The notes under the pieces: model-generated | Seen by the model: only the letters and a program-made list of their open reading frames with translations | Database searches by the model: none | What the model was told of the DNA's origin: nothing | Source: Nocardia mangyaensis | GTDB lineage: Bacteria > Actinomycetota > Actinomycetes > Mycobacteriales > Mycobacteriaceae | Direction: 5' to 3' | DNA length: 64,000 bases | Assembly (NCBI RefSeq): GCF_001886715.1 | Contig: NZ_CP018082.1 | Location: 1,426,001-1,490,000, forward strand | Shown here: positions 1-64,000 of the stretch, piece after piece | Position numbering within the stretch: position 1 is the stretch's first letter | How the letters are laid out: every line of letters begins with the position of its first letter | Translations under genes and position numbers: made by a program

Positions 1-597
1 GCGCACGGTGCGGAGGTGCTGTGGCACGGCACCAGTTATGCCGAAGCTCAGCGGCGGGCGCTGACGCTGGCCGCGGAACGCGGTGCCGAACATCTGCACG
101 CTTACGACATGCCCGCTGTGGTGGCCGGCGCCGGGGTGATCGGCCTCGAGCTGGAAGAACAGGTGCGTGGTCGGCCACCGGTGCTGGTCGCGGTCGGTGG
201 CGGGGGCCTGATCGCCGGGCTCGGCGCGGCGCTGGGCAGGCGCAGGCAGATCATCGGCATCGAATCCGAGCACACCCCGGTGCTCTCGGCCGCGCTCGCG
301 GCGGGCGCACCGGTCGATGTCAGCGGGCAGTCGCGGAGCACCGAACTGCTGTGCGCGACCAGGATCGGCGACATCGCCTTCGACATCGCCCAGCGTCAGC
401 GGATGACCGCGCTGTCGGTCGCCGACGCCGCGATCGCCGCGGCCCGCACGTACCTGTGGCGCGAATTCCGGGTGGTCGTCGAGCTGGAGGGCGCCGCTGC
501 GCTGGCCGCGGTCCAGAGCGGGGCCTACGTTCCGGCGCCGGGGGAGCGGCCGATTGTCGTGCTGTGCGGGGCGAACACCGAGCTCCCCGCGCTCTGA
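1..597 (+). CDS. PLP-dependent threonine/serine dehydratase family protein, 3' part only
   Basis: The reading frame is open from the first base and ends with TGA at 595-597, so the N-terminal half, with the PLP lysine, lies outside the window. The 198 visible residues contain the glycine-rich phosphate-binding stretch VGGGGLIAGL typical of fold-type II PLP lyases and end in VVLCGANTEL, close to the family's C-terminal strand. Family members eliminate the hydroxyl of L-threonine or L-serine to give a 2-oxoacid and ammonia. No regulatory ACT domain follows, which fits a catabolic or serine/threonine dehydratase-like enzyme rather than biosynthetic IlvA. The family is clear; the exact substrate is not. 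A 122-bp gap separates it from the SSB gene. Confidence 0.85.
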   Translation, partial: AHGAEVLWHGTSYAEAQRRALTLAAERGAEHLHAYDMPAVVAGAGVIGLELEEQVRGRPPVLVAVGGGGLIAGLGAALGRRRQIIGIESEHTPVLSAALAAGAPVDVSGQSRSTELLCATRIGDIAFDIAQRQRMTALSVADAAIAAARTYLWREFRVVVELEGAAALAAVQSGAYVPAPGERPIVVLCGANTELPAL

Positions 598-719
598 CAC
601 GGGCGATGTCCACAACCGCCGAATCTATCCACAGATCCCGTTCTCGTTGCCCGGAAGCCACTTCGACAGGTCATTGTGGAGTGGACAGAGCAGCAATTCA
701 CCGAGCGGGGGAGTTACTG

Positions 720-1286
720 ATGTACGAGGCACATACGACGGTGGTCGGAACCGTGGTCACGCATCCGGTCCGACGTGACCTGGCCAACGGCGAGCAGATG
801 GTGACCTTCCGGATGGCGAGCAATGCGCGTCGATTCGATCCCGGTGCGGGGGAGTGGGTCGACAACGGAAATCTCTACCTCACGGTGAGCTGCTGGCGCA
901 GGTTGGTGACGGGGGTGGACCGATCTCTGCATCGGGGCGACCCGGTGATCGCCTACGGACAACTGCGCTCGCACGAGTACCGCGCCAAGGACGGCGCCGA
1001 ACGCCGGGATCTGGAGATGCGCGCGGTCGCGGTGGGGCCCGACCTGGGCCGATGCACTGCGACGGTGGTGCGCCGCTCGGACGGCCCGCGCACGGCACCG
1101 CACGGGGTGGTTCGGAATATCTCCGACCGCCGCGGCGCTGCACAGCCCGAGTCCGCCCACGACGTGGCCGAGTATGCACCGCCCGTACTCACTGCCGTAG
1201 CCTCTACGACCGCGGCGGATTCCCTCCCGGCGCGATCGCCGGATGCGGTGCCGAGCACCACGACAACCGAGCAGGTCGACGCCTGA
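720..1286 (+). CDS. Single-stranded DNA-binding protein paralogue (SsbB-type)
   Basis: The start at ATG 720 is supported by a GGGGGAG ribosome site just upstream and gives 188 residues. Residues 1-110 form an SSB OB-fold: it opens MYEAHTTVVG, has the DNL/GNLYL strand and the WRRLV turn, and continues to LEMRAVAVG. The remainder is a low-complexity Ser/Thr/Ala tail that ends TEQVDA and lacks the acidic DDDIPF-type tip with which the housekeeping SSB recruits repair partners. This fits the accessory SSB encoded next to ettA in mycobacteria (Rv2478c position) rather than the replicative SSB. It should bind single-stranded DNA, probably in recombination, competence-like or stress repair. It lies 69 bp ahead of ettA on the same strand. 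Confidence 0.85.
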   Translation: MYEAHTTVVGTVVTHPVRRDLANGEQMVTFRMASNARRFDPGAGEWVDNGNLYLTVSCWRRLVTGVDRSLHRGDPVIAYGQLRSHEYRAKDGAERRDLEMRAVAVGPDLGRCTATVVRRSDGPRTAPHGVVRNISDRRGAAQPESAHDVAEYAPPVLTAVASTTAADSLPARSPDAVPSTTTTEQVDA

Positions 1287-1355
1287 GGGTCGTCTCCGCG
1301 GCATCCGCCCCTTCCGCATTTCACCCCCGTTTCCCCCACCGATAGGCTTCCGCGT

Positions 1356-3032
<1,677 letters not shown>

Positions 3033-3230
3033 TTCGCGCGGTCGGTGACGACGGCCCTGCAGGACGATCGATGGACACGGTCGACCTGCCGGGCCGTCGG
3101 CGTTTCACAAGTTACCGGTGCGGCAAGCGGAAATTCCCTGAGCATGTCCGAGTACCCCCGACTAGTCTCGAATTCGCGTCACCTGTGTTGCGGAATCGAA
3201 GCGAACCGAATCCATGGGAGTGGGCGAACG

Positions 3231-6200
3231 ATGACGGTCTCGTCGGAAATGTCGAGCGCGGCGTGGGCCGCCGGGATGCCGCAGAGCTTGCGCGGTGATC
3301 TCGCGATACTCGAACAGGCGTACTTCCGACACGTCGACGCCGGTGATGTGGGCTCCCCGATCACCGGCATCACCCAGATCTTCCGCAACCACATGGATCT
3401 GGCCGCGGTGCGGCGGGCGGGCACGGCCCTGGTGCAGGTGTATCACCCGGACGACGGGTTGGGGATGGGCGCGGCGGTCCAGGTCGTCACCGACGACATG
3501 CCGCTGCTGGTGGAGTCGATCACCGCGGCGCTGGGCCGGATGCAGGTGAGCGTCACCGAGGTGATCCACCCGATTTTCGAGGTGACCCGCGACGAGGAAG
3601 GCACGCTCACCGGTGCCGCCCCGCACGAGGTGGATGGCAACGGACCGACTGGCCTCGCCGAATCGTGGATGCACCTGCAGCTGCACCCCTCCACCAGCCG
3701 GGCTCAGCTCGACCACATCGAACGCACCATGCCCGAGGTGGTCGCCGACGTCCGTCAGGTGATCGACGACACCGAGGCCATGGCCGAGGTGCAGAGCTCG
3801 CTGGCCGATCAGCTCGACCGGGTAGCCCGCGCGGGATCGGCGCCGTTCCCCGCCGTGGACCTGTCCGACTGTGCTCAACTGCTGCGCTGGTTGGCTGACG
3901 GCAATTTCACCCTGCTCGGCTACGCCCACTACCGCCGGGTGGTGGCCGATGGGTACACCGTGTCGACGGCGGTGCCCGGCACGAGTCTCGGAGTGCTCCG
4001 CCCCGATATCGGCACCGATTTCAAGGTGCCGATCAACGGGGGTGACCGGCCGCTGCTGATGCTCACCCAGGGCCTGGTGCGCGCGACCGTACACCGCTCG
4101 GTGTACCCGTACTTCGTCGGCGTCGCCGATGTGGACGAGGCGGGTGCCGTAGTGGGGGTGCATCTGTTCATCGGCGTGTTCACCGTGAGCGCGGTGCACG
4201 AGAATGTGCTCGACATCCCGGTGATCAACCGCAGGGTGCGCACCGCGATCGAGGCGGCCGGTTTCGAGAAGGAGTCGTTCTCCGGCCAGGCGATGCTCGA
4301 GGTGATCGAGTCCTTCCCGCGCACCGAACTGTTCTCCGCCGACATCGAGACCATGCGCCGCACCGCTGTCGCGGTCCTCGGCGTCGGATTGCGCAGGCAG
4401 GTAAGGCTTTTCCTGCGCAGCGACGGGTACGGGCGGTTCGTGGCCTGCATGGTGTACCTGCCGCGGGATCGCTACACCACCGCGGTGCGGCTGGAAATGC
4501 AGTCGATCCTGGTCGCCGAGCTGGGCGGGGTCGATATCGACTACTCGGCACGGGTGAGCGAAAGTGAACTCGCCAGTGTGTATTTCACGGTGATGCTGCC
4601 CGCCGAGGGCACCGGCGCCGCCGCGCCCGACACCTCCGAGGACAACCGGTTGCGCCTGCAGGCGCTGCTGAACGCGGCCAGCCACACCTGGGACGACCGC
4701 ATCGGCGAGGAGGTGGCCACCTCCACCGTGCTCGATCCCGCTGTGGTGAAGCGCTATGCGGAGGCTTTCCCGGAGAGCTACAAGCAGGACTTCGCGCCGT
4801 CTCACGCGCTGGCTGACATCGTGCGCCTGGAACGGCTCACCGAGGGTGGGATCGGTCAGCACCTGTACCGCAGGCCCGAGGCCGCGCCGGGTTCGTGGCG
4901 CTTCAGCCTCTTCATCGCGGGGTCGAGTGTGTCGCTGAGCCAGGTGCTTCCGGTGCTGCAGAGCCTGGGCGTCGAGGTCGTCGACGAGCGGCCTTACCAA
5001 CTCGAACTCGACGGCGGCACCGAGCGCTGGATCTACGACTTCGGTTTGCAGGCTCGTCCCGAGCTGCTGCGCAATGCCCTCGGCGGCGATCTGGACGCCG
5101 AACTGCTCGAACTGCCCGGCCGCGCCGACGGTCTGCGCGCCCGGTTCACCGACGCCTTCGAGGCGGTCTGGTGCGACCGCGCCGAGGCCGACGGACTCAA
5201 CGAACTCGTGCTCCGCGCCGGGCTGCCGTGGCGGTCGGTGGCTATCCTGCGTGCGTACGCGAAGTACTTGCAGCAGGCCGGTTTTCCGTACAGCCCGACC
5301 AATATCGCCCGCGTGCTCCTGGCTCATCCCGAGGTCGCGCGCGACTTCGTCGACCTGTTCGCCGCCCGATTCGATCCGGCGACCGTCTCCGCCGAGGCGG
5401 CCGCCGAGCTGGAGACGCGGGTGCGGGCGGGCATCGACGAGGTGGTCAGCATGGACGCCGACCGCATCCTGCGCGCCATCCTCGGCCTGATCAAGGCAAC
5501 CCTGCGGACCAACAACTACGTCGTCGACGCCGAGGACCGGCCGCGCGACTACCTGTCGTTGAAGGTGGAACCGCGTGAGATCGCCGAACTGCCCAAGCCG
5601 CGACCGCAATTCGAGATCTTCGTGTACTCACCGCGAGTCGAGGGCGTGCACCTGCGGTTCGGGTCGGTCGCGCGCGGCGGGCTGCGCTGGTCGGACCGGC
5701 TCGAGGACTTCCGCACCGAGATCCTCGGCCTGGTGAAGGCACAGGCTGTCAAGAACGCGGTGATCGTGCCGGTCGGCGCCAAAGGCGGTTTCGTGGTGAA
5801 GCGGCCACCGGCCCCCACCGGCGATCCGGCGATCGACCGGCAGGCGAGCGTGGCCGAGGGCATCGCCTGCTATCGCACCTTCATCTCCGGACTGCTCGAC
5901 GTCACCGACAATGTCGATCTCGCCACCGGCGCCGTGCTGCCGCCGGAGCGGGTGGTCCGCCGTGACGGCGACGACACCTACCTGGTGGTCGCCGCCGACA
6001 AGGGCACCGCCAGCTTCTCCGACATCGCCAACGATGTCGCCAAGCGCTACGGGTTCTGGCTCGGCGACGCGTTCGCCTCCGGTGGTTCGGCTGGGTACGA
6101 CCACAAGGCGATGGGCATCACCGCCAGGGGTGCGTGGGAAGCGGTCAAACGCCACTTCCGCGAGATGGGTATCGACACCCAGAGCCAAGACTTCACTGTC

Positions 6201-8117
6201 GTCGGAATCGGCGACATGAGTGGTGACGTGTTCGGTAACGGTATGTTGCTCTCGCGCCACATCCGGCTGGTCGCCGCGTTCGACCACCGCCACATCTTCC
6301 TCGACCCCCAGCCCGACGCCGCCACCTCCTACGCCGAGCGCGAGCGGCTGTTCGCGCTGCCACGCTCGTCTTGGGCCGACTACGACCGCGCCTTGATCAG
6401 CGCGGGCGGCGGCGTCTTCGACCGCACCGTGAAGTCGGTGCCGATCTCGCCGCAGGCGCGCATCGCTCTCGGCCTGCCCGATACGGTGCAGGCGCTCTCA
6501 CCGCCCGAGCTGGTGCGCGCGATTCTGCTCGCCCCGGCGCAGTTGCTGTGGAACGGCGGTATCGGCACCTACGTGAAGGCGAGCACCGAGACCAACGCCG
6601 AGGTGGGCGACAAGTCCAACGACGCGGTGCGGGTCGACGGAGACCAGTTGCGCGTCGAGGTGATCGGCGAGGGCGGCAACCTCGGGGCCACCGCACTGGG
6701 CCGGATCGAGTTCTGCCGGGCCGGCGGGAAGATGAACACCGACGCGCTGGACAACTCCGCGGGTGTCGACTGCTCCGACCACGAGGTCAACATCAAGGTT
6801 CTGCTCGACGGCGTGGTGAGTTCGGGCATGCTGGTGCCGCAGGAGCGCAATCCACTGCTGGCCTCGATGACCGACGAGGTCGCCCGGATGGTGTTGCAGG
6901 ACAACGTGGACCAGAACGTGCTCATCGGCATCGCGCGCACCGACGCGCCACAGATGCTCACGGTGCACGGGCGCGTGATCGCCGATCTCGAGCAGCGCCG
7001 TGGCCTGGATCGGGAGCTCGAGGCGCTGCCGTCGAAGGCCGAGCTGGCGCGCCGCGCCGAGGCGGGCACCGGGCTGGCCTCGCCGGAGCTGGCCAATCTG
7101 CTCGCACATGTGAAGCTCGGGCTCAAAGCCGATCTGCTCGAGACCGATCTGCCCGACAGTGTGCATTTCGCGGCCCGGCTGCCGCTGTACTTCCCGACGC
7201 CGCTGCGCGAACGGTTCGGCGCGGCGATCAAGAAGCATCGGCTGCGTCGTGAGATCGTCACCACGATGCTGGTCAACGAGGTCGTCGACTACGCGGGCAT
7301 CACCTACGCGCACCGGCTCAACGAGGAGGTCGGTGCCAGCACCTCCGACACGGTGCGCGCGTTCGCCGCGGCCACCGAGATCTTCGAACTGCACGACGTG
7401 TGGGCGCGCATCCGTGGCGCCGATGCCCCCGCTGGGGTGTGTGACCTGCTGGAACTGGAATCCAAGCGCACCCTGGACCGGGCCTCGCGCTGGTTGCTGA
7501 GCAACCGCCCGCAGCCGATCGCCGTCGGCGCCGAGATCAATCGCTACCACCGGCGGGTGCAGGAGCTGGCGCCGCAGGTGCCGGGCTGGTTGCGCGGGCA
7601 CCACGTCACCTCGCTGACCCAGGGTGCGGCAGAGCTGATCGCCCGTGGCGTGCCGACCGAGCTGGCGACCGAGGTGTTCGGGCTGCTCAGCCTGTACCCG
7701 CTGCTCGACGTGGTCGACATCGCCGACATCGCCGACCGCGACGGCGCCGAGGTGGGCGCGCTGTACTACGCGCTCAACGAGCATCTCAAGATCGACTGGC
7801 TGCTCGAGGCGGTCAGCCATCTCGAACGCGGTGACCGCTGGCACGCGCTGGCACGGCTCGCGTTGCGTGACGACATGTACGGTTCGCTGCGTTCGCTCAC
7901 CCTCGATGTGCTGTCCGCGGGTGACCCGGAGGAGACGGCCGACGAGAAAATTGCATACTGGGAGTCGAAGAACCAGTCCCGGCTGGGTCGTGCGCGCGCG
8001 GCACTGGCGGAACTGTTCGAGTCCGGGACCCACGACCTCGCCACACTGTCGGTCGCCGCGCGACAGGTGCGGAGCATGGTGAGCGGGGTGGGCGCCCAAT
8101 CGGAGGTACCACGGTGA
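3231..8117 (+). CDS. gdh: NAD-specific glutamate dehydrogenase, large 180-kDa class
   Basis: This huge cytoplasmic enzyme oxidises glutamate to 2-oxoglutarate and ammonia with NAD. An in-frame extension reaches 3045, but ATG 3231 preceded by GGGAG gives 1628 residues, the usual length of the L-180 class. The long N-terminal third is the regulatory/ACT-like part. The central catalytic domain shows SVARGGLRWSDR, the lysine-bearing GAKGGFVVK and the nucleotide-binding run GDMSGDVFGNG. The helical C-terminal third is also present. The gene overlaps the thioesterase gene by GTGA. In mycobacteria the orthologue (Rv2476c) is controlled by GarA, an FHA protein; that regulator is not in this window. 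No frameshift is visible over 4.9 kb. Confidence 0.96.
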   Translation: MTVSSEMSSAAWAAGMPQSLRGDLAILEQAYFRHVDAGDVGSPITGITQIFRNHMDLAAVRRAGTALVQVYHPDDGLGMGAAVQVVTDDMPLLVESITAALGRMQVSVTEVIHPIFEVTRDEEGTLTGAAPHEVDGNGPTGLAESWMHLQLHPSTSRAQLDHIERTMPEVVADVRQVIDDTEAMAEVQSSLADQLDRVARAGSAPFPAVDLSDCAQLLRWLADGNFTLLGYAHYRRVVADGYTVSTAVPGTSLGVLRPDIGTDFKVPINGGDRPLLMLTQGLVRATVHRSVYPYFVGVADVDEAGAVVGVHLFIGVFTVSAVHENVLDIPVINRRVRTAIEAAGFEKESFSGQAMLEVIESFPRTELFSADIETMRRTAVAVLGVGLRRQVRLFLRSDGYGRFVACMVYLPRDRYTTAVRLEMQSILVAELGGVDIDYSARVSESELASVYFTVMLPAEGTGAAAPDTSEDNRLRLQALLNAASHTWDDRIGEEVATSTVLDPAVVKRYAEAFPESYKQDFAPSHALADIVRLERLTEGGIGQHLYRRPEAAPGSWRFSLFIAGSSVSLSQVLPVLQSLGVEVVDERPYQLELDGGTERWIYDFGLQARPELLRNALGGDLDAELLELPGRADGLRARFTDAFEAVWCDRAEADGLNELVLRAGLPWRSVAILRAYAKYLQQAGFPYSPTNIARVLLAHPEVARDFVDLFAARFDPATVSAEAAAELETRVRAGIDEVVSMDADRILRAILGLIKATLRTNNYVVDAEDRPRDYLSLKVEPREIAELPKPRPQFEIFVYSPRVEGVHLRFGSVARGGLRWSDRLEDFRTEILGLVKAQAVKNAVIVPVGAKGGFVVKRPPAPTGDPAIDRQASVAEGIACYRTFISGLLDVTDNVDLATGAVLPPERVVRRDGDDTYLVVAADKGTASFSDIANDVAKRYGFWLGDAFASGGSAGYDHKAMGITARGAWEAVKRHFREMGIDTQSQDFTVVGIGDMSGDVFGNGMLLSRHIRLVAAFDHRHIFLDPQPDAATSYAERERLFALPRSSWADYDRALISAGGGVFDRTVKSVPISPQARIALGLPDTVQALSPPELVRAILLAPAQLLWNGGIGTYVKASTETNAEVGDKSNDAVRVDGDQLRVEVIGEGGNLGATALGRIEFCRAGGKMNTDALDNSAGVDCSDHEVNIKVLLDGVVSSGMLVPQERNPLLASMTDEVARMVLQDNVDQNVLIGIARTDAPQMLTVHGRVIADLEQRRGLDRELEALPSKAELARRAEAGTGLASPELANLLAHVKLGLKADLLETDLPDSVHFAARLPLYFPTPLRERFGAAIKKHRLRREIVTTMLVNEVVDYAGITYAHRLNEEVGASTSDTVRAFAAATEIFELHDVWARIRGADAPAGVCDLLELESKRTLDRASRWLLSNRPQPIAVGAEINRYHRRVQELAPQVPGWLRGHHVTSLTQGAAELIARGVPTELATEVFGLLSLYPLLDVVDIADIADRDGAEVGALYYALNEHLKIDWLLEAVSHLERGDRWHALARLALRDDMYGSLRSLTLDVLSAGDPEETADEKIAYWESKNQSRLGRARAALAELFESGTHDLATLSVAARQVRSMVSGVGAQSEVPR

Positions 8118-8578
8118 CCAGCTCGCCGAACACGGTCGCACCAGCGGCGAACCTCGTCCTGCCGCATCGGTTCCACGCCAAGGTGGAGATCCGCTGGTCG
8201 GATATGGACGTGTTCCAGCACGTCAACCACGCGCGGATGGTGACCCTGCTGGAAGAGGCCAGGATTCCGTGGTTGTTCGACGACGACAAGCCGACGGCCT
8301 CGATGGGGCGCCAGGGCTGTGTGCTGGTCGATCTGCACGTGAAGTACCGCGGGCAGCTGCGGCACGAGGACACCCCACTCGACATCGCGATGTGGGTCAA
8401 GCAGTTGCGCGCGGTCGACTTCACCATCGGCTACGAGGTGCGGGCCGACGGCGCGGCCCCGGATTCACCGCCCGCGGTCATCGCGACCACCCAGCTCGCC
8501 GCGTTCGACATCGAGACCCAGCGGCTGCGCAGGCTCAGCGATACCGAACGCGACTACCTGGCACTGTGGCGGGCCTGA
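8114..8578 (+). CDS. Acyl-CoA thioesterase, 4HBT hotdog family
   Basis: The GTG start at 8114 overlaps the stop of gdh (GTGA), so the gene is translationally coupled. The 154-residue product has the 4-hydroxybenzoyl-CoA thioesterase signature: WSDMDVFQHVNHA at about 28-40, with the catalytic Asp in the D-x-D-x-x-x-H-V-N pattern, then a hotdog strand (VLVDLHVKYRGQL). It should hydrolyse an acyl-CoA; the chain length cannot be read. It corresponds to Rv2475c in order and size. Linkage to gdh is conserved in mycobacteria, though no biochemical reason is obvious. Confidence 0.85.
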   Translation: MTSSPNTVAPAANLVLPHRFHAKVEIRWSDMDVFQHVNHARMVTLLEEARIPWLFDDDKPTASMGRQGCVLVDLHVKYRGQLRHEDTPLDIAMWVKQLRAVDFTIGYEVRADGAAPDSPPAVIATTQLAAFDIETQRLRRLSDTERDYLALWRA

Positions 8579-8584
8579 GACTTC

Positions 8585-9256
8585 GTGAATTCACAACAGC
8601 GGGTGCTGCACACACCCGATCCGGCCGAACGTGAGAACCTGGCCACCTTCCTCACCCGCGCGATCCGGCTCGATCCCGCCGCCGTCGTCCGCCTGCGCCG
8701 CCGGGGTTCCAGCCTCGTCTCCGCTTGGGTCGCCACCGGTTTCGAGACCCTGGCGGTGCGTACCGTGACCGCTGAGCTGGGCGTCGATGACGTGACCGTG
8801 GGTGCCGACGGGGTGCTGGCAGGCCTGCGCACCGGTCATCCGGTCGACCTCGGCTACTCGATGGATTCGGCCTGGCGTGGCGCGCTGCCACCCACGGACG
8901 GCTTCGTGCACATCGACGACGTACCGGCCCGCGCCTTGGTCGAACTGGCCGAGCGCGGCGCCGACGTGGCTCGCGAACACGGCACCAGCCACGGCCCACC
9001 GGCTTCGCTGCTCGATCAGTCCGTCCTCACGGTGACCGGTGCCGACGACCTGGAAGTCCAGGTGCCGATGCGTGTGGTCTTCGCCCTCACCGCCATGGAC
9101 TTCATCCCCCACGCGGGGGAGAAGACGGAGTCGCGCCGCATCCAGCCCACCGAGTTGGTCCGCGTCCGCGCCACCCGCACCTGGCTACGCCTCGACGCCC
9201 GCTACGGCTCGGTCGCCCGTCGCCTCGGCGGCGCGATTCCCCTGTCGCCCAGCTGA
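8585..9256 (+). CDS. Conserved actinobacterial protein of unknown function (Rv2474c position)
   Basis: GTG 8585 lies 6 bp after the thioesterase stop, giving 223 residues in the same operon. The protein is soluble, has no signal peptide and no motif I recognise. An Arg-rich segment (VVRLRRRG near 34-41) and a long stretch around PPASLLDQSVLTVTG are visible. Position after gdh and thioesterase matches Rv2474c, a conserved hypothetical. A function is not assigned; co-transcription with the thioesterase suggests a link to acyl-CoA or glutamate metabolism at most. Confidence 0.75.
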   Translation: MNSQQRVLHTPDPAERENLATFLTRAIRLDPAAVVRLRRRGSSLVSAWVATGFETLAVRTVTAELGVDDVTVGADGVLAGLRTGHPVDLGYSMDSAWRGALPPTDGFVHIDDVPARALVELAERGADVAREHGTSHGPPASLLDQSVLTVTGADDLEVQVPMRVVFALTAMDFIPHAGEKTESRRIQPTELVRVRATRTWLRLDARYGSVARRLGGAIPLSPS

Positions 9257-9300
9257 CATCGCCGGCGGTGCGCCGCGCCGCGCCGCGCGGGCGAGCATCG

Positions 9301-9501
9301 TCACTTCGCGCTCGCGAAAGCCGGTGCGATCGTGATGAGCGGCACTGTCGATCCGGCGACGGCGCCGAGCACCGACAGAATCGCGGGGCGTCGCCCCAGC
9401 GTCGACGCCCGCCCGATCGCGAACAACACGTTCGGGCGCGGGAGCACGATGATGATGAACGCCGCGACGGCGAAGGCCGCCGCGTGCGAGAGCGGCACCA
9501 T
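9301..9501 (-). pseudogene. Truncated LysE/RhtB-family amino-acid exporter remnant
   Basis: A 66-residue reading frame starts MVPLSHAAAFAVAAF and continues PRPNVLFAIGRASTLGRR. This is the N-terminal start of a LysE/RhtB exporter (normally about 205 residues, with P-G-P-N/S followed by G-R-R). It stops at TGA 9301 after about one and a half membrane segments, and the invariant Gly of PGPN is Arg here. The remaining two thirds cannot fit in the 44 bp before the next gene. It lies just downstream of azlD on the same strand, another amino-acid exporter, so it may be the decayed third gene of an export cluster. It could still be expressed as a short membrane peptide. Confidence 0.6.
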
Positions 9502-9582
9502 CGACGGAACCCAACAGGTCATCGAGGCGCCGGAAACCGATTCCAGTCGAAGGCAATTCACAGCGCGGAATGTCCGCAGTGC

Positions 9583-9903
9583 TCAGTGCATGCCGATCAG
9601 GCGCAGTACCGCGGTGGTGGTGGCTGCGGCGAGGACCGCAACGAGCAGTGGCGCGCGCCGCCAGGCGAGGATGCCGCCGACGGCGACACCGGCGGGGAGG
9701 GCGATACCGAGTTCGCCGGATCCGGTAGGCAGGGTGGCGGTGGCGACCAGTGCGGCCAGCAGGATCAGCGCGCCGGTGTCGAGCAAGTGGATCGTGCGAG
9801 CCGACAACCGCAGCCGATGGCGCAGGGCGGGGCCGGTCCAGCGCAGGGCATAGGTGCCGACCGCCAGCGCCAACATGGCGGGCAGCAGGTACGGGGCGTT
9901 CAT
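9583..9903 (-). CDS. azlD: AzlD-type branched-chain amino-acid exporter small subunit
   Basis: The 106-residue hydrophobic protein has four predicted membrane segments and the AzlD hallmark LAVGTYALRWTGPAL near residue 13. Its ATG overlaps the azlC stop by ATGA, so the pair is coupled. AzlC and AzlD together form an exporter of branched-chain amino acids and analogues; AzlD is the small essential partner. The divergent XRE-cupin gene is the probable regulator. The Trp-Thr-Gly-Pro motif and size make the family assignment secure; substrate is inferred from family. Confidence 0.88.
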   Translation of the reverse strand: MNAPYLLPAMLALAVGTYALRWTGPALRHRLRLSARTIHLLDTGALILLAALVATATLPTGSGELGIALPAGVAVGGILAWRRAPLLVAVLAAATTTAVLRLIGMH

Positions 9904-10595
9904 GCGGCGACCGGTTCGGTGCGGGTGGGCTGGGGCGGACGCAGGGCGAACACGAGTCCGCCCAGCGCGATCAGCACCGGCAATCCGGCCGGCACGAACG
10001 GCGCGACGACCACCGCGAGCGCCGCGCCGACCAGTACGGGGCGCAGGGTCGCCCGGTCGCGCAGGGCGGGCAGGATCAGGGCGAGCAGGATCACCGGGAA
10101 CACCGCGTCCAGGCCGAGGGCCGAGGTGTCGGGGACCAGCGAGCCGAGTCCCGCGCCCAGGGCGGCGCCCAGTGGCCAGCACAGCGCGACGCCGATGCCA
10201 CAGGCCCAGTAGGCGGCGCGTTTGCGGTCCTGGTCGCCGGGTGCGGTCGCGAAGGCCACCGATTCGTCGTTGAGGACGTGGATGCCCAGCGCCCGCCGCC
10301 AGCCGCTCCCGAACACCTCTGGCGCGGACAGACCGTAGGGCAGGTGCCTGGCATTGAGCAGCAGGCCGGCGACCACGGCCGCGAGCGGGCTGCCACCGGC
10401 CGCGACGATGCCGAAGAAGAGCAGCTCCGATCCACCGGCCAGCACCGTCACCGCCATCACGATCGGCATCCACACCGGGAATCCCGCCGCGATCGTCGAG
10501 GCGCCGTAGGACACACCGAACAGGCCGACGGCACAGCACGCCGCGGCCACGGCGGCAGCGGTGCCCTTGTCGAGTGTTCGCCAGATCGAACGCAT
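9900..10595 (-). CDS. azlC: AzlC family branched-chain amino-acid permease
   Basis: This 231-residue integral membrane protein shows the AzlC pattern: SYGASTIAAGFPVWMPI in the first helices, the GGSELLFFGI segment, LNARHLPYGLS and the HVLNDESVAFA motif. It should export branched-chain amino acids with AzlD, which overlaps by 4 bp downstream. The ATG is at 10595 and the promoter must lie in the 68-bp gap shared with the divergent regulator. Intact, with no missing segment. Confidence 0.9.
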   Translation of the reverse strand: MRSIWRTLDKGTAAAVAAACCAVGLFGVSYGASTIAAGFPVWMPIVMAVTVLAGGSELLFFGIVAAGGSPLAAVVAGLLLNARHLPYGLSAPEVFGSGWRRALGIHVLNDESVAFATAPGDQDRKRAAYWACGIGVALCWPLGAALGAGLGSLVPDTSALGLDAVFPVILLALILPALRDRATLRPVLVGAALAVVVAPFVPAGLPVLIALGGLVFALRPPQPTRTEPVAA

Positions 10596-10663
10596 GTTTC
10601 ACATAATGAACGCCCCGGGTGGGTAAAGTCAACGCGATATCGCCAGCTCTCAGGAGGCGTTTG
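10596..10663. promoter_or_regulatory. Divergent azlC / XRE-cupin promoter region with inverted repeat
   Basis: The 68-bp gap holds both promoters. The inverted repeat TTCA-cataa-TGAA sits at about 10599-10611, abutting the azlC start, and the region is AT-richer than its flanks. The AGGAGG ribosome site of the regulator is at 10652-10657. The repeat is a candidate operator for the XRE-cupin protein; this is inference from position. Confidence 0.4.
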
Positions 10664-11233
10664 ATGGACCGGCAGGACCCGGTCGCCGGACCACCCCAAG
10701 CGGTGATCGCGGCGTCGCTGCGGCGCGAACGCGCTCGCGCAGGCTTGTCGCTGACCGAGGTCGCCAGCCGTGCCGGAGTCGCGAAATCCACACTGTCGCA
10801 ACTGGAATCGGGCACCGGTAACCCCAGCTTGGAAACCCTCTGGGCGCTGTGTGTCGCCCTGGAGATGCCGTTCTCCAAGCTGCTCGACCCGCCCCGCGCC
10901 AACGTGCAGGTGATCCGCGCGGACGAGGGTGCACCGGTGCCTGCGGCCGATGCGGACTATCGAGTGACTTTGCTCGCAGCGGGGCAATCGCACACTCGCT
11001 GCGACGTCTACCGCATCGCCGCCGAGCCAGGCCACACCCGCCGCTCGGACCCGCACACACCCGGCGTGGTCGAACACGTCGTCCTTGCGGCGGGGCACGC
11101 GATGGCGGGCCCCGCCGACGAGCCCGTCGAAATGCGTCCCGGTGATTACATCCGCTACCTGGGCGATCTCCCACACATCTTCGAGGCCCTCGAACCGGGT
11201 ACCTGGGCCACGATGGTCATCGAGAGCGCTTAG
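10664..11233 (+). CDS. XRE-family regulator with C-terminal cupin domain
   Basis: ATG 10664 follows a strong AGGAGG and gives 189 residues. Residues about 10-65 form an XRE helix-turn-helix (LRRERARAGLSLTEVASRAGVAKSTLSQ is its core), and residues 75-185 form a single cupin barrel with VEHVVLAAGHA and RPGDYIRY. This architecture usually controls an adjacent exporter or amine/amino-acid gene, with the cupin sensing a small ligand. It is divergent from azlCD, so exporter control is the likely role. Its 3' end overlaps the convergent HNH gene by 4 bp. Confidence 0.85.
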   Translation: MDRQDPVAGPPQAVIAASLRRERARAGLSLTEVASRAGVAKSTLSQLESGTGNPSLETLWALCVALEMPFSKLLDPPRANVQVIRADEGAPVPAADADYRVTLLAAGQSHTRCDVYRIAAEPGHTRRSDPHTPGVVEHVVLAAGHAMAGPADEPVEMRPGDYIRYLGDLPHIFEALEPGTWATMVIESA

Positions 11234-11943
11234 GCCGCGCCCTCCCCGAGGTACTGCAACCAGGTCGGGTCCAGGTCGGCGGTGGTCGAGAGCAGTCGCC
11301 AGTGCGGCCCCTTGGGTGAGACCAGCGGATGACGCAGCGTCCAGCCGAGTTCGGTCAGCATCTTGTCCGCCTTGCGGTGGTTGCAGGGGGCGCAGCTGGC
11401 GACGCAGTTCTCCCACGAGTGTTCGCCACCGCGGCTACGCGGGATGACGTGGTCGATGGTCTCGGCTTTGCCGCCGCAGTACCCGCAGCGATAGCGGTCA
11501 CGGTGCATGAGCGCGGCCCTGGTCATGGGCACTCGGGCGCGGTAGGGCACGCGCACGTAGGTGCGCAGCCGGATGACGGAGGGAATCGCCACGGTGGCGC
11601 CCGCGGAATGCAGGACCGGGGCCTGTGGATCGTCGTGGACCGCGTCGGCCTTGGCGCAGATCAGCAGAACGACAGCGCGGCGCGCGGACAGTGCGGTGAG
11701 CGGTTCGTAGGTGGCGTTGAGCAGGAGGACCCGGCGTTTGCGCCATGCGGCGACGTCGTGGTCTCCGGCGAGATGCAGCGGCGCGGGATGATGCGGCAGG
11801 TCGTGATGACCGTGTGCGCCCGGATGATGATCGGACAAGATGTGCAGCGGGATAGCCCCCGAGCCACGATTGTGGACTTCGGCGGGCTGGAGTTGTCGAT
11901 GCGCGCGCGCCTCGTGTGAGCGGGCGCTTGGTCGCTGCTTCAT
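11230..11943 (-). CDS. HNH endonuclease domain protein with His-rich N-terminal arm
   Basis: The chosen ATG (11943) has GAGG six bases upstream and gives 237 residues; an in-frame extension to 12078 lacks a ribosome site. The C-terminal half is an HNH module with zinc-type cysteines at about 153/156 (CGYC) and 184/187 (CAPC), the H of IDHV near 165, and the closing Asn-His-Arg-Lys. Before it is the LNATYEPLTALSARRAV segment seen in the mycobacterial Rv2469c family. Residues about 24-62 are strikingly His-rich, with 11 histidines in 39 residues. Family members are conserved across actinomycetes and are not tied to phages or restriction. Nuclease activity is likely, biological role unknown. Confidence 0.85.
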   Translation of the reverse strand: MKQRPSARSHEARAHRQLQPAEVHNRGSGAIPLHILSDHHPGAHGHHDLPHHPAPLHLAGDHDVAAWRKRRVLLLNATYEPLTALSARRAVVLLICAKADAVHDDPQAPVLHSAGATVAIPSVIRLRTYVRVPYRARVPMTRAALMHRDRYRCGYCGGKAETIDHVIPRSRGGEHSWENCVASCAPCNHRKADKMLTELGWTLRHPLVSPKGPHWRLLSTTADLDPTWLQYLGEGAA

Positions 11944-12137
11944 CGTGACCTCAATTTCATGATTGGCAGGATCATGTGGTATCTGGGGTCGATACTGCAA
12001 CCCAGTTGACCATGGTTCTGCCGGTATTGCACGGCTATTTTTCAAACTTTCGAGTGAACTGTGGTTGAAGGGCGCCACGTTCGTGACCGAGGTCTACCGC
12101 CCGGATCGCTCGCCGGTCAGCGGGGCACAATGGGGAT
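11944..12137. promoter_or_regulatory. Divergent promoter region between the HNH gene and glbO
   Basis: This 194-bp gap is AT-richer than its surroundings and contains no ORF with coding character. CACAAT at about 12127-12132 lies about six bases before the GTG of glbO, a good -10 position for a leaderless transcript starting at the GTG. No ribosome site precedes that GTG. The left part should hold the HNH promoter. Confidence 0.4.
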
Positions 12138-12542
12138 GTGACTTCAGGTGAGCAGACAACGACCTCGTTCTACGACGCGGTAGGCGGCGCCGAGACATTC
12201 CGCCGCATCGTGTCGGTGTTCTATCGCGAGGTCGCCGCCGACGAGATCCTGCGACCACTGTATCCGGAGGAGGATCTCGGCCCGGCCGAACGTAGGCTGC
12301 GGATGTTCCTCGAACAGTACTGGGGCGGGCCGCGCACCTATTCCGACGAGCGCGGGCATCCGCGGCTGCGGATGCGGCACCACCCGTTCGTCGTCGGGCC
12401 ACTGGAACGGGACGCGTGGATGCGGTGTATGCGGATCGCCGTCGGCGAGATCGAACCGTCGATCCTGGACGACGAGCACCGCAAGGCCCTGCTCGACTAC
12501 TTCCACATGGCCGCGCACTCCCTCCAGAACGCGCCCGGCTGA
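12138..12542 (+). CDS. glbO: Group II truncated haemoglobin (trHbO)
   Basis: The 134-residue protein is nearly collinear with the mycobacterial trHbO. It shows [12 protein letters not shown] at the start, Tyr29 at B10, Tyr42 at CD1 (LYPEEDL), the run [13 protein letters not shown], proximal His81 in RMRHHPF, Trp94 at G8 (RDAWMRCM) and the C-terminal [12 protein letters not shown]. These residues build the haem pocket that binds oxygen tightly and reacts with NO or peroxide. It is a cytosolic or membrane-associated oxygen-handling protein. The GTG start has no clear ribosome site and may be leaderless. Neighbouring aglA matches the mycobacterial order (Rv2470-Rv2471). Confidence 0.95.
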
Positions 12543-12756
12543 CGAAGCGGCACACCGACCGGCTGAAACGCCCAACCGGGTGGTACGGGTGCCCCGCGTT
12601 CGCTGATGACCAGCAGGTGGCGGCCCCATTTCCCCTCGATGCCGAGGTTTACCCCTACGTTTCGGCGCGGCGTGGCGAACGCTGGCGATTTGCCAGATTC
12701 GAGGAAAGTCACGCGGCAGGTGAATATCCCGGGCGAACTTTGGCAATATTGCCGGT
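12543..12756. promoter_or_regulatory. glbO-aglA gap with 12-bp perfect palindrome before aglA
   Basis: GGCAATATTGCC at 12742-12753 is a perfect 12-bp palindrome ending 3 bp before the aglA GTG. Its CAATAT core is also well placed as a -10 element for a leaderless aglA mRNA, so a repressor bound there would block initiation. The rest of the 214-bp gap shows no coding signal. Confidence 0.4.
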
Positions 12757-14361
12757 GTGACACAGACACCTGCCTCGCCGGTGCCGGGGGAAACAAGCAC
12801 CGATCCGTGGTGGAAGACCGCCGTGTTCTATCAGGTCTATCCGCGCTCGTTCGCCGACTCCGATGGTGATGGGGTGGGCGATCTGGGCGGCGTGCGCGAG
12901 AAGATCGGCTACCTGGAGCTACTCGGGGTCGACGCGCTGTGGATCTGCCCGGTCATGCGCTCGCCGCAGGCCGACGGCGGCTACGACGTGTCGGACCCGC
13001 GCGATATCGACCCGCTCTTCGGCGGTCTGGCCGCGCTGGACGAATTGATCGCCGAGGCGCACGATCGCGAGATCAAGGTCACCATGGATCTGGTGCCCAA
13101 CCACACCAGCGTCGAGCATTCCTGGTTCGTCGACGCGCTGGCGGCCGCGCCGGGCAGCCCCGAGCGGGCCCGCTACATCTTCCGCGACGGTAGAGGACCC
13201 GACGGCGCTTCCCCGCCCAACAACTGGCCCAGTATCTTCGGCGGCCCCGCCTGGACAAGGGTCACCGAGGCCGATGGTTCCCCGGGCCAGTGGTACCTGC
13301 ACATCTTCGCGCCCGAGCAGCCCGACCTGAACTGGGACAACCCGGAGGTCGCCGACGATTTCGAGAAGACGCTGCGGTTCTGGCTCGACCGCGGGGTCGA
13401 CGGGTTCCGCATCGATGTCGCGCACGGCATGGCCAAGCCGGAAGGTCTGCCCGACATGGCCACGGTCGAGACGAAGATGCTGGTGCACGACGACGACGAT
13501 CCGCGCTTCAACAATCCCGGCGTGCACGCCATCCACCGCCGCATCCGCACAGTCCTCGACGACTATCCGCACGCGGTGTCGATCGGCGAGGTGTGGGTCG
13601 ACGACAACGTCCGCTTCGGCGAGTACGTGCGCCCGGACGAACTGCATCTGGCGTTCAACTTCCGCCTGGCCGAGGCGCCCTTCACCGCCGAGGGGGTCCG
13701 CGAAGCGATCACTCACTCCCTCGACGCGGTCGCCGCGGTGGCCGCGCCGCCGACCTGGACGCTGTCCAATCACGACATCGAACGTGAGGTGACCCGCTAC
13801 GGCGGGGGCAAGGCCGGGGTGGCGCGGGCCAGGGCGATGCTGATGGTGGAGCTGGCGCTGCCCGGGGCGGTGTTCGTCTACAACGGCGCCGAACTGGGCC
13901 TGCCCAATGTCGACGACCTGCCCGAGGACGTGCTGCAGGACCCGGTGTGGGAGCGCACCGGGCACGCCGAACGCGGCCGTGACGGCTGCCGGGTGCCGCT
14001 CCCGTGGGAGGGCACCACCGCGCCGTTCGGGTTCACCGCCGGGGACACCTCGTGGCTGCCGATCCCGGCCGACTGGGCCGATCGCACCGTGGAGGCCCAG
14101 CTCGAGACCCTGCACTCGACGCTGTCGCTGTACCGGCTCGCGATCGACCTGCGCGGCACGCGGCCGGAGTTCGCCGGTGATCGCCTCGAGTGGTACGGCA
14201 GCCCCGACGGGTGCCTGGCCTTCCGCCGACCGGGCGGGCTGACCTGTGTGCTGAACGCCTCCGACGGGCCGATTCAGCTGCCGCCGGGTGAGGTGTTGCT
14301 GACCAGCGCGCCGGTCGTCGAGGACCGGCTGCCACCGAACGCGGCGGCCTGGTTGGTGTGA
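12757..14361 (+). CDS. aglA: GH13 alpha-glucosidase / oligo-1,6-glucosidase family
   Basis: This 534-residue enzyme has the full GH13 catalytic set. It starts WWKTAVFYQVYPRSF, then has DLVPNHTS (111-118), nucleophile Asp220 in DGFRIDVAH, acid/base Glu278 in GEVW and stabiliser Asp340 in SNHDIE. The domain order is barrel, then a C-terminal beta domain ending in VEDRLPPNAAAWLV. It should release glucose from the non-reducing end of alpha-glucosides; trehalose-synthase-like activity is less likely given the length. There is no signal peptide, so it is cytoplasmic. The GTG start has no obvious ribosome site. It follows glbO as in mycobacteria. Confidence 0.9.
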   Translation: MTQTPASPVPGETSTDPWWKTAVFYQVYPRSFADSDGDGVGDLGGVREKIGYLELLGVDALWICPVMRSPQADGGYDVSDPRDIDPLFGGLAALDELIAEAHDREIKVTMDLVPNHTSVEHSWFVDALAAAPGSPERARYIFRDGRGPDGASPPNNWPSIFGGPAWTRVTEADGSPGQWYLHIFAPEQPDLNWDNPEVADDFEKTLRFWLDRGVDGFRIDVAHGMAKPEGLPDMATVETKMLVHDDDDPRFNNPGVHAIHRRIRTVLDDYPHAVSIGEVWVDDNVRFGEYVRPDELHLAFNFRLAEAPFTAEGVREAITHSLDAVAAVAAPPTWTLSNHDIEREVTRYGGGKAGVARARAMLMVELALPGAVFVYNGAELGLPNVDDLPEDVLQDPVWERTGHAERGRDGCRVPLPWEGTTAPFGFTAGDTSWLPIPADWADRTVEAQLETLHSTLSLYRLAIDLRGTRPEFAGDRLEWYGSPDGCLAFRRPGGLTCVLNASDGPIQLPPGEVLLTSAPVVEDRLPPNAAAWLV

Positions 14362-14424
14362 CACGCGCGCGCGAAGGGGCAGCCGGGGGATGAACTACTA
14401 CACAGCATCGTCTACCGTTGGACC

Positions 14425-14700
14425 GTGAGCATTCTCGAGACAGTGCTGATCTTCGTCGGCATCCCGGCCGCGATCTACTTCGCGATCGCGGGTTTGTCCT
14501 ATCTCGGTAAGCAGTTTCCCGGAGAGAAGCCGGCCCACTTCGCGCTCGGGCAGAAGTGGACCCACCCGCCGGTGCTGTGGAGCGCTACCGACGAGGTGAC
14601 CGCTGCCGGTCACCACACCGCCGAGCCGCATGGCAGCCATGCGGCTCTCGAAGCCGCTGACGCGGCGCTGATCGGAGGCCGGGCAAGTGGCAAGTTCTGA
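14425..14700 (+). CDS. Small conserved membrane-anchored protein
   Basis: The 91-residue product starts at GTG 14425. Residues 2-25 form one membrane helix (ETVLIFVGIPAAIYFAIAGL), followed by a soluble tail with KPAHFALGQKWTHPPVLWSATDE. Its 3' end overlaps the next gene by 14 bp, so the two are co-translated. I recognise it as a conserved actinobacterial small membrane protein without known function. A role with the following DUF5130-type protein is inferred from the coupling. Confidence 0.75.
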   Translation: MSILETVLIFVGIPAAIYFAIAGLSYLGKQFPGEKPAHFALGQKWTHPPVLWSATDEVTAAGHHTAEPHGSHAALEAADAALIGGRASGKF

Positions 14701-15151
14701 GTGGCCCGCGGTGGTCGAGGCCGATCTGCCGCACGGTTTCGCGCTGACCAGCAGCGGACGAGTCTCGGGCGTACACGAGCCCGGCACGGTTTTCGACGAG
14801 GTGCCGTTCACCGATCGTGAGCGCGTCGCCCTCGACAACGCGCTCACCGACGCGACCCGCGCGACCAAGGTCCGCTTCAACATCTACCTCGGTGACCTCG
14901 GCAACGATCCCTCGGCCGGTGCCGACGCGATCCTGCCGAACACCCCGGAGGCGGCCGACTCGGTGCTCATCGCCGTCTCCCCGAACCAGCAGGCGATCGA
15001 GGTGCGTTCCGGGGTGAACGTGGCCGAGCGGGCCAACGATCGCATCTGCCAGCTGGGCGTCACCGCCGCGCTGGCCTCGTTCCGTCAGGGCAATCTGATC
15101 GACGGCTTGATCTCGGCAGTGCGCGTGATGGCCGCCGCCATCGGCCGGTAG
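14687..15151 (+). CDS. DUF5130/TPM-like domain protein
   Basis: GTG 14687 is preceded by GGAGG (about 14674-14678) inside the upstream gene, giving 154 residues. The fold pattern (FNIYLGDLGND, then DSVLIAVSPNQQAIEVRSG and a C-terminal helix) resembles TPM-type domains annotated as DUF5130 in mycobacteria. It has no signal peptide. It is coupled to the preceding membrane protein, so it may sit at the inner face of the membrane. Function unknown. Confidence 0.7.
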   Translation: MASSEWPAVVEADLPHGFALTSSGRVSGVHEPGTVFDEVPFTDRERVALDNALTDATRATKVRFNIYLGDLGNDPSAGADAILPNTPEAADSVLIAVSPNQQAIEVRSGVNVAERANDRICQLGVTAALASFRQGNLIDGLISAVRVMAAAIGR

Positions 15152-15171
15152 TTTTCGCGGCCCAGCCGCCT

Positions 15172-15215
15172 CGCGTTCGGCGCGTCCACCCTTCCCGGTG
15201 GGCGCGCCGTTCGCG
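15172..15215. terminator. Strong GC hairpin after the DUF5130 gene
   Basis: The left arm CGCG-tt-CGGCGCG-t-CCACC (15172-15190) and right arm (15197-15215) pair almost perfectly around a CTTCCC loop, with only a TT/TT internal mismatch and one G-U. No long T-run follows. It ends the 14.4-15.2 kb operon and marks the boundary with the accessory block. Confidence 0.6.
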
Positions 15216-15337
15216 TTGGCGGGCAGAGTTTTTGCACTTTTCTTCTCGGATCGGGAATCAATCCGCGCGGCTCTAACCTTTAAAATGATGATGAGTGGTT
15301 ACAACTCGTCATCCACTTCGAGAAAGCGAGAGCCGTT

Positions 15338-16204
15338 GTGAGTCAGATCCGCCACGCCACCGTCGAGATCCAGGGCCAGTCGATCTTCTTCCGGGAGGCG
15401 GGTGATCCGGACAAGCCGACCCTGCTTCTGCTGCACGGGTTTCCGACGAGCTCGGCGATGTTTCGCACGCTGATCCCCGCGCTCGCCGACGACTACCACC
15501 TGATCGCCCCGGACCATCTCGGCTTCGGGCAGTCGGCCATGCCGACCGTCGAGGAGTTCGACTACAGCTTCGACAACCTCACCGAGCTCACCTTGGGATT
15601 GCTCGCCGCCCTTGGCATCGAACGCTTCGCCCTCTACATCCAGGACTACGGCGCCCCGATCGGGTTGCGGATCGCCGCGGCGCACCCCGAGCGGGTGAGC
15701 GCGATCATCACCCAGAGCGGCAACGCGTACATGGAAGGCTTCACGCCGTTCTGGGACGTGCTGTTCGCCCACGCGGCCGACCGTGTCACCCACGAACCGG
15801 AGGTGCGCAAGCTGCTCGAACTCGACGCGACCACCTGGCAGTACACCCACGGCGTGCCGGAACCGCGGCGCTCGCTGATCAGTCCTGACACCTGGACCCT
15901 CGATCAGGCCTACCTGGACCGGCCGGGCAACAAGGAGATCCAGCTGCAGCTGTTCTTCGACTACAAGAACAATCTCGACGGTTACCCGACGTTCCAGAAG
16001 TACTTCGCCGAGCATCAGCCGCCGACGCTGATCGCCTGGGGTGAGCACGACGAGATCTTCGGCCCCGACGGTGCCCGCGCCTACCTGCGCGATCTGCCCG
16101 ATGCCGAACTGCACCTGCTCGACGCGGGCCACTTCGCGCTCGAGACGCACGGGCCGGAGATCGCCGCGCTGATCCGCGACTTCCTGGGCCGGGTTCTGGT
16201 CTGA
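15338..16204 (+). CDS. Alpha/beta hydrolase, haloalkane-dehalogenase/epoxide-hydrolase-like
   Basis: The 288-residue protein has the oxyanion motif HGFPTS at 33-38, the nucleophile elbow IQDYGAPIG with Asp103 instead of Ser, an acid in GEHDEIFG and the catalytic His of GHFALET. An aspartate nucleophile in the x-D-Y-G context is typical of the haloalkane dehalogenase and epoxide hydrolase branch. It is cytoplasmic and stands alone with its own 186-bp upstream region. That region is AT-rich just before the start (TAACCTTTAAAATGATG around 15277-15293). Substrate unknown. Confidence 0.8.
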   Translation: MSQIRHATVEIQGQSIFFREAGDPDKPTLLLLHGFPTSSAMFRTLIPALADDYHLIAPDHLGFGQSAMPTVEEFDYSFDNLTELTLGLLAALGIERFALYIQDYGAPIGLRIAAAHPERVSAIITQSGNAYMEGFTPFWDVLFAHAADRVTHEPEVRKLLELDATTWQYTHGVPEPRRSLISPDTWTLDQAYLDRPGNKEIQLQLFFDYKNNLDGYPTFQKYFAEHQPPTLIAWGEHDEIFGPDGARAYLRDLPDAELHLLDAGHFALETHGPEIAALIRDFLGRVLV

Positions 16205-16322
16205 GCGCATCGGGCGGCCGGGTGGTGCGCGCCCGGCCGTTCCGGGGGGTGAGCGGGAGATCGAGTACCCTGATCGGCGATCTATCGGCCGGAACATCGG
16301 CCGTCGTCGTCTCGGGGGGAAC

Positions 16323-17525
16323 ATGCGGACAGGTATCGCCCGGGTGCTCGTGGTGGGCTGCCTCGTGCTCGGCGCCTCGGCCTGTGCCGACGACGCGCCG
16401 GAGGCGAGTCAGCTCACCGCAGGTGCGCCGCGGGCCGAGTTCTACACGCCGCCAGTGGAATCCGTGCCCGGTCCACACGGGTCGGTGATCACGGCACAGC
16501 CGCTGACCGGTTCGCGAGCGGTGCCGGGCGCACGCAACACGCTGGTGCTGTACCGGTCGGTCGACGCGCACGGCCAGACCGTGGCGGTGTCGGGCACGCT
16601 CGCGGTGCCGGAAGGTACACCGCCCGAAGGCGGTTGGCCGTTGATCTCCTGGGCGCCCGGCACCAATGGCGTCGCCGATGTGTGCGCGCCGTCGCGTACC
16701 GAGAGTGCTTCGCCAGGTCGCGACGAGCAGGCACGCTGGATCGCCAAGGGCTACGCGGTGGCGCGGACCGACTACCAGGGCCTGGGCACGCCGGGCGAGC
16801 ACGGTTATCTGATCGGTGACACCGAACAGCGCGCGATGACCGATATCGCCACCGCCGCAAGGGAAGTCGATCCCTCGGTAGGTTCACGTTGGCTGGCGAT
16901 GGGGCATTCCCAGGGTGGGCACGCGGCGCTGTTCGCCGCCGGGGCGGCTGGAGCGTGGGCGCCGGGTTCGCCCCTGCTCGGCGCGGTCGCGCTGGCTCCC
17001 GCCTCGCATCTCGGCGAGCAGGTGCGGATGGCGAAGTGGGCGGTGTCCAATCCGCTCGGCAAGCTCGGGGTCGGGGACATCTCGGTATATCTGCCGCTGC
17101 TGGTGCGTGGGGCGCAGACCGTCAGCGAGGTCGACCCTGGTCGGTTCCTCACCGATCGCGCGGTCTCGCTGCTGCCGGTGGTGGACTCCGAGTGCACAGC
17201 CGGGCTGCGAGACGAGGGCAAGTGGGGTGGGCTCTCGCCCAGGGACGTGTTCACCAAGGAGGGGGATCTGTCCGCCCTGCTCCGCGTTCTCGACGACAAC
17301 GATCCCAGCGGGCTGCAGTTCGACACACCCGTGCTGGTCCTGCAGGGCCGTTCCGACCGCACCGTCCCGCCGCAGTCCACCGACGCGATGGTGGCCCAGC
17401 AGCAGATGCGCGGTCAGTCCGTCGACTACCGCACCTACGACGACGTCGACCACAGCGGCATCGTCGCGGCTTCCTTCGCCGACGTCCTCCGCTGGGTGGA
17501 CACCCGCTTCGGCATCACCCGCTGA
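16323..17525 (+). CDS. Secreted lipoprotein lipase (secretory lipase, LIP family)
   Basis: The ATG at 16323 follows GGGGGGA. Residues 1-21 are a lipoprotein signal ending in a lipobox-like LGASAC, with Cys21 as the lipidation site, so the enzyme is anchored outside the cytoplasmic membrane. The mature 380 residues have the nucleophile elbow GHSQGGH, an Asp in QGRSDRTVPP and a terminal His in DVDHSG, the triad of the secretory-lipase family. It should cleave ester lipids outside the cell. It precedes the ClgR/PopR-like regulator by 74 bp. Confidence 0.85.
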   Translation: MRTGIARVLVVGCLVLGASACADDAPEASQLTAGAPRAEFYTPPVESVPGPHGSVITAQPLTGSRAVPGARNTLVLYRSVDAHGQTVAVSGTLAVPEGTPPEGGWPLISWAPGTNGVADVCAPSRTESASPGRDEQARWIAKGYAVARTDYQGLGTPGEHGYLIGDTEQRAMTDIATAAREVDPSVGSRWLAMGHSQGGHAALFAAGAAGAWAPGSPLLGAVALAPASHLGEQVRMAKWAVSNPLGKLGVGDISVYLPLLVRGAQTVSEVDPGRFLTDRAVSLLPVVDSECTAGLRDEGKWGGLSPRDVFTKEGDLSALLRVLDDNDPSGLQFDTPVLVLQGRSDRTVPPQSTDAMVAQQQMRGQSVDYRTYDDVDHSGIVAASFADVLRWVDTRFGITR

Positions 17526-17599
17526 GCGCAGCAGTGGTCTGGTTACGCCGACAGCAGAAGAACAGGGTGGATCACGCCGTGGGTCTCTACGCTCGGAGT

Positions 17600-18007
17600 A
17601 TGGGCGAGCACAACGGGTTGCGGGTGATTCCGGGCGGACGCGACGAGCGCGCGCGACCCGAGCCGCTGTGGCGGGAAGCGTTGGGCGACCGGCTGCGCGC
17701 CCTGCGGCTCGAACAACGGTCCACCCTGGTCGACACCGCGGGCCGCGCCGGAATCTCGCCGCAATATCTGTCCGAGGTCGAGCGCGGTCGCAAGGAACCT
17801 TCCAGCGAGATGATCGCCGCACTCGCTGGTGCGCTCGGCACCTCGCTGGGCGAGCTGGTCGCGCAGGTGGCCGAGTCCATGCGTCGCCACGCGGTCGCTC
17901 CCGCTCGAGCTGTGGTCCTCGGCGGCGACCGTCGGGTTGTCGCACCCTCGCGGCCGGTGGACGTCCCGACCATGTCCGCACCGACGGTGATGTCGCTGGC
18001 GGCGTGA
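17600..18007 (+). CDS. ClgR/PopR-like XRE regulator with C-terminal Leu-Ala-Ala
   Basis: The 135-residue protein starts at ATG 17600. After a basic arm, residues about 26-85 are an XRE helix-turn-helix with SPQYLSEVERGRKEPSSE, the recognition-helix signature of the ClgR family that activates clp genes in actinobacteria. The sequence ends VMSLAA. Free C-terminal Ala-Ala residues are what target ClgR and PopR for ClpP degradation in Streptomyces and relatives. It is therefore probably an unstable activator of Clp genes. The usual clgR neighbourhood (recA, pspA) is absent, so this looks like a second paralogue. A CGC-centred ClgR-like motif (CGCCGACAGCA) lies at 17546-17556. A clpP pair starts 5.9 kb away. 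Confidence 0.75.
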   Translation: MGEHNGLRVIPGGRDERARPEPLWREALGDRLRALRLEQRSTLVDTAGRAGISPQYLSEVERGRKEPSSEMIAALAGALGTSLGELVAQVAESMRRHAVAPARAVVLGGDRRVVAPSRPVDVPTMSAPTVMSLAA

Positions 18008-18268
18008 GGTCTGATGGTGCGCTGATTCGGTCACCGAACGCGCGCTGAGGTGCTTTGGCGTGCGGCGGGTTCGATTCCGGACCGTGAGTTACGGACGACC
18101 TGACCTTCGCCGAGGCGATCCGTCTTGTCCTGGGGGCGCGGGCTGAGGATTCGTCGACATCGTGGGCAGAATTCGACTGTGCGGCGTGCCTGTCGGTGCC
18201 GAGTAGGTCGCGGGGGAGGGTCGGGTTCGAGGTGGCCGGGCGATGGTGTTGGTGCCGAGGCGGGGGAA
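18008..18268. other. Non-coding gap between regulator and TetR gene
   Basis: This 261-bp stretch lies between two genes that converge on it. It holds no ORF with a start and ribosome site, and no strong hairpin is seen. A tRNA T-loop-like GGGTTCGATTCC at about 18067-18078 has no matching cloverleaf. Confidence 0.4.
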
Positions 18269-18868
18269 TCAGCTCACCCGGACGGAATCGATCAGTCGTC
18301 GCAGCAGGTCGACGATGGCGCTGACCGGGAGTTCGGGATCGATCGCGCGCTGGACGCCGAGGCCGATGCCGAGCGAGAGCAGTTGCAGGGCAGCGTCTTC
18401 GGCCGACATCGGCAGGTCGATGCCCATCTCGTCGGCCTGGACCTGGATCAGTGAGGCAAGCATCGCGGTGAGCGTGCGCCTGCGGTCTGCCAGCTCGGCG
18501 CGGATCTCCGGCATGTGCCTTGTGCTGGTGGCGAATTCGACTTCCAGCGCCGTCCACCCCATATCGCCGATGTTCTCGTCGGCCCAGCGCGCGAAGCCGG
18601 CGATGCGCTCGTCCATGGTGTCGTGCGCCATCACCGCGTCGGTGAGGGACTCCGCGCGTTCGACGTGCACGACGTCGATCACGGCGAGGCCCAGCTCGTG
18701 CTTGGTGGCGAAGTTGGAGTACACCGCGCCCTTGGAGAACCCGGCCGTCGCTGCCACCTTCTCCAGTGAGGTCACGTTGTAGCCGTCGGCCAGGAACAGT
18801 CGCTTGGCTGTGTCGACCAGGCGCTCACGGGTGAGTGCGTGCGACTCCTTGCGCGTCATCCTGGCCAT
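18269..18868 (-). CDS. TetR-family repressor of the patatin/monooxygenase cluster
   Basis: The 199-residue protein has an N-terminal TetR domain (LVDTAKRLFLADGYNVTSLEKVAATAG is its core, near 17-43, followed by the KGAVYSNFATKHEL turn). The all-helical ligand domain contains TWALEVEFATSTRHMPE-like segments. The ATG at 18868 has no ribosome site; the transcript may be leaderless or use the ATG nine bases on. It is divergent from the patatin gene with only 60 bp between the starts, so it should repress that operon and itself. The inducer is probably a ketone, lipid or steroid-like compound, judged from the neighbours. Confidence 0.85.
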   Translation of the reverse strand: MARMTRKESHALTRERLVDTAKRLFLADGYNVTSLEKVAATAGFSKGAVYSNFATKHELGLAVIDVVHVERAESLTDAVMAHDTMDERIAGFARWADENIGDMGWTALEVEFATSTRHMPEIRAELADRRRTLTAMLASLIQVQADEMGIDLPMSAEDAALQLLSLGIGLGVQRAIDPELPVSAIVDLLRRLIDSVRVS

Positions 18869-18928
18869 GGGCAGGAGTTTAGCAAAACGGGCTACCGTTG
18901 GAATTCGAATACCGTTAGTATCCGAGTC
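18869..18928. promoter_or_regulatory. TetR operator/divergent promoter region with direct repeat
   Basis: The direct repeat TACCGTT occurs at 18893-18899 and 18910-18916 and flanks the perfect 8-bp palindrome ATTCGAAT (18903-18910). The whole lies midway between the two divergent starts, the expected place for a TetR operator. The region is AT-rich compared with its flanks. Confidence 0.5.
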
Positions 18929-19966
18929 ATGACTACACGACGTGGCGTAGCCATCGGCTGCGGCGGCACCCTGGGTTTCGCCTGGACCGCTGTCGCCCTC
19001 GATGCCGTCGAACGCGCCCTCGGCTGGGACCTGCGCACGGCCGAGGTCCTGGTCGGCACCTCCGCCGGAGCCGAACTCGTCGGCGCGCTCGGCTCCGGTC
19101 GCAGCCCGGCCGACCTCCTCGCCGCCCTCGACGGCGCACCGGGCGCCGACCCCGTCCTGGCCCGTCATGTGTCGGTCGACCCGGGCAAGATCCCTCCGCT
19201 GCCCGGCATCGGACTGCCGGGACTCGGCCTGATCGGCGCCGGTGTGCGCGCTGTCTCTGCTTACACCGCGCTGGCCGGATTCCTCCCGCGCGGTCGCGGC
19301 GACGCGAGTTGGCTGCGCGAATACGGCGCGGCCATCGCCCCGAACGGCTGGGTCGATCACCCCAATACCTGGTTGGTCGCCGCCGATGCGGCCACGGGCA
19401 AGCGAGTCGCCTTCGGCGCGAACCCGCCGCTCCACGCCGGCGCCACGGCGGATGACATCGGCGCAAAGGCTGCCACGGCAGGCGGTGGTGCGGTGGTCGG
19501 GTCACCGGCCCCGGGTACGCCTGCGGTCGACCTCGGCGAGGCGATCGCCGCGTCGTGGGCGATCCCCGGTTGGTTCCCGCCGGTGCGGATCGGTGGACGC
19601 GGCTACCTCGACGGCGGTGCGGTGTCGTCGGTGTCAGCGGATCTGCTGGTGTCGCTGGCGCTGGACGAAGTGGTGATCGTGGCGCCGATGACCTCCGAAG
19701 GTGGTGCACCGGCGACGGGTCTGAACCGGGTCGAACGACTGCTTCGTGCGCAGATGACCCGCGGGCTCGATCGCGAGGTGGCGCTGTTGCGCGCGGCGGG
19801 CACGCGAGTGATCCGGGTCGAGCCGGGCCAGGAAGATCTCGCCGCGATGGGACCGAACTTCATGGATTTCGCCCGTCGGGCAAGCACACTCGCCACTGCC
19901 CGGCGGACCGCGCCCCGTCGTGTCGCGGCCGCGATTCGCGTATCGAACGAAGGAGAGAACAGATGA
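18929..19966 (+). CDS. Patatin-like phospholipase
   Basis: The 345-residue protein has the patatin catalytic set: glycine-rich oxyanion run GCGGTLGF (about 11-18), nucleophile elbow GTSAG with the active Ser, and the dyad Asp in YLDGGA. It is probably a cytoplasmic lipid acyl hydrolase. It starts the operon patatin-BVMO-(small ORF)-SDR and overlaps the monooxygenase by ATGA. Similar lipase/monooxygenase/dehydrogenase sets occur in the mymA region of mycobacteria, where they act on fatty acids of the envelope. An alternative start 90 bp upstream lies inside the divergent repressor and is rejected. Confidence 0.85.
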   Translation: MTTRRGVAIGCGGTLGFAWTAVALDAVERALGWDLRTAEVLVGTSAGAELVGALGSGRSPADLLAALDGAPGADPVLARHVSVDPGKIPPLPGIGLPGLGLIGAGVRAVSAYTALAGFLPRGRGDASWLREYGAAIAPNGWVDHPNTWLVAADAATGKRVAFGANPPLHAGATADDIGAKAATAGGGAVVGSPAPGTPAVDLGEAIAASWAIPGWFPPVRIGGRGYLDGGAVSSVSADLLVSLALDEVVIVAPMTSEGGAPATGLNRVERLLRAQMTRGLDREVALLRAAGTRVIRVEPGQEDLAAMGPNFMDFARRASTLATARRTAPRRVAAAIRVSNEGENR

Positions 19967-21441
19967 GCCCGCAGCACGAGGTGGTCGTGATCGGAGCCGG
20001 GATCTCCGGCATCTGCGCCGCGATCCAACTGGCCGAGGCCGGCGTCGACGACGTCGTGCTGGTGGACAAGGCGGACACCTTCGGCGGCACCTGGCGCGCC
20101 AACACCTATCCGGGTTGCGCCTGTGATGTGCCGTCGGGTCTGTACTCGTTCTCCTTCGCCCCGAACAGCGAGTGGTCGCGCCTGTTCGCGACCCAGCCCG
20201 AGATCCTCGACTACGTCGACCGGGTGGCTCGCGAGCACGGGCTCGCCGAACGCACCCGCTTCGGCGTCGAGGTCACCGGCGCGCGCTGGGACGACGACGC
20301 CCGCCGGTGGCGGCTCGACACCAGCGACGGTGAGCTGACCGCCCGTTTCGTGGTCTCGGCCGCGGGCCCGTGGAACGAACCACGCTTCCCCGACATCCCC
20401 GGCCTGGCCGAGTTCCCCGGCGAGGTGTTCCATTCCGCGCGCTGGAACCACGACTACGACCTGCGCGGCAAGCGCGTCGCCGTGGTCGGCACGGGCGCCT
20501 CGGCGGTGCAGTTCGTGCCGGAGATCCAGCGTGAGGTCGCCGCGCTGCATCTGTTCCAGCGCACCGCGCAGTGGGTGCTGCCGAAACCCGACCACCCCGT
20601 GCCTGGCGTCGAGAAGCGGGTGATGCGCCGACTCCCGTTCGCGCACAAGGCATTGCGATCGGTGGAGTACGCGTTGATGGAGGGTCTCGGTGTCGCGTTC
20701 CGCAATCCGCGACCGCTCATGCAGGCGGTGCAGACGGTCGGTTCTGCCTACCTGCGCGCGGTCGTCCGAGATCCGACGCTGCGCGCCAAGCTGACTCCGG
20801 ACTACTTGCTCGGCTGCAAGCGGATCCTGTTCTCCAACAGCTATCTCCAGTCGCTCACCAAGCCCAACGTGGCGGTGCACGCCACCGCGGTCAGCGAGTT
20901 CCGCGGCAATACCGTGCTCGGCGCCGACGGGTCCGCCGCCGAGGTCGATGCCGTCATCCTCGGCACCGGCTTCCACATCCTCGACACTCCGCTGGCCGAC
21001 ATCGTGCGCGGCGCCGATGGCCGGACCATGGCGCAGCATTGGCAGGGCTCACCCGAGGCCTACCTGGGCACCGTCACCACCGGGTTCCCGAACGCGTTCA
21101 CCGTGCTCGGCCCCAGCCTCGGCACCGGCCATTCCTCGGCCTTCGCGATTCTGGAGGCGCAGGTGGCCTACCTGGTGTCGGCGATCGCGAGCGCCCGCCG
21201 CGAGAGCTGGGCGGTGCTCGACGTGCGATCGCAGGTGCAGGCCGGCTACGTCGACCAGGTGCAGGACGCGCTGGCCGGGACCGTCTACAACGCGGGCGGC
21301 TGCCAGAGCTACTACCTGGATGCCAACGGCCGCAACAGTTTCAGCTGGCCCTGGTCGACGGGGGAGTTGACCCGCCGGGTGAGCGCTTTCGACCCCGCCG
21401 ACTTCACCATCACCCACGACGACGTCGCGATCCCGGCATGA
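19963..21441 (+). CDS. Flavin-containing Baeyer-Villiger-type monooxygenase
   Basis: The ATG overlaps the patatin stop by 4 bp and has AAGGAG upstream. The 492-residue protein has FAD-binding GAGISG, the FGGTWRANTYPG loop, the Baeyer-Villiger fingerprint F-P-G-E-V-F-H-S-A-R-W, and NADPH-binding GTGASA. It should insert oxygen next to a ketone to give an ester or lactone, which the patatin esterase or others could open. CDVPS and the C-terminal WPWSTGEL are also typical. It is cytoplasmic. Substrate is unknown; a long-chain or cyclic ketone is likely. Confidence 0.92.
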   Translation: MSPQHEVVVIGAGISGICAAIQLAEAGVDDVVLVDKADTFGGTWRANTYPGCACDVPSGLYSFSFAPNSEWSRLFATQPEILDYVDRVAREHGLAERTRFGVEVTGARWDDDARRWRLDTSDGELTARFVVSAAGPWNEPRFPDIPGLAEFPGEVFHSARWNHDYDLRGKRVAVVGTGASAVQFVPEIQREVAALHLFQRTAQWVLPKPDHPVPGVEKRVMRRLPFAHKALRSVEYALMEGLGVAFRNPRPLMQAVQTVGSAYLRAVVRDPTLRAKLTPDYLLGCKRILFSNSYLQSLTKPNVAVHATAVSEFRGNTVLGADGSAAEVDAVILGTGFHILDTPLADIVRGADGRTMAQHWQGSPEAYLGTVTTGFPNAFTVLGPSLGTGHSSAFAILEAQVAYLVSAIASARRESWAVLDVRSQVQAGYVDQVQDALAGTVYNAGGCQSYYLDANGRNSFSWPWSTGELTRRVSAFDPADFTITHDDVAIPA

Positions 21442-21530
21442 GTGACAGACAACCCGAAACCGCTCCCGAGCGGGTCCGCGAGACGACCACCCGCGCGCCC
21501 GAGCGAACCCAGCGAAAGGACACAGCATGA
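21438..21530 (+). CDS. Candidate 30-codon ORF coupled by ATGA at both ends
   Basis: The frame opens at ATG 21438, overlapping the monooxygenase stop (ATGA), and closes at TGA 21530, overlapping the reductase ATG (ATGA). It encodes 30 residues, MSDRQPETAPERV followed by an Arg/Thr-rich tail. It is hydrophilic, with 6 Arg and 5 Glu, and has no recognised motif. There is no good ribosome site of its own. It may serve to carry ribosomes from one gene to the next, be a real micropeptide, or be chance. Confidence 0.4.
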   Translation: MSDRQPETAPERVRETTTRAPERTQRKDTA

Positions 21531-22363
21531 GCTACCCGAGGATCGATCTCGACGGTGCGCTGATCGCCATCACCGGCGCCGCCCGCGGCATCGGCCTGGC
21601 CACCGCGCGAGCCTTCGTCGAGGCGGGTGCGCATGTCGCCCTCGGTGACCTCGACGAGTCGCTGGCCGTGCAGGCTGCCGCCGAACTCGGAGACCGCGCT
21701 GTCGGCCACGTTCTCGACGTCACCGACAAGGCTTCCTACGCGGCGTTTCTCGACGCGGCCGCCCGGTGGCGCGGCCGCCCGCTCGACGTGCTGGTCAACA
21801 ACGCGGGCGTGATGCCCAACGGCCCGTTCCTCGACCAGCCCGACCGGATCGACCAGCTCACCATGGACGTCAACGTCTATGGCGTCATCCACGGCATGCG
21901 ACTGGCCCTGCCCGGCATGGTCGAGCGCGGTTACGGACACGTCGTGAACGTCGCCTCGCTGGCGGGCAAATTCCCGCTCAAGGGGCTGGCGGTCTACAAC
22001 GCGAGCAAGTTCGCCGTGGTCGGGCTGACCGCGGCGACCCGGCTCGAGCTCGACACCACCGGGGTCAGCCTGAGCGCGGTGCTGCCCTCGGCGGTGCACA
22101 CCGAGCTCAGCTCCGGCATCGACTACGGCATCCTGCCCGCCGTCGAACCCGAGGACATCGCCGCCGCGGTGGTGCGCACGGTCAAGACCCGAGCCGCCGA
22201 AACCGCCGTACCCGGCTATGTCGGGCTGGCGGCCAACGCCTCCGGACTGGTGCCGGAGACGGTGATGCGCCTGCTGCGCAAGGCAGCGCACGACGACGCG
22301 GCGATCACCCGCGTCGACGACGATGTCCGCCGCGTCTACCTGGACCGTATCGAAAAGCAGTGA
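21527..22363 (+). CDS. Short-chain dehydrogenase/reductase of the monooxygenase operon
   Basis: AAAGGA precedes the ATG at 21527. The 278-residue classical SDR has nucleotide-binding TGAARGIG, NNAG, catalytic Ser in NVASLAG and YNASK. An extended C-terminus of about 30 residues follows. It should interconvert an alcohol and ketone, giving the ketone substrate of the upstream Baeyer-Villiger enzyme. Similar SDRs partner monooxygenases in mycobacterial mymA-type clusters (sadH position). The gene ends the operon. Confidence 0.88.
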   Translation: MSYPRIDLDGALIAITGAARGIGLATARAFVEAGAHVALGDLDESLAVQAAAELGDRAVGHVLDVTDKASYAAFLDAAARWRGRPLDVLVNNAGVMPNGPFLDQPDRIDQLTMDVNVYGVIHGMRLALPGMVERGYGHVVNVASLAGKFPLKGLAVYNASKFAVVGLTAATRLELDTTGVSLSAVLPSAVHTELSSGIDYGILPAVEPEDIAAAVVRTVKTRAAETAVPGYVGLAANASGLVPETVMRLLRKAAHDDAAITRVDDDVRRVYLDRIEKQ

Positions 22364-22645
22364 ACGCCCGCCGATCGCGAGCGCCGTTGTCACGAAGATG
22401 AATCCGCGACCGCGGGGCCATGGTGGCACTGATGGTGGCCCGGGACAGTGGCGCTGGTCGCTGCCCAGCCACGGCCTGGCCACCGTGACGCCACCTGCGG
22501 CTGGGCCTCGCTATACCCGGGCACGCCCGAGACGCCGCGCTCTTGAACTGGACCAGTGATCACCAGGCGGTGGTGGTGTTGCTTCTCGGCCGTTGCTTGC
22601 GTGAGTGCCTGGTGATCAGCCGTCCATTGCCGCGGAGTGTGCGGG
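22364..22645. other. Non-coding gap carrying hairpin repeat copy 1
   Basis: This 282-bp gap separates the convergent SDR and clpP operons. It contains no plausible gene. Its right half holds the first copy of the 62-bp hairpin repeat listed separately. Confidence 0.5.
22557..22618. repeat. 62-bp hairpin repeat, copy 1 (left of the clpP pair)
   Basis: Arms TGATCACCAGGC (22557-22568) and GCCTGGTGATCA (22607-22618) are perfect inverted repeats around a 38-nt loop. The loop shares TCGGCCG-n-TGCT with copy 2 at the same spacing, and GGACC precedes both copies by 2 bp. It may also terminate one of the convergent operons. The pair of copies brackets the accessory clpP genes. Confidence 0.7.
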
Positions 22646-23236
22646 TTACTCGCGTTCGTGGAGAACCTGGTCGACGAGGCCGTAGTCGAGGGCGGTGTCG
22701 GCGGTGAACACGCGGTCGCGGTCGGTGTCGCGGCGCAGGGTTTCCGGGGTCTGGCCGGTGTGCTTGGACAGGATCGCTTCGATGGCGGCGCGCATGCGGA
22801 CGATTTCGTCGGCCTGGAGGATCAGGTCGGGGATGGTGCCCTGGCCGCGAGTTGCCGGCTGGTGCAGGACGATTCGGGTATGAGGAAGCATGGCGCGGTG
22901 GCCGGGGGTGCCGCCGGCGAGGAGGACGGCGCCGACGGCGATGGCCTGGCCGACGCAGGTGGTGTGGACGGGGGCCTTGATGAAGCGCATCGTGTCGTAG
23001 ACGGCGAGCATGGCGGACAGGTCGCCGCCCTCGCAGTTGATGTAGAGGCTGATGGCCTGGCCGGGGCTGTCGGATTCGAGGTGTAGCAGTTGCGCGATGA
23101 GCGCGTTGGCCACCCCGGAGTCGATCGGTGTGCCCAGGTAGACGATGCGTTCGCTCAGCAGGTGCGAGTAGATGTCAGTGATCCGCTCACCACCGCGATG
23201 CTGGGACACGACGTTGGGAATCGTGTAGCTGGTCAT
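22646..23236 (-). CDS. ClpP-family protein lacking the catalytic serine (ClpR-like)
   Basis: The 196-residue protein is clearly of the ClpP fold, with IVYLGTPID, HTTCVGQA, LPHTRIVLHQPA and YGLVD. The active-site serine, which follows GQAA in paralogues, is Ala100 (GQAIAVG). The oxyanion loop NSPGGSV is NCEGGDL. His125 and Asp174 of the triad remain. It should assemble but not cleave, like cyanobacterial and plastid ClpR, and so shape the ring of its catalytic partner. The ATG overlaps the partner's stop by ATGA, so the two are made in step. The altered residues are supported by readable codons, not a frameshift. Confidence 0.9.
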   Translation of the reverse strand: MTSYTIPNVVSQHRGGERITDIYSHLLSERIVYLGTPIDSGVANALIAQLLHLESDSPGQAISLYINCEGGDLSAMLAVYDTMRFIKAPVHTTCVGQAIAVGAVLLAGGTPGHRAMLPHTRIVLHQPATRGQGTIPDLILQADEIVRMRAAIEAILSKHTGQTPETLRRDTDRDRVFTADTALDYGLVDQVLHERE

Positions 23237-23895
23237 GGGGTTTCCGCCTCTCCGCGCTCTGTGTTCCGTGATCGGTGGGTTCCGGAGGTGTTCATGCCGA
23301 TGCCGATGCGATGACGGTTCGGCACCACCTGGTCGAAGGATTCGACGATGTGGTCGATGAACCCGTACTCGAGTGCCTGGGTCGCGGTGAACCAGCGGTC
23401 GTGCAGCGAGTCCTCGTAGACGCGGTCGAAGGGCTGGCCGGTGTCTGCGGCGATCAGGCCGAGCACGGTGTCGACGGTGTAGCGCAGATCGTCGGCCTGC
23501 ACCTCGACCTCCACCGCGCTGCCGCCGATCCCCGCCGAACCCTGGTGCATGAGGATGCGCGCGTGCGGCAGGGCGAACCGGCGGCCCGGTGTACCGGAAG
23601 AGAGCAGGAATTGCCCAGCGCTGCAAGCCAATCCGAGTGCGAGAGTGGAGACCTCGCACGGGACGAGGCGCATCACGTCGCGGATCGCCAGCATGGAGGG
23701 CACCGAGCCGCCGGGGGAGTGGATCCACAGCGAGACCGGCGCCTCGGGACTCTGCGCGGCCAGGGTCAGCAGCTGGGTGATGAGCAGCGTGCCGTTGTCG
23801 TCGTCGAGCGCCCCGTCCAGCACGAGGATCCGGCGAGCGAACAGCTGCTCCCGCGCCCGCCAGCTGAACATCGGAGTCTTGTCGTCGTGTGCCAT
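23233..23895 (-). CDS. Accessory catalytic ClpP protease subunit
   Basis: The 220-residue protein keeps Ser92 (GLACSAGQF), His117 (LMHQGSAG) and Asp166 (HDRWF), the complete triad, plus the HSPGGSV oxyanion loop. It resembles the ClpP1-type sequence at 47.8 kb. It lacks an obvious propeptide and has a C-terminal tail of about 30 residues (MNTSGTHRSRNT region) not seen in the housekeeping copies. Start at ATG 23895, with GGTGGAG close upstream; a GTG 27 bp earlier is possible. With the downstream serine-less subunit it forms an operon comparable to clpP3-clpP4 of Streptomyces. No Clp ATPase is adjacent, so it must borrow ClpX or ClpC. Confidence 0.9.
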   Translation of the reverse strand: MAHDDKTPMFSWRAREQLFARRILVLDGALDDDNGTLLITQLLTLAAQSPEAPVSLWIHSPGGSVPSMLAIRDVMRLVPCEVSTLALGLACSAGQFLLSSGTPGRRFALPHARILMHQGSAGIGGSAVEVEVQADDLRYTVDTVLGLIAADTGQPFDRVYEDSLHDRWFTATQALEYGFIDHIVESFDQVVPNRHRIGIGMNTSGTHRSRNTERGEAETP

Positions 23896-23930
23896 GGCTC
23901 CACCGTGCCCCGCGCACACCACGATTCGCC

Positions 23931-23966
23931 GCTCACACTGCTGTCAGCAGATCCGCTCACAGCAGA
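23931..23966. promoter_or_regulatory. PopR-box-like palindrome upstream of the clpP pair
   Basis: CTGCTGTCAGCAG (23938-23950) is a perfect odd-centred palindrome. With flanks it reads aCTGCT-3N-AGCAGA, matching 9 of 12 positions of the Streptomyces PopR box TCTGCC-3N-GGCAGA as I remember it. A further AGCAGA half-site follows at 23961-23966, and GCTCACA is repeated at 23931 and 23955. The site lies 43-55 bp upstream of the clpP start, right for an activator. Confidence 0.55.
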
Positions 23967-24053
23967 CCAGCCCCCGCCCCGCTATCCGGGCAGCCGTTCG
24001 GGCCCGGTGTCACCCGGCACAGCAGGAGCCCGCCGTGGCTCGGCTCGGACCGT

Positions 24054-24115
24054 TGATCACCAGGCTGCGATGGCGCAGGTAATCGGCCGATGCTCGCCTG
24101 GGAGCCGGGCGATCA
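24054..24115. repeat. 62-bp hairpin repeat, copy 2 (right of the clpP pair)
   Basis: TGATCACCAGGC (24054-24065) is identical to the left arm of copy 1. TCGGCCG-n-TGCT occurs at the same distance without gaps, and the right arm GCCGGGCGATCA (24104-24115) matches 10 of 12 positions. GGACC again lies 2 bp before the left arm. The two copies are direct repeats about 1.5 kb apart around the clpP operon. Confidence 0.65.
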
Positions 24116-24168
24116 ACGATTCCGTGGGGGCTTGCTGATGCGTCGGGGACGGCCGGGGCCGGGAATGC

Positions 24169-24200
24169 GGAGGCCCGGTGCGTGCACGCACCGGGCCTCC
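24169..24200. terminator. Perfect 14-bp-stem hairpin downstream of pepN
   Basis: GGAGGCCCGGTGCG and CGCACCGGGCCTCC pair perfectly around TGCA, 13 bp after the pepN stop (pepN is on the minus strand). No T-run follows, as is common in actinobacterial terminators. Confidence 0.7.
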
Positions 24201-24212
24201 GGGTCGGGTCGA

Positions 24213-26801
<2,589 letters not shown>

Positions 26802-27129
26802 AGATCTCCTTCGTCGTCGACGAACACGGCACGGTGGTTCGGCGTCCACAATGCCACTTGCCGCCGACACCCGCTCACGAGTTTCCCTCTACGCGGCCGC
26901 ACCCCGACCTGGTGACCGCCGATTGTGCGAGCCTACGGACGGAGCGTGCGCGCCTTCCCCGCCACGACGACGATGCGAGGGCCTGATCGGCCGGGCCGGC
27001 GACGGCCCCACCGTCCGATGTGACGGGCTCCGCTTCACGGTGACCAGGTGTGATTCGGCGGCCGGGCCGGTCGGTACAGTCCGTACATACTCAGTAGGTA
27101 CGCCCCACCCAGGATTCGGAGGCTCGACG
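26802..27129. promoter_or_regulatory. pepN-purC divergent promoter region
   Basis: This 328-bp gap carries both promoters. The pepN ribosome site AAGGAG is at 26806-26811 (minus strand). Towards purC, an AT-richer run TACAGTCCGTACATACTCAGTAGGTACG lies at about 27075-27102. GGAGG at 27118-27122 is the purC ribosome site. No gene is seen. Confidence 0.45.
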
Positions 27130-27966
27130 TTGAAGCATGTGCACGCCGGGAAAGTTCGTGACCTCTACGAGGACGGCGACACCCTGCTGCTCGTCGCGTC
27201 GGACCGGGTGTCGGTCTACGACGTGGTGCTGCCGACGCCGATCCCGGGCAAGGGCGCGCTGCTGACCCAGCTGTCGAACTGGTGGTTCGAGTACTTCACC
27301 GACATCCCCAACCATGTGGTGTCGGCGACCGAGGTGCCCGCGGAATTCGCCGGGCGCGGGATCCGGGTCAAGCCGCTGAAGATGCTGCAGGTCGAGTGCA
27401 TCGCGCGCGGCTACCTCACCGGCTCGGGACTGAAGGAATACGAGCGTTCGGGGACCGTGTCGGGTATCGCCCTGCCGCCGGGCCTGCGCGATGGTGACAA
27501 GCTGCCGGAGCCGATCTTCACCCCGTCGACCAAGGCCACCGAGGGGCACGACGAGGCGATCAGCTTCGCCGAGGTGGTGCGCCAGGAGGGTCGCGAGGTC
27601 GCCGAGAAGTTGCGTGATCTGACCCTCGAGATCTACTCGCGCGGTGCCGAGCACGCCGCGAAGGCGGGGGTGATCGTCGCCGACACCAAGGTCGAATTCG
27701 GGTGGGACGGTGACGTGCTCACCCTCGGCGACGAGGTGCTCACCTCCGACTCCTCGCGCTTCTGGCCCGCCGACGAGTGGGAGCCGGGCCGCGCGCAGCG
27801 CTCTTTCGACAAGCAGTTCGTGCGCGACTGGTCGACCTCCACCGGCTGGAACAAGGAATACCCGGGCCCGGAGATTCCCGCCGACGTCGTGGAGGCGACT
27901 CGGCGCAAGTACGAAGAGGCCTACGAGCGCATTACGGGCACGACCTGGGCCGGCGTCAAGGGCTGA
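27130..27966 (+). CDS. purC: SAICAR synthetase (purine biosynthesis)
   Basis: The only start that fits is TTG 27130, seven bases after GGAGG; the product of 278 residues opens with K-H-V-H-A-G-K-V-R-D-L-Y, as PurC proteins do. ATP-grasp-like motifs include ASDRVSVYDVVLP, PGKGALLTQLS, VECIARGYLTGSG, and the signature IFTPSTKATEGHDE with VADTKVEFG. It joins CAIR and aspartate to SAICAR in de novo purine synthesis. It is complete. Neither purB nor other pur genes are adjacent; in mycobacteria purC also lies elsewhere, so its place here is a lineage-specific arrangement. Confidence 0.95.
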   Translation: MKHVHAGKVRDLYEDGDTLLLVASDRVSVYDVVLPTPIPGKGALLTQLSNWWFEYFTDIPNHVVSATEVPAEFAGRGIRVKPLKMLQVECIARGYLTGSGLKEYERSGTVSGIALPPGLRDGDKLPEPIFTPSTKATEGHDEAISFAEVVRQEGREVAEKLRDLTLEIYSRGAEHAAKAGVIVADTKVEFGWDGDVLTLGDEVLTSDSSRFWPADEWEPGRAQRSFDKQFVRDWSTSTGWNKEYPGPEIPADVVEATRRKYEEAYERITGTTWAGVKG

Positions 27967-27974
27967 GCCCACGA

Positions 27975-27996
27975 GCGCCCGTCAATGGACGGGCGC
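27975..27996. terminator. Bidirectional hairpin between purC and the HxlR gene
   Basis: GCGCCCGTC and GACGGGCGC pair perfectly around AATG, 8 bp after the purC stop. The hairpin includes the last codons and stop of the convergent HxlR gene, so it can serve both. Confidence 0.6.
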
Positions 27997-28338
27997 CTCT
28001 ACACCTTTCACCGCGCAGATGTGGGTCATGTTGGCGCTGCCCCACGCGCCGAGTGTCTCGAGCGCCTCGTTCAGTGAGACGCCGAGTTCGGTGAGCGAGT
28101 ACTCCACCTTCGGTGGGACCTGCGCGTAGACCTCGCGGTGGATGACGCCGTCGTGCTCGAGCTCGCGGAGCTGCTGGATCAGCATCTTCTCGGTCACTCC
28201 CGGCACCAGCTGCTTGAGCTCGCCGAAGCGCTGCGTGCCGGTGGACAGGGCCCACAGGATCAGCGCCTTCCACTTGCCGCCGACGACATCGAGCGCGGCA
28301 TCGATGCCACAGGAGTACGGACGCTCTCGCTGCTTCAT
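27982..28338 (-). CDS. HxlR-family (MarR-like) redox-type regulator
   Basis: ATG 28338, with AAGG upstream, gives 118 residues. It has the HxlR core: YSCGIDAALDVVGGKWKALIL at the N-terminus with the conserved Cys10 and WK, then RFGELKQLVPGVTEKML and VHREVYAQVPPKVEYSLTELG. HxlR proteins bind as dimers and often sense electrophiles or quinones through that Cys. It is divergent from the NAD(P)-dependent oxidoreductase, its probable target. Confidence 0.88.
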   Translation of the reverse strand: MKQRERPYSCGIDAALDVVGGKWKALILWALSTGTQRFGELKQLVPGVTEKMLIQQLRELEHDGVIHREVYAQVPPKVEYSLTELGVSLNEALETLGAWGSANMTHICAVKGVEAPVH

Positions 28339-28462
28339 GGTCGCCTTACTTACTTTTCGGTGAGTATCCGACTTCATAGTCGGTACTTGTCAAGTGTAGT
28401 GCAACCGGCGAGTCTGGGAGAACGTTGCCGACCGGCGACGTGCGGTCGGAACAAGGGAAGCC
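28339..28462. promoter_or_regulatory. HxlR operator region with CCGACT/AGTCGG inverted repeat
   Basis: CCGACT-tcat-AGTCGG at 28368-28383 is a perfect inverted repeat with GTA and TAC outside it (GTAtCCGACT...AGTCGGTAC). It lies 30 bp upstream of the regulator start. TTACTTACTT at 28346-28355 and TACTTGTCAAGTGTAGT at 28384-28400 add AT-rich half-sites of the TACT-N-AGTA kind used by HxlR proteins. Confidence 0.5.
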
Positions 28463-29281
28463 ATGTCGAATTCTGTGACAGCACAGCATATTTCGGTACT
28501 CGGTCTCGGCGCGATGGGTGCCGCGCTGGCGCAGGCCCTGCTGGCGGGCGGTCATCAGCTCACGGTCTGGAACCGCACCCCGTCCCGCGCCGAGGCGCTG
28601 GTGTCCCAGGGCGCGCAGGTCGCCGCCACCTCGGCCGAGGCGCTGGCCGTCGCCGACCTGGTGATCCTGTGTCTGCTCGACGACGCGTCGGTGCGTGAGC
28701 ACCTCGAACCCGCCGCCGCGGCGCTGCGCGGGCGCACGGTGATCAACCTGACGACCGCCACGCCGGAACAGGCGCGTTCGCTCGGTCGCTGGGCCGCCGA
28801 ACACGAGGTGGCGCTGATGGACGGCGGCATCATGGCCGTGCCCTCGATGATCGGCGGACCGGCCGCGTTCGTGCTCTACAGTGGCGCCGCGGCGGAGTTC
28901 GAGCGCTTCCACGGGGTGCTGGAGCTGTTCGGCCGTGCGGAGTTCGTCGGCGAGGACTTCGGTGCCGCCGCGATGTACGACCTGGCCATCCTGGGCGGCA
29001 TGTACTCGATGTTCGCGGGCTTCCAGCAGGGCGCCAAGATGGTGCGCACCACCGGCGGCACCGCCGCCCACCTGGCCACCCTGATGGCCCCGTTCCTCCA
29101 GGCCATGACGACCATGTTCGCCCAGTATGCCCCCGGCATCGACGACCCGGAGAGCTACGTCCCGGAGCAGGACGCCGATTTCACCGCCGGTGCGATCGGC
29201 ACCATCGACAAGGCCGCTGTCGAATCCGGCACGGCCACCGAGCTCTTCGGCGTGCTCTTGCGCACCCTGCCGGGTATCTGA
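28463..29281 (+). CDS. NAD(P)-dependent oxidoreductase, imine-reductase/beta-hydroxyacid dehydrogenase-like
   Basis: The 272-residue protein has a Rossmann start ISVLGLGAMGAALAQALLAGGH, VWNRTPSRA for NADP binding, then NLTTATPEQA and DGGIMAVPSMIGGPAA, where 3-hydroxyisobutyrate dehydrogenases have a substrate loop. The C-terminal helical domain contains YDLAILGGMYSMFAGF, closer to imine reductases (no catalytic Lys seen). It should reduce an imine or ketone with NADPH. It is controlled by the divergent HxlR regulator. Confidence 0.8.
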   Translation: MSNSVTAQHISVLGLGAMGAALAQALLAGGHQLTVWNRTPSRAEALVSQGAQVAATSAEALAVADLVILCLLDDASVREHLEPAAAALRGRTVINLTTATPEQARSLGRWAAEHEVALMDGGIMAVPSMIGGPAAFVLYSGAAAEFERFHGVLELFGRAEFVGEDFGAAAMYDLAILGGMYSMFAGFQQGAKMVRTTGGTAAHLATLMAPFLQAMTTMFAQYAPGIDDPESYVPEQDADFTAGAIGTIDKAAVESGTATELFGVLLRTLPGI

Positions 29282-29387
29282 GCGTGCGGCCGGTGGAGTG
29301 GATTCCGTTCCGGCGCTGGCTGGTCGCGGCGCTGTCGATCCGATCGTGCGGTGGGGCGGGATCGGATCGACAGCGCCGGTGCGGGAC

Positions 29388-30104
29388 TCAGGCGTTGACG
29401 AGGGTAGCTGCGAGGAATTCGTCGACGAACCCCTCGGCCCTGGCGTCGAAGGCGGCGTAGTGGGCGACGCGGGCAGCGCCGCTGATCGCGTCGCCGATCA
29501 CGAGATTGCCTTCGTCGTCGAGGGTTTGCGGCGACTCCTCGGCATCGGGGAGCAGCCCGACCCGCGACTCGCTGAACCCGCAATAGGTGGCGATGCTGTC
29601 GTTGAGCTGGGCGTCCAGGAGTTGCTGCATGCCGGGCAGGATCGCGTCGTCGGCGGTCGCGCCCGCGAGACCGAGCCACAGGATTCGCTTGCCCGCGAGC
29701 CGGGGCTTGCTGCGGCCGTAGGCGAAGCCGTAGTTCCAGACGCTGTCGATCCAGCCCTTGAGGATCGCGGGCACGCTCTGCCAGTAGACCGGGAACACGA
29801 CAACGACGACGTCGGCGGCCAGCACCCGGCGCATGTGTGACTCGACCACGGGGGAGTACTGCTTCTCGCGGTCACCCCAGTCGGGCTGGTCGGCTTCGGT
29901 CATCCGCGGATCGAAGTTCTCGCGATGCAGATCCAGCAGATCGATCGCGTAGCCGGCGGCGGTGAGCCGGGCGACCGCGCGCTCGGCGATATGGGCCGAC
30001 AGTGAATCGGCCCGGTGGTGGGCGAGGACGACGAGCGCGGTGCGGGCGGTGTCGGATCCGGTGGCGTCGGCGGTGTGCGCGGCGATGTCGGCGGTCTGCG
30101 GCAC
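29388..30104 (-). CDS. NAD(P)H dehydrogenase (quinone)/flavodoxin-like oxidoreductase
   Basis: GTG 30104 with GGGAG seven bases upstream gives 238 residues. After a 20-residue leader the flavodoxin-like fold begins ALVVLAHHRADSLSAHI, then ADVVVVVFPVYWQSVPAILKGWIDSVW, the signature of MdaB/NQO1 family proteins, and YGRSKPRLAGKRILWLGLAG. It is an FMN or FAD reductase for quinones or electrophiles. It is divergent from the AraC gene, which may control it. Confidence 0.82.
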   Translation of the reverse strand: MPQTADIAAHTADATGSDTARTALVVLAHHRADSLSAHIAERAVARLTAAGYAIDLLDLHRENFDPRMTEADQPDWGDREKQYSPVVESHMRRVLAADVVVVVFPVYWQSVPAILKGWIDSVWNYGFAYGRSKPRLAGKRILWLGLAGATADDAILPGMQQLLDAQLNDSIATYCGFSESRVGLLPDAEESPQTLDDEGNLVIGDAISGAARVAHYAAFDARAEGFVDEFLAATLVNA

Positions 30105-30230
30105 GGTGGGCTCCCTGATTCGGTGCGTGATGCGGGCGGTGCGCCCTGCCCTTTCAGTGAACCGCGGATCGTGTGGACGATCTATGGATGATCATCTGCA
30201 ATGGATAGGAGTTCGTCTATTCTGGTTGTC
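30105..30230. promoter_or_regulatory. Divergent promoter region with palindrome GATGATCATC
   Basis: The 126-bp gap has a perfect 10-bp palindrome at 30187-30196. TATTCT at 30218-30223 is well placed as -10 for a leaderless araC-type mRNA starting at ATG 30231. GGATGATCATC with CAATGGATAGG may be an AraC half-site pair. Confidence 0.4.
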
Positions 30231-31178
30231 ATGGATCCGTTGAGTTCGTTGCTGAGTGGAATTCGCGCCGATCGGTCGGTTCTGGCGCACGCGGTGCTGC
30301 GCGCACCGTGGACCATCCACTTCGCCGACCGTGCCCCGCTGATCATGGTGACGGTGCTGCGTGGCGGCGGCACCGTCGTACTCCCCGACGGGTCGCGCAC
30401 CCGGCTGGTCGCCGGTGACACCGCCCTCGTGCAGGGTGGTGAGCCGTTCCAGCTGATCGACACCACCGGCCTCGACGACCGCCCGCGCACCGATTACGAG
30501 CTCTCCTGCTTCGTGCCGGACGGGTTCGGTCCCGCCGAGACTGCCTGCGCGACAACGGAACTGATCGAGCTCCTGCCCGAAACCGGTGCGTCGGAGGAGA
30601 CTTCGCTCATCGTCGGGGCCTATCGCGCCTCCGGTCGACGGCACGAGCGGCTGTTGCGCGCGCTCCCCCCGGTGCTGGTGGTCGGGGGCGACGCCGAGCT
30701 GTGCGCCTGGCTGGAGAAGGCCGCGACCGATGCCGCCCGGCACGGGGCGGGCTCGCAGGCGCTGATGGACCGTCTGCTGGACTGGGCGCTGGTCTGCAAT
30801 CTGCGTACCTGGCTCGCCGAGCAGCAGCACTGCGCGCCCGCGTGGTACCGCGGTATGGCCGATCCGGTGGTCGGCCCCGCGCTCGAAGCCATCCACGACC
30901 GGCCGTTCCACCGCTGGACGGTCGCGAGCCTGGCCACCGAGGCGGCGGTCTCCCGGGCCCTGTTCGCCAAGCGGTTCACCGAGGTGATGGGTGAGCCGCC
31001 GCTGGCCTATCTCACCGACTGGCGGATGGCCGAGGCCGAGGAACTGCTCGCCGATCCCGCGCGCAGCGTCGCCCAGGTGGCGACCACCGTCGGCTATTCC
31101 GACGCGTTCGGATTCAGTGCCGCGTTCAAGCGATCGCGAGGGAGCAGTCCCACGGAATTCCGGGCCGCGCTGGTCTAG
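30231..31178 (+). CDS. AraC-family regulator with N-terminal cupin
   Basis: ATG 30231 gives 315 residues; an in-frame ATG 30 bp earlier is possible. Residues about 1-170 are an AraC_binding cupin (GGGTVVLPDGSRTRLVAGD and TALVQGGEPFQL are visible). The C-terminal 100 residues hold two helix-turn-helices: WTVASLATEAAVSRALFAKRF, then ARSVAQVATTVGYSDAFGFSAAFKR. Regulators of this type respond to small organic ligands. The divergent quinone reductase is the likely target. Its end overlaps the next convergent gene by 4 bp. Confidence 0.87.
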   Translation: MDPLSSLLSGIRADRSVLAHAVLRAPWTIHFADRAPLIMVTVLRGGGTVVLPDGSRTRLVAGDTALVQGGEPFQLIDTTGLDDRPRTDYELSCFVPDGFGPAETACATTELIELLPETGASEETSLIVGAYRASGRRHERLLRALPPVLVVGGDAELCAWLEKAATDAARHGAGSQALMDRLLDWALVCNLRTWLAEQQHCAPAWYRGMADPVVGPALEAIHDRPFHRWTVASLATEAAVSRALFAKRFTEVMGEPPLAYLTDWRMAEAEELLADPARSVAQVATTVGYSDAFGFSAAFKRSRGSSPTEFRAALV

Positions 31179-31606
31179 GTCCTCGGGGTCAACAGCACGA
31201 GTGGAATCTCGCGGGTGGTCTTGGTCTGGTAGTCGCCGTACCCCTTGTACGCCGCGACCACGCGCGGCCACAGCTGCGCGCGTTCCTCAGGCGTGGCGAC
31301 GTGGGCCAGCATCGGCTTGCGCGGCCCCTGGGCCAGCGACACCTCGACCTCGGGGTTGTCGCGCAGGTTCAGAAACCAGGCCGGGTGGGTCGGGTCGCCG
31401 CCGCGGGAGGCCACGACCACGACGGTGTCGCCGTCGATGATCGGCGTGGTCAGCATGACCGGGCGCGGGGTGCCGGATTTGCGGCCGATGGTGGTGAGTT
31501 CGAGGGACGGCATACCGAAGATCTGGTTGCCGATCCGGCCGCCGGTGACCTTGAGCAGGGCACGGTGAACGCCGTTCATGGTCTTGAGCTGGAAGTCGGT
31601 GGGCAT
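31175..31606 (-). CDS. Deazaflavin (F420)-dependent nitroreductase-family protein
   Basis: The 143-residue protein matches the Ddn family. It has the helical start MNGVHRALLKVTGGRIG, then GMPSLELTTIGRKSGTPRPVMLTTPI, DGDTVVVVASRGGDP-HPAWFLNLRDNP and the closing LVLLTPR. This split-barrel binds F420 and reduces quinones or activated alkenes; it is typical of mycobacteria and Nocardia. It probably works in the cytoplasm or at the membrane face. Function within this cluster of redox genes is inferred. Confidence 0.88.
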   Translation of the reverse strand: MPTDFQLKTMNGVHRALLKVTGGRIGNQIFGMPSLELTTIGRKSGTPRPVMLTTPIIDGDTVVVVASRGGDPTHPAWFLNLRDNPEVEVSLAQGPRKPMLAHVATPEERAQLWPRVVAAYKGYGDYQTKTTREIPLVLLTPRT

Positions 31607-31644
31607 GTCCGCAATCTACCCCCGCGCGCCGTGGCGCGCCCTGG

Positions 31645-32121
31645 TCAGTCGAGGTACTCGGCGAGGCGGCCGAGGAAGGGCCGCTGTCCTTTGCTGAGCT
31701 TTTCCGAGGCCGTGGTCAGGTCGAACCAGGCGGCCCGGTCGATCTCGGGGAACTCGCGGAACCGTCCGGAGCGGGGCGGCCACTCCAGTTCGAAGGTGCT
31801 CGGCGCGATCTCGTCCGGATCCAGCTCGCCCTCGACCGCCCACACGATGACGGTCTTGCGCTTGCCGCCGCTGCCGTAGCGCACCTCGCCGAGGTCGACC
31901 CATGGGCCGTCCGGAACCGGTAGGCCGAGCTCCTCGGTGAACTCACGGCGAGCCGCCACACGCGGTAACTCCTCGCCGAGGGCGTACTCGCCCTTGGGAA
32001 TCGACCACGCCGAGACATCCTTCCTCGACCACAGCGGTCCGCCCATGTGCCCGAGCAACACTTCGATTCCGGCCTCGGTTCGGCGGTAGACCAGCACACC
32101 CGCGCTGTGCACGTCCGTCAC
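31645..32121 (-). CDS. Nudix hydrolase
   Basis: The 158-residue protein has a Nudix box G-E-Y-A-L-G-E-E-L-P-R-V-A-A-R-R-E-F-T-E-E-L-G-L near residues 44-67. The metal-binding REFTEELG is intact, but the segment before it is one residue longer than the consensus. The PKGEY lead and the DVHSAGVLVYRR start resemble proteins acting on NADH, Ap4A or NDP-sugars. There is no operon partner; the ECF gene stops 48 bp upstream. Confidence 0.85.
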   Translation of the reverse strand: MTDVHSAGVLVYRRTEAGIEVLLGHMGGPLWSRKDVSAWSIPKGEYALGEELPRVAARREFTEELGLPVPDGPWVDLGEVRYGSGGKRKTVIVWAVEGELDPDEIAPSTFELEWPPRSGRFREFPEIDRAAWFDLTTASEKLSKGQRPFLGRLAEYLD

Positions 32122-32169
32122 CGTCGTGAGTCTGCCATGCGGATGGTGGGAGGCCGAGGCGCGCAGCGA

Positions 32170-33423
32170 TCACTCGATCGAAGTCCGCGCGTCAACCTCG
32201 GACGAAGCCCCGGTGACCCCGTTCGTGCGCAACCGGGCCGCGCGCAGCAGCAGGTAGTCGCGTTCGGGAGTGCTCGCCGTCTGTGTGGCGGCCCGGCGGT
32301 ACTCGGCGAGGGCCGCGGCCTGGTCACCCGCCATCTCGTGCAGGTGCCCGCGGACCGCGGGCAGGCGATGTGAACGGGCGAGGGGTTCGGCGACGGTGTC
32401 GGTGAGGGCCAGACCGGCGGCGGAGCCGTGCACCATGGCGGTGGCGACCGCGCGGTTGAGGGTGACCATGGGATTCGGGCCGAGGCGTTCGATCATGGTG
32501 TAGAGCTGCAGGATTCGGGCCCAGTCGGTGTCGGAGACCCGGGCGGCGTCCGCGTGCAGTCCCGCGATCGCGGCCTGCAGCAGATACGGACCGGTGAGGC
32601 CGGCGGACATGGCCGCGGTGAGCAGGCGCAGGCCCTCGGTGATCTGGGTACGGTCCCAGCGCGACCGGTCCTGCTCGGTGAGCGGAACGAGTTCACCATG
32701 CGGGCCTGTCCGGGCGCCGCGGCGGGCATCGGTGAGCAACATCAGCGCGAGCAGGCCGCTCACCTCGGTGTTCTCGGGCAGCAGCGCCTGTAGGGCCCGA
32801 GTCAGCCGGATGGCCTCGGTGGACAGATCGGCCCGGCGCAGACCCGCACCGGAACTGCTGGTGTGGCCCTCGGTGAAGATCACGTACAGCACCCGCAGCA
32901 CCGCGCTCAGCCGGGCGGTGTCGGCAGCGCCGTCGGCGAACGGCTCGTTCATCTCCGCGAGCCGCTTCTTCGTGCGCGAAATACGCTGCGCCATGGTCGA
33001 TTCCGGGACCAGGAACGCGGCGGCGATCTCTTCGGTGCGCAGGCCACCGACCGCGCGCAGGGTCAGCGCGATCGCGCCAGTGGGCGGCAGGTCCGGATGG
33101 CAGCACAGGAAGTACAGGTCGAGAGTGTCGTCGCGATGCGCCGCCTCGACCGGCACCTCCCGCACGAACACCGCAGTCTCCCTGCGCCGTCGCGCGACCT
33201 CGGCGCGCACCGCGTCGGCCATCCGGCGCTGGGCCACCTGGATCAGCCAACCGCGGGGATTCGCGGGCGGCCCCTCGGTGTCCCACTGGGTCGCCGCCGC
33301 CAGCAGGGCATCCTGCACGGCGTCCTCGGCCAGGTCGAAATCACCGAACCGGCGGACCAGCACACCGAGGACCTGCGGCGCGAGCGCGCGCAGCAGGTCC
33401 TCGGTGTTCGGTGCCCGATTCAC
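32170..33423 (-). CDS. ECF42-type RNA polymerase sigma factor
   Basis: The 417-residue protein has a sigma-2 region (FGDFDLAEDAVQDALLAAATQW, near 26-47), a sigma-4 region (LRTEEIAAAFLVPESTMAQRISRTKKRL), and a long C-terminal helical extension of about 240 residues that resembles TPR repeats. It begins GHTSSSGAGLRRADLSTEAIRL. This extension and the neighbouring DGPF protein are the hallmarks of the ECF42 group. No anti-sigma factor is present, as usual for the group, and control is thought to pass through the extension. It overlaps the upstream DGPF gene by 4 bp. Confidence 0.88.
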   Translation of the reverse strand: MNRAPNTEDLLRALAPQVLGVLVRRFGDFDLAEDAVQDALLAAATQWDTEGPPANPRGWLIQVAQRRMADAVRAEVARRRRETAVFVREVPVEAAHRDDTLDLYFLCCHPDLPPTGAIALTLRAVGGLRTEEIAAAFLVPESTMAQRISRTKKRLAEMNEPFADGAADTARLSAVLRVLYVIFTEGHTSSSGAGLRRADLSTEAIRLTRALQALLPENTEVSGLLALMLLTDARRGARTGPHGELVPLTEQDRSRWDRTQITEGLRLLTAAMSAGLTGPYLLQAAIAGLHADAARVSDTDWARILQLYTMIERLGPNPMVTLNRAVATAMVHGSAAGLALTDTVAEPLARSHRLPAVRGHLHEMAGDQAAALAEYRRAATQTASTPERDYLLLRAARLRTNGVTGASSEVDARTSIE

Positions 33424-33818
33424 TCGGCGGCGGGCGCGCTCATGATCGGGCGCACCTCGATGTGCTCGCCGATCGGCTTGCCGCCGGGACCGGGCGCGGC
33501 CGAGGCCTGCGCGGCGATCTCCACAGCCCGTTCGGCGGAGTCGACATCGACGATCCAGTACCCGGCCAGGAATTCCTTGGTCTCGGGGAAGGGGCCGTCG
33601 GTCACCACCGGTGCCGACCGCCCGTCCCCGGACACGATCAGCGCCTGGTCCGGCCCGGCCAGCCCCTGGGCATCGACGAGTTCACCCGCGGCGGCGAGCT
33701 GCTCGCCGAGGGTCCGCTGGAAATCGATGTGGGCGGCGATGTCCTCGGGTGCCCATTCGTGCACCGGGGTGTCGCAGTAGGCGGCCTTGGCGTAGGTCTT
33801 GACCAGCATGTACTTCAT
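33420..33818 (-). CDS. YCII-domain DGPF protein, ECF42 partner
   Basis: The 132-residue protein opens MKYMLVKTY and contains the eponymous VVTDGPFPETKEFLAGYW. It has a ferredoxin-like YCII fold. DGPF genes are the conserved partners and targets of ECF42 sigma factors; their chemistry is unknown. The gene lies first in the operon, with its ATG at 33818 after the run GAGGAGACATCTC read on the minus strand. Confidence 0.87.
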   Translation of the reverse strand: MKYMLVKTYAKAAYCDTPVHEWAPEDIAAHIDFQRTLGEQLAAAGELVDAQGLAGPDQALIVSGDGRSAPVVTDGPFPETKEFLAGYWIVDVDSAERAVEIAAQASAAPGPGGKPIGEHIEVRPIMSAPAAE

Positions 33819-33914
33819 GAGATGTCTCCTCGATCCGGCGCGCCCCGATGGCGCGTTCGACAGATGGTCGGAGCCGGCCTCTCGCTTTCGACAGATCTCA
33901 TGATGTGAACTGGG

Positions 33915-35135
33915 TCACAGTTTCACGCTGGTATCCGCCAGCCGTTCGGGATCGACCGGTTCCCCGGCCAGGATCAGCTCCTTGATCCGGGTGGTCACGT
34001 CCCACACGTTGACGTTCATTCCCGCGCGCACCCGGTTCTGCGGATCCAGCCAGAAGGCCACGAACGCGTTGCCCGTCAGGTCGCCGCGCACCACCACCCG
34101 TACATCGTCATCGCGGCCGACATAGCCGGTGTACTCCATGCCGACGTCGTACTGATCGCTGAAGAAGTACGGAAGCCGTTCGTAGACAGCGGGTTTGCCG
34201 AGCATGGTCAGTGCCGCCACCGCGGGCTGGTTCAGCGCCGTCGCCCAGTGCTCGACCCGGACCCGCCGGTTCAGCACCGGATGCTGCTGCTCGGCGATGT
34301 CGCCGACGGCGACCACATTCGGATCGCTGGTCGCCAGTGCCGCGTCCACCAGCACGCCTCCGTCGACCGCCAGCCCGGCGGCCGCGGCCGCGTCGGTGTT
34401 GGGCTGTGCGCCCACCGCGATCAGCACCGCCTCGGCGGGCACGACGGTGCCGTCACCGAGTTGAACTCCGGTGGCGACGCCGTCGTCGGTGCGGATCAGT
34501 TCGACCTTGGTGTTCAGGCGCAGATCGACGCCGTGCAAGCGATGCACCTCGGCGTAGTACGCGCCCATCTCCGGCCCGAGCACGCCGACCAAGGGCAGCT
34601 CCGCCGCCTCGAGCACGGTGACCGCCACGTCCCTCGCCCTGGCCTGGGCGGCGACCTCGAGCCCGATCCAGCCCGCCCCGATGATCACCAGCTGCCGCCG
34701 GGACCGCAGCACCTCCGCGAGCACATCGGAATCGCCGATGGTGCGCAGCGTGTAGACGTTCGGCGCGTCGGCGCCCGGAATCGGCAGTGTCCGCGGGCGC
34801 GAGCCGGTGGCCAGCGCGAGTTTGTCGTAGGACAGGGTGGACCCGTCGGGCAGTGTCACCGTCCGCGCGGCCGGATCGAACGCCGTCGCCGTGGTCCCCA
34901 ACCGCAGGTCGATGTTGTGATCGCGGTACCAGGCGGCCTGGTCGACGGTGAAATCCGGCAGCTGCTGGGTGCCGGCCAGGTGCTGTTTGGACAGTGGCGG
35001 CCGCTCGTAGGGCAGCTCCTCCTCGGCGGCCAGCAGCGTGACGTGACCGTCGAAATCATTGGCCCGCAAGGCCTCGGCGAGCTTGGCACCCCCGAGACCA
35101 CCACCGATGACGACGAAATGCTGATTCGAGCTCAT
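33915..35135 (-). CDS. FAD-dependent pyridine-nucleotide reductase, ferredoxin/rubredoxin reductase type
   Basis: The 406-residue protein has the FAD-binding start [38 protein letters not shown]-binding [17 protein letters not shown], and [12 protein letters not shown]. The C-terminal reductase domain shows [10 protein letters not shown] and [16 protein letters not shown]. Such proteins pass electrons from NADH to a ferredoxin or rubredoxin that serves P450s and oxygenases; none is adjacent. It is divergent from the mycothiol reductase gene with 153 bp between starts. Confidence 0.88.
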
Positions 35136-35288
35136 GAACGGACCCCTTCTCGCGGACGACCCGGACTCCTCGCTGCCTCGAGCCTAGTGCGCCCGGCACC
35201 GGGGAGGGAACGATTCCGGCCCCGCCGGGGTTGCACCAACCGATGGGCCGTCCCCGGCCCCACCGACGCCGAACCGAGAGGAAGACCT

Positions 35289-35933
35289 GTGAGCGATCAG
35301 GCCACCAAGGATGTCGCCGATTTCTGGTTCGATCCGCTGTGCCCGTGGTGTTGGATCACCTCCCGCTGGATCCTGGAAGTGGAACAGGTGCGCGACATCG
35401 AGGTGCGCTTCCACGTGATGAGCCTGTCGGTGCTCAACGAGGACAAGGACGATCTGCCGGAGGGCTACGTCGAGCTGCTGGCCTCGGGCTGGGGCCCGGT
35501 CCGCGTCGCCATCGCCGCCGCGCAGAAGTACGGCGACGAGATCCTCGCGCCGCTCTACACCGCGCTGGGCAGCCGCATCCACGACCGCAAGGCAGAGTTC
35601 GAACGCGAGAGCACCCAGGAGACCCTGGTCGCCGTCGTGGCCGACGCCCTCGCCGAGCTGGACCTGCCCGCCGAGCTGGCCGAGGCCGCGACCAGCACCG
35701 ACTACGACGAGGCGCTGCGCGTGAGCCATCACGCGGGGATGGACAAGGTCGGCCCCGATGTCGGCACGCCGACCATCCACGTCAACGGTGTCGCCTTCTT
35801 CGGACCCGTGCTCTCGCGCATCCCGCGCGGCGAGGACGCGGGCCGGGTCTGGGACGGAGTGGTGGCGCTGGCCTCCTACCCGCACTTCTTCGAACTCAAG
35901 CGCACCCGCACCGAGGACCCGGCCTTCGACTGA
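35289..35933 (+). CDS. Mycothiol-dependent DsbA-like reductase (Rv2466c/Mrx2 family)
   Basis: GTG 35289, preceded by GAGGAAG, gives 214 residues with an active site CPWC near 18-21 in the run [20 protein letters not shown]. The rest is very close to mycobacterial Rv2466c, with [31 protein letters not shown] and [18 protein letters not shown]. That enzyme uses mycothiol to reduce oxidised proteins and activates some nitro-drugs. It is a cytosolic oxidative-stress protein and marks the organism as a mycothiol producer. The order to rpiB and nei2 matches Rv2466c-Rv2464c. A 17-bp repeat duplicates its 3' end. Confidence 0.93.
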
Positions 35934-35960
35934 CAACAGACTTCTTCGACTGACAACAGA
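35924..35960. repeat. 17-bp tandem repeat duplicating the 3' end of the DsbA-like gene
   Basis: CTTCGACTGACAACAGA occurs at 35924-35940 and again at 35944-35960, 20 bp apart. The first copy includes the last codons and the TGA. The second copy lies between the stop and the terminator hairpin, as if by slippage. Confidence 0.85.
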
Positions 35961-35996
35961 CAAGGGGCGCTGGACCAACTGGTCCGGCGCCCCTTG
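35961..35996. terminator. Bidirectional terminator between the DsbA-like gene and the M48 gene
   Basis: CAAGGGGCGC-T-GGACC and GGTCC-G-GCGCCCCTTG pair around AACT with one G-U. It lies between convergent genes, 28 bp after one stop and 5 bp from the other. Confidence 0.75.
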
Positions 35997-36001
35997 TCCG
36001 G

Positions 36002-37276
36002 TCACACGGGTTTCGGCGGCAGCGCGCGCTGCCCTGTGTTCGGCGGATAGCCGCCGGGCGGTGGAATCGCGCCGGGCCGCGAGGCGCTCGGCCGCCAGAA
36101 CATCGGGCCCGGCCTGCTGCGGTCGCGCAGCGCCCACATCCGCCAGGTGAGCACCGGATGGCTGGACATGGCGTTGACCAGCCAGACGAAGCCGCCCTTC
36201 TCCAGCGCGGCCCGGTCGGCCATCTCGTCGAAGCCGACTTCGGAGTTGAGGTACTTGCCCGCGGCCAGGGTCGCCATCGCGCCGGGCGCGCCCTGATGCC
36301 GGTTGCAGAAGCCGTGATTGTCGGCGGTGTACTCCTGGGCGCGGATCAGCGAGGATCCCAGCACCGGTAGCCACGGGACGGCGAACATGCCGAGCTGGCG
36401 CCAATACGACACGTGACCGGCCGCGAGATGACCGACCTCGTGGCCGATGATGAAGGCCAGCGCGTCGGGATCGCGGGCGGCGCCGCCGATCTCGAACAGA
36501 TCGCTGTAGACCACGACGAATCGACGGAAGCCGTGCCCGGAGGCGAAGGCGTTGATCTGGCCGTTGCCGAGCACCACATACGCGTCGGGAACCTTGCGCA
36601 TTCCGAGCCGGGCGGCCGCCTCCTGCACCATCCGGTACCCCTCCGGGAACTGGGTGGGCGACATCTTCACCCCGTTGATCCGCTGGGTCGCGTAGTTCAG
36701 ACCACGACCGGCCCACAGCAGGATCGGCGCGAACAACAGCAGCAGCACGTACGGGCTGGTCAGCAGCGAACCCTCGGACACGGGCCGACCCTGGTCGTCG
36801 AGGACGGGTTCGGCCACGAGTTCGAGGAACAGGATCAGCAGCGCGATCAGATACGCGACCGAGGTCACCATGATGACCACCACGAGCAGCGGGATCTCCC
36901 AGGGATGCCGGGCGGGCATCCCATACGGCGACAACCCGCGCGGCTGATGCTGCGGCGGCACCGGCGGGCCGCCGGGTGGGTAGTAGCCGGGTGCGTACTG
37001 CCCTTGCGGGGCGGGCGCATAGCCGCCCTGCGGACCGGGGAACCGAGGCATCGGGGGATAGGTGCCGGTGTGCTGCTGGGTGGGGAAACCGCCGGTCGGC
37101 ACGCCCGGCTGGGTCCACGGCGAAGAGGCCGGATCGGCGGGCTGGGGGGAGGTCGGTGGCTGCGCGGCCGGGGTGTCGGTGTCCTTGCGCAGTGACGGTT
37201 CCGCGGCCGCGGCTCCGTCCGATCGCTCCGGCGGTGGACCTGCCGAATGCGGAGAAAGCGGTTCGTGCGGGTGCAT
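36002..37276 (-). CDS. Membrane M48 metalloprotease with proline-rich N-terminus
   Basis: The 424-residue protein has a disordered Pro/Gly/Tyr-rich region (about 1-120), two membrane helices (about 126-153 and 172-189) and an M48 catalytic domain with HEVGH at 279-283 and a downstream Glu (RAQEYTADNHG) as third zinc ligand. It resembles HtpX-type proteases, which clear damaged membrane proteins, but the N-terminal extension is longer. A second Pro-rich tail closes the protein. It is encoded divergently from rpiB with a 36-bp gap. Confidence 0.88.
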   Translation of the reverse strand: MHPHEPLSPHSAGPPPERSDGAAAAEPSLRKDTDTPAAQPPTSPQPADPASSPWTQPGVPTGGFPTQQHTGTYPPMPRFPGPQGGYAPAPQGQYAPGYYPPGGPPVPPQHQPRGLSPYGMPARHPWEIPLLVVVIMVTSVAYLIALLILFLELVAEPVLDDQGRPVSEGSLLTSPYVLLLLFAPILLWAGRGLNYATQRINGVKMSPTQFPEGYRMVQEAAARLGMRKVPDAYVVLGNGQINAFASGHGFRRFVVVYSDLFEIGGAARDPDALAFIIGHEVGHLAAGHVSYWRQLGMFAVPWLPVLGSSLIRAQEYTADNHGFCNRHQGAPGAMATLAAGKYLNSEVGFDEMADRAALEKGGFVWLVNAMSSHPVLTWRMWALRDRSRPGPMFWRPSASRPGAIPPPGGYPPNTGQRALPPKPV

Positions 37277-37312
37277 GACACGACTCTAAGCGGGCCTGAC
37301 ACAATCGCAGCC

Positions 37313-37804
37313 ATGCGCGTTTACCTGGGTGCCGACCATGCCGGTTTCGAACTGAAGAATCATGTCAAGGCTCACTTGCAGGAGGCTGGACACGAGGTCG
37401 TCGACTGTGGCGCTCTCGAATACGACGCGCTCGACGACTACCCCGCCTTCTGCATCGAGGCCGCGCGGCGCACCGTCGCCGACCCGGGCAGCCTGGGTCT
37501 GGTCTTCGGTGGCAGCGGCAACGGCGAGCAGATCGCCGCCAACAAGGTGCCCGGCGCGCGCTGCGCCCTGGCCTGGAGCGTCGAGACCGCCAAGCTGGCC
37601 CGCGAGCACAACAACGCCCAGCTGATCGGCATCGGCGGCCGCATGCACACCACCGAAGAGGCACTCGCCATCGTCGACGCCTTCCTCGCCCAGCCGTGGT
37701 CGGACGAGGCGCGCCACCAGCGTCGCATCGACATCCTCGCCGACTACGAGAAGTCCGGCGAAGCCCCCGCCGTGCCGCCTTACCGCGATTCCGCGGACAA
37801 GTAG
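37313..37804 (+). CDS. rpiB: Ribose-5-phosphate isomerase B
   Basis: The 163-residue protein starts MRVYLGADHAGFELK and has the GSGNGEQIAANK loop, with Cys replaced by Gly-Ser-Gly as in mycobacterial RpiB, and ALAWSVETAKLAREHNNAQ. It interconverts ribose-5-phosphate and ribulose-5-phosphate in the pentose-phosphate pathway. The orthologue is Rv2465c. No strong ribosome site precedes the ATG. Confidence 0.95.
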   Translation: MRVYLGADHAGFELKNHVKAHLQEAGHEVVDCGALEYDALDDYPAFCIEAARRTVADPGSLGLVFGGSGNGEQIAANKVPGARCALAWSVETAKLAREHNNAQLIGIGGRMHTTEEALAIVDAFLAQPWSDEARHQRRIDILADYEKSGEAPAVPPYRDSADK

Positions 37805-37927
37805 GCAGGCGCCGCCGCGGTCGCGTCGCGGGCCGACGTTTCGCCACGCGACCGGCGCTGGGCGCACCCGGTGAGCAACCGATGTGCGCACGAAATCAGC
37901 CGGTGAGTTTCCAGGAAGGTGTGTCTC

Positions 37928-38731
37928 GTGCCTGAGGGGCATACCCTCCATCGCATCGCTTCACTGCACCAGGAGCGGTTCTCCGGTGGGGTGGTGCGGG
38001 TTTCGAGTCCGCAGGGACGGTTCGCCGACGGGGCCGCGCTGGTGGACGGGCAGGTGCTGGAGCGGGCCGAGGCGGTCGGGAAGCATCTGCTGCACCACTA
38101 CGGGTCCGGGCTGACTGTGCACGTGCACCTGGGGTTGTACGGCACCTTCAGCGAGGTCGAGCTGCCGATGGCGGCACCGGTGGGACAGGTGCGGATGCGA
38201 ATGCTCGGAGCCGCCACCGATTTCGGCACCGACCTGCGTGGGCCGACCGCCTGCGAGGTGTTGCACCCGCCCGAGGTGGACGCGCTCGTCGCCCGGCTCG
38301 GTGCCGATCCGCTGCGGCCCGACGCCGATCACGAGCGGGCGGGCACGCGAATCCGGCGCTCGCGCAGACCGATCGGCGCGCTGCTGATGGACCAGGCGCT
38401 GATCGCCGGGGTCGGCAATGTGTACCGCGCGGAAGTGCTGTTCCGGCACGGGATCTCGCCGTACCGGCCGGGGACCTCGATCACCGCCGAGGACTGGGAC
38501 GCGCTCTGGGCCGACCTCGTCGGGCTCATGCCGATCGGCGTCGCCACCGGGCGCATGCACGTGGTTCGACCCGAACACGATTCGGGCGCACCGTCTTACG
38601 CGAAAGACCGACCGCGCACCTACGTCTACCGGCGCCAGGGCGAACCGTGCCGGGTGTGCGCGACACCGATCGCGCACGCGGTGCTGGAGGGGCGAAACCT
38701 GTTCTGGTGCCCCACTTGTCAGCCGCGCTGA
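37928..38731 (+). CDS. nei2: Endonuclease VIII-like DNA glycosylase (Fpg/Nei family)
   Basis: Start GTG 37928 makes the second residue Pro, followed by Glu: P-E-G-H-T begins the catalytic N-terminus of Fpg/Nei enzymes. The 267 residues contain the H2TH domain (ALLMDQALIAGVGNVYRAEVLF) and a C-terminal zinc finger CRVC...CPTC. The EGHT start, rather than ELPE, is typical of the Nei branch, which removes oxidised pyrimidines. It corresponds to Rv2464c, next to rpiB. GGAAGGT upstream is a fair ribosome site. Confidence 0.92.
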   Translation: MPEGHTLHRIASLHQERFSGGVVRVSSPQGRFADGAALVDGQVLERAEAVGKHLLHHYGSGLTVHVHLGLYGTFSEVELPMAAPVGQVRMRMLGAATDFGTDLRGPTACEVLHPPEVDALVARLGADPLRPDADHERAGTRIRRSRRPIGALLMDQALIAGVGNVYRAEVLFRHGISPYRPGTSITAEDWDALWADLVGLMPIGVATGRMHVVRPEHDSGAPSYAKDRPRTYVYRRQGEPCRVCATPIAHAVLEGRNLFWCPTCQPR

Positions 38732-38752
38732 CCACGACGGCGACGCTCGAAA

Positions 38753-38798
38753 CGGTTGAGCCAGGCCGCGAGCGAGTGCTCGTGGCCCAGCTCAACCG
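38753..38798. terminator. Bidirectional hairpin between nei2 and the GGDEF gene
   Basis: CGGTTGAGC-CA-GGCC and GGCC-CA-GCTCAACCG form a long stem with a CA/CA internal mismatch. The inner GAGC/GCTC can extend it. It overlaps the last codons of the GGDEF gene. Confidence 0.65.
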
Positions 38799-39757
38799 GC
38801 GACCGCGGTTCCCAGTTCCGGGTCGCCTGACTCGGCGAGGGCGAAACGCCGCCCGCCCGCCGATTTCGCCGAATACATCGCGCGGTCGGCGCGACGCAGC
38901 AGGTCGGTGAAATCGCACGTCTTTCCCGGTGGGCAGAACGCGGTGCCGACACTGGCCGACACCGGCACCGGTCCCGCGCTGGACCACACCGGGTCGCGCA
39001 GCGCCGCGACCACGCGGTGGGCGAGCTCGCCGAGAGTGTCGCGGCGCGGATTGGCCGCCACCACGAACTCGTCACCGCCGTAGCGGCAGATCACCGTGTC
39101 GGGCGGGCACACCTCACGCAACCGGTTGGCCAGCTCGACCAACACCTCGTCGCCGATCGCGTGTCCGTAGCCGTCGTTGATCTGTTTGAAGCGGTCGAGA
39201 TCGACCACGAGCACCCCGACCCCGCGGGAGGGGTCGGCGGCCATCGCGCGCACTCGTTCCTGCAGCAGCGTGCGGTTGGCCAGATCGGTGAGCGCGTCGT
39301 GGGTGGCCTCGTGGCGCAAGCGGTGCTGCAGCGCGGCGATCTCCTGAACGCGCAGTGACACTTTCGCCGAGATGTTCTGTTCCTGTTGCGCGAGCGCGCG
39401 TTCCTGCAGCGCCTGCGCGTAGCTGTCGATGGCCTGACTCGCGACCAACGGCCACCGGGTGGCGACCAGCGAGCCCGGCACGCCGGACGGGAACCCGAGC
39501 AGCCAGCGGGTGGCGTGCGCGAGCATTCTGGTGCGTTCGAACGGTGCCTCGGCCAGTCGCGCGCCGAGCATGCGCGCCTGGGGCACCGGGAATGGTTCGG
39601 TTCTGGCCAGATGCAGCAGCCGCTCGACGATGTCGACGAGCACCGGCTCCAACTGGTACGGCGCCGTGGAAGAGCCTGGTTCGGCGCATACCGCGCGGGC
39701 CCAGGCGCGGGCCATCGCGGCGACCGGTGGCTCGATGTGGACAGCCATCGAGATCAC
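38792..39757 (-). CDS. Diguanylate cyclase (GGDEF domain), soluble
   Basis: The start may be GTG 39757 (321 residues) or ATG 39748; neither has a clear ribosome site. The N-terminal 150 residues are helical and of unknown type, ending in a coiled segment (ALQERALAQQEQNISAKVSLRVQEI). The GGDEF domain follows: HDALTDLANRTLLQERV, LDRFKQINDGYGH, and the intact active site RYGGDEF. It should make cyclic di-GMP. There is no membrane segment, so the N-terminal part may sense a soluble ligand. No PilZ or EAL gene is nearby. Confidence 0.88.
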   Translation of the reverse strand: MISMAVHIEPPVAAMARAWARAVCAEPGSSTAPYQLEPVLVDIVERLLHLARTEPFPVPQARMLGARLAEAPFERTRMLAHATRWLLGFPSGVPGSLVATRWPLVASQAIDSYAQALQERALAQQEQNISAKVSLRVQEIAALQHRLRHEATHDALTDLANRTLLQERVRAMAADPSRGVGVLVVDLDRFKQINDGYGHAIGDEVLVELANRLREVCPPDTVICRYGGDEFVVAANPRRDTLGELAHRVVAALRDPVWSSAGPVPVSASVGTAFCPPGKTCDFTDLLRRADRAMYSAKSAGGRRFALAESGDPELGTAVAG

Positions 39758-39906
39758 CGGTGGCGGGTGGCGACGAACTCGCCACCTCGATCGTTCGCAC
39801 TGCTACGCGGTTGAGTCCACCGAGTTCGGCACACGCTCACCGCCCCCTTTCCAGATACCCCCGTCCGGCAAAAAGGATCCTAGCAAGCCACCCGAGACCG
39901 AAAAGT

Positions 39907-39927
39907 CGCGTTCTAGAACGCGTTGCA
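39907..39927. promoter_or_regulatory. Palindrome CGCGTTCTAGAACGCG overlapping a KstR-like TnnAACnnGTTnnA site
   Basis: CGCGTTCTAGAACGCG (39907-39922) is a perfect 16-bp palindrome. TAGAACGCGTTGCA (39914-39927) matches the KstR-type consensus TnnAACnnGTTnnA, as I recall it, at every fixed position. It lies about 150 bp upstream of the GGDEF start. Confidence 0.45.
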
Positions 39928-40384
39928 GTCTCTCGCGAATGGCGATCGGCTATGACATCGCTGCAGCGGCTCGGGCGTTACACACTTCCCGAAAGTATTT
40001 CCGGCCTGCCGAAACGTGCAGCGTGTTGCCCGTCTCCGGGTGGTGGACGTTGCGTCGCCATGGGTTCCTCCTGGCACAGCGGGCGATTCGTGACGATGTG
40101 GCATCCACCGTCACGCGCTCTCCCATGGTGGCCTACTCGCCGCCCACGTGGCAGGTTTTCAAGGAAATTTCTCCTATTTATTCCCCCGGTGTAGCAGGCG
40201 CAGGCTCCCACGAGTGCGCGTCCTTCATGGTGTCCCGGCGGCGGGGCGCGGGGATAGGGTCGTTCGGCCCTAATCGGGCATGGCGTAGGCGGTGCGGGCC
40301 ACCGCGACAGCCGACGCTCTCGCCGGGTGGACCCGGGGGCGGATTGGCGTTTTTCGCGCGGGATTCGGTACAGTCATGGCGCAC

Positions 40385-40414
40385 ACGACATCGTGGCGAT
40401 CCCATCGATGTCGT
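40385..40414. other. Hairpin just upstream of tRNA-Gly
   Basis: ACGACATCG (40385-40393) and CGATGTCGT (40406-40414) are perfect 9-bp inverted repeats around 12 nt, ending 6 bp before the tRNA. It would form in the 5' leader of the precursor. Confidence 0.5.
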
Positions 40415-40420
40415 ATGCCT

Positions 40421-40491
<71 letters not shown>

Positions 40492-40531
40492 CAAACATGA
40501 ATTCCCTCGACGGCGTTTCGCCCCGAGGCCT

Positions 40532-40608
<77 letters not shown>

Positions 40609-40647
40609 TCACCATTCGCCCAGCTCACGGTCGTACTAGGAGATCTG

Positions 40648-41406
40648 ATGTCCACCGAACGCAGGGTTGCGATCGTCACGGGTGCCGCGCGGGGTATCGG
40701 CGCCGCGGTGGCCGCCAGGCTCGCCGTCGACGGATTCGCCGTCGCCGTCCTGGACCTCGACGAGGCCGCCTGTGCGGACACCGTCGCGGGCATCGAGTCC
40801 GCCGGTGGGACCGCGCTCGCGGTCGGCGCCGATGTGGCCGACGAAGCGGCCGTCGCCGCCGCCGTCGACAAGATCGCCGCCGAGCTCGGTGCGCCGACCG
40901 TGCTGGTCAACAACGCAGGCGTGCTGCGCGACAACCTGCTGTTCAAGATGACGACGCAGGACTGGGACACCGTCATGAACGTGCACCTGCGCGGTGCCTT
41001 CCTGATGACCCGCGCCGTGCAGAAGTACATGGTGGAGGCGAAGTTCGGGCGCGTGGTGAACCTGTCGAGCACCTCGGCGCTCGGTAATCGCGGCCAGGCC
41101 AACTATTCCGCCGCGAAGGCGGGCATGCAGGGCTTCACCAAGACCCTCGCCTTCGAACTGGGCAAGTTCGGCGTCACCGCCAACGCGATCGCCCCCGGTT
41201 TCATCGAGACCGAGATGACCGCGGCCACCGCCGCCCGGGTCGGCGTCGACTTCGAGGCGTTCAAACAGGCCGCGGCCGCGCAGATCCCGGTGAACCGGGT
41301 CGGCACGCCCGCCGACATCGCCAATACGGCGTCGTTCTTCGTCAGCGACGGCGCCGGATTCGTCTCCGGTCAGGTCATCTACGTGGCGGGCGGCCCGAAG
41401 GACTGA
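40648..41406 (+). CDS. FabG-like 3-oxoacyl reductase (SDR)
   Basis: AGGAGATCTG precedes the ATG at 40648. The 252-residue classical SDR has TGAARGIG (12-19), NNAGVLRDNLLFKMT, catalytic Ser in NLSSTSALG, YSAAK and PGFIETEMT. The NAG-V-L-R-D context and RVGTPADIA are typical of FabG-type 3-oxoacyl-ACP or -CoA reductases. Alone after the tRNAs, it is probably a paralogue acting on acyl-CoA. The exact substrate is open. Confidence 0.87.
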   Translation: MSTERRVAIVTGAARGIGAAVAARLAVDGFAVAVLDLDEAACADTVAGIESAGGTALAVGADVADEAAVAAAVDKIAAELGAPTVLVNNAGVLRDNLLFKMTTQDWDTVMNVHLRGAFLMTRAVQKYMVEAKFGRVVNLSSTSALGNRGQANYSAAKAGMQGFTKTLAFELGKFGVTANAIAPGFIETEMTAATAARVGVDFEAFKQAAAAQIPVNRVGTPADIANTASFFVSDGAGFVSGQVIYVAGGPKD

Positions 41407-41412
41407 CCGCGC

Positions 41413-41772
41413 TCAGGCGCATCCGAAGCGGAACCCGGCATGCGCCTCGGTCCCCGCGACGACAGTGAGACGAACCGGATCGGTGTCGGTCAGACCGCAC
41501 CCGCCGGGCACCGTCACCACAGTCGCCTCGTAGCACCCGGCGGGCAGCGACACTGTCGCGCTCCCATCGGGCCCACTGACCAGGGTGGCGATCGCCTCCT
41601 CGGCATCGCACGGAGTCACCGCGATATCGGCGCGATTGACCGGCAGGGGTTCGGACCCGGTGAAGGCTCGCACCGTCAAAGTCCCCGTGCCGGGCGGCGC
41701 CGGATCTGCCGCCGCCACCCCGGCGACCGCCAGCGGGCAGAGCGCGGACAGGGCGAGCAACGTTCGGCGCAT
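41413..41772 (-). CDS. Small secreted protein with Ig-like/carboxypeptidase-regulatory-like fold
   Basis: GGAGAGG upstream fixes the ATG at 41772, giving 119 residues. Residues 1-23 are a Sec signal (MRRTLLALSALCPLAVAGVAAADP) with AAA-D cleavage. The mature part of about 95 residues has strands TLTVRAFTG, SGPDGSATVSLPAGCYEATV, and paired cysteines (about four), like small CarboxypepD_reg/SpaA-type domains. It should be exported to the envelope or outside. Function unknown. Confidence 0.75.
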   Translation of the reverse strand: MRRTLLALSALCPLAVAGVAAADPAPPGTGTLTVRAFTGSEPLPVNRADIAVTPCDAEEAIATLVSGPDGSATVSLPAGCYEATVVTVPGGCGLTDTDPVRLTVVAGTEAHAGFRFGCA

Positions 41773-41871
41773 GAACCTCTCCTCTGACTGTGGATCGGGA
41801 CGTCGGGGTGATGGTAGGCCCACTTCGCCCGAACATCGCACCGCACGCCAGGGTTTCGCGGTGGCAATTCG

Positions 41872-41994
41872 GTGACGATCACCCTCGCGGTCTACGAGGG
41901 GCAGGCCCTCGGCGAACGCACGCTGAAGCAGATCATCGCCGACAAACGTGCGGGTGGATGGCGGGCGCTCGAGAAGCAACGCGGTATGGACTGA
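41872..41994 (+). CDS. Candidate small protein, 40 residues
   Basis: GTG 41872 opens a 40-residue frame ending at TGA 41994, with GGTGG nine bases upstream. The product begins VTITLAVYEGQALGE and continues through KQIIADKRAGGW to a C-terminal ALEKQRGMD. It is charged, probably helical, and has three Gly and one Trp, not a random translation of GC-rich DNA. No family is recognised. It could also be the tail of a lost gene, since the frame continues open upstream for 18 codons. Confidence 0.4.
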   Translation: MTITLAVYEGQALGERTLKQIIADKRAGGWRALEKQRGMD

Positions 41995-42004
41995 GTCGAT
42001 GTGC

Positions 42005-42811
42005 TCAGCGAGCGGGCGTGATCCCCGCCCGCTCGCTCCAGACCTGCTCGGCGGGCACCGAGACCGTGGTCAGTTCGCGGTAGCGCAGGGCGGAGAGGGC
42101 GCCACCGAAGACCACGCCGGTGTCGAGACACAGGGTGTTGTTGACCCACCGCAGCTCGGTGACGGGGGTGTGGCCGTAGACGACGGTGGCGCGGCCCCGG
42201 TAGTCCTGTGCCCAGTCGTAGCGGACGGGCAGGCCGTGTCGATCGATCTCGCCAGTGGGAGCGCCGTAGAGGGCGAAGGCGCGTGCCCGGCTCGACGCGC
42301 TGCCGTGGAATTCCTCGGGTAGGCCCGCGTGGGCGACGACGAGCCTGCCACGGTCGAGGATCAGCTGGCTGGGCAGTGCACGCAGGAAAGCATGTGCGGC
42401 GGAACGGAATTCGATGTCGTCATCGGCAGCGAGCTGGTCAAGTGACTGGGCGAGGCCGTGCGCGATGCGCACGTTGCGGCCGTCGAGGGCGCGGACCAGC
42501 TTGGACTCGTGATTGCCGGTGACACACAGCGCGGTGCCCGCGGCGGACATGCTCATCACCAGGCGCAGCACGCCAGGGGTGTCGGGGCCACGATCGACCA
42601 GATCGCCGACGAACACCGCGATCCGCTCGTCGGGGTGGGTGGCGCTGATCGCCCGCCCGCGCTCGTCGCGGTCGATCCGGTAGCCCAGCTCGCCCAGCAG
42701 GGTCTCCAGCTCGGCGCGGCAGCCGTGCACATCGCCGATCACGTCGAACGGACCGGTGAGGTCGCGGCGATCGCGTGGCGTGTTCTCGGCGTGGTGATAT
42801 CGCTGGGTCAT
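42005..42811 (-). CDS. Metallophosphatase, PrpE/diadenosine-tetraphosphatase-like
   Basis: From ATG 42811 the protein has 268 residues; starts up to 42838 are possible. The calcineurin-like motifs are GDVHG, GDLVDRGPD, GNHE and VYGHTPV. The order and spacing fit the PPP family branch of PrpE and bacterial Ap4A hydrolases. It binds two metal ions and hydrolyses a phosphoester. It is the last gene before phosphoketolase on the same strand but is separated from it by 49 bp. Confidence 0.85.
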   Translation of the reverse strand: MTQRYHHAENTPRDRRDLTGPFDVIGDVHGCRAELETLLGELGYRIDRDERGRAISATHPDERIAVFVGDLVDRGPDTPGVLRLVMSMSAAGTALCVTGNHESKLVRALDGRNVRIAHGLAQSLDQLAADDDIEFRSAAHAFLRALPSQLILDRGRLVVAHAGLPEEFHGSASSRARAFALYGAPTGEIDRHGLPVRYDWAQDYRGRATVVYGHTPVTELRWVNNTLCLDTGVVFGGALSALRYRELTTVSVPAEQVWSERAGITPAR

Positions 42812-42860
42812 CCCCGCCATCGTCGTGCAGCACGCCACCGTGCCGCAACCGGGTATCGGC

Positions 42861-45332
42861 TCAGTCGCCGGGGATCGCGGCCGAGGGCCACACCCAGTCC
42901 GCCACGACCGGCATGTCCGCGCCGTGCTCCCTGGTCCAGGCGCGGGCCCGCAGACGGGCCTCGACCATGTCCTGACGCAGGCCGGCCGCCCGCTCGCCCA
43001 GCCCGGGCACGCGATCGATCACATCCATGACCAAGTGGAACCGGTCCAGATCGTTGAGCATCACCATGTCGAACGGGGTGGTGGTGGTGCCCTTCTCCTT
43101 GTATCCGCGCACGTGCAGTTCGGCGTGATTGGTACGGCGGTAGGTGAGGCGGTGCACCAGCCAGGGGTAGCCGTGGAAGGCGAAGATCACCGGGCGGTCG
43201 CGGGTGAACAAGGAGTCGAACTCGGGGTCGGACAGGCCGTGCGGATGTTCCTCGGCGGGCAGCAGGCGCATCAGGTCGACGACGTTGATCACCCGGACCC
43301 GCAAGTCGGGCAGGCGATCACGCAGGATCGCGGTGGCGGCCAGCGTCTCCAGGGTGGGGACGTCGCCCGCGCACGCCAGGACGACATCGGGCGTGGTCCC
43401 CGGCTCGTCGTTGTGGCAGGCCCACGACCAGATGCCGACGCCCTTGGCGCAGTGCAGCGCCGCCTCCTGGACCGAAAGCCAGTCCGGCCCCGGCTGTTTG
43501 CCCGCGACGACCACATTGGCGTAGTGCAGCGATCGCAGGCAGTGGTCGTAGATCGACAGCAGGGTGTTGGCGTCCGGCGGAAGGTACACGCGCACGATCT
43601 CGGGACTCTTGTTGACGACCACGTCCAGGAATCCGGGGTCCTGATGGGTGAAGCCGTTGTGGTCCTGGCGCCACACGTGCGAGGTGAGCAGGTAGTTCAG
43701 CGAGGGGATCTTGCGCCGCCAGGACACCTGCGCGCTGGCGTCGAGCCATTTGGCGTGCTGGTTGAACATGGCGTCGACGATGTGGATGAAGGCCTCGTAG
43801 CAGGTGAACACGCCGTGGCGGCCGGTCAGCAGATAGCCCTCGAGCAAGCCCTGGCACATGTGCTCGGAGAGCACTTCCACCGCGCGGCCGGTCGGGCTCA
43901 GCGCCACGTCCCACGGCCCGACCTCGCCCTGCCAGTTGCGGCCGGTCACCTCGAGGATGTCCTGGAGGCGATTGCTGGCCAGCTCGTCGGGGGCCAGGGT
44001 GAGGAAGTTGTGCGGGTTGCGCGCGGTGACATCGCGCAGCCAACCGCCGAGCACCCGGGTCGCCTCGTGCTGACCAGTACCCGGCTGATCGACCGGCACG
44101 CCGTAGTCGCGCCAGTCGGGCAAGTCGAGGTCGCGCACGAGCAATCCGCCGTTGGCGACCGGATTGAGACTCATCGGGTGCTCCGGGACCTGGTCGCGGA
44201 TCAGCGCGACCGGTGTGCCGTGCTCATCGAACAGCTCCTCGGGCCGATAGGACCGCAGCCACTGTTCGAGCACCTCCCGGTGGCGCGGGTTGGTGCGCGC
44301 GGTCGGCAGCGGCACCTGGTGTGCCCGGAAGGTGCCCTCGACGCGCTCGCCGTCGACCACCGGGGGGCAGGTCCAGCCCTTGGGCGTGTGCATGATGATC
44401 ATGGGCCAGCGCGGACGGGCGGTGTCGCCGTCCTCGCGCGCGGCGCGCTGGAACTCGGCGATCCGGTCCAGGCAGGTGTCCATGGCGGTTGCCATCGCCT
44501 GGTGCACCGGCGCCGGATCGTCACCGGAGACGATCAGCGGGTCGTAGCCGTACCCGCGCAGCAACTCGACCAGTTCCGCCTCCGGGATCCGGGCGAAGAT
44601 CGTCGGATTGGCGATCTTGTACTCGTTGAGCGCCAGGATCGGGATCACCGCACCATCGCGACCCGCGTTGAGGAACTTGTTCGCGTGCCAGCTGCCCGCC
44701 AGCGGACCGGTCTCGGCCTCGCCGTCGCCGATCACACAGAACACCGTCAGATCGGGATTGTCCAGGGCAGCGCCGAAGGCGTGCAGCAGGCTGTAGCCGA
44801 GTTCACCGCCCTCGTGAAACGAGCCGGGCGTCTCGGGCGCGCAGTGGCTGGGGACCCCGCCGGGGAAGGAGAACTGGTGGAACAGCCTGCCCATGCCGTC
44901 GATGTCGCGGGGGATGTCGGGGGTGAGCAGGGTGTAGGCGTCCTCGAGCCAGGCACAGGCATTGGGGCCGGGGCCACCGTGTCCGGGGCCTGCCACGTAG
45001 ACAGCGTTCAGGCCGCGCTGCCGGATCACCCGATTCGCGTGCGCCCACACGAGATTGAGGCCGGGCACCGTTCCGAAGTGGCCGAGCAACCGCGGCTTGA
45101 TGTCGTCGGGGCGCAGCGGTTCGCGCAGCAGCGGGTTGCGCATCAGATAGATCTGGCCGACCGCGAGATAGTTCGATGCCCGCCACCAGGTGTCCACCGC
45201 GACCAGTTCGTCGCGGCTGAGCGGGCCGGGGGCGTCGGTGAGGACATAGGGGGTGGGGGCGATGGTCTCGCCGTCGCCGTCGCCCACGTTGTCGGCGGCG
45301 GTGTCGCCTTCGATGTCGCTGGTCCTGGTCAT
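42861..45332 (-). CDS. xfp: Xylulose-5-phosphate/fructose-6-phosphate phosphoketolase
   Basis: The 823-residue protein has the phosphoketolase hallmarks: [16 protein letters not shown] near the start, [19 protein letters not shown], the TPP/metal motif GDGEAETGP with SWHANKFLN, and [14 protein letters not shown] later. It is TPP-dependent and cleaves xylulose-5-phosphate or fructose-6-phosphate to acetyl phosphate plus an aldose phosphate. Acetate kinase or phosphotransacetylase, which would use acetyl phosphate, is not adjacent. Length is normal. It is absent from M. tuberculosis at this place, so it is an insertion relative to that map. Confidence 0.95.
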
Positions 45333-45479
45333 CGCGGACTCCTCGCATACGGTGTACTGCCGCGGCGCCTTGCGCGCCGGGACCCGCCGGCGCCGATCGA
45401 TCCTCGGCGGAACCGGTGGAGAAACGCAAGGCCGAGCCTACCGTCGGTGCCGTGCCCGCCGTCGATTACTGTGCGGGCC

Positions 45480-46016
45480 ATGCATTCTCTCGGCAGGCTC
45501 TTCGGCATCGGACTCGTCGCGGCCGCCACGATCGCGACAGCGGCGTGCGGCTCCGACTCGGATTCCAGCGAGGCGAGCACCACGACGGCCGCGGCGCGCA
45601 CCGGCCTCGAATGCACCGCCGACGACGTGGTCGTCGACGGTGGGTACGGCGACGTGCCCACCATCACCATCCCCGACACCTGCGACCCGCCGACCACCCT
45701 GATCACCAAGGACCTGGTGCCGGGCGACGGTCCCGGCGCGGCGGCCGGGCAGCCGCTGACCATGAACTACGAGCTGGTCACCTGGTCGAACAAGGAGACT
45801 CTCGACAGTTCGTTCCAGCGCGGCACGCCCTTCCAGCTGACGCTGGGCGCCGGCCAGGTCATCGAGGGCTGGGACCAGGGTCTGCTCGGCGTCCAGCAGG
45901 GTGCGCGCAGGCTGCTGATCGTGCCGCCTGACCTCGGCTATGGCGCGGGCGGCAACGGCGTCGCGCCGAACGAGACGCTGGTCTTCGTCACTGATGCGGT
46001 GCAGGTCGGCGGTTAG
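45480..46016 (+). CDS. FKBP-type peptidyl-prolyl isomerase lipoprotein
   Basis: The 178-residue protein begins at ATG 45480. Its signal peptide ends [10 protein letters not shown], with Cys23 as probable lipidation site although the -3 position is not a typical aliphatic. A Ser/Thr linker follows, and then the FKBP domain (about 75-178): [46 protein letters not shown], and the closing [10 protein letters not shown]. It should help fold secreted proteins at the outer face of the membrane. It is 137 bp upstream of trigger factor, another proline isomerase. Confidence 0.9.
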
Positions 46017-46153
46017 CCGCGGCCGCAACCAACCGCCGATTGCACGACCGCGAAGGCGGTCAACTACCCTGGTCGGGATGCGCATTATGCGCCGCGCCGA
46101 CTCATGGCGCGACGCCCCGTGCGGGGACACCACCGAACTACGAACCAAGGAGC

Positions 46154-47521
46154 ATGTCCGTGAAGAGCACCGTCGAGCAGCTGAGCCCGACCCGGGTCCG
46201 GATCAACGTCGAGGTGCCCTTCGAGGAGCTGAAGCCCGACTTCGACAAGGCGTACAAGGCGCTGGCCCAGCAGGTCAAGATCCCCGGCTTCCGTCCCGGC
46301 AAGGCTCCGGCCAAGCTGATCGAGACCCGGGTCGGCCGTGGCGCCGTGCTCGAGCAGGTCGTCAACGACGCGCTGCCGGGCCGCTACGCCGAGGCCGTGC
46401 AGACCACCGAGGTGAAGGTCATCGGGCAGCCCGAGATCGAGATCACCAAGATCGAGGACGGCGAGGAGCTCGCGTTCACCGCCGAGGTCGACGTGCGTCC
46501 CGAGATCGCGCTGCCCGATTACGCGGGCCTCGAGGTGACCGTCGATTCCTACACCATCGACGACTCCGACATCGAGCAGCAGCTCACCTCGCTGCGTCAG
46601 CGCTTCGGCACCCTGACCGGTGTCGAGCGCGCGGTGGCAGACGGCGACTTCGTCTCGATCGACCTGTCCGCGACCGTCGATGGCGAGGACGTTCCCGAGG
46701 CGGCCACCACCGGCCTGTCGCACGAGGTCGGTTCGGGCCAGCTGATCGAGGGGCTCGACGAGGCCGTCATCGGCCTGAAGGCCGGCGAGTCCAAGGACTT
46801 CACCTCCACCCTGGTCGCCGGTGACCACGCGGGCTCCGAAGCCGTGATCACCGTGACCGTGCAGTCGGTCAAGGAGCGCGAGCTGCCCGAGGCCGACGAC
46901 GAGTTCGCCCAGCTGGCCAGCGAGTTCGACACCATCGATGAGCTCAAGGAAGACCTGAAGGGCCGCGCCGAGCGCGTCAAGAAGGTCGAGCAGGCCGGTC
47001 AGATCCGCGACAAGGTGCTCGACACCCTGCTCGAGACCGTCGAGGTCCCACTGCCCGAGGCGGTCGTCAAGGCCGAGGTCGACGCGGTGCTGCACGACGC
47101 CGTGCACGGCTTCGACCACGACGAGGCCAAGCTGGCCGAGGCGCTCGAGGCGCAGGGCTCCTCCCGCGAGGAGTTCGACAAGGACACTCAGGAAGCCGCC
47201 GAGAAGTCGGTGAAGACCCAGCTGCTGCTCGACGCCATCGCCGAGGCCGAGAACACCCAGGTCGGCCAGCAGGAGCTGACCGAGCGAATCCTGTTCCAGG
47301 CCCAGCGTTACGGCATGTCGCCGGAGCAGTTCATCCAGCAGGTGCAGCAGGCGGGCCAGCTCGGCGCGGTGTTCGCCGACGTGCGTCGCGGCAAGGCGCT
47401 GGCCGGTGTCGTCGGCCAGGTCAAGGTCACCGACTCCGAGGGCAATGTGGTCGACACCGCCGAAATGTTCGGTGACCCGGCCGATTCGGAGAACGAGCAG
47501 GTCGAGGCCGCCGCCGAGTAG
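46154..47521 (+). CDS. tig: Trigger factor, ribosome-associated chaperone
   Basis: CAAGGAGC fixes the ATG at 46154. The 455-residue protein has the ribosome-docking signature GFRPGK at 45-50, a PPIase domain near 160-245 ([17 protein letters not shown]...[12 protein letters not shown]) and a helical C-terminal chaperone domain with an acidic tail. It binds nascent chains at the exit tunnel. tig-clpP1-clpP2-clpX is the classical order, linking folding with degradation. Two hairpins separate it from clpP1, so it is probably transcribed separately. Confidence 0.96.
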
Positions 47522-47597
47522 TTTTCTGATGCCGGTGTGACCGGTGCCCCCCACGGGGTGCTTGGATTGTGCTGTGAGTGAGCGCAGCGAGCGAGCC

Positions 47598-47630
47598 GAT
47601 GACACAGTGCGCCGCGCGCACTGTGTCATC
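47598..47630. repeat. Perfect 14-bp inverted repeat between tig and clpP1
   Basis: GATGACACAGTGCG and CGCACTGTGTCATC pair perfectly around CCGCG. On either side are GAGCG-rich runs (gagcgcagcgagcgag and gagcggagcgag), and the phrase TTGnGCTGTGAGnGAGCG occurs at 47566 and 47644. This looks like a small dispersed repeat element, or a stable hairpin in the intercistronic region. Confidence 0.7.
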
Positions 47631-47646
47631 GAGCGGAGCGAGATTG

Positions 47647-47657
47647 CGCTGTGAGCG
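47647..47657. promoter_or_regulatory. ClgR-like CGC-5N-GCG motif before clpP1
   Basis: CGCTGTGAGCG matches the CGC-5N-GCG core reported for actinobacterial ClgR boxes and lies 104 bp upstream of the clpP1 GTG. The left flank GTTCGC expected in Streptomyces is only partly met. It lies inside a repeat-rich stretch, so chance is possible. Confidence 0.35.
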
Positions 47658-47697
47658 AAGAAGGGCGGTACCGGGAGTTCGGTGCCGCCCTGCTTCG
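47656..47697. terminator. Hairpin terminator downstream of tig
   Basis: CGAAG-aa-GGGCGGTACC and GGTGCCGCCC-tg-CTTCG form a long stem around GGGAGTTC, with one G-U and a 2x2 internal loop, 64 bp before the clpP1 start. A short T-rich stretch (TTAGTGTTTGT) follows. Confidence 0.6.
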
Positions 47698-47760
47698 TTA
47701 GTGTTTGTGACGACGAACCGTATGGCCGTAGCAATCGGTGAGAAGAGAAGGCAGGTATCC

Positions 47761-48360
47761 GTGACAATCAACCAGGCAGGGGTCATGACAGCCGCTACTG
47801 CTGGTCTCAACCTCAGTGATTCGGTGTACGAGCGTCTCCTGCGTGAGCGCATCATCTTCTTGGGAACCCAGGTCGACGACGAAATCGCGAACAAGATCTG
47901 CGCGCAGATCCTGCTGCTCTCGGCCGAGGACGCGACCAAAGACATCGCGCTCTACATCAACTCACCCGGTGGCTCGGTCACCGCGGGCATGGCGATCTAC
48001 GACACGATGCAGTTCGCCGAGTGCGACATCAAGACCGTCGCGATGGGTCTGGCGGCGTCGATGGGTCAGTTCCTGCTCACCGCGGGCACCAAGGGCAAGC
48101 GTTTCGCGCTGCCGCACACCCGGATCATGATGCACCAGCCCTCGGCGGGCATCGGCGGTTCGGCCGCCGACATCGCGATCATGGCCGAGCAGTTCGCCCA
48201 CACCAAGCGTGAGCTCAACGAGCTGCAGTCGCTGCACACCGGCAAGTCGGTGGAGCAGGTGACCGAGGACGCGGACCGCGACCGCTGGTTCACGGCGAAG
48301 GAAGCCCTCGAATACGGCTTCATCGACCACGTGGTCAGCCACGCGAACCAGGCGAAGTAA
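47761..48360 (+). CDS. clpP1: ATP-dependent Clp protease proteolytic subunit 1
   Basis: Start GTG 47761, with AAGGCAGG upstream, gives 199 residues; ATG 47785 is an alternative. The triad is Ser100 (GLAASMGQF), His125 (MMHQPSAG) and Asp174 (DRDRWF), and the oxyanion loop NSPGGSV is intact. The first residues are a short propeptide removed on assembly. In mycobacteria ClpP1 and ClpP2 form one mixed tetradecamer, essential for growth and driven by ClpX or ClpC1. It lies 44 bp ahead of clpP2. Confidence 0.96.
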
Positions 48361-48404
48361 GCGCAGGCGCGCCCCACACACTCGAGACAAGCTTGGAGAC
48401 AAAG

Positions 48405-49070
48405 ATGGCCAATCTGTACGACCCGCGCGGCGCCGCCCAAGGTGGCGCACCCGCCCCCGCTCAGTCGCGCTACATCCTGCCGCAGTTCACCGAGCAGACT
48501 TCGTTCGGCGTCAAGACCTCCGACCCGTACAACAAGCTGTTCGAGGAGCGCATCATCTTCCTGGGCAACCAGGTCGATGATGTCTCGGCCAACGACATCA
48601 TGGCGCAGCTGCTGGTGCTGGAATCGCAGGATCCTGACCGCGATATCACCATGTACATCAACTCGCCCGGTGGCTCGTTCACCGCGCTGATGGCGATCTA
48701 CGACACCATGCAGTACGTGCGCCCCGACGTGGTGACGGTGTGCCTGGGCCAGGCGGCCTCGGCCGCGGCGGTGCTGCTGGCCGCCGGTGCGCCCGGTAAG
48801 CGCGCCGCGCTGCCCAACGCGCGCATCCTGATCCACCAGCCGTCCTCGGGCGGCGTGCAGGGCCAGGTGTCCGACCTCGAGATCGCCGCGGCCGAGATCG
48901 AGCGGATGCGTCGCCTGATGGAGGTCACCATCGCGCGGCACACCGGCAAGTCCGAGGAGCAGGTCCGCAAGGACACCGATCGCGACAAGATCCTGACCGC
49001 CGACGAGGCCAAGGAATACGGCATCGTCGACCAGGTCTTCGACTACCGGAAGCTCAGCGGTCAGAAGTGA
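48405..49070 (+). CDS. clpP2: ATP-dependent Clp protease proteolytic subunit 2
   Basis: GGAG precedes the ATG at 48405. The 221-residue protein has Ser119 (GQAASAAA), His144 (LIHQPSSG), Asp194 (DRDKIL) and NSPGGSF, so it is catalytically complete. A longer N-terminal arm (residues 1-40) includes a probable propeptide. The C-terminal YRKLSGQK is the usual ClpP2 end, which carries the ATPase-docking face. It is the second gene of a two-gene operon closed by a strong terminator. Confidence 0.96.
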
Positions 49071-49076
49071 CACGCC

Positions 49077-49116
49077 CGGGCCCGTTGCCCGATCTGGGCG
49101 GCGGGCCCGTCTTTTT
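49077..49116 (+). terminator. Rho-independent terminator of clpP1-clpP2
   Basis: CGGGCCCG-TT-GCCC pairs with GGGC-GG-CGGGCCCG (two T-G wobbles) around GATCT and is followed by TCTTTTT. It lies 7 bp after the clpP2 stop. It is the most canonical terminator in the window and shows that clpX has its own promoter. Confidence 0.85.
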
Positions 49117-49310
49117 CCCGCGGGTCGGCTCACAATGGTGAGAACCCGCACAACCCTGAACAGAAACATGCGCGAGTTGTCGACCCTTCTCGCGCACACC
49201 AGGTACGGTCGACTCAGGGACCATTGCTCTGATTGACGGCACCGAAACGTATTTCCGGCCCAATCGGGGGACGACGGTCGCACTCGGACAAGGAAGTAGG
49301 GACCTACGAG
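49117..49310. promoter_or_regulatory. clpX promoter region with GCGCGAG/CTCGCGC inverted repeat
   Basis: GCGCGAG (49170-49176) and CTCGCGC (49189-49195) are perfect 7-bp inverted repeats with a 12-bp spacer, about 115 bp before clpX. TTGACG near 49232 may be a -35 element. AAGGAAG lies about 15 bp before the ATG. Confidence 0.4.
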
Positions 49311-50591
49311 ATGGCGCGCATCGGAGACGGCGGCGATCTGCTGAAGTGCTCGTTCTGCGGAAAGAGCCAGAAGCAGGTCAAGAAGCTCATTGCGGGCCCC
49401 GGGGTCTATATCTGCGACGAGTGCATCGACCTGTGCAACGAGATCATCGAGGAAGAGCTGGCCGAGTCGAGTGAGGTCAAACTCGACGAGCTGCCCAAGC
49501 CTTCCGAGATCCGGGACTTCCTGGAGAACTACGTCATCGGCCAGGACACGGCCAAGCGCACGCTCGCGGTGGCGGTCTACAACCACTACAAGCGCATCCA
49601 GGCCGGTGACAAGGGCCGCGACAGCCGCGGCGAGGTCGTCGAGCTGATGAAGTCGAACATCCTGATGCTCGGCCCCACCGGCTGCGGCAAGACCTACCTC
49701 GCGCAGACGTTGGCCAAGATGCTGAACGTGCCGTTCGCCATCGCCGACGCCACCGCGCTCACCGAGGCGGGTTATGTCGGCGAGGATGTCGAGAACATCC
49801 TGCTGAAGCTGATCCAGGCCGCCGACTACGACGTCAAGCGCGCCGAGACCGGCATCATCTACATCGATGAGGTCGACAAGATCGCCCGCAAGAGCGAGAA
49901 CCCGTCGATCACCCGCGATGTCTCGGGCGAAGGTGTGCAGCAGGCGCTGCTGAAGATCCTGGAGGGCACGCAGGCGAGTGTGCCGCCGCAGGGCGGTCGC
50001 AAGCACCCGCACCAGGAGTTCATCCAGATCGACACCACCAACGTGCTGTTCATCGTCGCGGGCGCCTTCGCGGGCCTGGAGAAGATCATCTCCGATCGCA
50101 CCGGCCACCGCGGCATCGGCTTCGGCGCCGAGGTCCGCTCCAAGGCCGAGGTCGACACCGATGACCACTTCGCCGACGTGATGCCCGAGGATCTGATCAA
50201 GTTCGGGCTGATCCCCGAGTTCATCGGCCGCCTGCCGATCGTCGCCTCGGTGACGAACCTGGACAAGGAATCGTTGGTCAAGATCCTCTCCGAGCCGAAG
50301 AACGCACTGGTCAAGCAGTACGTGCGACTGTTCGAGATGGACGGCGTCGACCTCGAGTTCACCCCCGATGCCCTCGAAGCGGTCGCCGACCAGGCGATCC
50401 TGCGCGGCACCGGCGCCCGCGGCCTGCGCGCCATCATGGAGGAAGTCCTGCTCCCGGTGATGTACGACATCCCCGGCCGCGACGACGTCGCCAAGGTGGT
50501 CGTGAACGGTGACACCGTCAGCGACAACGTCCTGCCGACCATCGTCCCCCGCAAGGCCCAGCGCACCGAGCGCCGCGAGAAGTCGGCCTAG
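49311..50591 (+). CDS. clpX: ClpX ATPase, unfoldase of the Clp protease
   Basis: The 426-residue protein has the N-terminal zinc module with C13, C16, C35 and C38, Walker A GPTGCGKT at 121-128, Walker [10 protein letters not shown], the pore loop GYVG, the ClpP-docking loop GIGFGAE, and sensor-2 GARGLRAI. The length matches mycobacterial ClpX. It unfolds tagged substrates and feeds them to ClpP1P2, and it is the nearest candidate to serve the accessory ClpP pair. It is transcribed alone. Confidence 0.97.
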
Positions 50592-50608
50592 CTCACCTCG
50601 CACACCAC

Positions 50609-50643
50609 GAAGCGCCCGTCGGATCCGATCCGGCGGGCGCTTC
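50609..50643. terminator. Bidirectional terminator between clpX and the membrane protein gene
   Basis: GAAGCGCCCGTCGGATC and GATCCGGCGGGCGCTTC pair with a single T-G wobble; the inner bases form the loop. It lies 17 bp after clpX and 19 bp from the convergent stop. Confidence 0.75.
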
Positions 50644-50662
50644 GCTGTGGTGGGTGATCACA

Positions 50663-51487
50663 TCAGGAGTGCGAGCCTTGGCTCGCCCGGAACGCGGGGG
50701 CGGCCGAGAGCATGTCCTCGGCGTCGTCGGCCGGGATCTCGGCCGAGGCGCGGGCGATGGCGGTGGCGTAGCGGGCGCTGGCGGCGTTGTGGATGAGCAG
50801 GGCCACGCCGATCATCACCGGGGCCACCGCGTGCACGGCCGCGTCGTACCAGTTGCCCGCGCTCAGGTGGGGATAGGTGTTGAGCGCGATGGTGAGGGTG
50901 AGCAGGAACATCTCGGCCACCATCACCTGGGTGCGATTGCCGATCACGCCCCACTCGGAGACGCGCGTGGTGCCGATCATGATGATGATCAGGCAGACGC
51001 TGATCATCGCCTCCAGGCCGAAGCTGGCCCAGTAGAGCGGGTCGCTGGGGCCGCCGGGGGCGATGTTGTGCTGGACATTCACCGCCGACCAGAGCATCCC
51101 GGCGATCACGACGCCGGCCAGCGCGCGCAGCGACCAGGTGCGGTGCTGGTAGAGCGAGGCCAGCCGGGCGCGCGGATTGGATTCGCGGCGCTGGGCGGCG
51201 ATCGCCTTGCGAGCCAGCATCAGGTCGGCCATCTCGGCGCGTTCGAGCTCTTCGTTGGTCTCGCGCAGTCGGTCGGCGTGCATGGAGGCCGCCTTGATCT
51301 GCTTCCAGCGCTGGTCGCGCTCGTAGGTGCGGATCTTCTCGGCGAGTTCGCGCTCGGCGCGCAATTCGTCTTCCGACAGCGCGTCGGTCAGGGCCGGGTC
51401 GGACTGATAGCCAATTCGCCGCCGGGCTCGATCGACCCGGTCGGGCAGCGAGACGACCTCGTCGTCGAGCGGGTGTTCCTCGCGCAT
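50663..51487 (-). CDS. Four-helix membrane protein with long charged N-terminal domain
   Basis: TGGAG precedes the ATG at 51487; the protein has 274 residues. Residues about 1-112 are charged and coiled (ERELAEKIRTYERDQRWKQIKAAS), and four membrane helices follow in about 118-235 (ALAGVVIAGMLWSAV, AMISVCLIIIMIG, AEMFLLTLTIAL, AVAPVMIGVALLI). The pattern resembles DUF2637/Spd-like membrane proteins that occur near conjugation genes in actinobacteria, though no other such gene is present. Function unknown. It is convergent with clpX. Confidence 0.75.
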   Translation of the reverse strand: MREEHPLDDEVVSLPDRVDRARRRIGYQSDPALTDALSEDELRAERELAEKIRTYERDQRWKQIKAASMHADRLRETNEELERAEMADLMLARKAIAAQRRESNPRARLASLYQHRTWSLRALAGVVIAGMLWSAVNVQHNIAPGGPSDPLYWASFGLEAMISVCLIIIMIGTTRVSEWGVIGNRTQVMVAEMFLLTLTIALNTYPHLSAGNWYDAAVHAVAPVMIGVALLIHNAASARYATAIARASAEIPADDAEDMLSAAPAFRASQGSHS

Positions 51488-51995
51488 GCAACTCCAGTCA
51501 GCAAAAGTGTTCGCCGGGTCGCGTCATTCTTAGCGCATCGAGCGGCGGAGAGCACATCCGCGGGCCGTTTCGCTCCCGACTCGCGGCAACCGGAAATCCC
51601 GTGGCACACAACTGTGTAGCTGTCTCGAGCATCTTCACCGGATACGGTGACAACCGGTTGACCGGTCGCGCCCGGGCCGAGGAGCTTCGTTGATCCTCCG
51701 TGGTTCGCCGTTGAACCTTGATCCCGTGAAGTGCTTCTGCTGATGTGTCGTCGCAGGTGGGTGCGGTGTTACGGCCGCGGAAAGTGGTCCGCCATTCGCT
51801 GTCGGGTACCCGCCGTGGCAACGATCCATTCGTCCGTTTGGTCCGTCTTGCAGGTCGTTCACCCATTACGACGGGCCGAGCACGCAAAACTCATCGGCGT
51901 ATCCTCGCGGTGTGTCGGACTGGTGCTGCCGATCCTGTGCTGTTTACTCGGTCCGTCAATCAGATGTTCGAGTGACGAGTGGAAGCGGAGGAGAC
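51488..51995. promoter_or_regulatory. 508-bp upstream region of mihF
   Basis: No convincing gene is seen: open frames here have no ribosome site and are unlike any protein I know. mIHF genes usually have long regulated leaders, so this stretch probably contains promoters for mihF and, leftward, for the membrane protein. GCGGAGGAG at 51983-51991 is the mihF ribosome site. Confidence 0.4.
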
Positions 51996-52310
51996 ATGGC
52001 ACTGCCTACGATGACCGCCGAACAGCGCACCGAGGCGTTGGCCAAAGCGGCTGCCGTGCGCAAGGCGCGCTCGGAACTGATCGGCAAGGTGAAGGAGGGC
52101 AAGGTCACCGTCGCCGATCTGCTCAAGAAGGCCGACAGCGACGACCTGGTGAAGAAGACCAAGGTCGCTGCCGTGATCAAGGCGCTGCCGGGCGTTGGCC
52201 CGGTGAAGGCCGCCAAGCTGATGGATCAGGCCGAGATTCCCGAGGATCGCCGCATCGGCGGCCTCGGTGCTCGCCAGCGCGCGGCCCTGCTCGACGCCCT
52301 CGAGGCCTGA
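51996..52310 (+). CDS. mihF: Mycobacterial-type integration host factor (mIHF)
   Basis: GGAGGAGAC precedes the ATG; the 104-residue protein begins MALPTMTAEQR and has the helix-two-turn-helix region LPGVGPVKAAKLMDQAEI with the closing RRIGGLGARQRAALL. mIHF is a DNA-bending nucleoid protein essential in mycobacteria and first found as host factor for phage L5 integration. The basic N-terminal helix (AKAAAVRKARSELIGKVKEGK) is intact. In M. tuberculosis the gene lies elsewhere (Rv1388), so the neighbourhood differs. Confidence 0.95.
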   Translation: MALPTMTAEQRTEALAKAAAVRKARSELIGKVKEGKVTVADLLKKADSDDLVKKTKVAAVIKALPGVGPVKAAKLMDQAEIPEDRRIGGLGARQRAALLDALEA

Positions 52311-52327
52311 GCCGCATCGCGATCCGG

Positions 52328-52356
52328 CGCCCGTGGAACGTGCACGACCACGGGCG
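52328..52356. terminator. Bidirectional hairpin after mihF
   Basis: CGCCCGTGG and CCACGGGCG pair perfectly around AACGTGCACGA, 18 bp after mihF and 40 bp from the convergent FHA gene stop. Confidence 0.65.
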
Positions 52357-52395
52357 TCGGGATGGTCTGCGCTCAGCAGCGCGGGTCAGTCGAAG

Positions 52396-53571
52396 TCAGA
52401 CACAGTAGGTCAGCAGGAAGTCGTTGATGCGCAGGCGCCAGCCCGGTTGCAGTTCGATGGGCAGGGTGCCGACGCGTGACCAGCGTTCGCTGTCGGGGGC
52501 GGCGAAGAAGGTGCCGGACGTGGCGGGGGCCTCCCGGACGAACACCTTGCCGCGGTCGGGTGCGACGAACGCGTGGACGCGGGAGACGAGCCGGTCGCGT
52601 TCGATCAGAATGGGGGTTGCCGCGGCGGCGCGCACCGATTCGTCGCCGGAGGGATTGCGGCCGAGTACATAGGACCGATCCAGTGGGTAGCTGAGCCCGT
52701 CCTCGGTGACGAGGGCGCCGCGCGGGCTGCTCGGATTGCTGAGCTGGGTCTTGCTCAGTGCGACGGGTTCGGACCGTTGCGCGGCGTCGAGCGCCTGTGA
52801 CCAGGCCAGGGGAGCATTGTTCGCGGGGGAACTGCGCTGACCGGTGCTGACGGTCGCGCTGTCGCCGGTGTCGGGGCGAGCGCCCGCGCTCACCGTTTTG
52901 CTCTCGGGCCCACTCGGCTCGCCTGCGGGCAGGTGACCGGTGGCCGGACCCGGCGCCGGGAAGCCCGCGGTCGCCGGCAGCGCGTCGCCGCCCGATGAGC
53001 CGTTGGGTTCGCGCAGGGCGCGAAAACCGGTCGCCTCGGTCGGTGGTGGTTCGTCGGCGGTCTCGACGCGGCGCGGCGCCGGATTGCGGCGACGGCCGAG
53101 CGTGAGGACGAAGCCGTTGCCGTTGACGATGCCCGCCCGCAGATCGGTGCGCGGATTGGCGCTGGTCGGGTCGGCCATCTCGGCGCCGACCGCGATCCGC
53201 CGGACCGGCTCGCGGATGATCTCGTCGACCCAGGTGAAGGCGCGATCACCGGCCAGCCTGCGGTTGCCCTCGGCGCCGGAGATCTCCGCGATCACCGCGC
53301 CGCGCAAGAGAATCAGCATGCCGTCGGCCGTCGGAGCCAGCACGCCGAACGGCGGCGGGGCAGACGTGCCACCGAAGACGACCCCGGCCAGCCGCTGCGC
53401 CAACGCCGCACCGGGCGCCGAGGCCGCGGTGTTGTTGGCGACGGTCTCGACCGCGCCGAGTAAACGATCGGTGGACGGGGTCTCCCCCGCGAGATAGACC
53501 ACCACGTCACCGAAACGGGCGACGATTCCCGTCCCCGGCACGATGGCCACGGTGGACGAATGCGCGTGCAT
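52396..53571 (-). CDS. FHA-domain protein with N-terminal unknown domain
   Basis: AAGGAGG five bases upstream fixes the ATG at 53571 (391 residues). The C-terminal about 90 residues are a forkhead-associated domain with YVLGRNP, LVSRVHAFV and RLRINDFLL, which binds phosphothreonine. Residues 1-165 form a compact domain (VAIVPGTGIVARFGDVVVYL), and residues 165-290 are a Pro/Ser/Thr/Gly-rich linker. There is no membrane segment. Such proteins often read signals of Ser/Thr kinases or serve secretion systems, but no kinase or type VII gene is nearby. Confidence 0.8.
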   Translation of the reverse strand: MHAHSSTVAIVPGTGIVARFGDVVVYLAGETPSTDRLLGAVETVANNTAASAPGAALAQRLAGVVFGGTSAPPPFGVLAPTADGMLILLRGAVIAEISGAEGNRRLAGDRAFTWVDEIIREPVRRIAVGAEMADPTSANPRTDLRAGIVNGNGFVLTLGRRRNPAPRRVETADEPPPTEATGFRALREPNGSSGGDALPATAGFPAPGPATGHLPAGEPSGPESKTVSAGARPDTGDSATVSTGQRSSPANNAPLAWSQALDAAQRSEPVALSKTQLSNPSSPRGALVTEDGLSYPLDRSYVLGRNPSGDESVRAAAATPILIERDRLVSRVHAFVAPDRGKVFVREAPATSGTFFAAPDSERWSRVGTLPIELQPGWRLRINDFLLTYCV

Positions 53572-53912
53572 CAACGCCTCCTTCTCGGACCGGCCTCTGC
53601 CAGCATAGAGGGCCGAACGCGCGGCGATAAGGGGCCGACGGTGAAACGGTCGGCGACCGAGGTGGTCGCCGACCCTGCCGAGCGCTTGGTGCGGTATCGA
53701 ATTCGCTGGTCAGCGGGCCTGATTTGAATCCTCTGTCGCGCAACAGCGTCGGTGCGGTGGGCGGGCGTCACGAAGTCGCCCGCGTCCGCGGCGCGCAGGA
53801 GGGCGGTGGTGTTCGGCCGTGGGCCGATCCGTCGATCAGGCGGGGAGGAAACCCAAGATCGCGAACGGTGTTCGTGTCAAACGGCGTTCGACGGCTGCGT
53901 ATCATCGAGGGC
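53572..53912. promoter_or_regulatory. Divergent region with hairpin and tandem operator-like repeats
   Basis: GGTCGGCGACC (53648-53658) and GGTCGCCGACC (53664-53674) are perfect 11-bp inverted repeats around GAGGT. Nearer the TetR gene, CGAACGGTGTTCG (53862-53874) and CAAACGGCGTTCG (53878-53890) are tandem 13-mers, 11 of 13 identical, the first a perfect inverted repeat. They sit 22-50 bp before the ATG, fitting autorepression by the TetR protein. No gene lies in this 341-bp gap. Confidence 0.5.
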
Positions 53913-54587
53913 ATGAATGTCGCACCCGTCAGTCGCCGGGCCCGACCGGCGAAAGCCCCGCTGAGTCGCGATCTCGTCATCGAGACCGGTCTGCGCATCC
54001 TCGACACCGAGGGCCTCGCCGCGCTCACCATGCGCCGGGTCGCGCAGGAACTCGATACCGGCGCCGCCTCGCTCTACGTCTACGTCGCCAATCGCGACGA
54101 CCTGATGACCGGCATGCTCGACCACGTCCTCGCCGGAGTCCCCGCGCCCGTCCAGGGCGATTGGCGGCAGCGCCTCACCACCCTGGTCGAGACGACCGTC
54201 GACGCACTGGCCCGCCATGAAGGCCTCGCTCTGGTCGCCTTCGGCCGAATCCCCACCACCGAACACACCCTCGGCCTGATCGAGCAGCTGCTCGCCCTGC
54301 TGCGCGAAGGCGGACTCGATCCGGCCGCCGCCACCTGGGCCGTCGACCTCATCCACCTGCACATCACCGCCGAGGCCGCCGAGCGGGCCGCCCACTACAC
54401 CACGGGCGGCTACGCGGTCGACCACCTCGCCGAGATCTCGCGCCGCGTCGCCGAATTGCCCGCCGAGCGGTACCCGACCATCGTCGCGCAGCGCTCGCAG
54501 ATGCTCGACGGCGACAGTGACGACCGCGCCCGCTGGGCCCTGCGGGCCGTGCTCAACGGCATCCTCGCCACCCCGGTCGTCCGATGA
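53913..54587 (+). CDS. TetR/AcrR-family regulator with TetR_C-type ligand domain
   Basis: The 224-residue protein has an N-terminal helix-turn-helix (LVIETGLRILDTEGLAALTMRRVAQELDTG is the core; it continues AASLYVYVANRDDL). The ligand domain contains ALVAFGRIPTTEHTLGLIEQLLALL, as in TetR_C_2-type tetracycline-repressor-like proteins. It overlaps the acetyltransferase gene by ATGA, so the two are one operon, perhaps detoxifying an amine-bearing inducer. Confidence 0.88.
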   Translation: MNVAPVSRRARPAKAPLSRDLVIETGLRILDTEGLAALTMRRVAQELDTGAASLYVYVANRDDLMTGMLDHVLAGVPAPVQGDWRQRLTTLVETTVDALARHEGLALVAFGRIPTTEHTLGLIEQLLALLREGGLDPAAATWAVDLIHLHITAEAAERAAHYTTGGYAVDHLAEISRRVAELPAERYPTIVAQRSQMLDGDSDDRARWALRAVLNGILATPVVR

Positions 54588-55123
54588 CGCGCACCTGTGC
54601 GGCCATCCGGCCTGCCATCGAGGACGAGATCGAACTCCTGCGGCGGATCGAGGAGCGCGCCGGGGCGCCGTTCGCCGGGATCGGGATGCATGCCGTCGCC
54701 GAGGACGAGCCCCCGCCGCGAGAGGTCCTGCGCGCCTTCATCACCGAGGGCCGCGCCTGGGTGTGGCCCGACGCCGAGGACCGGCCCATCGGCTACCTGG
54801 TGCTGAGCCTGGTCGACGGCCAACCCCATATCGACCAGGTTTCCATCGACCCCGCCCACGCCGGACAGCGCATCGGCAAACGCCTGATCGACCACGCTGT
54901 GCGGTGGTCGAAAGACCGTGGGCTGCACGAGATCACCTTGACCACGTTCACCCAGGTGCCGTGGAACGGCCCGTACTACGAGCGTCTCGGCTTCGCCTAC
55001 ATCGACCCCGCTGACGAGCCACCCGGTCTGCGGGCGATCCGTGCGACCGAGTCGGCCAACGGGCTGGACGAATGGCCGCGTGCGTGCATGCGGGCCGACC
55101 TGGACACCTGGGTGGTGGATTGA
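54584..55123 (+). CDS. GNAT-family N-acetyltransferase
   Basis: The ATG overlaps the TetR stop by 4 bp. The 179-residue protein has the GNAT core: PIGYLVLSLVDGQPHIDQVSIDP, then the acetyl-CoA loop HAGQRIGKRLIDHA (Q/R-x-x-G-x-G/A type), and NGPYYERLGFAYI. It should acetylate an amine of a small molecule. The operon with TetR suggests inducible resistance or detoxification. Substrate unknown. Confidence 0.87.
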   Translation: MTRTCAAIRPAIEDEIELLRRIEERAGAPFAGIGMHAVAEDEPPPREVLRAFITEGRAWVWPDAEDRPIGYLVLSLVDGQPHIDQVSIDPAHAGQRIGKRLIDHAVRWSKDRGLHEITLTTFTQVPWNGPYYERLGFAYIDPADEPPGLRAIRATESANGLDEWPRACMRADLDTWVVD

Positions 55124-55230
55124 GTGGGTGGCGGACTTCGTGTCGGGGAGTGCGGTAGGTGGCGGACCGGGGTTCTCGCGCGAGGTGTATTCACTGGTAG
55201 GTGAGCGGTCGCCTCGCGTCGAGGTGGTGG

Positions 55231-56781
55231 TCAGTGGGGGACCGGGGTGTTGCGGGTGAAGGCGGCTTCGGCGGCGGGGAGGGCGGCTGCGCGGTCGGCG
55301 GGGATCAGGCCGATGCGGGTGCGGCGGTCGAGGAGGTCGTCGACGGTGAGGGCGCCTTCGTGGGTGATGGCGAAGTCGAATTCGGCGGCGGTGACGTCGA
55401 TGCCGGGGGCGACGGGCTCGCGGAGGGCGGGGTCGGCGAGCCAGGCCGAGACGATCTGGCTCGCTTCGCTGCCGTAGCGCTCGATGAGCACGCCGGGGGC
55501 GTCGATGCGGTCCCGGGCCGCGCCCGCGACCGCGCCGACGAGCGGAAGCCGGGTGGTTCGGCAGTTCGCGGCGGGGAGCGCCGACTGGGCGACCGCGGCG
55601 TCTACGGCGTCTTGCGCCATCTGGCGGTAGGTGGTGAGTTTGCCGCCGACGATGGTGATCAGGCCGTCGGGTGCGGTGAGGACCGCGTGTTCGCGGGAGA
55701 TGTCGGCGGTGCTGTCGTCGGCGGTCTGCAGCAGCGGGCGCAGGCCGGCGAAGCGGCCGCGGATGTCGGCGCGGGTCAACGGTTCGCGCAGGGCGGTGTT
55801 GATGGTGTCGAGCAGGAAGTCGACCTCGGCCTCGGTGGGCTGCGGCTCGTCGGGGATCGGGCCGGGCGCGTCCTCGTCGGTCAGGCCCAGGTAGACACGT
55901 CCGTGCGCGGCGGGCAGGGCGAAGACGAAGCGGCTGATGCTGCCGGGCACCGGCACGGTGAGCGCCGCGCTCAGGCCACCGAAGGCGGCGGCGTCGAACA
56001 CCAGGTGGGTGCCTCGGCTGGGGCGCAGCTCGATGCTGTGGTCGAGCTCGCCCGCCCACACGCCGGTCGCGTTGATCACCGCACGCGCCCGCACCGGCAA
56101 GGTCTCACCGGTCAGGCTGTCGCGCAGCCGCACCGAATCACCGGTCGCGGCAATGGCCTCCATCCGGGTGAGCACGGTCGCGCCCTCGGCGGCGGCGGTG
56201 CGGGCCAGCGCGACGACCAGGCGCGCGTCGTCGACGAGCTGACCGTCCCACGCCTGCAGACCACCGCGCAGCCCCTCGCGGCGCACGGTGGGGGCGAGGC
56301 GCAACGCCTCGGCGGCCGCGACCCGGCGCGAACGGGGCAGGGTGGCAGCCGAGGTGCGCGCCGCGATCCGCAACGCGTCACCGGCGGCGAAACCCGCACG
56401 GATCAGCGAACTCTGGGCTCCCTTGATGCCGGGCAGCAGTGGCACCAGCTGGGGGAGTGGGCGCACCAGGTGCGGTGCGGTGGTGCGCAACAGGATGCCG
56501 CGCTCGACCGCGCTCTCGTGCGCGATACCGACGCGCCCGCTCGCCAGATAGCGCAGGCCGCCGTGCACGAGTTTCGAACTCCAGCGGCTGGTGCCGAACG
56601 CGAAGTCGTTGCGCTCCACCAGCAGGGTGCGCAGGCCGCGCGCGGCCGCGTCGAGGGCGGCGCCGGTGCCGGTCACGCCGCCGCCGATCACCACCACGTC
56701 GACCTCGGGATGATCACCGAGGGCGGTCAGTTCGGCTGTGCGGCGCGCCGCGTTGAGATCGGGCGTGGAATCAGGAGTCAT
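55231..56781 (-). CDS. glpD: Glycerol-3-phosphate dehydrogenase, FAD-dependent
   Basis: AAGGA precedes the ATG at 56781, which lies inside the end of the TetR gene (11-bp overlap). The 516-residue protein has the FAD motif VVIGGGVTGTGAALDAAARG, ERNDFAFGTSRWSSKLVHGGLRYL (GlpD signature), TGVWAGELD and VGGKLTTYRQMA. It oxidises sn-glycerol-3-phosphate to dihydroxyacetone phosphate and passes electrons to quinone at the membrane. With the divergent AGPS gene it supplies or removes the DHAP used for ether lipids. It matches glpD1 (Rv2249c) in position. Confidence 0.94.
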   Translation of the reverse strand: MTPDSTPDLNAARRTAELTALGDHPEVDVVVIGGGVTGTGAALDAAARGLRTLLVERNDFAFGTSRWSSKLVHGGLRYLASGRVGIAHESAVERGILLRTTAPHLVRPLPQLVPLLPGIKGAQSSLIRAGFAAGDALRIAARTSAATLPRSRRVAAAEALRLAPTVRREGLRGGLQAWDGQLVDDARLVVALARTAAAEGATVLTRMEAIAATGDSVRLRDSLTGETLPVRARAVINATGVWAGELDHSIELRPSRGTHLVFDAAAFGGLSAALTVPVPGSISRFVFALPAAHGRVYLGLTDEDAPGPIPDEPQPTEAEVDFLLDTINTALREPLTRADIRGRFAGLRPLLQTADDSTADISREHAVLTAPDGLITIVGGKLTTYRQMAQDAVDAAVAQSALPAANCRTTRLPLVGAVAGAARDRIDAPGVLIERYGSEASQIVSAWLADPALREPVAPGIDVTAAEFDFAITHEGALTVDDLLDRRTRIGLIPADRAAALPAAEAAFTRNTPVPH

Positions 56782-57391
56782 CGCAGTCCTTGTCGGGTAA
56801 CGGGAGTAGGTAACCCTCGATCGCCCTCGACAACTCGGCGTCGAACTGCGCACCGGCCAGCAGCGGCTCGACCGTGCCCGCCGACTGCACCGCCGACTGG
56901 GTGATGAGCAGCAGCATGGTCGCCATCTGCTGGGCGTCACCGGACCGGATCGACCCGTCGTCGTGACCGAGCCGGATCGAGGCCGCGAACAGCTCGATCA
57001 GGGTGCGCTGATTGCGGCCCAACCTGCCGAACACATAGGTCAGCATGAGGTCGGTGTCGGTGCGGAAGATCTTGGCGAACACCGCGTTCGAGCGGATCGC
57101 GCCCGCGCCCGCGACGATGCCGCGCACCAGCCGGTCCCGGCCCAGGCCCGCGTCGGGCATGGTCTCGCCGACGATCGTGCGCAGTTCGCGTACCAGCAGT
57201 TCCGCGATCAGCGACCCGGTGTCGGGCCAGCGGCGATACACCGTCGGTCGACTGACGCCCGCGCGGCGCGCCACCTCGGTGAGCGTGGTGCGGCGCACCC
57301 CGAAGTCGACGACGCAGGCCCGAGTGGCATCGAGAATCGCCACGTCGGTAGACGAGAGCTGCTGGTCAGCATGGGGAGCGAGGTCGATCAT
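56771..57391 (-). CDS. TetR-family regulator of the glpD/AGPS locus
   Basis: The 206-residue protein has a TetR helix-turn-helix (ILDATRACVVDFGVRRTTLTEVARRAGVSRPTVYRRW is the core segment, here shown in part) and a ligand domain ending YLLPLPDKDCDDS. It overlaps glpD by 11 bp, so the two are cotranscribed from the gap at 57392-57586. It is divergent from AGPS. The position matches Rv2250c. It probably binds the symmetric operator just before the AGPS gene; an acyl-lipid or glycerol phosphate ligand is possible. Confidence 0.85.
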   Translation of the reverse strand: MIDLAPHADQQLSSTDVAILDATRACVVDFGVRRTTLTEVARRAGVSRPTVYRRWPDTGSLIAELLVRELRTIVGETMPDAGLGRDRLVRGIVAGAGAIRSNAVFAKIFRTDTDLMLTYVFGRLGRNQRTLIELFAASIRLGHDDGSIRSGDAQQMATMLLLITQSAVQSAGTVEPLLAGAQFDAELSRAIEGYLLPLPDKDCDDS

Positions 57392-57552
57392 CGTGCTTCA
57401 CCGCCGGTGTGGTCGCGGACGCGGTGGTGCCGCGCCGTGGTCGGGCTGGAACGCCCAAGGGTATCGAGCGGGCCAGTGGGGTTGCCGTCGTGAATTCGTG
57501 GCGGTGACATCCGACAGCGATGTGGATGCCATTCGAGGACATGTCGTAGTGG

Positions 57553-57583
57553 TTACTGCTTGACACTATATGTCAGACTGTAA
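57553..57583. promoter_or_regulatory. 31-bp symmetric TetR-type operator before the AGPS gene
   Basis: TTAC-4N-TGACA-ctata-TGTCA-4N-GTAA is symmetric about 57568. The inner TGACA/TGTCA is at 57561-57575 and the outer TTAC/GTAA at 57553-57556 and 57580-57583. It ends 3 bp before the ATG and overlaps TTGACA (57560-57565), a possible -35 or core promoter element. A bound TetR dimer would block initiation. Confidence 0.6.
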
Positions 57584-57586
57584 CGC

Positions 57587-59215
57587 ATGGTCGAGACACA
57601 CAGCGAAAAGTCCGGGTCCGCCACCGTGGCGCCGAGTATGGTGTGGGACGCCTGGGGTGTCCCCGCCGGGCATCAGCCGCTGTCGGCGCAGATCCGAGGC
57701 CTGCTCACGCAGGTGTTCGGCATCTCGGGCGAGCCGGTGGCGCGTCGTGACGAGGGCGACGTGCCGCTGCGCCCCTCGGTCCTCACCGACGCCGACCGCG
57801 ACGGACTGGTCGACGTCGTCGGTGCCGAACACCTCAGCACCGCCGACGTCGACCGGCTCCGGCACGCGGGCGGCAAGAGCACCCCCGACCTGCTGCGCCG
57901 CCGGGAGACCGCGCCGCAGGACGCCCCCGACGCCGTCGTCTTCCCCGCCGATCACGCCGAGGTGCTCGCGCTGCTGCGGTACTGCGCCGAGCACGGCATC
58001 GCGGTCGTCCCGTTCGGCGGCGGCACCAGCGTGGTCGGCGGCGTCGACCCGGTCCGCGGGCAGTTCGCCACCGTCATCGCGCTCGACCTGCGCAGGCTCG
58101 ACACGCTCACCGAGGTCGATCCGGTCAGTGGGACCGCCACCCTCGGCGCCGGACTCACCGGCCCGCGGGCCGAGGAATTGCTCGGCGCGCACGGTCTCTC
58201 GCTCGGGCACTTCCCGCAGAGTTTCGAATTCGCCAGCATCGGCGGGTTCGCCGCCACCCGGTCCTCGGGGCAGGCTTCCGCCGGGTACGGCCGTTTCGAC
58301 GACATGGTGGTGCGCCTGGCGGTCGCCACTCCGCAGGGCAGCCTCGACCTCGGCCGCGCCCCCGCCTCGGCGGCCGGGCCCGACCTGCGCGAACTGTTCG
58401 TCGGCTCCGAGGGGACCCTCGGCATCATCACCTCGGTCACCCTGCGCGTGCATCCGGTGCCCGACACCACTGCCTACCAGGCCTGGTCGTTCCCGGACTT
58501 CGCCACCGGCGCGGCCGCGCTGCGCGGCCTCGTGCAGACGGGCGCGGCGCCGACCGTGCTGCGCCTGTCCGACGAGGCCGAGACCGGACTGAACCTGGCC
58601 CGCTCCGGTGACGTCGGCGGTCACCCGGTTTCGGGATGCCTGGCCATCACCACCTTCGAGGGCACCGCGGCCCATGTCGCCGCTCGCTCGGCCGAGGCCG
58701 AGGCGCTGCTGACCGCGGCCGGCGGCACCGCGCTCGGGGAGGCCCCGGCACGCCAGTGGGCGCACGGCCGCTTCGCCGCGCCCTACCTGCGTGACGCGCT
58801 GCTCGATGTCGGTGTGCTGTGCGAGACGCTCGAAACCGCCACCAGCTGGGCGAATCTGGCCAACCTGAAGGCGAAGGTCACCGCCGCGCTGACCGACGCG
58901 CTCGGTGCCCAGGGCACCCCGGCGCTGGTCATGTGCCACATCTCGCACACCTATCCGAGCGGCGCCTCGCTGTACTTCACCGTGGTCGCCAAGCAGCTCG
59001 ACGATCCGATCGCGCAGTGGCGTCTGGCCAAGACCGCGGTCGGTGACGCCATCGTGGCCGCGGGTGGCACCATCACCCATCATCACGCCGTCGGCGCCGA
59101 CCATCGCCCGTGGATGGCTGCCGAGGTCGGTGACCTCGGTGTCCGCGTGCTCCGCGCGGTGAAACGCGAACTCGACCCCGCCGGGGTGCTCAATCCTGGA
59201 AAGCTGATGCCGTGA
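57587..59215 (+). CDS. FAD-linked oxidase, alkyldihydroxyacetonephosphate synthase-like
   Basis: The 542-residue protein has the PCMH-type FAD-binding domain PFGGGTSVVGG, GHFPQSFEFASIGGF, the GSEGTLGIIT motif and a C-terminal HHHAVG triple-histidine motif that in AGPS swaps the acyl for an alkyl chain on acyl-DHAP. The residues of AGPS catalysis are thus present. It should join a fatty alcohol and acyl-DHAP to make an ether bond; an FAD-linked dehydrogenase role is the alternative. Position matches Rv2251. Adjacent glpD (DHAP) and the lipid-kinase gene (GTGA overlap) support a lipid function. Confidence 0.88.
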   Translation: MVETHSEKSGSATVAPSMVWDAWGVPAGHQPLSAQIRGLLTQVFGISGEPVARRDEGDVPLRPSVLTDADRDGLVDVVGAEHLSTADVDRLRHAGGKSTPDLLRRRETAPQDAPDAVVFPADHAEVLALLRYCAEHGIAVVPFGGGTSVVGGVDPVRGQFATVIALDLRRLDTLTEVDPVSGTATLGAGLTGPRAEELLGAHGLSLGHFPQSFEFASIGGFAATRSSGQASAGYGRFDDMVVRLAVATPQGSLDLGRAPASAAGPDLRELFVGSEGTLGIITSVTLRVHPVPDTTAYQAWSFPDFATGAAALRGLVQTGAAPTVLRLSDEAETGLNLARSGDVGGHPVSGCLAITTFEGTAAHVAARSAEAEALLTAAGGTALGEAPARQWAHGRFAAPYLRDALLDVGVLCETLETATSWANLANLKAKVTAALTDALGAQGTPALVMCHISHTYPSGASLYFTVVAKQLDDPIAQWRLAKTAVGDAIVAAGGTITHHHAVGADHRPWMAAEVGDLGVRVLRAVKRELDPAGVLNPGKLMP

Positions 59216-60162
59216 GCGAACATTCGGTGCGGCGCGTACTCGTCGTCACCAACCCGCATTCCGGGGCAGGACGGGGCGACGGCGTCGCCGAGGCCGTGCT
59301 GGACACCCTGCTGTCGCACGGCATCGAGGTGGCCGAGGTACGCGCGCCGAGCGCGGCCGAATCGGTCGAAGAGGTCAGGGCGGCGGTGGCGAATCCGGGC
59401 AGGCGACCCGACGCCGTGGTCTGTGTCGGCGGCGACGGGCTGATGAACGTGCTGCTGGCGGCCGTCGCGCACAGCGGTGTGCCGCTCGGTCTGGTACCCG
59501 CGGGCACCGGCAACGACCTGGCGCGTGAGCTGGGAATTCCGACGGGCAACCCCGGCGCGGCCACCGAGATCGTGCTGCGCGGCCGCGCCCGCACCATCGA
59601 CCTGGGCCGGATCGAGTCGGTCTACGCGACGCCGACCTGGTTCGCCACGGTCGTCGGCACCGGGTTCGATGCCCGAGTCACCCTGCGTGCCAACAAGATG
59701 CGCTACCCGCGTGGACCGCTGCGCTACACCGTCGCCGCGATCGCCGAACTGATGCGCGGTTACACCCTGCCGTTCACGATCGAACTGTCCGGCCTGGCGC
59801 CGGGAGCGCAGGACAACCCGCCCGAGGACCACACGGTGCTGCGCACCGATGCTGTGATGGCCCCGATCGGCAACACCCGCACCTATGGCGGCGGCATGCT
59901 GGTGTGCCCCGATGCCCTCGCCGACGACGGCTACCTCGACATCACCGTGGTCGGCGCGGTGTCGCGGCTGGAGATGGCGCGACTGCTGCCCGCGCTCTCG
60001 GCGGGCAAGCGCATCGACCACCCGTCGACCAAGCGCTACCGCGCCCGGCGCATCACCGTCAGCGCCGACGGCGGCTACGCCACGGCCGACGGCGAGCCCG
60101 CCGGGATGCTGCCGGTCACTGTGCAGGCGATGCCAGGGGCATTGACGGTCTTGGTGCCATGA
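59212..60162 (+). CDS. Diacylglycerol-kinase family lipid kinase
   Basis: GTG 59212 overlaps the AGPS stop (GTGA). The 316-residue protein has NPHSGAGRG, the catalytic loop VCVGGDGLMNVLL, PAGTGNDLARELG and the closing YATADGEPAG, as in DgkB of mycobacteria (Rv2252). It phosphorylates diacylglycerol or an alkyl analogue for phospholipid or PIM synthesis. It is tightly coupled to the AGPS gene, so a substrate with an ether chain is possible. Confidence 0.92.
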   Translation: MSEHSVRRVLVVTNPHSGAGRGDGVAEAVLDTLLSHGIEVAEVRAPSAAESVEEVRAAVANPGRRPDAVVCVGGDGLMNVLLAAVAHSGVPLGLVPAGTGNDLARELGIPTGNPGAATEIVLRGRARTIDLGRIESVYATPTWFATVVGTGFDARVTLRANKMRYPRGPLRYTVAAIAELMRGYTLPFTIELSGLAPGAQDNPPEDHTVLRTDAVMAPIGNTRTYGGGMLVCPDALADDGYLDITVVGAVSRLEMARLLPALSAGKRIDHPSTKRYRARRITVSADGGYATADGEPAGMLPVTVQAMPGALTVLVP

Positions 60163-60182
60163 GTCGCTGACGCTGAGGCGGG

Positions 60183-60878
60183 TCAGTGGGCGTCGAAGGT
60201 GATGCGGGAGACGGTGCGCAGCGTCGGGCGGTCGATGATCACCGCGGAGGCCGAGGCTGGTGCGGTGGTCGACGCGTGGCCGGGCTCGCGGGCGCCGAGG
60301 GCGCGCATCATGCGTTCCCAGCGGCGGACGTGGGCGGTGAAGGCCACGCCGTTGACGAGTCTGCCCCGGGTGACCTGACCCACTCTGGCCTGCGTCGCCG
60401 GCACGTCGATCAGCACCAGGTGCAGATCGCGTCCGCCCGCGCGGGTCCAGCGGGTGATCAGCGCGCGGCTCCACGCGAAGGTGGCGCAGTCGTGGATGGC
60501 GACCGGGCCCTGGGTCTCGCGCAGGGTGTCGCGGATCGCGCGGTAGTGCGCCAGGTGCACCAGTGGTCGCCACAGGGCGTACGGCGTGCGGCCGAAGCGG
60601 TGGCGTAGCCGGTTGCGGGTGTGGTTCGAGTCGAGCACCAGGGCGCCGGCGGCGGAGCGTACCGGGTGGTCGGCGTCCGGGCCGGCCCCGAAGAAGCGGT
60701 GCAGCGCGGTGGATTTACCCGCGCCGGGGACACCGGCGAAGACCAGGACGGTAGCGCTGGGGTAGTGGAGTTCGTCGACCTCGGCGGCCCGGAGATCGAC
60801 CAGATCGACCGGGGTGATGATTCGCGGCTGGGCGGAGCGGGGCGCGGAGGGTGATGGGGAATCGAGCGGTGGCGTCAC
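60183..60878 (-). CDS. P-loop ATPase/kinase-like protein
   Basis: From GTG 60878 the product has 231 residues; longer forms up to 60959 are possible. The Walker A VFAGVPGAGKSTAL lies near 48-61. Later features are LDSNHTRNRLRHRFG (a lid-type segment), HDCATFAWSR and HLVLIDVPATQARVGQVTRGR, which suggest a zeta-toxin/kinase-like AAA_33 protein. The first 15 residues are Pro/Ser-rich. It is convergent with the lipid-kinase gene (20-bp gap). No antitoxin is adjacent. Substrate unknown. Confidence 0.75.
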   Translation of the reverse strand: MTPPLDSPSPSAPRSAQPRIITPVDLVDLRAAEVDELHYPSATVLVFAGVPGAGKSTALHRFFGAGPDADHPVRSAAGALVLDSNHTRNRLRHRFGRTPYALWRPLVHLAHYRAIRDTLRETQGPVAIHDCATFAWSRALITRWTRAGGRDLHLVLIDVPATQARVGQVTRGRLVNGVAFTAHVRRWERMMRALGAREPGHASTTAPASASAVIIDRPTLRTVSRITFDAH

Positions 60879-61089
60879 CCGCACCAGAATCCAGGAAAAC
60901 GGACAATTCGACAATCGGGGATTGCCCTGACATTGTTCCCGGACAGGGTTGTGGGACAACGACTTCCGCGTGTCGGCGGCGTGGCGTTGGGAGGTGTCAC
61001 CATCACCTTTGTTCGTTGTGTTCAGTGAAGCTGAGAATTGCCTATGGATTGCCCTGGTGGGGGTGAACGGCCGGTAGGATCACGGCAGT

Positions 61090-61140
61090 AGACGGAGTCG
61101 TCGGTGTCCCTCATCCACCGACGATTCCGTCTCTGTTTTT
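61090..61140 (+). terminator. Hairpin with T-run in the valS leader
   Basis: AGACGGAGTCGTCGGTG (61090-61106) and CACCGACGATTCCGTCT (61116-61132) form a 17-bp stem with one G-U around a 9-nt loop, followed by CTGTTTTT. It has the form of a rho-independent terminator but lies upstream of valS, probably as an attenuator or end of a small RNA. Confidence 0.7.
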
Positions 61141-61160
61141 CGCACCACCGGGGGGTGCGA
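61140..61160 (+). other. Second hairpin in the valS leader
   Basis: TCGCACC (61140-61146) and GGTGCGA (61154-61160) pair perfectly around ACCGGGG, directly after the T-run. Together the two hairpins make a compact structured leader. Confidence 0.5.
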
Positions 61161-61239
61161 GTTCGGGGAGCGCGGGGCTGGGAGTGCGGTCGGGTCGGGG
61201 TGGGTAAATCGCTTCGCTGGGGCCCCTTAGGATTGGGGC

Positions 61240-63918
61240 GTGACCAGCGCAGCCCCAGACAACTCGCGTAATCGTGCCGATGCCCTGCCCAAGAGCTGGA
61301 ACCCCGGCGAGGTAGAGGCCGACCTGTACGAGGGCTGGGTAGCGGCCGGATACTTCACCGCCGACACGTCCTCGGCCAAGCCGCCGTACTCGATCGTGCT
61401 GCCACCGCCGAACGTCACCGGCACGCTGCACATGGGGCACGCGCTCGACCACACCCTGATGGACCTGCTCACCCGGCGCAAGCGGATGCAGGGTTACGAG
61501 GTGCTGTGGCTGCCGGGCATGGACCACGCGGGCATCGCCACCCAGTCGGTGGTGGAGAAGCAACTCGCCGCCGACGGCAAGACCAAAGAAGAGTTCGGTC
61601 GTGAGCTGTTCATCGACAAGGTGTGGGACTGGAAGCGCGAGTCCGGCGGGCAGATCCAGGGGCAGATGCGTCGCCTCGGTGACGGCGTCGACTGGAGTCG
61701 TGACCGCTTCACCATGGACGACGGCCTGTCTCGCGCGGTGCAGACCATCTTCAAGCGTCTCTACGACGCGGGGCTGATCTATCGCGCCGAGCGGCTGGTC
61801 AACTGGTCACCGGTGCTGCAGACCGGCATCTCCGATCTCGAGGTCGACCACAAGGAGGTCGACGGCGAGCTCGTGAGCCTGCGCTACGGCTCGCTCAGCG
61901 ACGACGAACCGCACGTCATCGTGGCGACCACCCGCGTCGAGACCATGCTCGGTGACACCGCCGTGGCGGTCCACCCGGACGACGAGCGGTACAAGGCGCT
62001 CATCGGTACCACCGTCCACCATCCGATCACCGGCCGTCAGATCCCGATCGTCGCCGACGACTACGTCGACCCGGAGTTCGGTTCCGGCGCGGTCAAGATC
62101 ACCCCCGCGCACGACCCCAACGACTTCGAGCTCGGCCTGCGCCACGGCCTGCCCATGCCGACGATCATGGACAAGGCCGGCCGGATCGCCGACAGCGGAA
62201 CCGAATTCGACGGCATGGACCGCTTCGAGGCTCGCGTCAAGATCCGCGAGCGCCTCGACGCCGAAGGCCGCATCGTCGGCCGCAAGTTCCCCTACAAGCA
62301 CCAGGTCGGCCACTCGGAGCGCTCCGGCGAGCCGATCGAGCCGCGCCTGTCGATGCAGTGGTGGGTCAAGGTCGAGGCGCTCGCGAAGGCCGCCGGTGAC
62401 GCCGTGCGCGAGGGCGAGGTGAAGATCCATCCGGCCAGCCAGGAACCGCGCTGGTTCGACTGGGTCGACAACATGCACGACTGGACCATCTCGCGTCAGC
62501 TGTGGTGGGGCCACCGCATCCCGATCTGGTACGGCCCCGAGGGCGAGATCGTCTGCCTTGGCCCCGGCGAGGAAGCGCCCGAGGGCTGGGTGCAGGACCC
62601 CGATGTGCTCGACACCTGGTTCTCCTCGGGCCTGTGGCCCTTCTCCACGATGGGCTGGCCCGACGCCACCGAAGAGCTGGCCGAGTTCTATCCGACCAGC
62701 GTCCTCGTCACCGGCTACGACATCCTGTTCTTCTGGGTGGCCAGGATGATGATGTTCGGCATGTACGTCAGCGACGACCCGGTCCTCACGGCCGGGAAGG
62801 GCAGCCAGAAGCAGGTGCCCTTCCAGGACGTCTTCCTGCACGGCCTGATCCGCGACCAGCACGGCAAGAAGATGTCGAAGTCGCGCGGCAACGGCATCGA
62901 CCCGCTGGACTGGATCAACGCCTACGGCGCCGACGCGCTGCGCTTCACCCTGGCCCGCGGCGCCCAGCCCGGCGGCGACCTCTCCGTCGGCGAAGCGCAC
63001 GCGCTGGCCTCGCGCAGTTTCGTCACCAAGCTGTTCAACGCCACCAAGTTCGCGCTGATGAACGGCGCGCGCTCGGGCGAGCTGCCCCCGCGCAAGACCC
63101 TCACCGACGCCGACCGGTGGATCGTCGACCGGCTCGACCAGGTCCGCGCCGAGGTCGACGCCGCCTTCGACGCCTACGAGTTCGGCAAGGCCTGCGAGGC
63201 GCTCTACCACTTCGCCTGGGACGAACTGTGCGACTGGTACCTCGAGCTGTCGAAGGTGCAGTTCGCCGAGTCCGACGCGCGCGCCGAGAGCACGGCCGTG
63301 GTGCTGGGCACCGTGCTCGACGCGGTGCTGCGTCTGCTGCACCCGGTGATCCCATTCGTCACCGAGACTCTGTGGAAGACGCTCACCGGCGGCGAATCGG
63401 TGGTGATCGCCCCGTGGCCGCAGGCCAGTGGCGTCGCCACCGACGAGGTCGCGGCGCAGCGGGTGGCCGACACCCAGCGCCTGATCACCGAGATCCGCCG
63501 CTTCCGCGGCGACCAGGGCTTGGCCGACAAGCAGAAGGTCAAGGCCAGGCTGGCCGGGCTCGACAAGGCCGGGCTCGCCGGATTCGCCGGCTCGGTGGCC
63601 AACCTGGCCCGGCTCACCGAGCCGGGCGAGGACTTCGCCACCACCGCCGAGGTGGAGGTGCGCCTGTCCGGCGCGACGGTCACCGTGGAACTCGACACCT
63701 CGGGCGCGATCGACCTCGACGCCGAGCGCCGTCGCCTGGAGAAGGACCTCGCGGTCGCGCAGAAGGACCTCGATCAGACCACGGCGAAACTGGCCAACGA
63801 CGCCTTCCTGGCCAAGGCGCCGCAGCCGGTCGTCGACAAGATCACCGGCCGTCGCGATGTCGCCGCCGCCGAAGTCGCCCGCATCGGCGCCCGCCTGGCG
63901 GAGCTGAGCGCCAAGTGA
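61240..63918 (+). CDS. valS: Valyl-tRNA synthetase
   Basis: The 892-residue protein starts at GTG 61240. It has the class I motifs HMGH at 64-67 and KMSKS at 544-548, with the editing CP1 domain between ([23 protein letters not shown], then ARDP-type TPAHDPNDF). The anticodon-binding domain follows and the C-terminal 70 residues form a coiled coil ([17 protein letters not shown]). It charges tRNA-Val. The orthologue is Rv2448c. No T-box is visible; the leader has tandem hairpins. It overlaps the next gene by GTGA. Confidence 0.96.
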
Positions 63919-64000
63919 GCGACACCGGCGATCTCGGCCCCGAGGACGCCGACTTCGGCGGCAGCGACTACGAAGCGGCCCGGCTCGGCAGTGGGCCGTC
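63915..64000 (+). CDS. Start of a gene in the folC position, cut by the window end
   Basis: GTG 63915 overlaps the valS stop (GTGA). The 28 visible residues ([16 protein letters not shown] and on) are acidic and disordered. In mycobacteria valS is followed by folC (Rv2447c), whose N-terminus is also a variable acidic leader. Folylpolyglutamate synthase is likely from context alone, since no diagnostic motif lies within the window. Confidence 0.6.

Follow-up and report, generated by a model that had tools for sequence, protein, structure and literature searches.

A predicted PopR-type accessory ClpP3-ClpP4 core in Nocardia mangyaensis with a catalytically incomplete P4 subunit

We analyzed a 64,000-nucleotide stretch of the Nocardia mangyaensis genome (the window) and found that a pair of adjacent ClpP genes on its minus strand (22646-23895) is, as judged by sequence comparison, a real and conserved feature, namely an accessory ClpP3P4 core of the PopR type whose P4 subunit is catalytically incomplete. 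The explanation that we regard as probable is a PopR-controlled accessory core that is off while ClpP1P2 works. In this core, the ClpP1-like P3 would supply the catalytic sites and do the cutting, and the ClpP2-like P4, its catalysis lost, would serve as the structural ring and as the docking face for the shared Clp ATPases. As long as ClpP1P2 works, PopR would be degraded via its C-terminal AA and clpP3-clpP4 would stay off; when ClpP1P2 is blocked, PopR would build up, bind a double-palindrome operator and thereby turn the backup core on. The proposed division, with P3 cutting and P4 docking, is well supported by comparison with related sequences. The features on which this reading is based are the following:

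22646..23236, minus strand: clpP4-like gene (P4, 196 aa), with Ala100 at the nucleophile position, His125 and Asp174 retained, NCEGGD as the oxyanion loop, and the axial-loop segment still present
23233..23895, minus strand: clpP3-like gene (P3, 220 aa), with Ser92/His117/Asp166 intact, the N-terminal axial-loop segment absent, the C-terminal tail PNRHRIGIG, and a fold closest to mycobacterial ClpP1
23233..23236, minus strand: ATGA shared by the stop codon of P3 and the start codon of P4, from the reading frames
23938..23965: predicted PopR-type operator, with the minus-strand sequence CTGCTGTGAGCGG-AT-CTGCTGACAGCAG, which precedes the start of P3 by about 70 nt
17600..18007, plus strand: popR-like gene for an XRE/Cro-C1 helix-turn-helix regulator (135 aa, ending SLAA), a ClgR relative below the ClgR cut-off
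18008..22645: other genes, about 4.6 kb, between popR and clpP4, from the reading frames
47722..50591, plus strand: housekeeping clpP1, clpP2 and clpX, the comparison set

P3 is the upstream and P4 the downstream gene of the pair. Their overlap by ATGA, pointed out in the sequence-only reading, is present at 23233-23236, and an overlap of four bases is found at 72 of the 139 loci of the window's type; equal synthesis of P3 and P4 through this overlap is plausible. The same reading had taken the pair for a second Clp system beside the usual clpP1, clpP2 and clpX, and this holds: the housekeeping set lies at about 47.7-50.6 kb, and a search of the whole genome (7.31 Mb, one contig; E <= 1e-5) returned four ClpP matches, arranged as two pairs. 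The accessory genes are thus two adjacent ClpP genes apart from clpP1P2, one on the P1 side and one on the P2 side. Both products carry the CLP_protease domain (Pfam PF00574; 223.8 bits for P4 and 172.4 bits for P3) and have the ClpP fold, with Foldseek TM values of 0.92-0.95 for the AlphaFold2 model of P4 (pLDDT 87.9) and of 0.73-0.79, by query length, for P3. Translation and alignment also uphold what had been read from the codons at the active sites. In P3 the triad is complete, with Ser92 sitting in GLACSAGQ and His117 and Asp166 aligning with the catalytic His and Asp. P4 has Ala100 and an Asp in its oxyanion loop, with His125 and Asp174 kept; its oxyanion stretch is NCEGGDL versus NSPGGS in both housekeeping paralogues, so that Cys, Glu and Asp replace Ser, Pro and Ser. 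With Ala100 and NCEGGD, P4 has neither the full Ser-His-Asp triad nor the SPGG oxyanion loop of an active ClpP peptidase. The genes of 18008..22645 are, as we take it from sequence motifs, a TetR-type regulator, a patatin-like gene, a flavin monooxygenase and a short-chain dehydrogenase.

Accessory pairs were collected at several taxonomic depths. In the genus search, a ClpP match was obtained in 148 of 148 genomes (E <= 1e-20); by best score, 132 genomes have a close P4 (>= 74% identity), 12 have solely a more distant pair (57-59%), and four (one of them 78% and another 88% complete) have no accessory P4 above the housekeeping level. The twelve Nocardia genomes with the more distant pair in place of the window's type (L239-L250; 57-59% to the window's P4) have a promoter without the double operator; in 11 of them the triad of P4 is complete, and the other one (L248) has Ala. 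Further loci came from the best 80 of 560 named-genome matches (Mycolicibacterium, Leifsonia, Microbacterium, Granulicoccus, Saccharopolyspora, Amycolatopsis, Pseudonocardia and others), and sampling at the phylum and class levels supplied more. Together with 80 additional stretches, they cover part of the 117 class genomes that scored as P4-type. Altogether 254 adjacent ClpP pairs were analyzed, and after removal of duplicates and of 24 housekeeping pairs there were 204 distinct P3 and 201 distinct P4 sequences. Three genomes first scored as P4 (G668, G544 and G547) turned out to have housekeeping pairs at these loci and were reassigned, one partial P3 (L084) was set aside, and 15 loci with one ClpP gene, most of them at contig ends or with a lone ClpP2 gene, were kept outside the pair counts. 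A fused protein (P0003) was excluded from the count of residue states. It comes from a 3 kb metagenome contig and has 331 residues in two joined ClpP4-like stretches, the first shortened and both with GQAAS; it is either a deletion fusion or an assembly error.

The active-site states of the two subunits differ sharply. The P3 triad is intact in all 203 complete distinct sequences, and the one remaining sequence of the 204 is incomplete, so none is altered. The P4 triad is altered in 158 of the 201 distinct sequences and intact in 43; the latter implies that a dead P4 is no requirement of the system. In housekeeping pairs both triads are intact (24/24 distinct P1 and 24/24 distinct P2). Ser is replaced by Ala (106), Gly (17), Glu (10), Trp (4) or Phe (1) among the 201 P4, His by Gly (11), Asp (1) or Gln (1), and Asp by Asn, His, Ser, Thr, Glu or Ala, with double changes in some sequences. 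The P4 genomes with the His-to-Gly change all belong to one family. Of the altered P4, 150 of 158 lack Ser or His and eight differ solely at Asp; in these eight the activity may survive the change, by analogy with Listeria ClpP1, which has an atypical triad with Asn at the Asp position and can be active in a mixed complex (PMC9765437).

The sequence-only reading had proposed examining orthologues for Ala100 and had named a Ser at this position as the result that would speak against it. Among 116 distinct P4 of the window's type (those with an N-x-E-G-G-D-like loop), the nucleophile position holds Ala in 102, Gly in 12 and Ser in just 2, Ser thus being absent in 114/116, and His and Asp are kept in 116/116. 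The nucleophile is likewise absent in 118 of the 119 scored rows among the matches listed in the protein search (109 Ala, 4 Gly, 4 Met, 1 Glu and 1 Ser). These two counts rule out a sequencing error or a strain-specific change. The two Ser-bearing sequences of the EGGD type (L060:4001-4588 and L107:4001-4582, with codons TCG and TCC), from N. jejuensis and one Microbacterium MAG, still have a changed oxyanion loop (NCEGGDL and NCSGGDP). Another variant, the P4 of Nocardia sp. CDC159 (L063 / P0055), has one extra residue in this loop (NCEGGNDL), together with GQAIGVGG. The median pairwise dN/dS is 0.150 for P4 and 0.138 for P3 (50 Nocardia sequences each), which indicates that P4 is under purifying selection, like P3, and the value of 0.150 rules out a pseudogene. 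P4 of the window's type is presumably catalytically inactive.

To place the altered states on a phylogeny, a likelihood tree of 67 P4/P2 sequences was built with the active-site columns removed. The split between accessory P4 and housekeeping P2 has a support of 100/99, as has that between P3 and P1 in the partner tree, whose main groups are the same as those of the P4 tree. Mapping the intact or altered state on the P4/P2 tree takes 9 changes (9-10 in bootstraps), at least 7 of them forced by well-supported branches; when the two Ser-bearing Nocardia-type rows are left out, the best tree requires 7. The parsimony count itself carries no direction of change, and we read the changes as losses because housekeeping P2 and the deepest accessory rows are intact. 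The P4 triad therefore appears to have been lost in separate lineages via different residues (Ser, His or Asp). The node joining most of the Ser-less P4 has a support of just 92/71, and the P4 of L149 sits on a long branch.

Comparison of upstream regions revealed a double palindrome of the form CYGCYNNNRGCRG-NN-CYGCYNNNRGCRG, at a distance of about 70 nt from the P3 start. It is present with at most one mismatch in 108 of the 118 distinct upstream regions of the window's type. Of the 88 other accessory pairs, 50 have it with at most two mismatches (11/11 of the Streptomyces family and 0/15 of family f93). It is absent (more than two mismatches) in the remaining 38 of these 88, which include the 15/15 of f93 and 13 of 14 non-typical pairs of the window's own family. 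None of 24 housekeeping upstream regions has it with two or fewer mismatches, and about 1% of shuffled upstream regions come within three mismatches. In the 7.3 Mb genome itself, 23938-23965 is the sole exact match to CYGCYNNNRGCRGNNCYGCYNNNRGCRG, and there are 5 sites with one mismatch versus 21 for a reversed control pattern. For the clpP3 promoter of S. lividans, a review quotes the PopR site as TCTGCC-3N-GGCGAATCTGCC-3N-GGCAGA (PMC9775585), and the Nocardia operator is of the same form as this quotation. A ClgR box was considered and ruled out: the ClgR site (CGC-N5-GCG; GTTCGC-5N-GCG; PMC3613350, PMC9775585) has a different form, and the double site is missing upstream of the housekeeping genes.

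The second element of a PopR system, a gene for a ClgR paralogue with a C-terminal AA, is also found. The popR-like product scores 68 bits against ClgR, for which the cut-off is 170; its putative identity as PopR is based on gene order, ClgR similarity and the AA tail. Relatives of popR were found in 58 of 393 class genomes (E <= 1e-18) and P4 in 117. Both are present in 56 genomes, P4 without a popR match in 61, popR without P4 in 2, and neither in 274; the 61 of 117 P4 genomes without a match at this E-value either have a popR that was missed or are truly without one. In all 54 genomes with both genes on one contig, popR is convergent and lies 3' of clpP4, at a distance of at most 1.5 kb in 53. 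When 280 loci were scanned, 192 had a popR relative, 180 of which end in AA (148 of 158 distinct sequences). The operator and the popR-like gene together identify the pair as a clpP3-clpP4 operon. In the window, popR is 4648 bases from clpP4, versus a maximum of 1463 in the other 53 genomes. Since popR is not found within the 4 kb examined in the close relatives N. neocaledoniensis, rhizosphaerihabitans, ignorata, alba and caishijiensis either (L034-L038), it was likely separated from clpP4 by an insertion or rearrangement in the clade that they form with the window's genome. A second helix-turn-helix regulator (10619-11233, 204 aa) shows weak ClgR similarity (36.6 bits) and has no AA tail.

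In S. lividans, ClpP1P2 degrades PopR, which keeps clpP3P4 silent; viability requires that one or the other operon functions (PMC9765437). By analogy, the same regulatory loop would operate in Nocardia. The Streptomyces lividans/coelicolor ClpP3-ClpP4/PopR system is likewise a two-gene operon with a ClpP1-like gene followed by a ClpP2-like gene, and it has the same operator form, an adjoining convergent popR-like gene with a C-terminal AA, and a P4 with a broken triad. The two differ in how the triad was broken. A protein search begun from one of the His-to-Gly P4 led to relatives named Streptomyces. Among the matches listed in it, these Streptomyces-named P4 relatives have lost His in 119/119 (118 Gly, 1 Ala) and kept Ser in 119/119, whereas the Nocardia P4 have lost Ser and the oxyanion loop. 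They differ also in the position of popR, which in the window's genome, unlike in Streptomyces, is 4.6 kb from clpP4. Conditional expression and acyldepsipeptide insensitivity are properties shown for Streptomyces only.

Which subunit receives the ATPase can be judged from the residues of the docking face. Among the printed alignment sequences, the axial-loop segment YTIPxV..GER is present in P4 and absent in P3. The position equivalent to E. coli Y62 (mature numbering; Y76 in PMC4416901) is Tyr in 201/201 P4 and Trp in the 115/115 readable P3 of the window's type. Position 26, as we assign it by E. coli numbering, is acidic in 200/201 P4 and mainly Arg, Gln or Lys in window-type P3. Against docking on P4, its remaining pocket residues differ from those of E. 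coli, position 90 being mostly Thr and 112 mostly Ala. Among solved structures, P4 has Thermus ClpP as its best single match by sequence, followed by others including M. tuberculosis ClpP2, and the closest relatives of P3 are mycobacterial ClpP1; by fold, Foldseek ranks 2-7 for P4 include M. tuberculosis ClpP1P2 chains, and the top matches of P3 are ClpP1 chains. In M. tuberculosis, ClpX and ClpC1 dock solely on ClpP2, whose N-loop is longer than that of ClpP1 (PMC4416901), and by analogy the ATPase would dock on P4. A Ser-to-Ala change in M. tuberculosis ClpP2 is described as harmless (PMC9067928), and in Streptomyces proteolysis comes from ClpP1 alone (PMC9765437). Either clpP1P2 or clpP3P4 is enough for S. 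lividans to live (PMC9765437), so a core with His-less relatives of P4 must still cut. The housekeeping ClpP1P2 of mycobacteria and streptomycetes has the layout proposed here, with one ring cutting and the other docking, P3 being nearest to ClpP1 and P4 being ClpP2-like; but it keeps both triads, whereas the division of labor in the accessory pair would be fixed by residue loss.

ClpR of cyanobacteria (with ClpP3) and of plastids shares a ring with active ClpP, and the sequence-only reading had expected such a mixed ring here, in which P3 and P4 would sit in one heptamer and P4 would dilute the active sites. P4, without its nucleophile, does share with ClpR a ClpP fold with an incomplete triad beside an active ClpP, and the two genes overlap and are co-inherited. 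ClpR comes from a different organism lineage; in the tree of P4 and P2 sequences, P4 groups with actinobacterial ClpP2-like ones. Mycobacterial ClpP1 and ClpP2 form two separate homoheptameric rings that are stacked, and because both sequence and fold ally P3 to ClpP1 and P4 to ClpP2, stacking of a P3 ring and a P4 ring is the likelier arrangement and probably sets the pair apart from ClpR. The two proteins presumably assemble with each other, probably as a stack of two rings. The mixed ring is not supported by these comparisons and seems unlikely, although the one sentence in print on a dead ClpP in a Nocardia calls it reminiscent of ClpR (PMC9067928). P4 might instead be no partner of P3 at all and act as a regulatory or poisoning subunit of the housekeeping ClpP1 or ClpP2, which would fit the ClpP2-like surface that it keeps and has a parallel in ClpP_ADEP, an accessory ClpP that takes the place of ClpP1 beside ClpP2 (PMC12607617); but P4 always adjoins an intact P3 in the 254 analysable loci and the main groups of the P3 and P4 trees agree, which makes this role quite improbable.

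The loss of the active site, in several lineages at that, could also mean that P4 is decaying or dispensable and has no function. A dN/dS as low as that of P3, the conservation of the axial-loop segment, Tyr62 and the handle region, and a gene order that is kept across families all argue against decay, and we give this reading very little weight. At the other extreme, P4 might still cut in an unusual way, its site being completed by some other residue or by one of the partner. The retention of His125 and Asp174 throughout the window-type P4 is odd for a dead site, and the atypical triad of Listeria ClpP1 is activated in a complex (PMC9765437). Against this, GQAIAVGA offers no candidate nucleophile at or beside position 100, the oxyanion loop is changed too, and Ser-to-Ala abolishes the activity of ClpP subunits (PMC9765437); of all the readings weighed, unusual catalysis is the one we find hardest to credit. 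The accessory core in which P3 would cut and P4 would dock thus remains the preferred reading.

An additional regularity concerns the C-terminal tail of P3, in which a Pro and a Gly (P192 and G198) are nearly invariant among accessory sequences. A hydrophobic-Gly-(Leu/Ile/Phe) tripeptide is found in 148 of 187 distinct P3 tails, versus a mean of 19.8 and a maximum of 31 in 200 shuffles; this pattern, wider than the docking tripeptide of the ATPases, was picked after inspection of the tails. A slightly wider one still matches 0/22 ClpP1, 1/22 ClpP2 and 3/173 P4 tails. Clp ATPases dock by (L/I/V)-G-(F/L) (PMC8745299), and this strict form occurs in 41 of 187 distinct P3 tails versus 5.6 by shuffling (maximum 12 in 200 shuffles); RIGIG of the window's P3 does not match it. 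In the AlphaFold2 model of P3, the tail has a pLDDT of 57-69 and its position is unresolved. In Pseudomonas aeruginosa ClpP2 (structure) and Chlamydia ClpP1 (model), the C-terminus covers the ATPase pocket (PMC9823225). These proteins also have no axial N-terminal loop and so resemble the role proposed here for the P3 tail, but their C-terminus is a mini-helix (PMC9823225) and the P3 tail has a hydrophobic-Gly-hydrophobic tripeptide. We tentatively suggest, as a possible but doubtful extension, a complementary loss: P4 would keep the docking face, its catalysis having been abandoned several times, and P3 would keep catalysis, with no axial loop and with a tail that imitates the ATPase tripeptide, plugs its own pockets, repels the ATPases and may hold the ring active as acyldepsipeptides do. 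If true, this would explain the acyldepsipeptide insensitivity of Streptomyces ClpP3P4.

Work on bacteria with several ClpPs has raised the question of why the second subunit retains an active site that is dispensable in mutants (S110A in M. tuberculosis ClpP2, S131A in Streptomyces). The accessory pairs appear to be a natural experiment on this question, in that separate lineages have apparently lost Ser, His or Asp from the ClpP2-side subunit and none of those examined from the ClpP1-side subunit. A division with cutting on one ring and docking on the other is directly testable in these natural proteins, and the pair would offer structural studies of one-sided Clp complexes a natural scaffold. 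As Clp is an antibiotic target, the PopR module would also flag actinomycetes with a conditional backup core. Within the open-licence papers searched, we found no account of the repeated one-sided loss, of a PopR operator and popR gene in Nocardia and its relatives, or of the conserved P3 tail.

On either side of the pair lies an intergenic palindromic repeat of about 80 bp (22545-22626 and 24047-24115). As a candidate operator of the pair it was dropped, since the repeat occurs at 30 places in the genome (30 matches listed at E <= 0.01, its own copy included). It resembles a REP-type repeat or a small mobile repeat of this genome.
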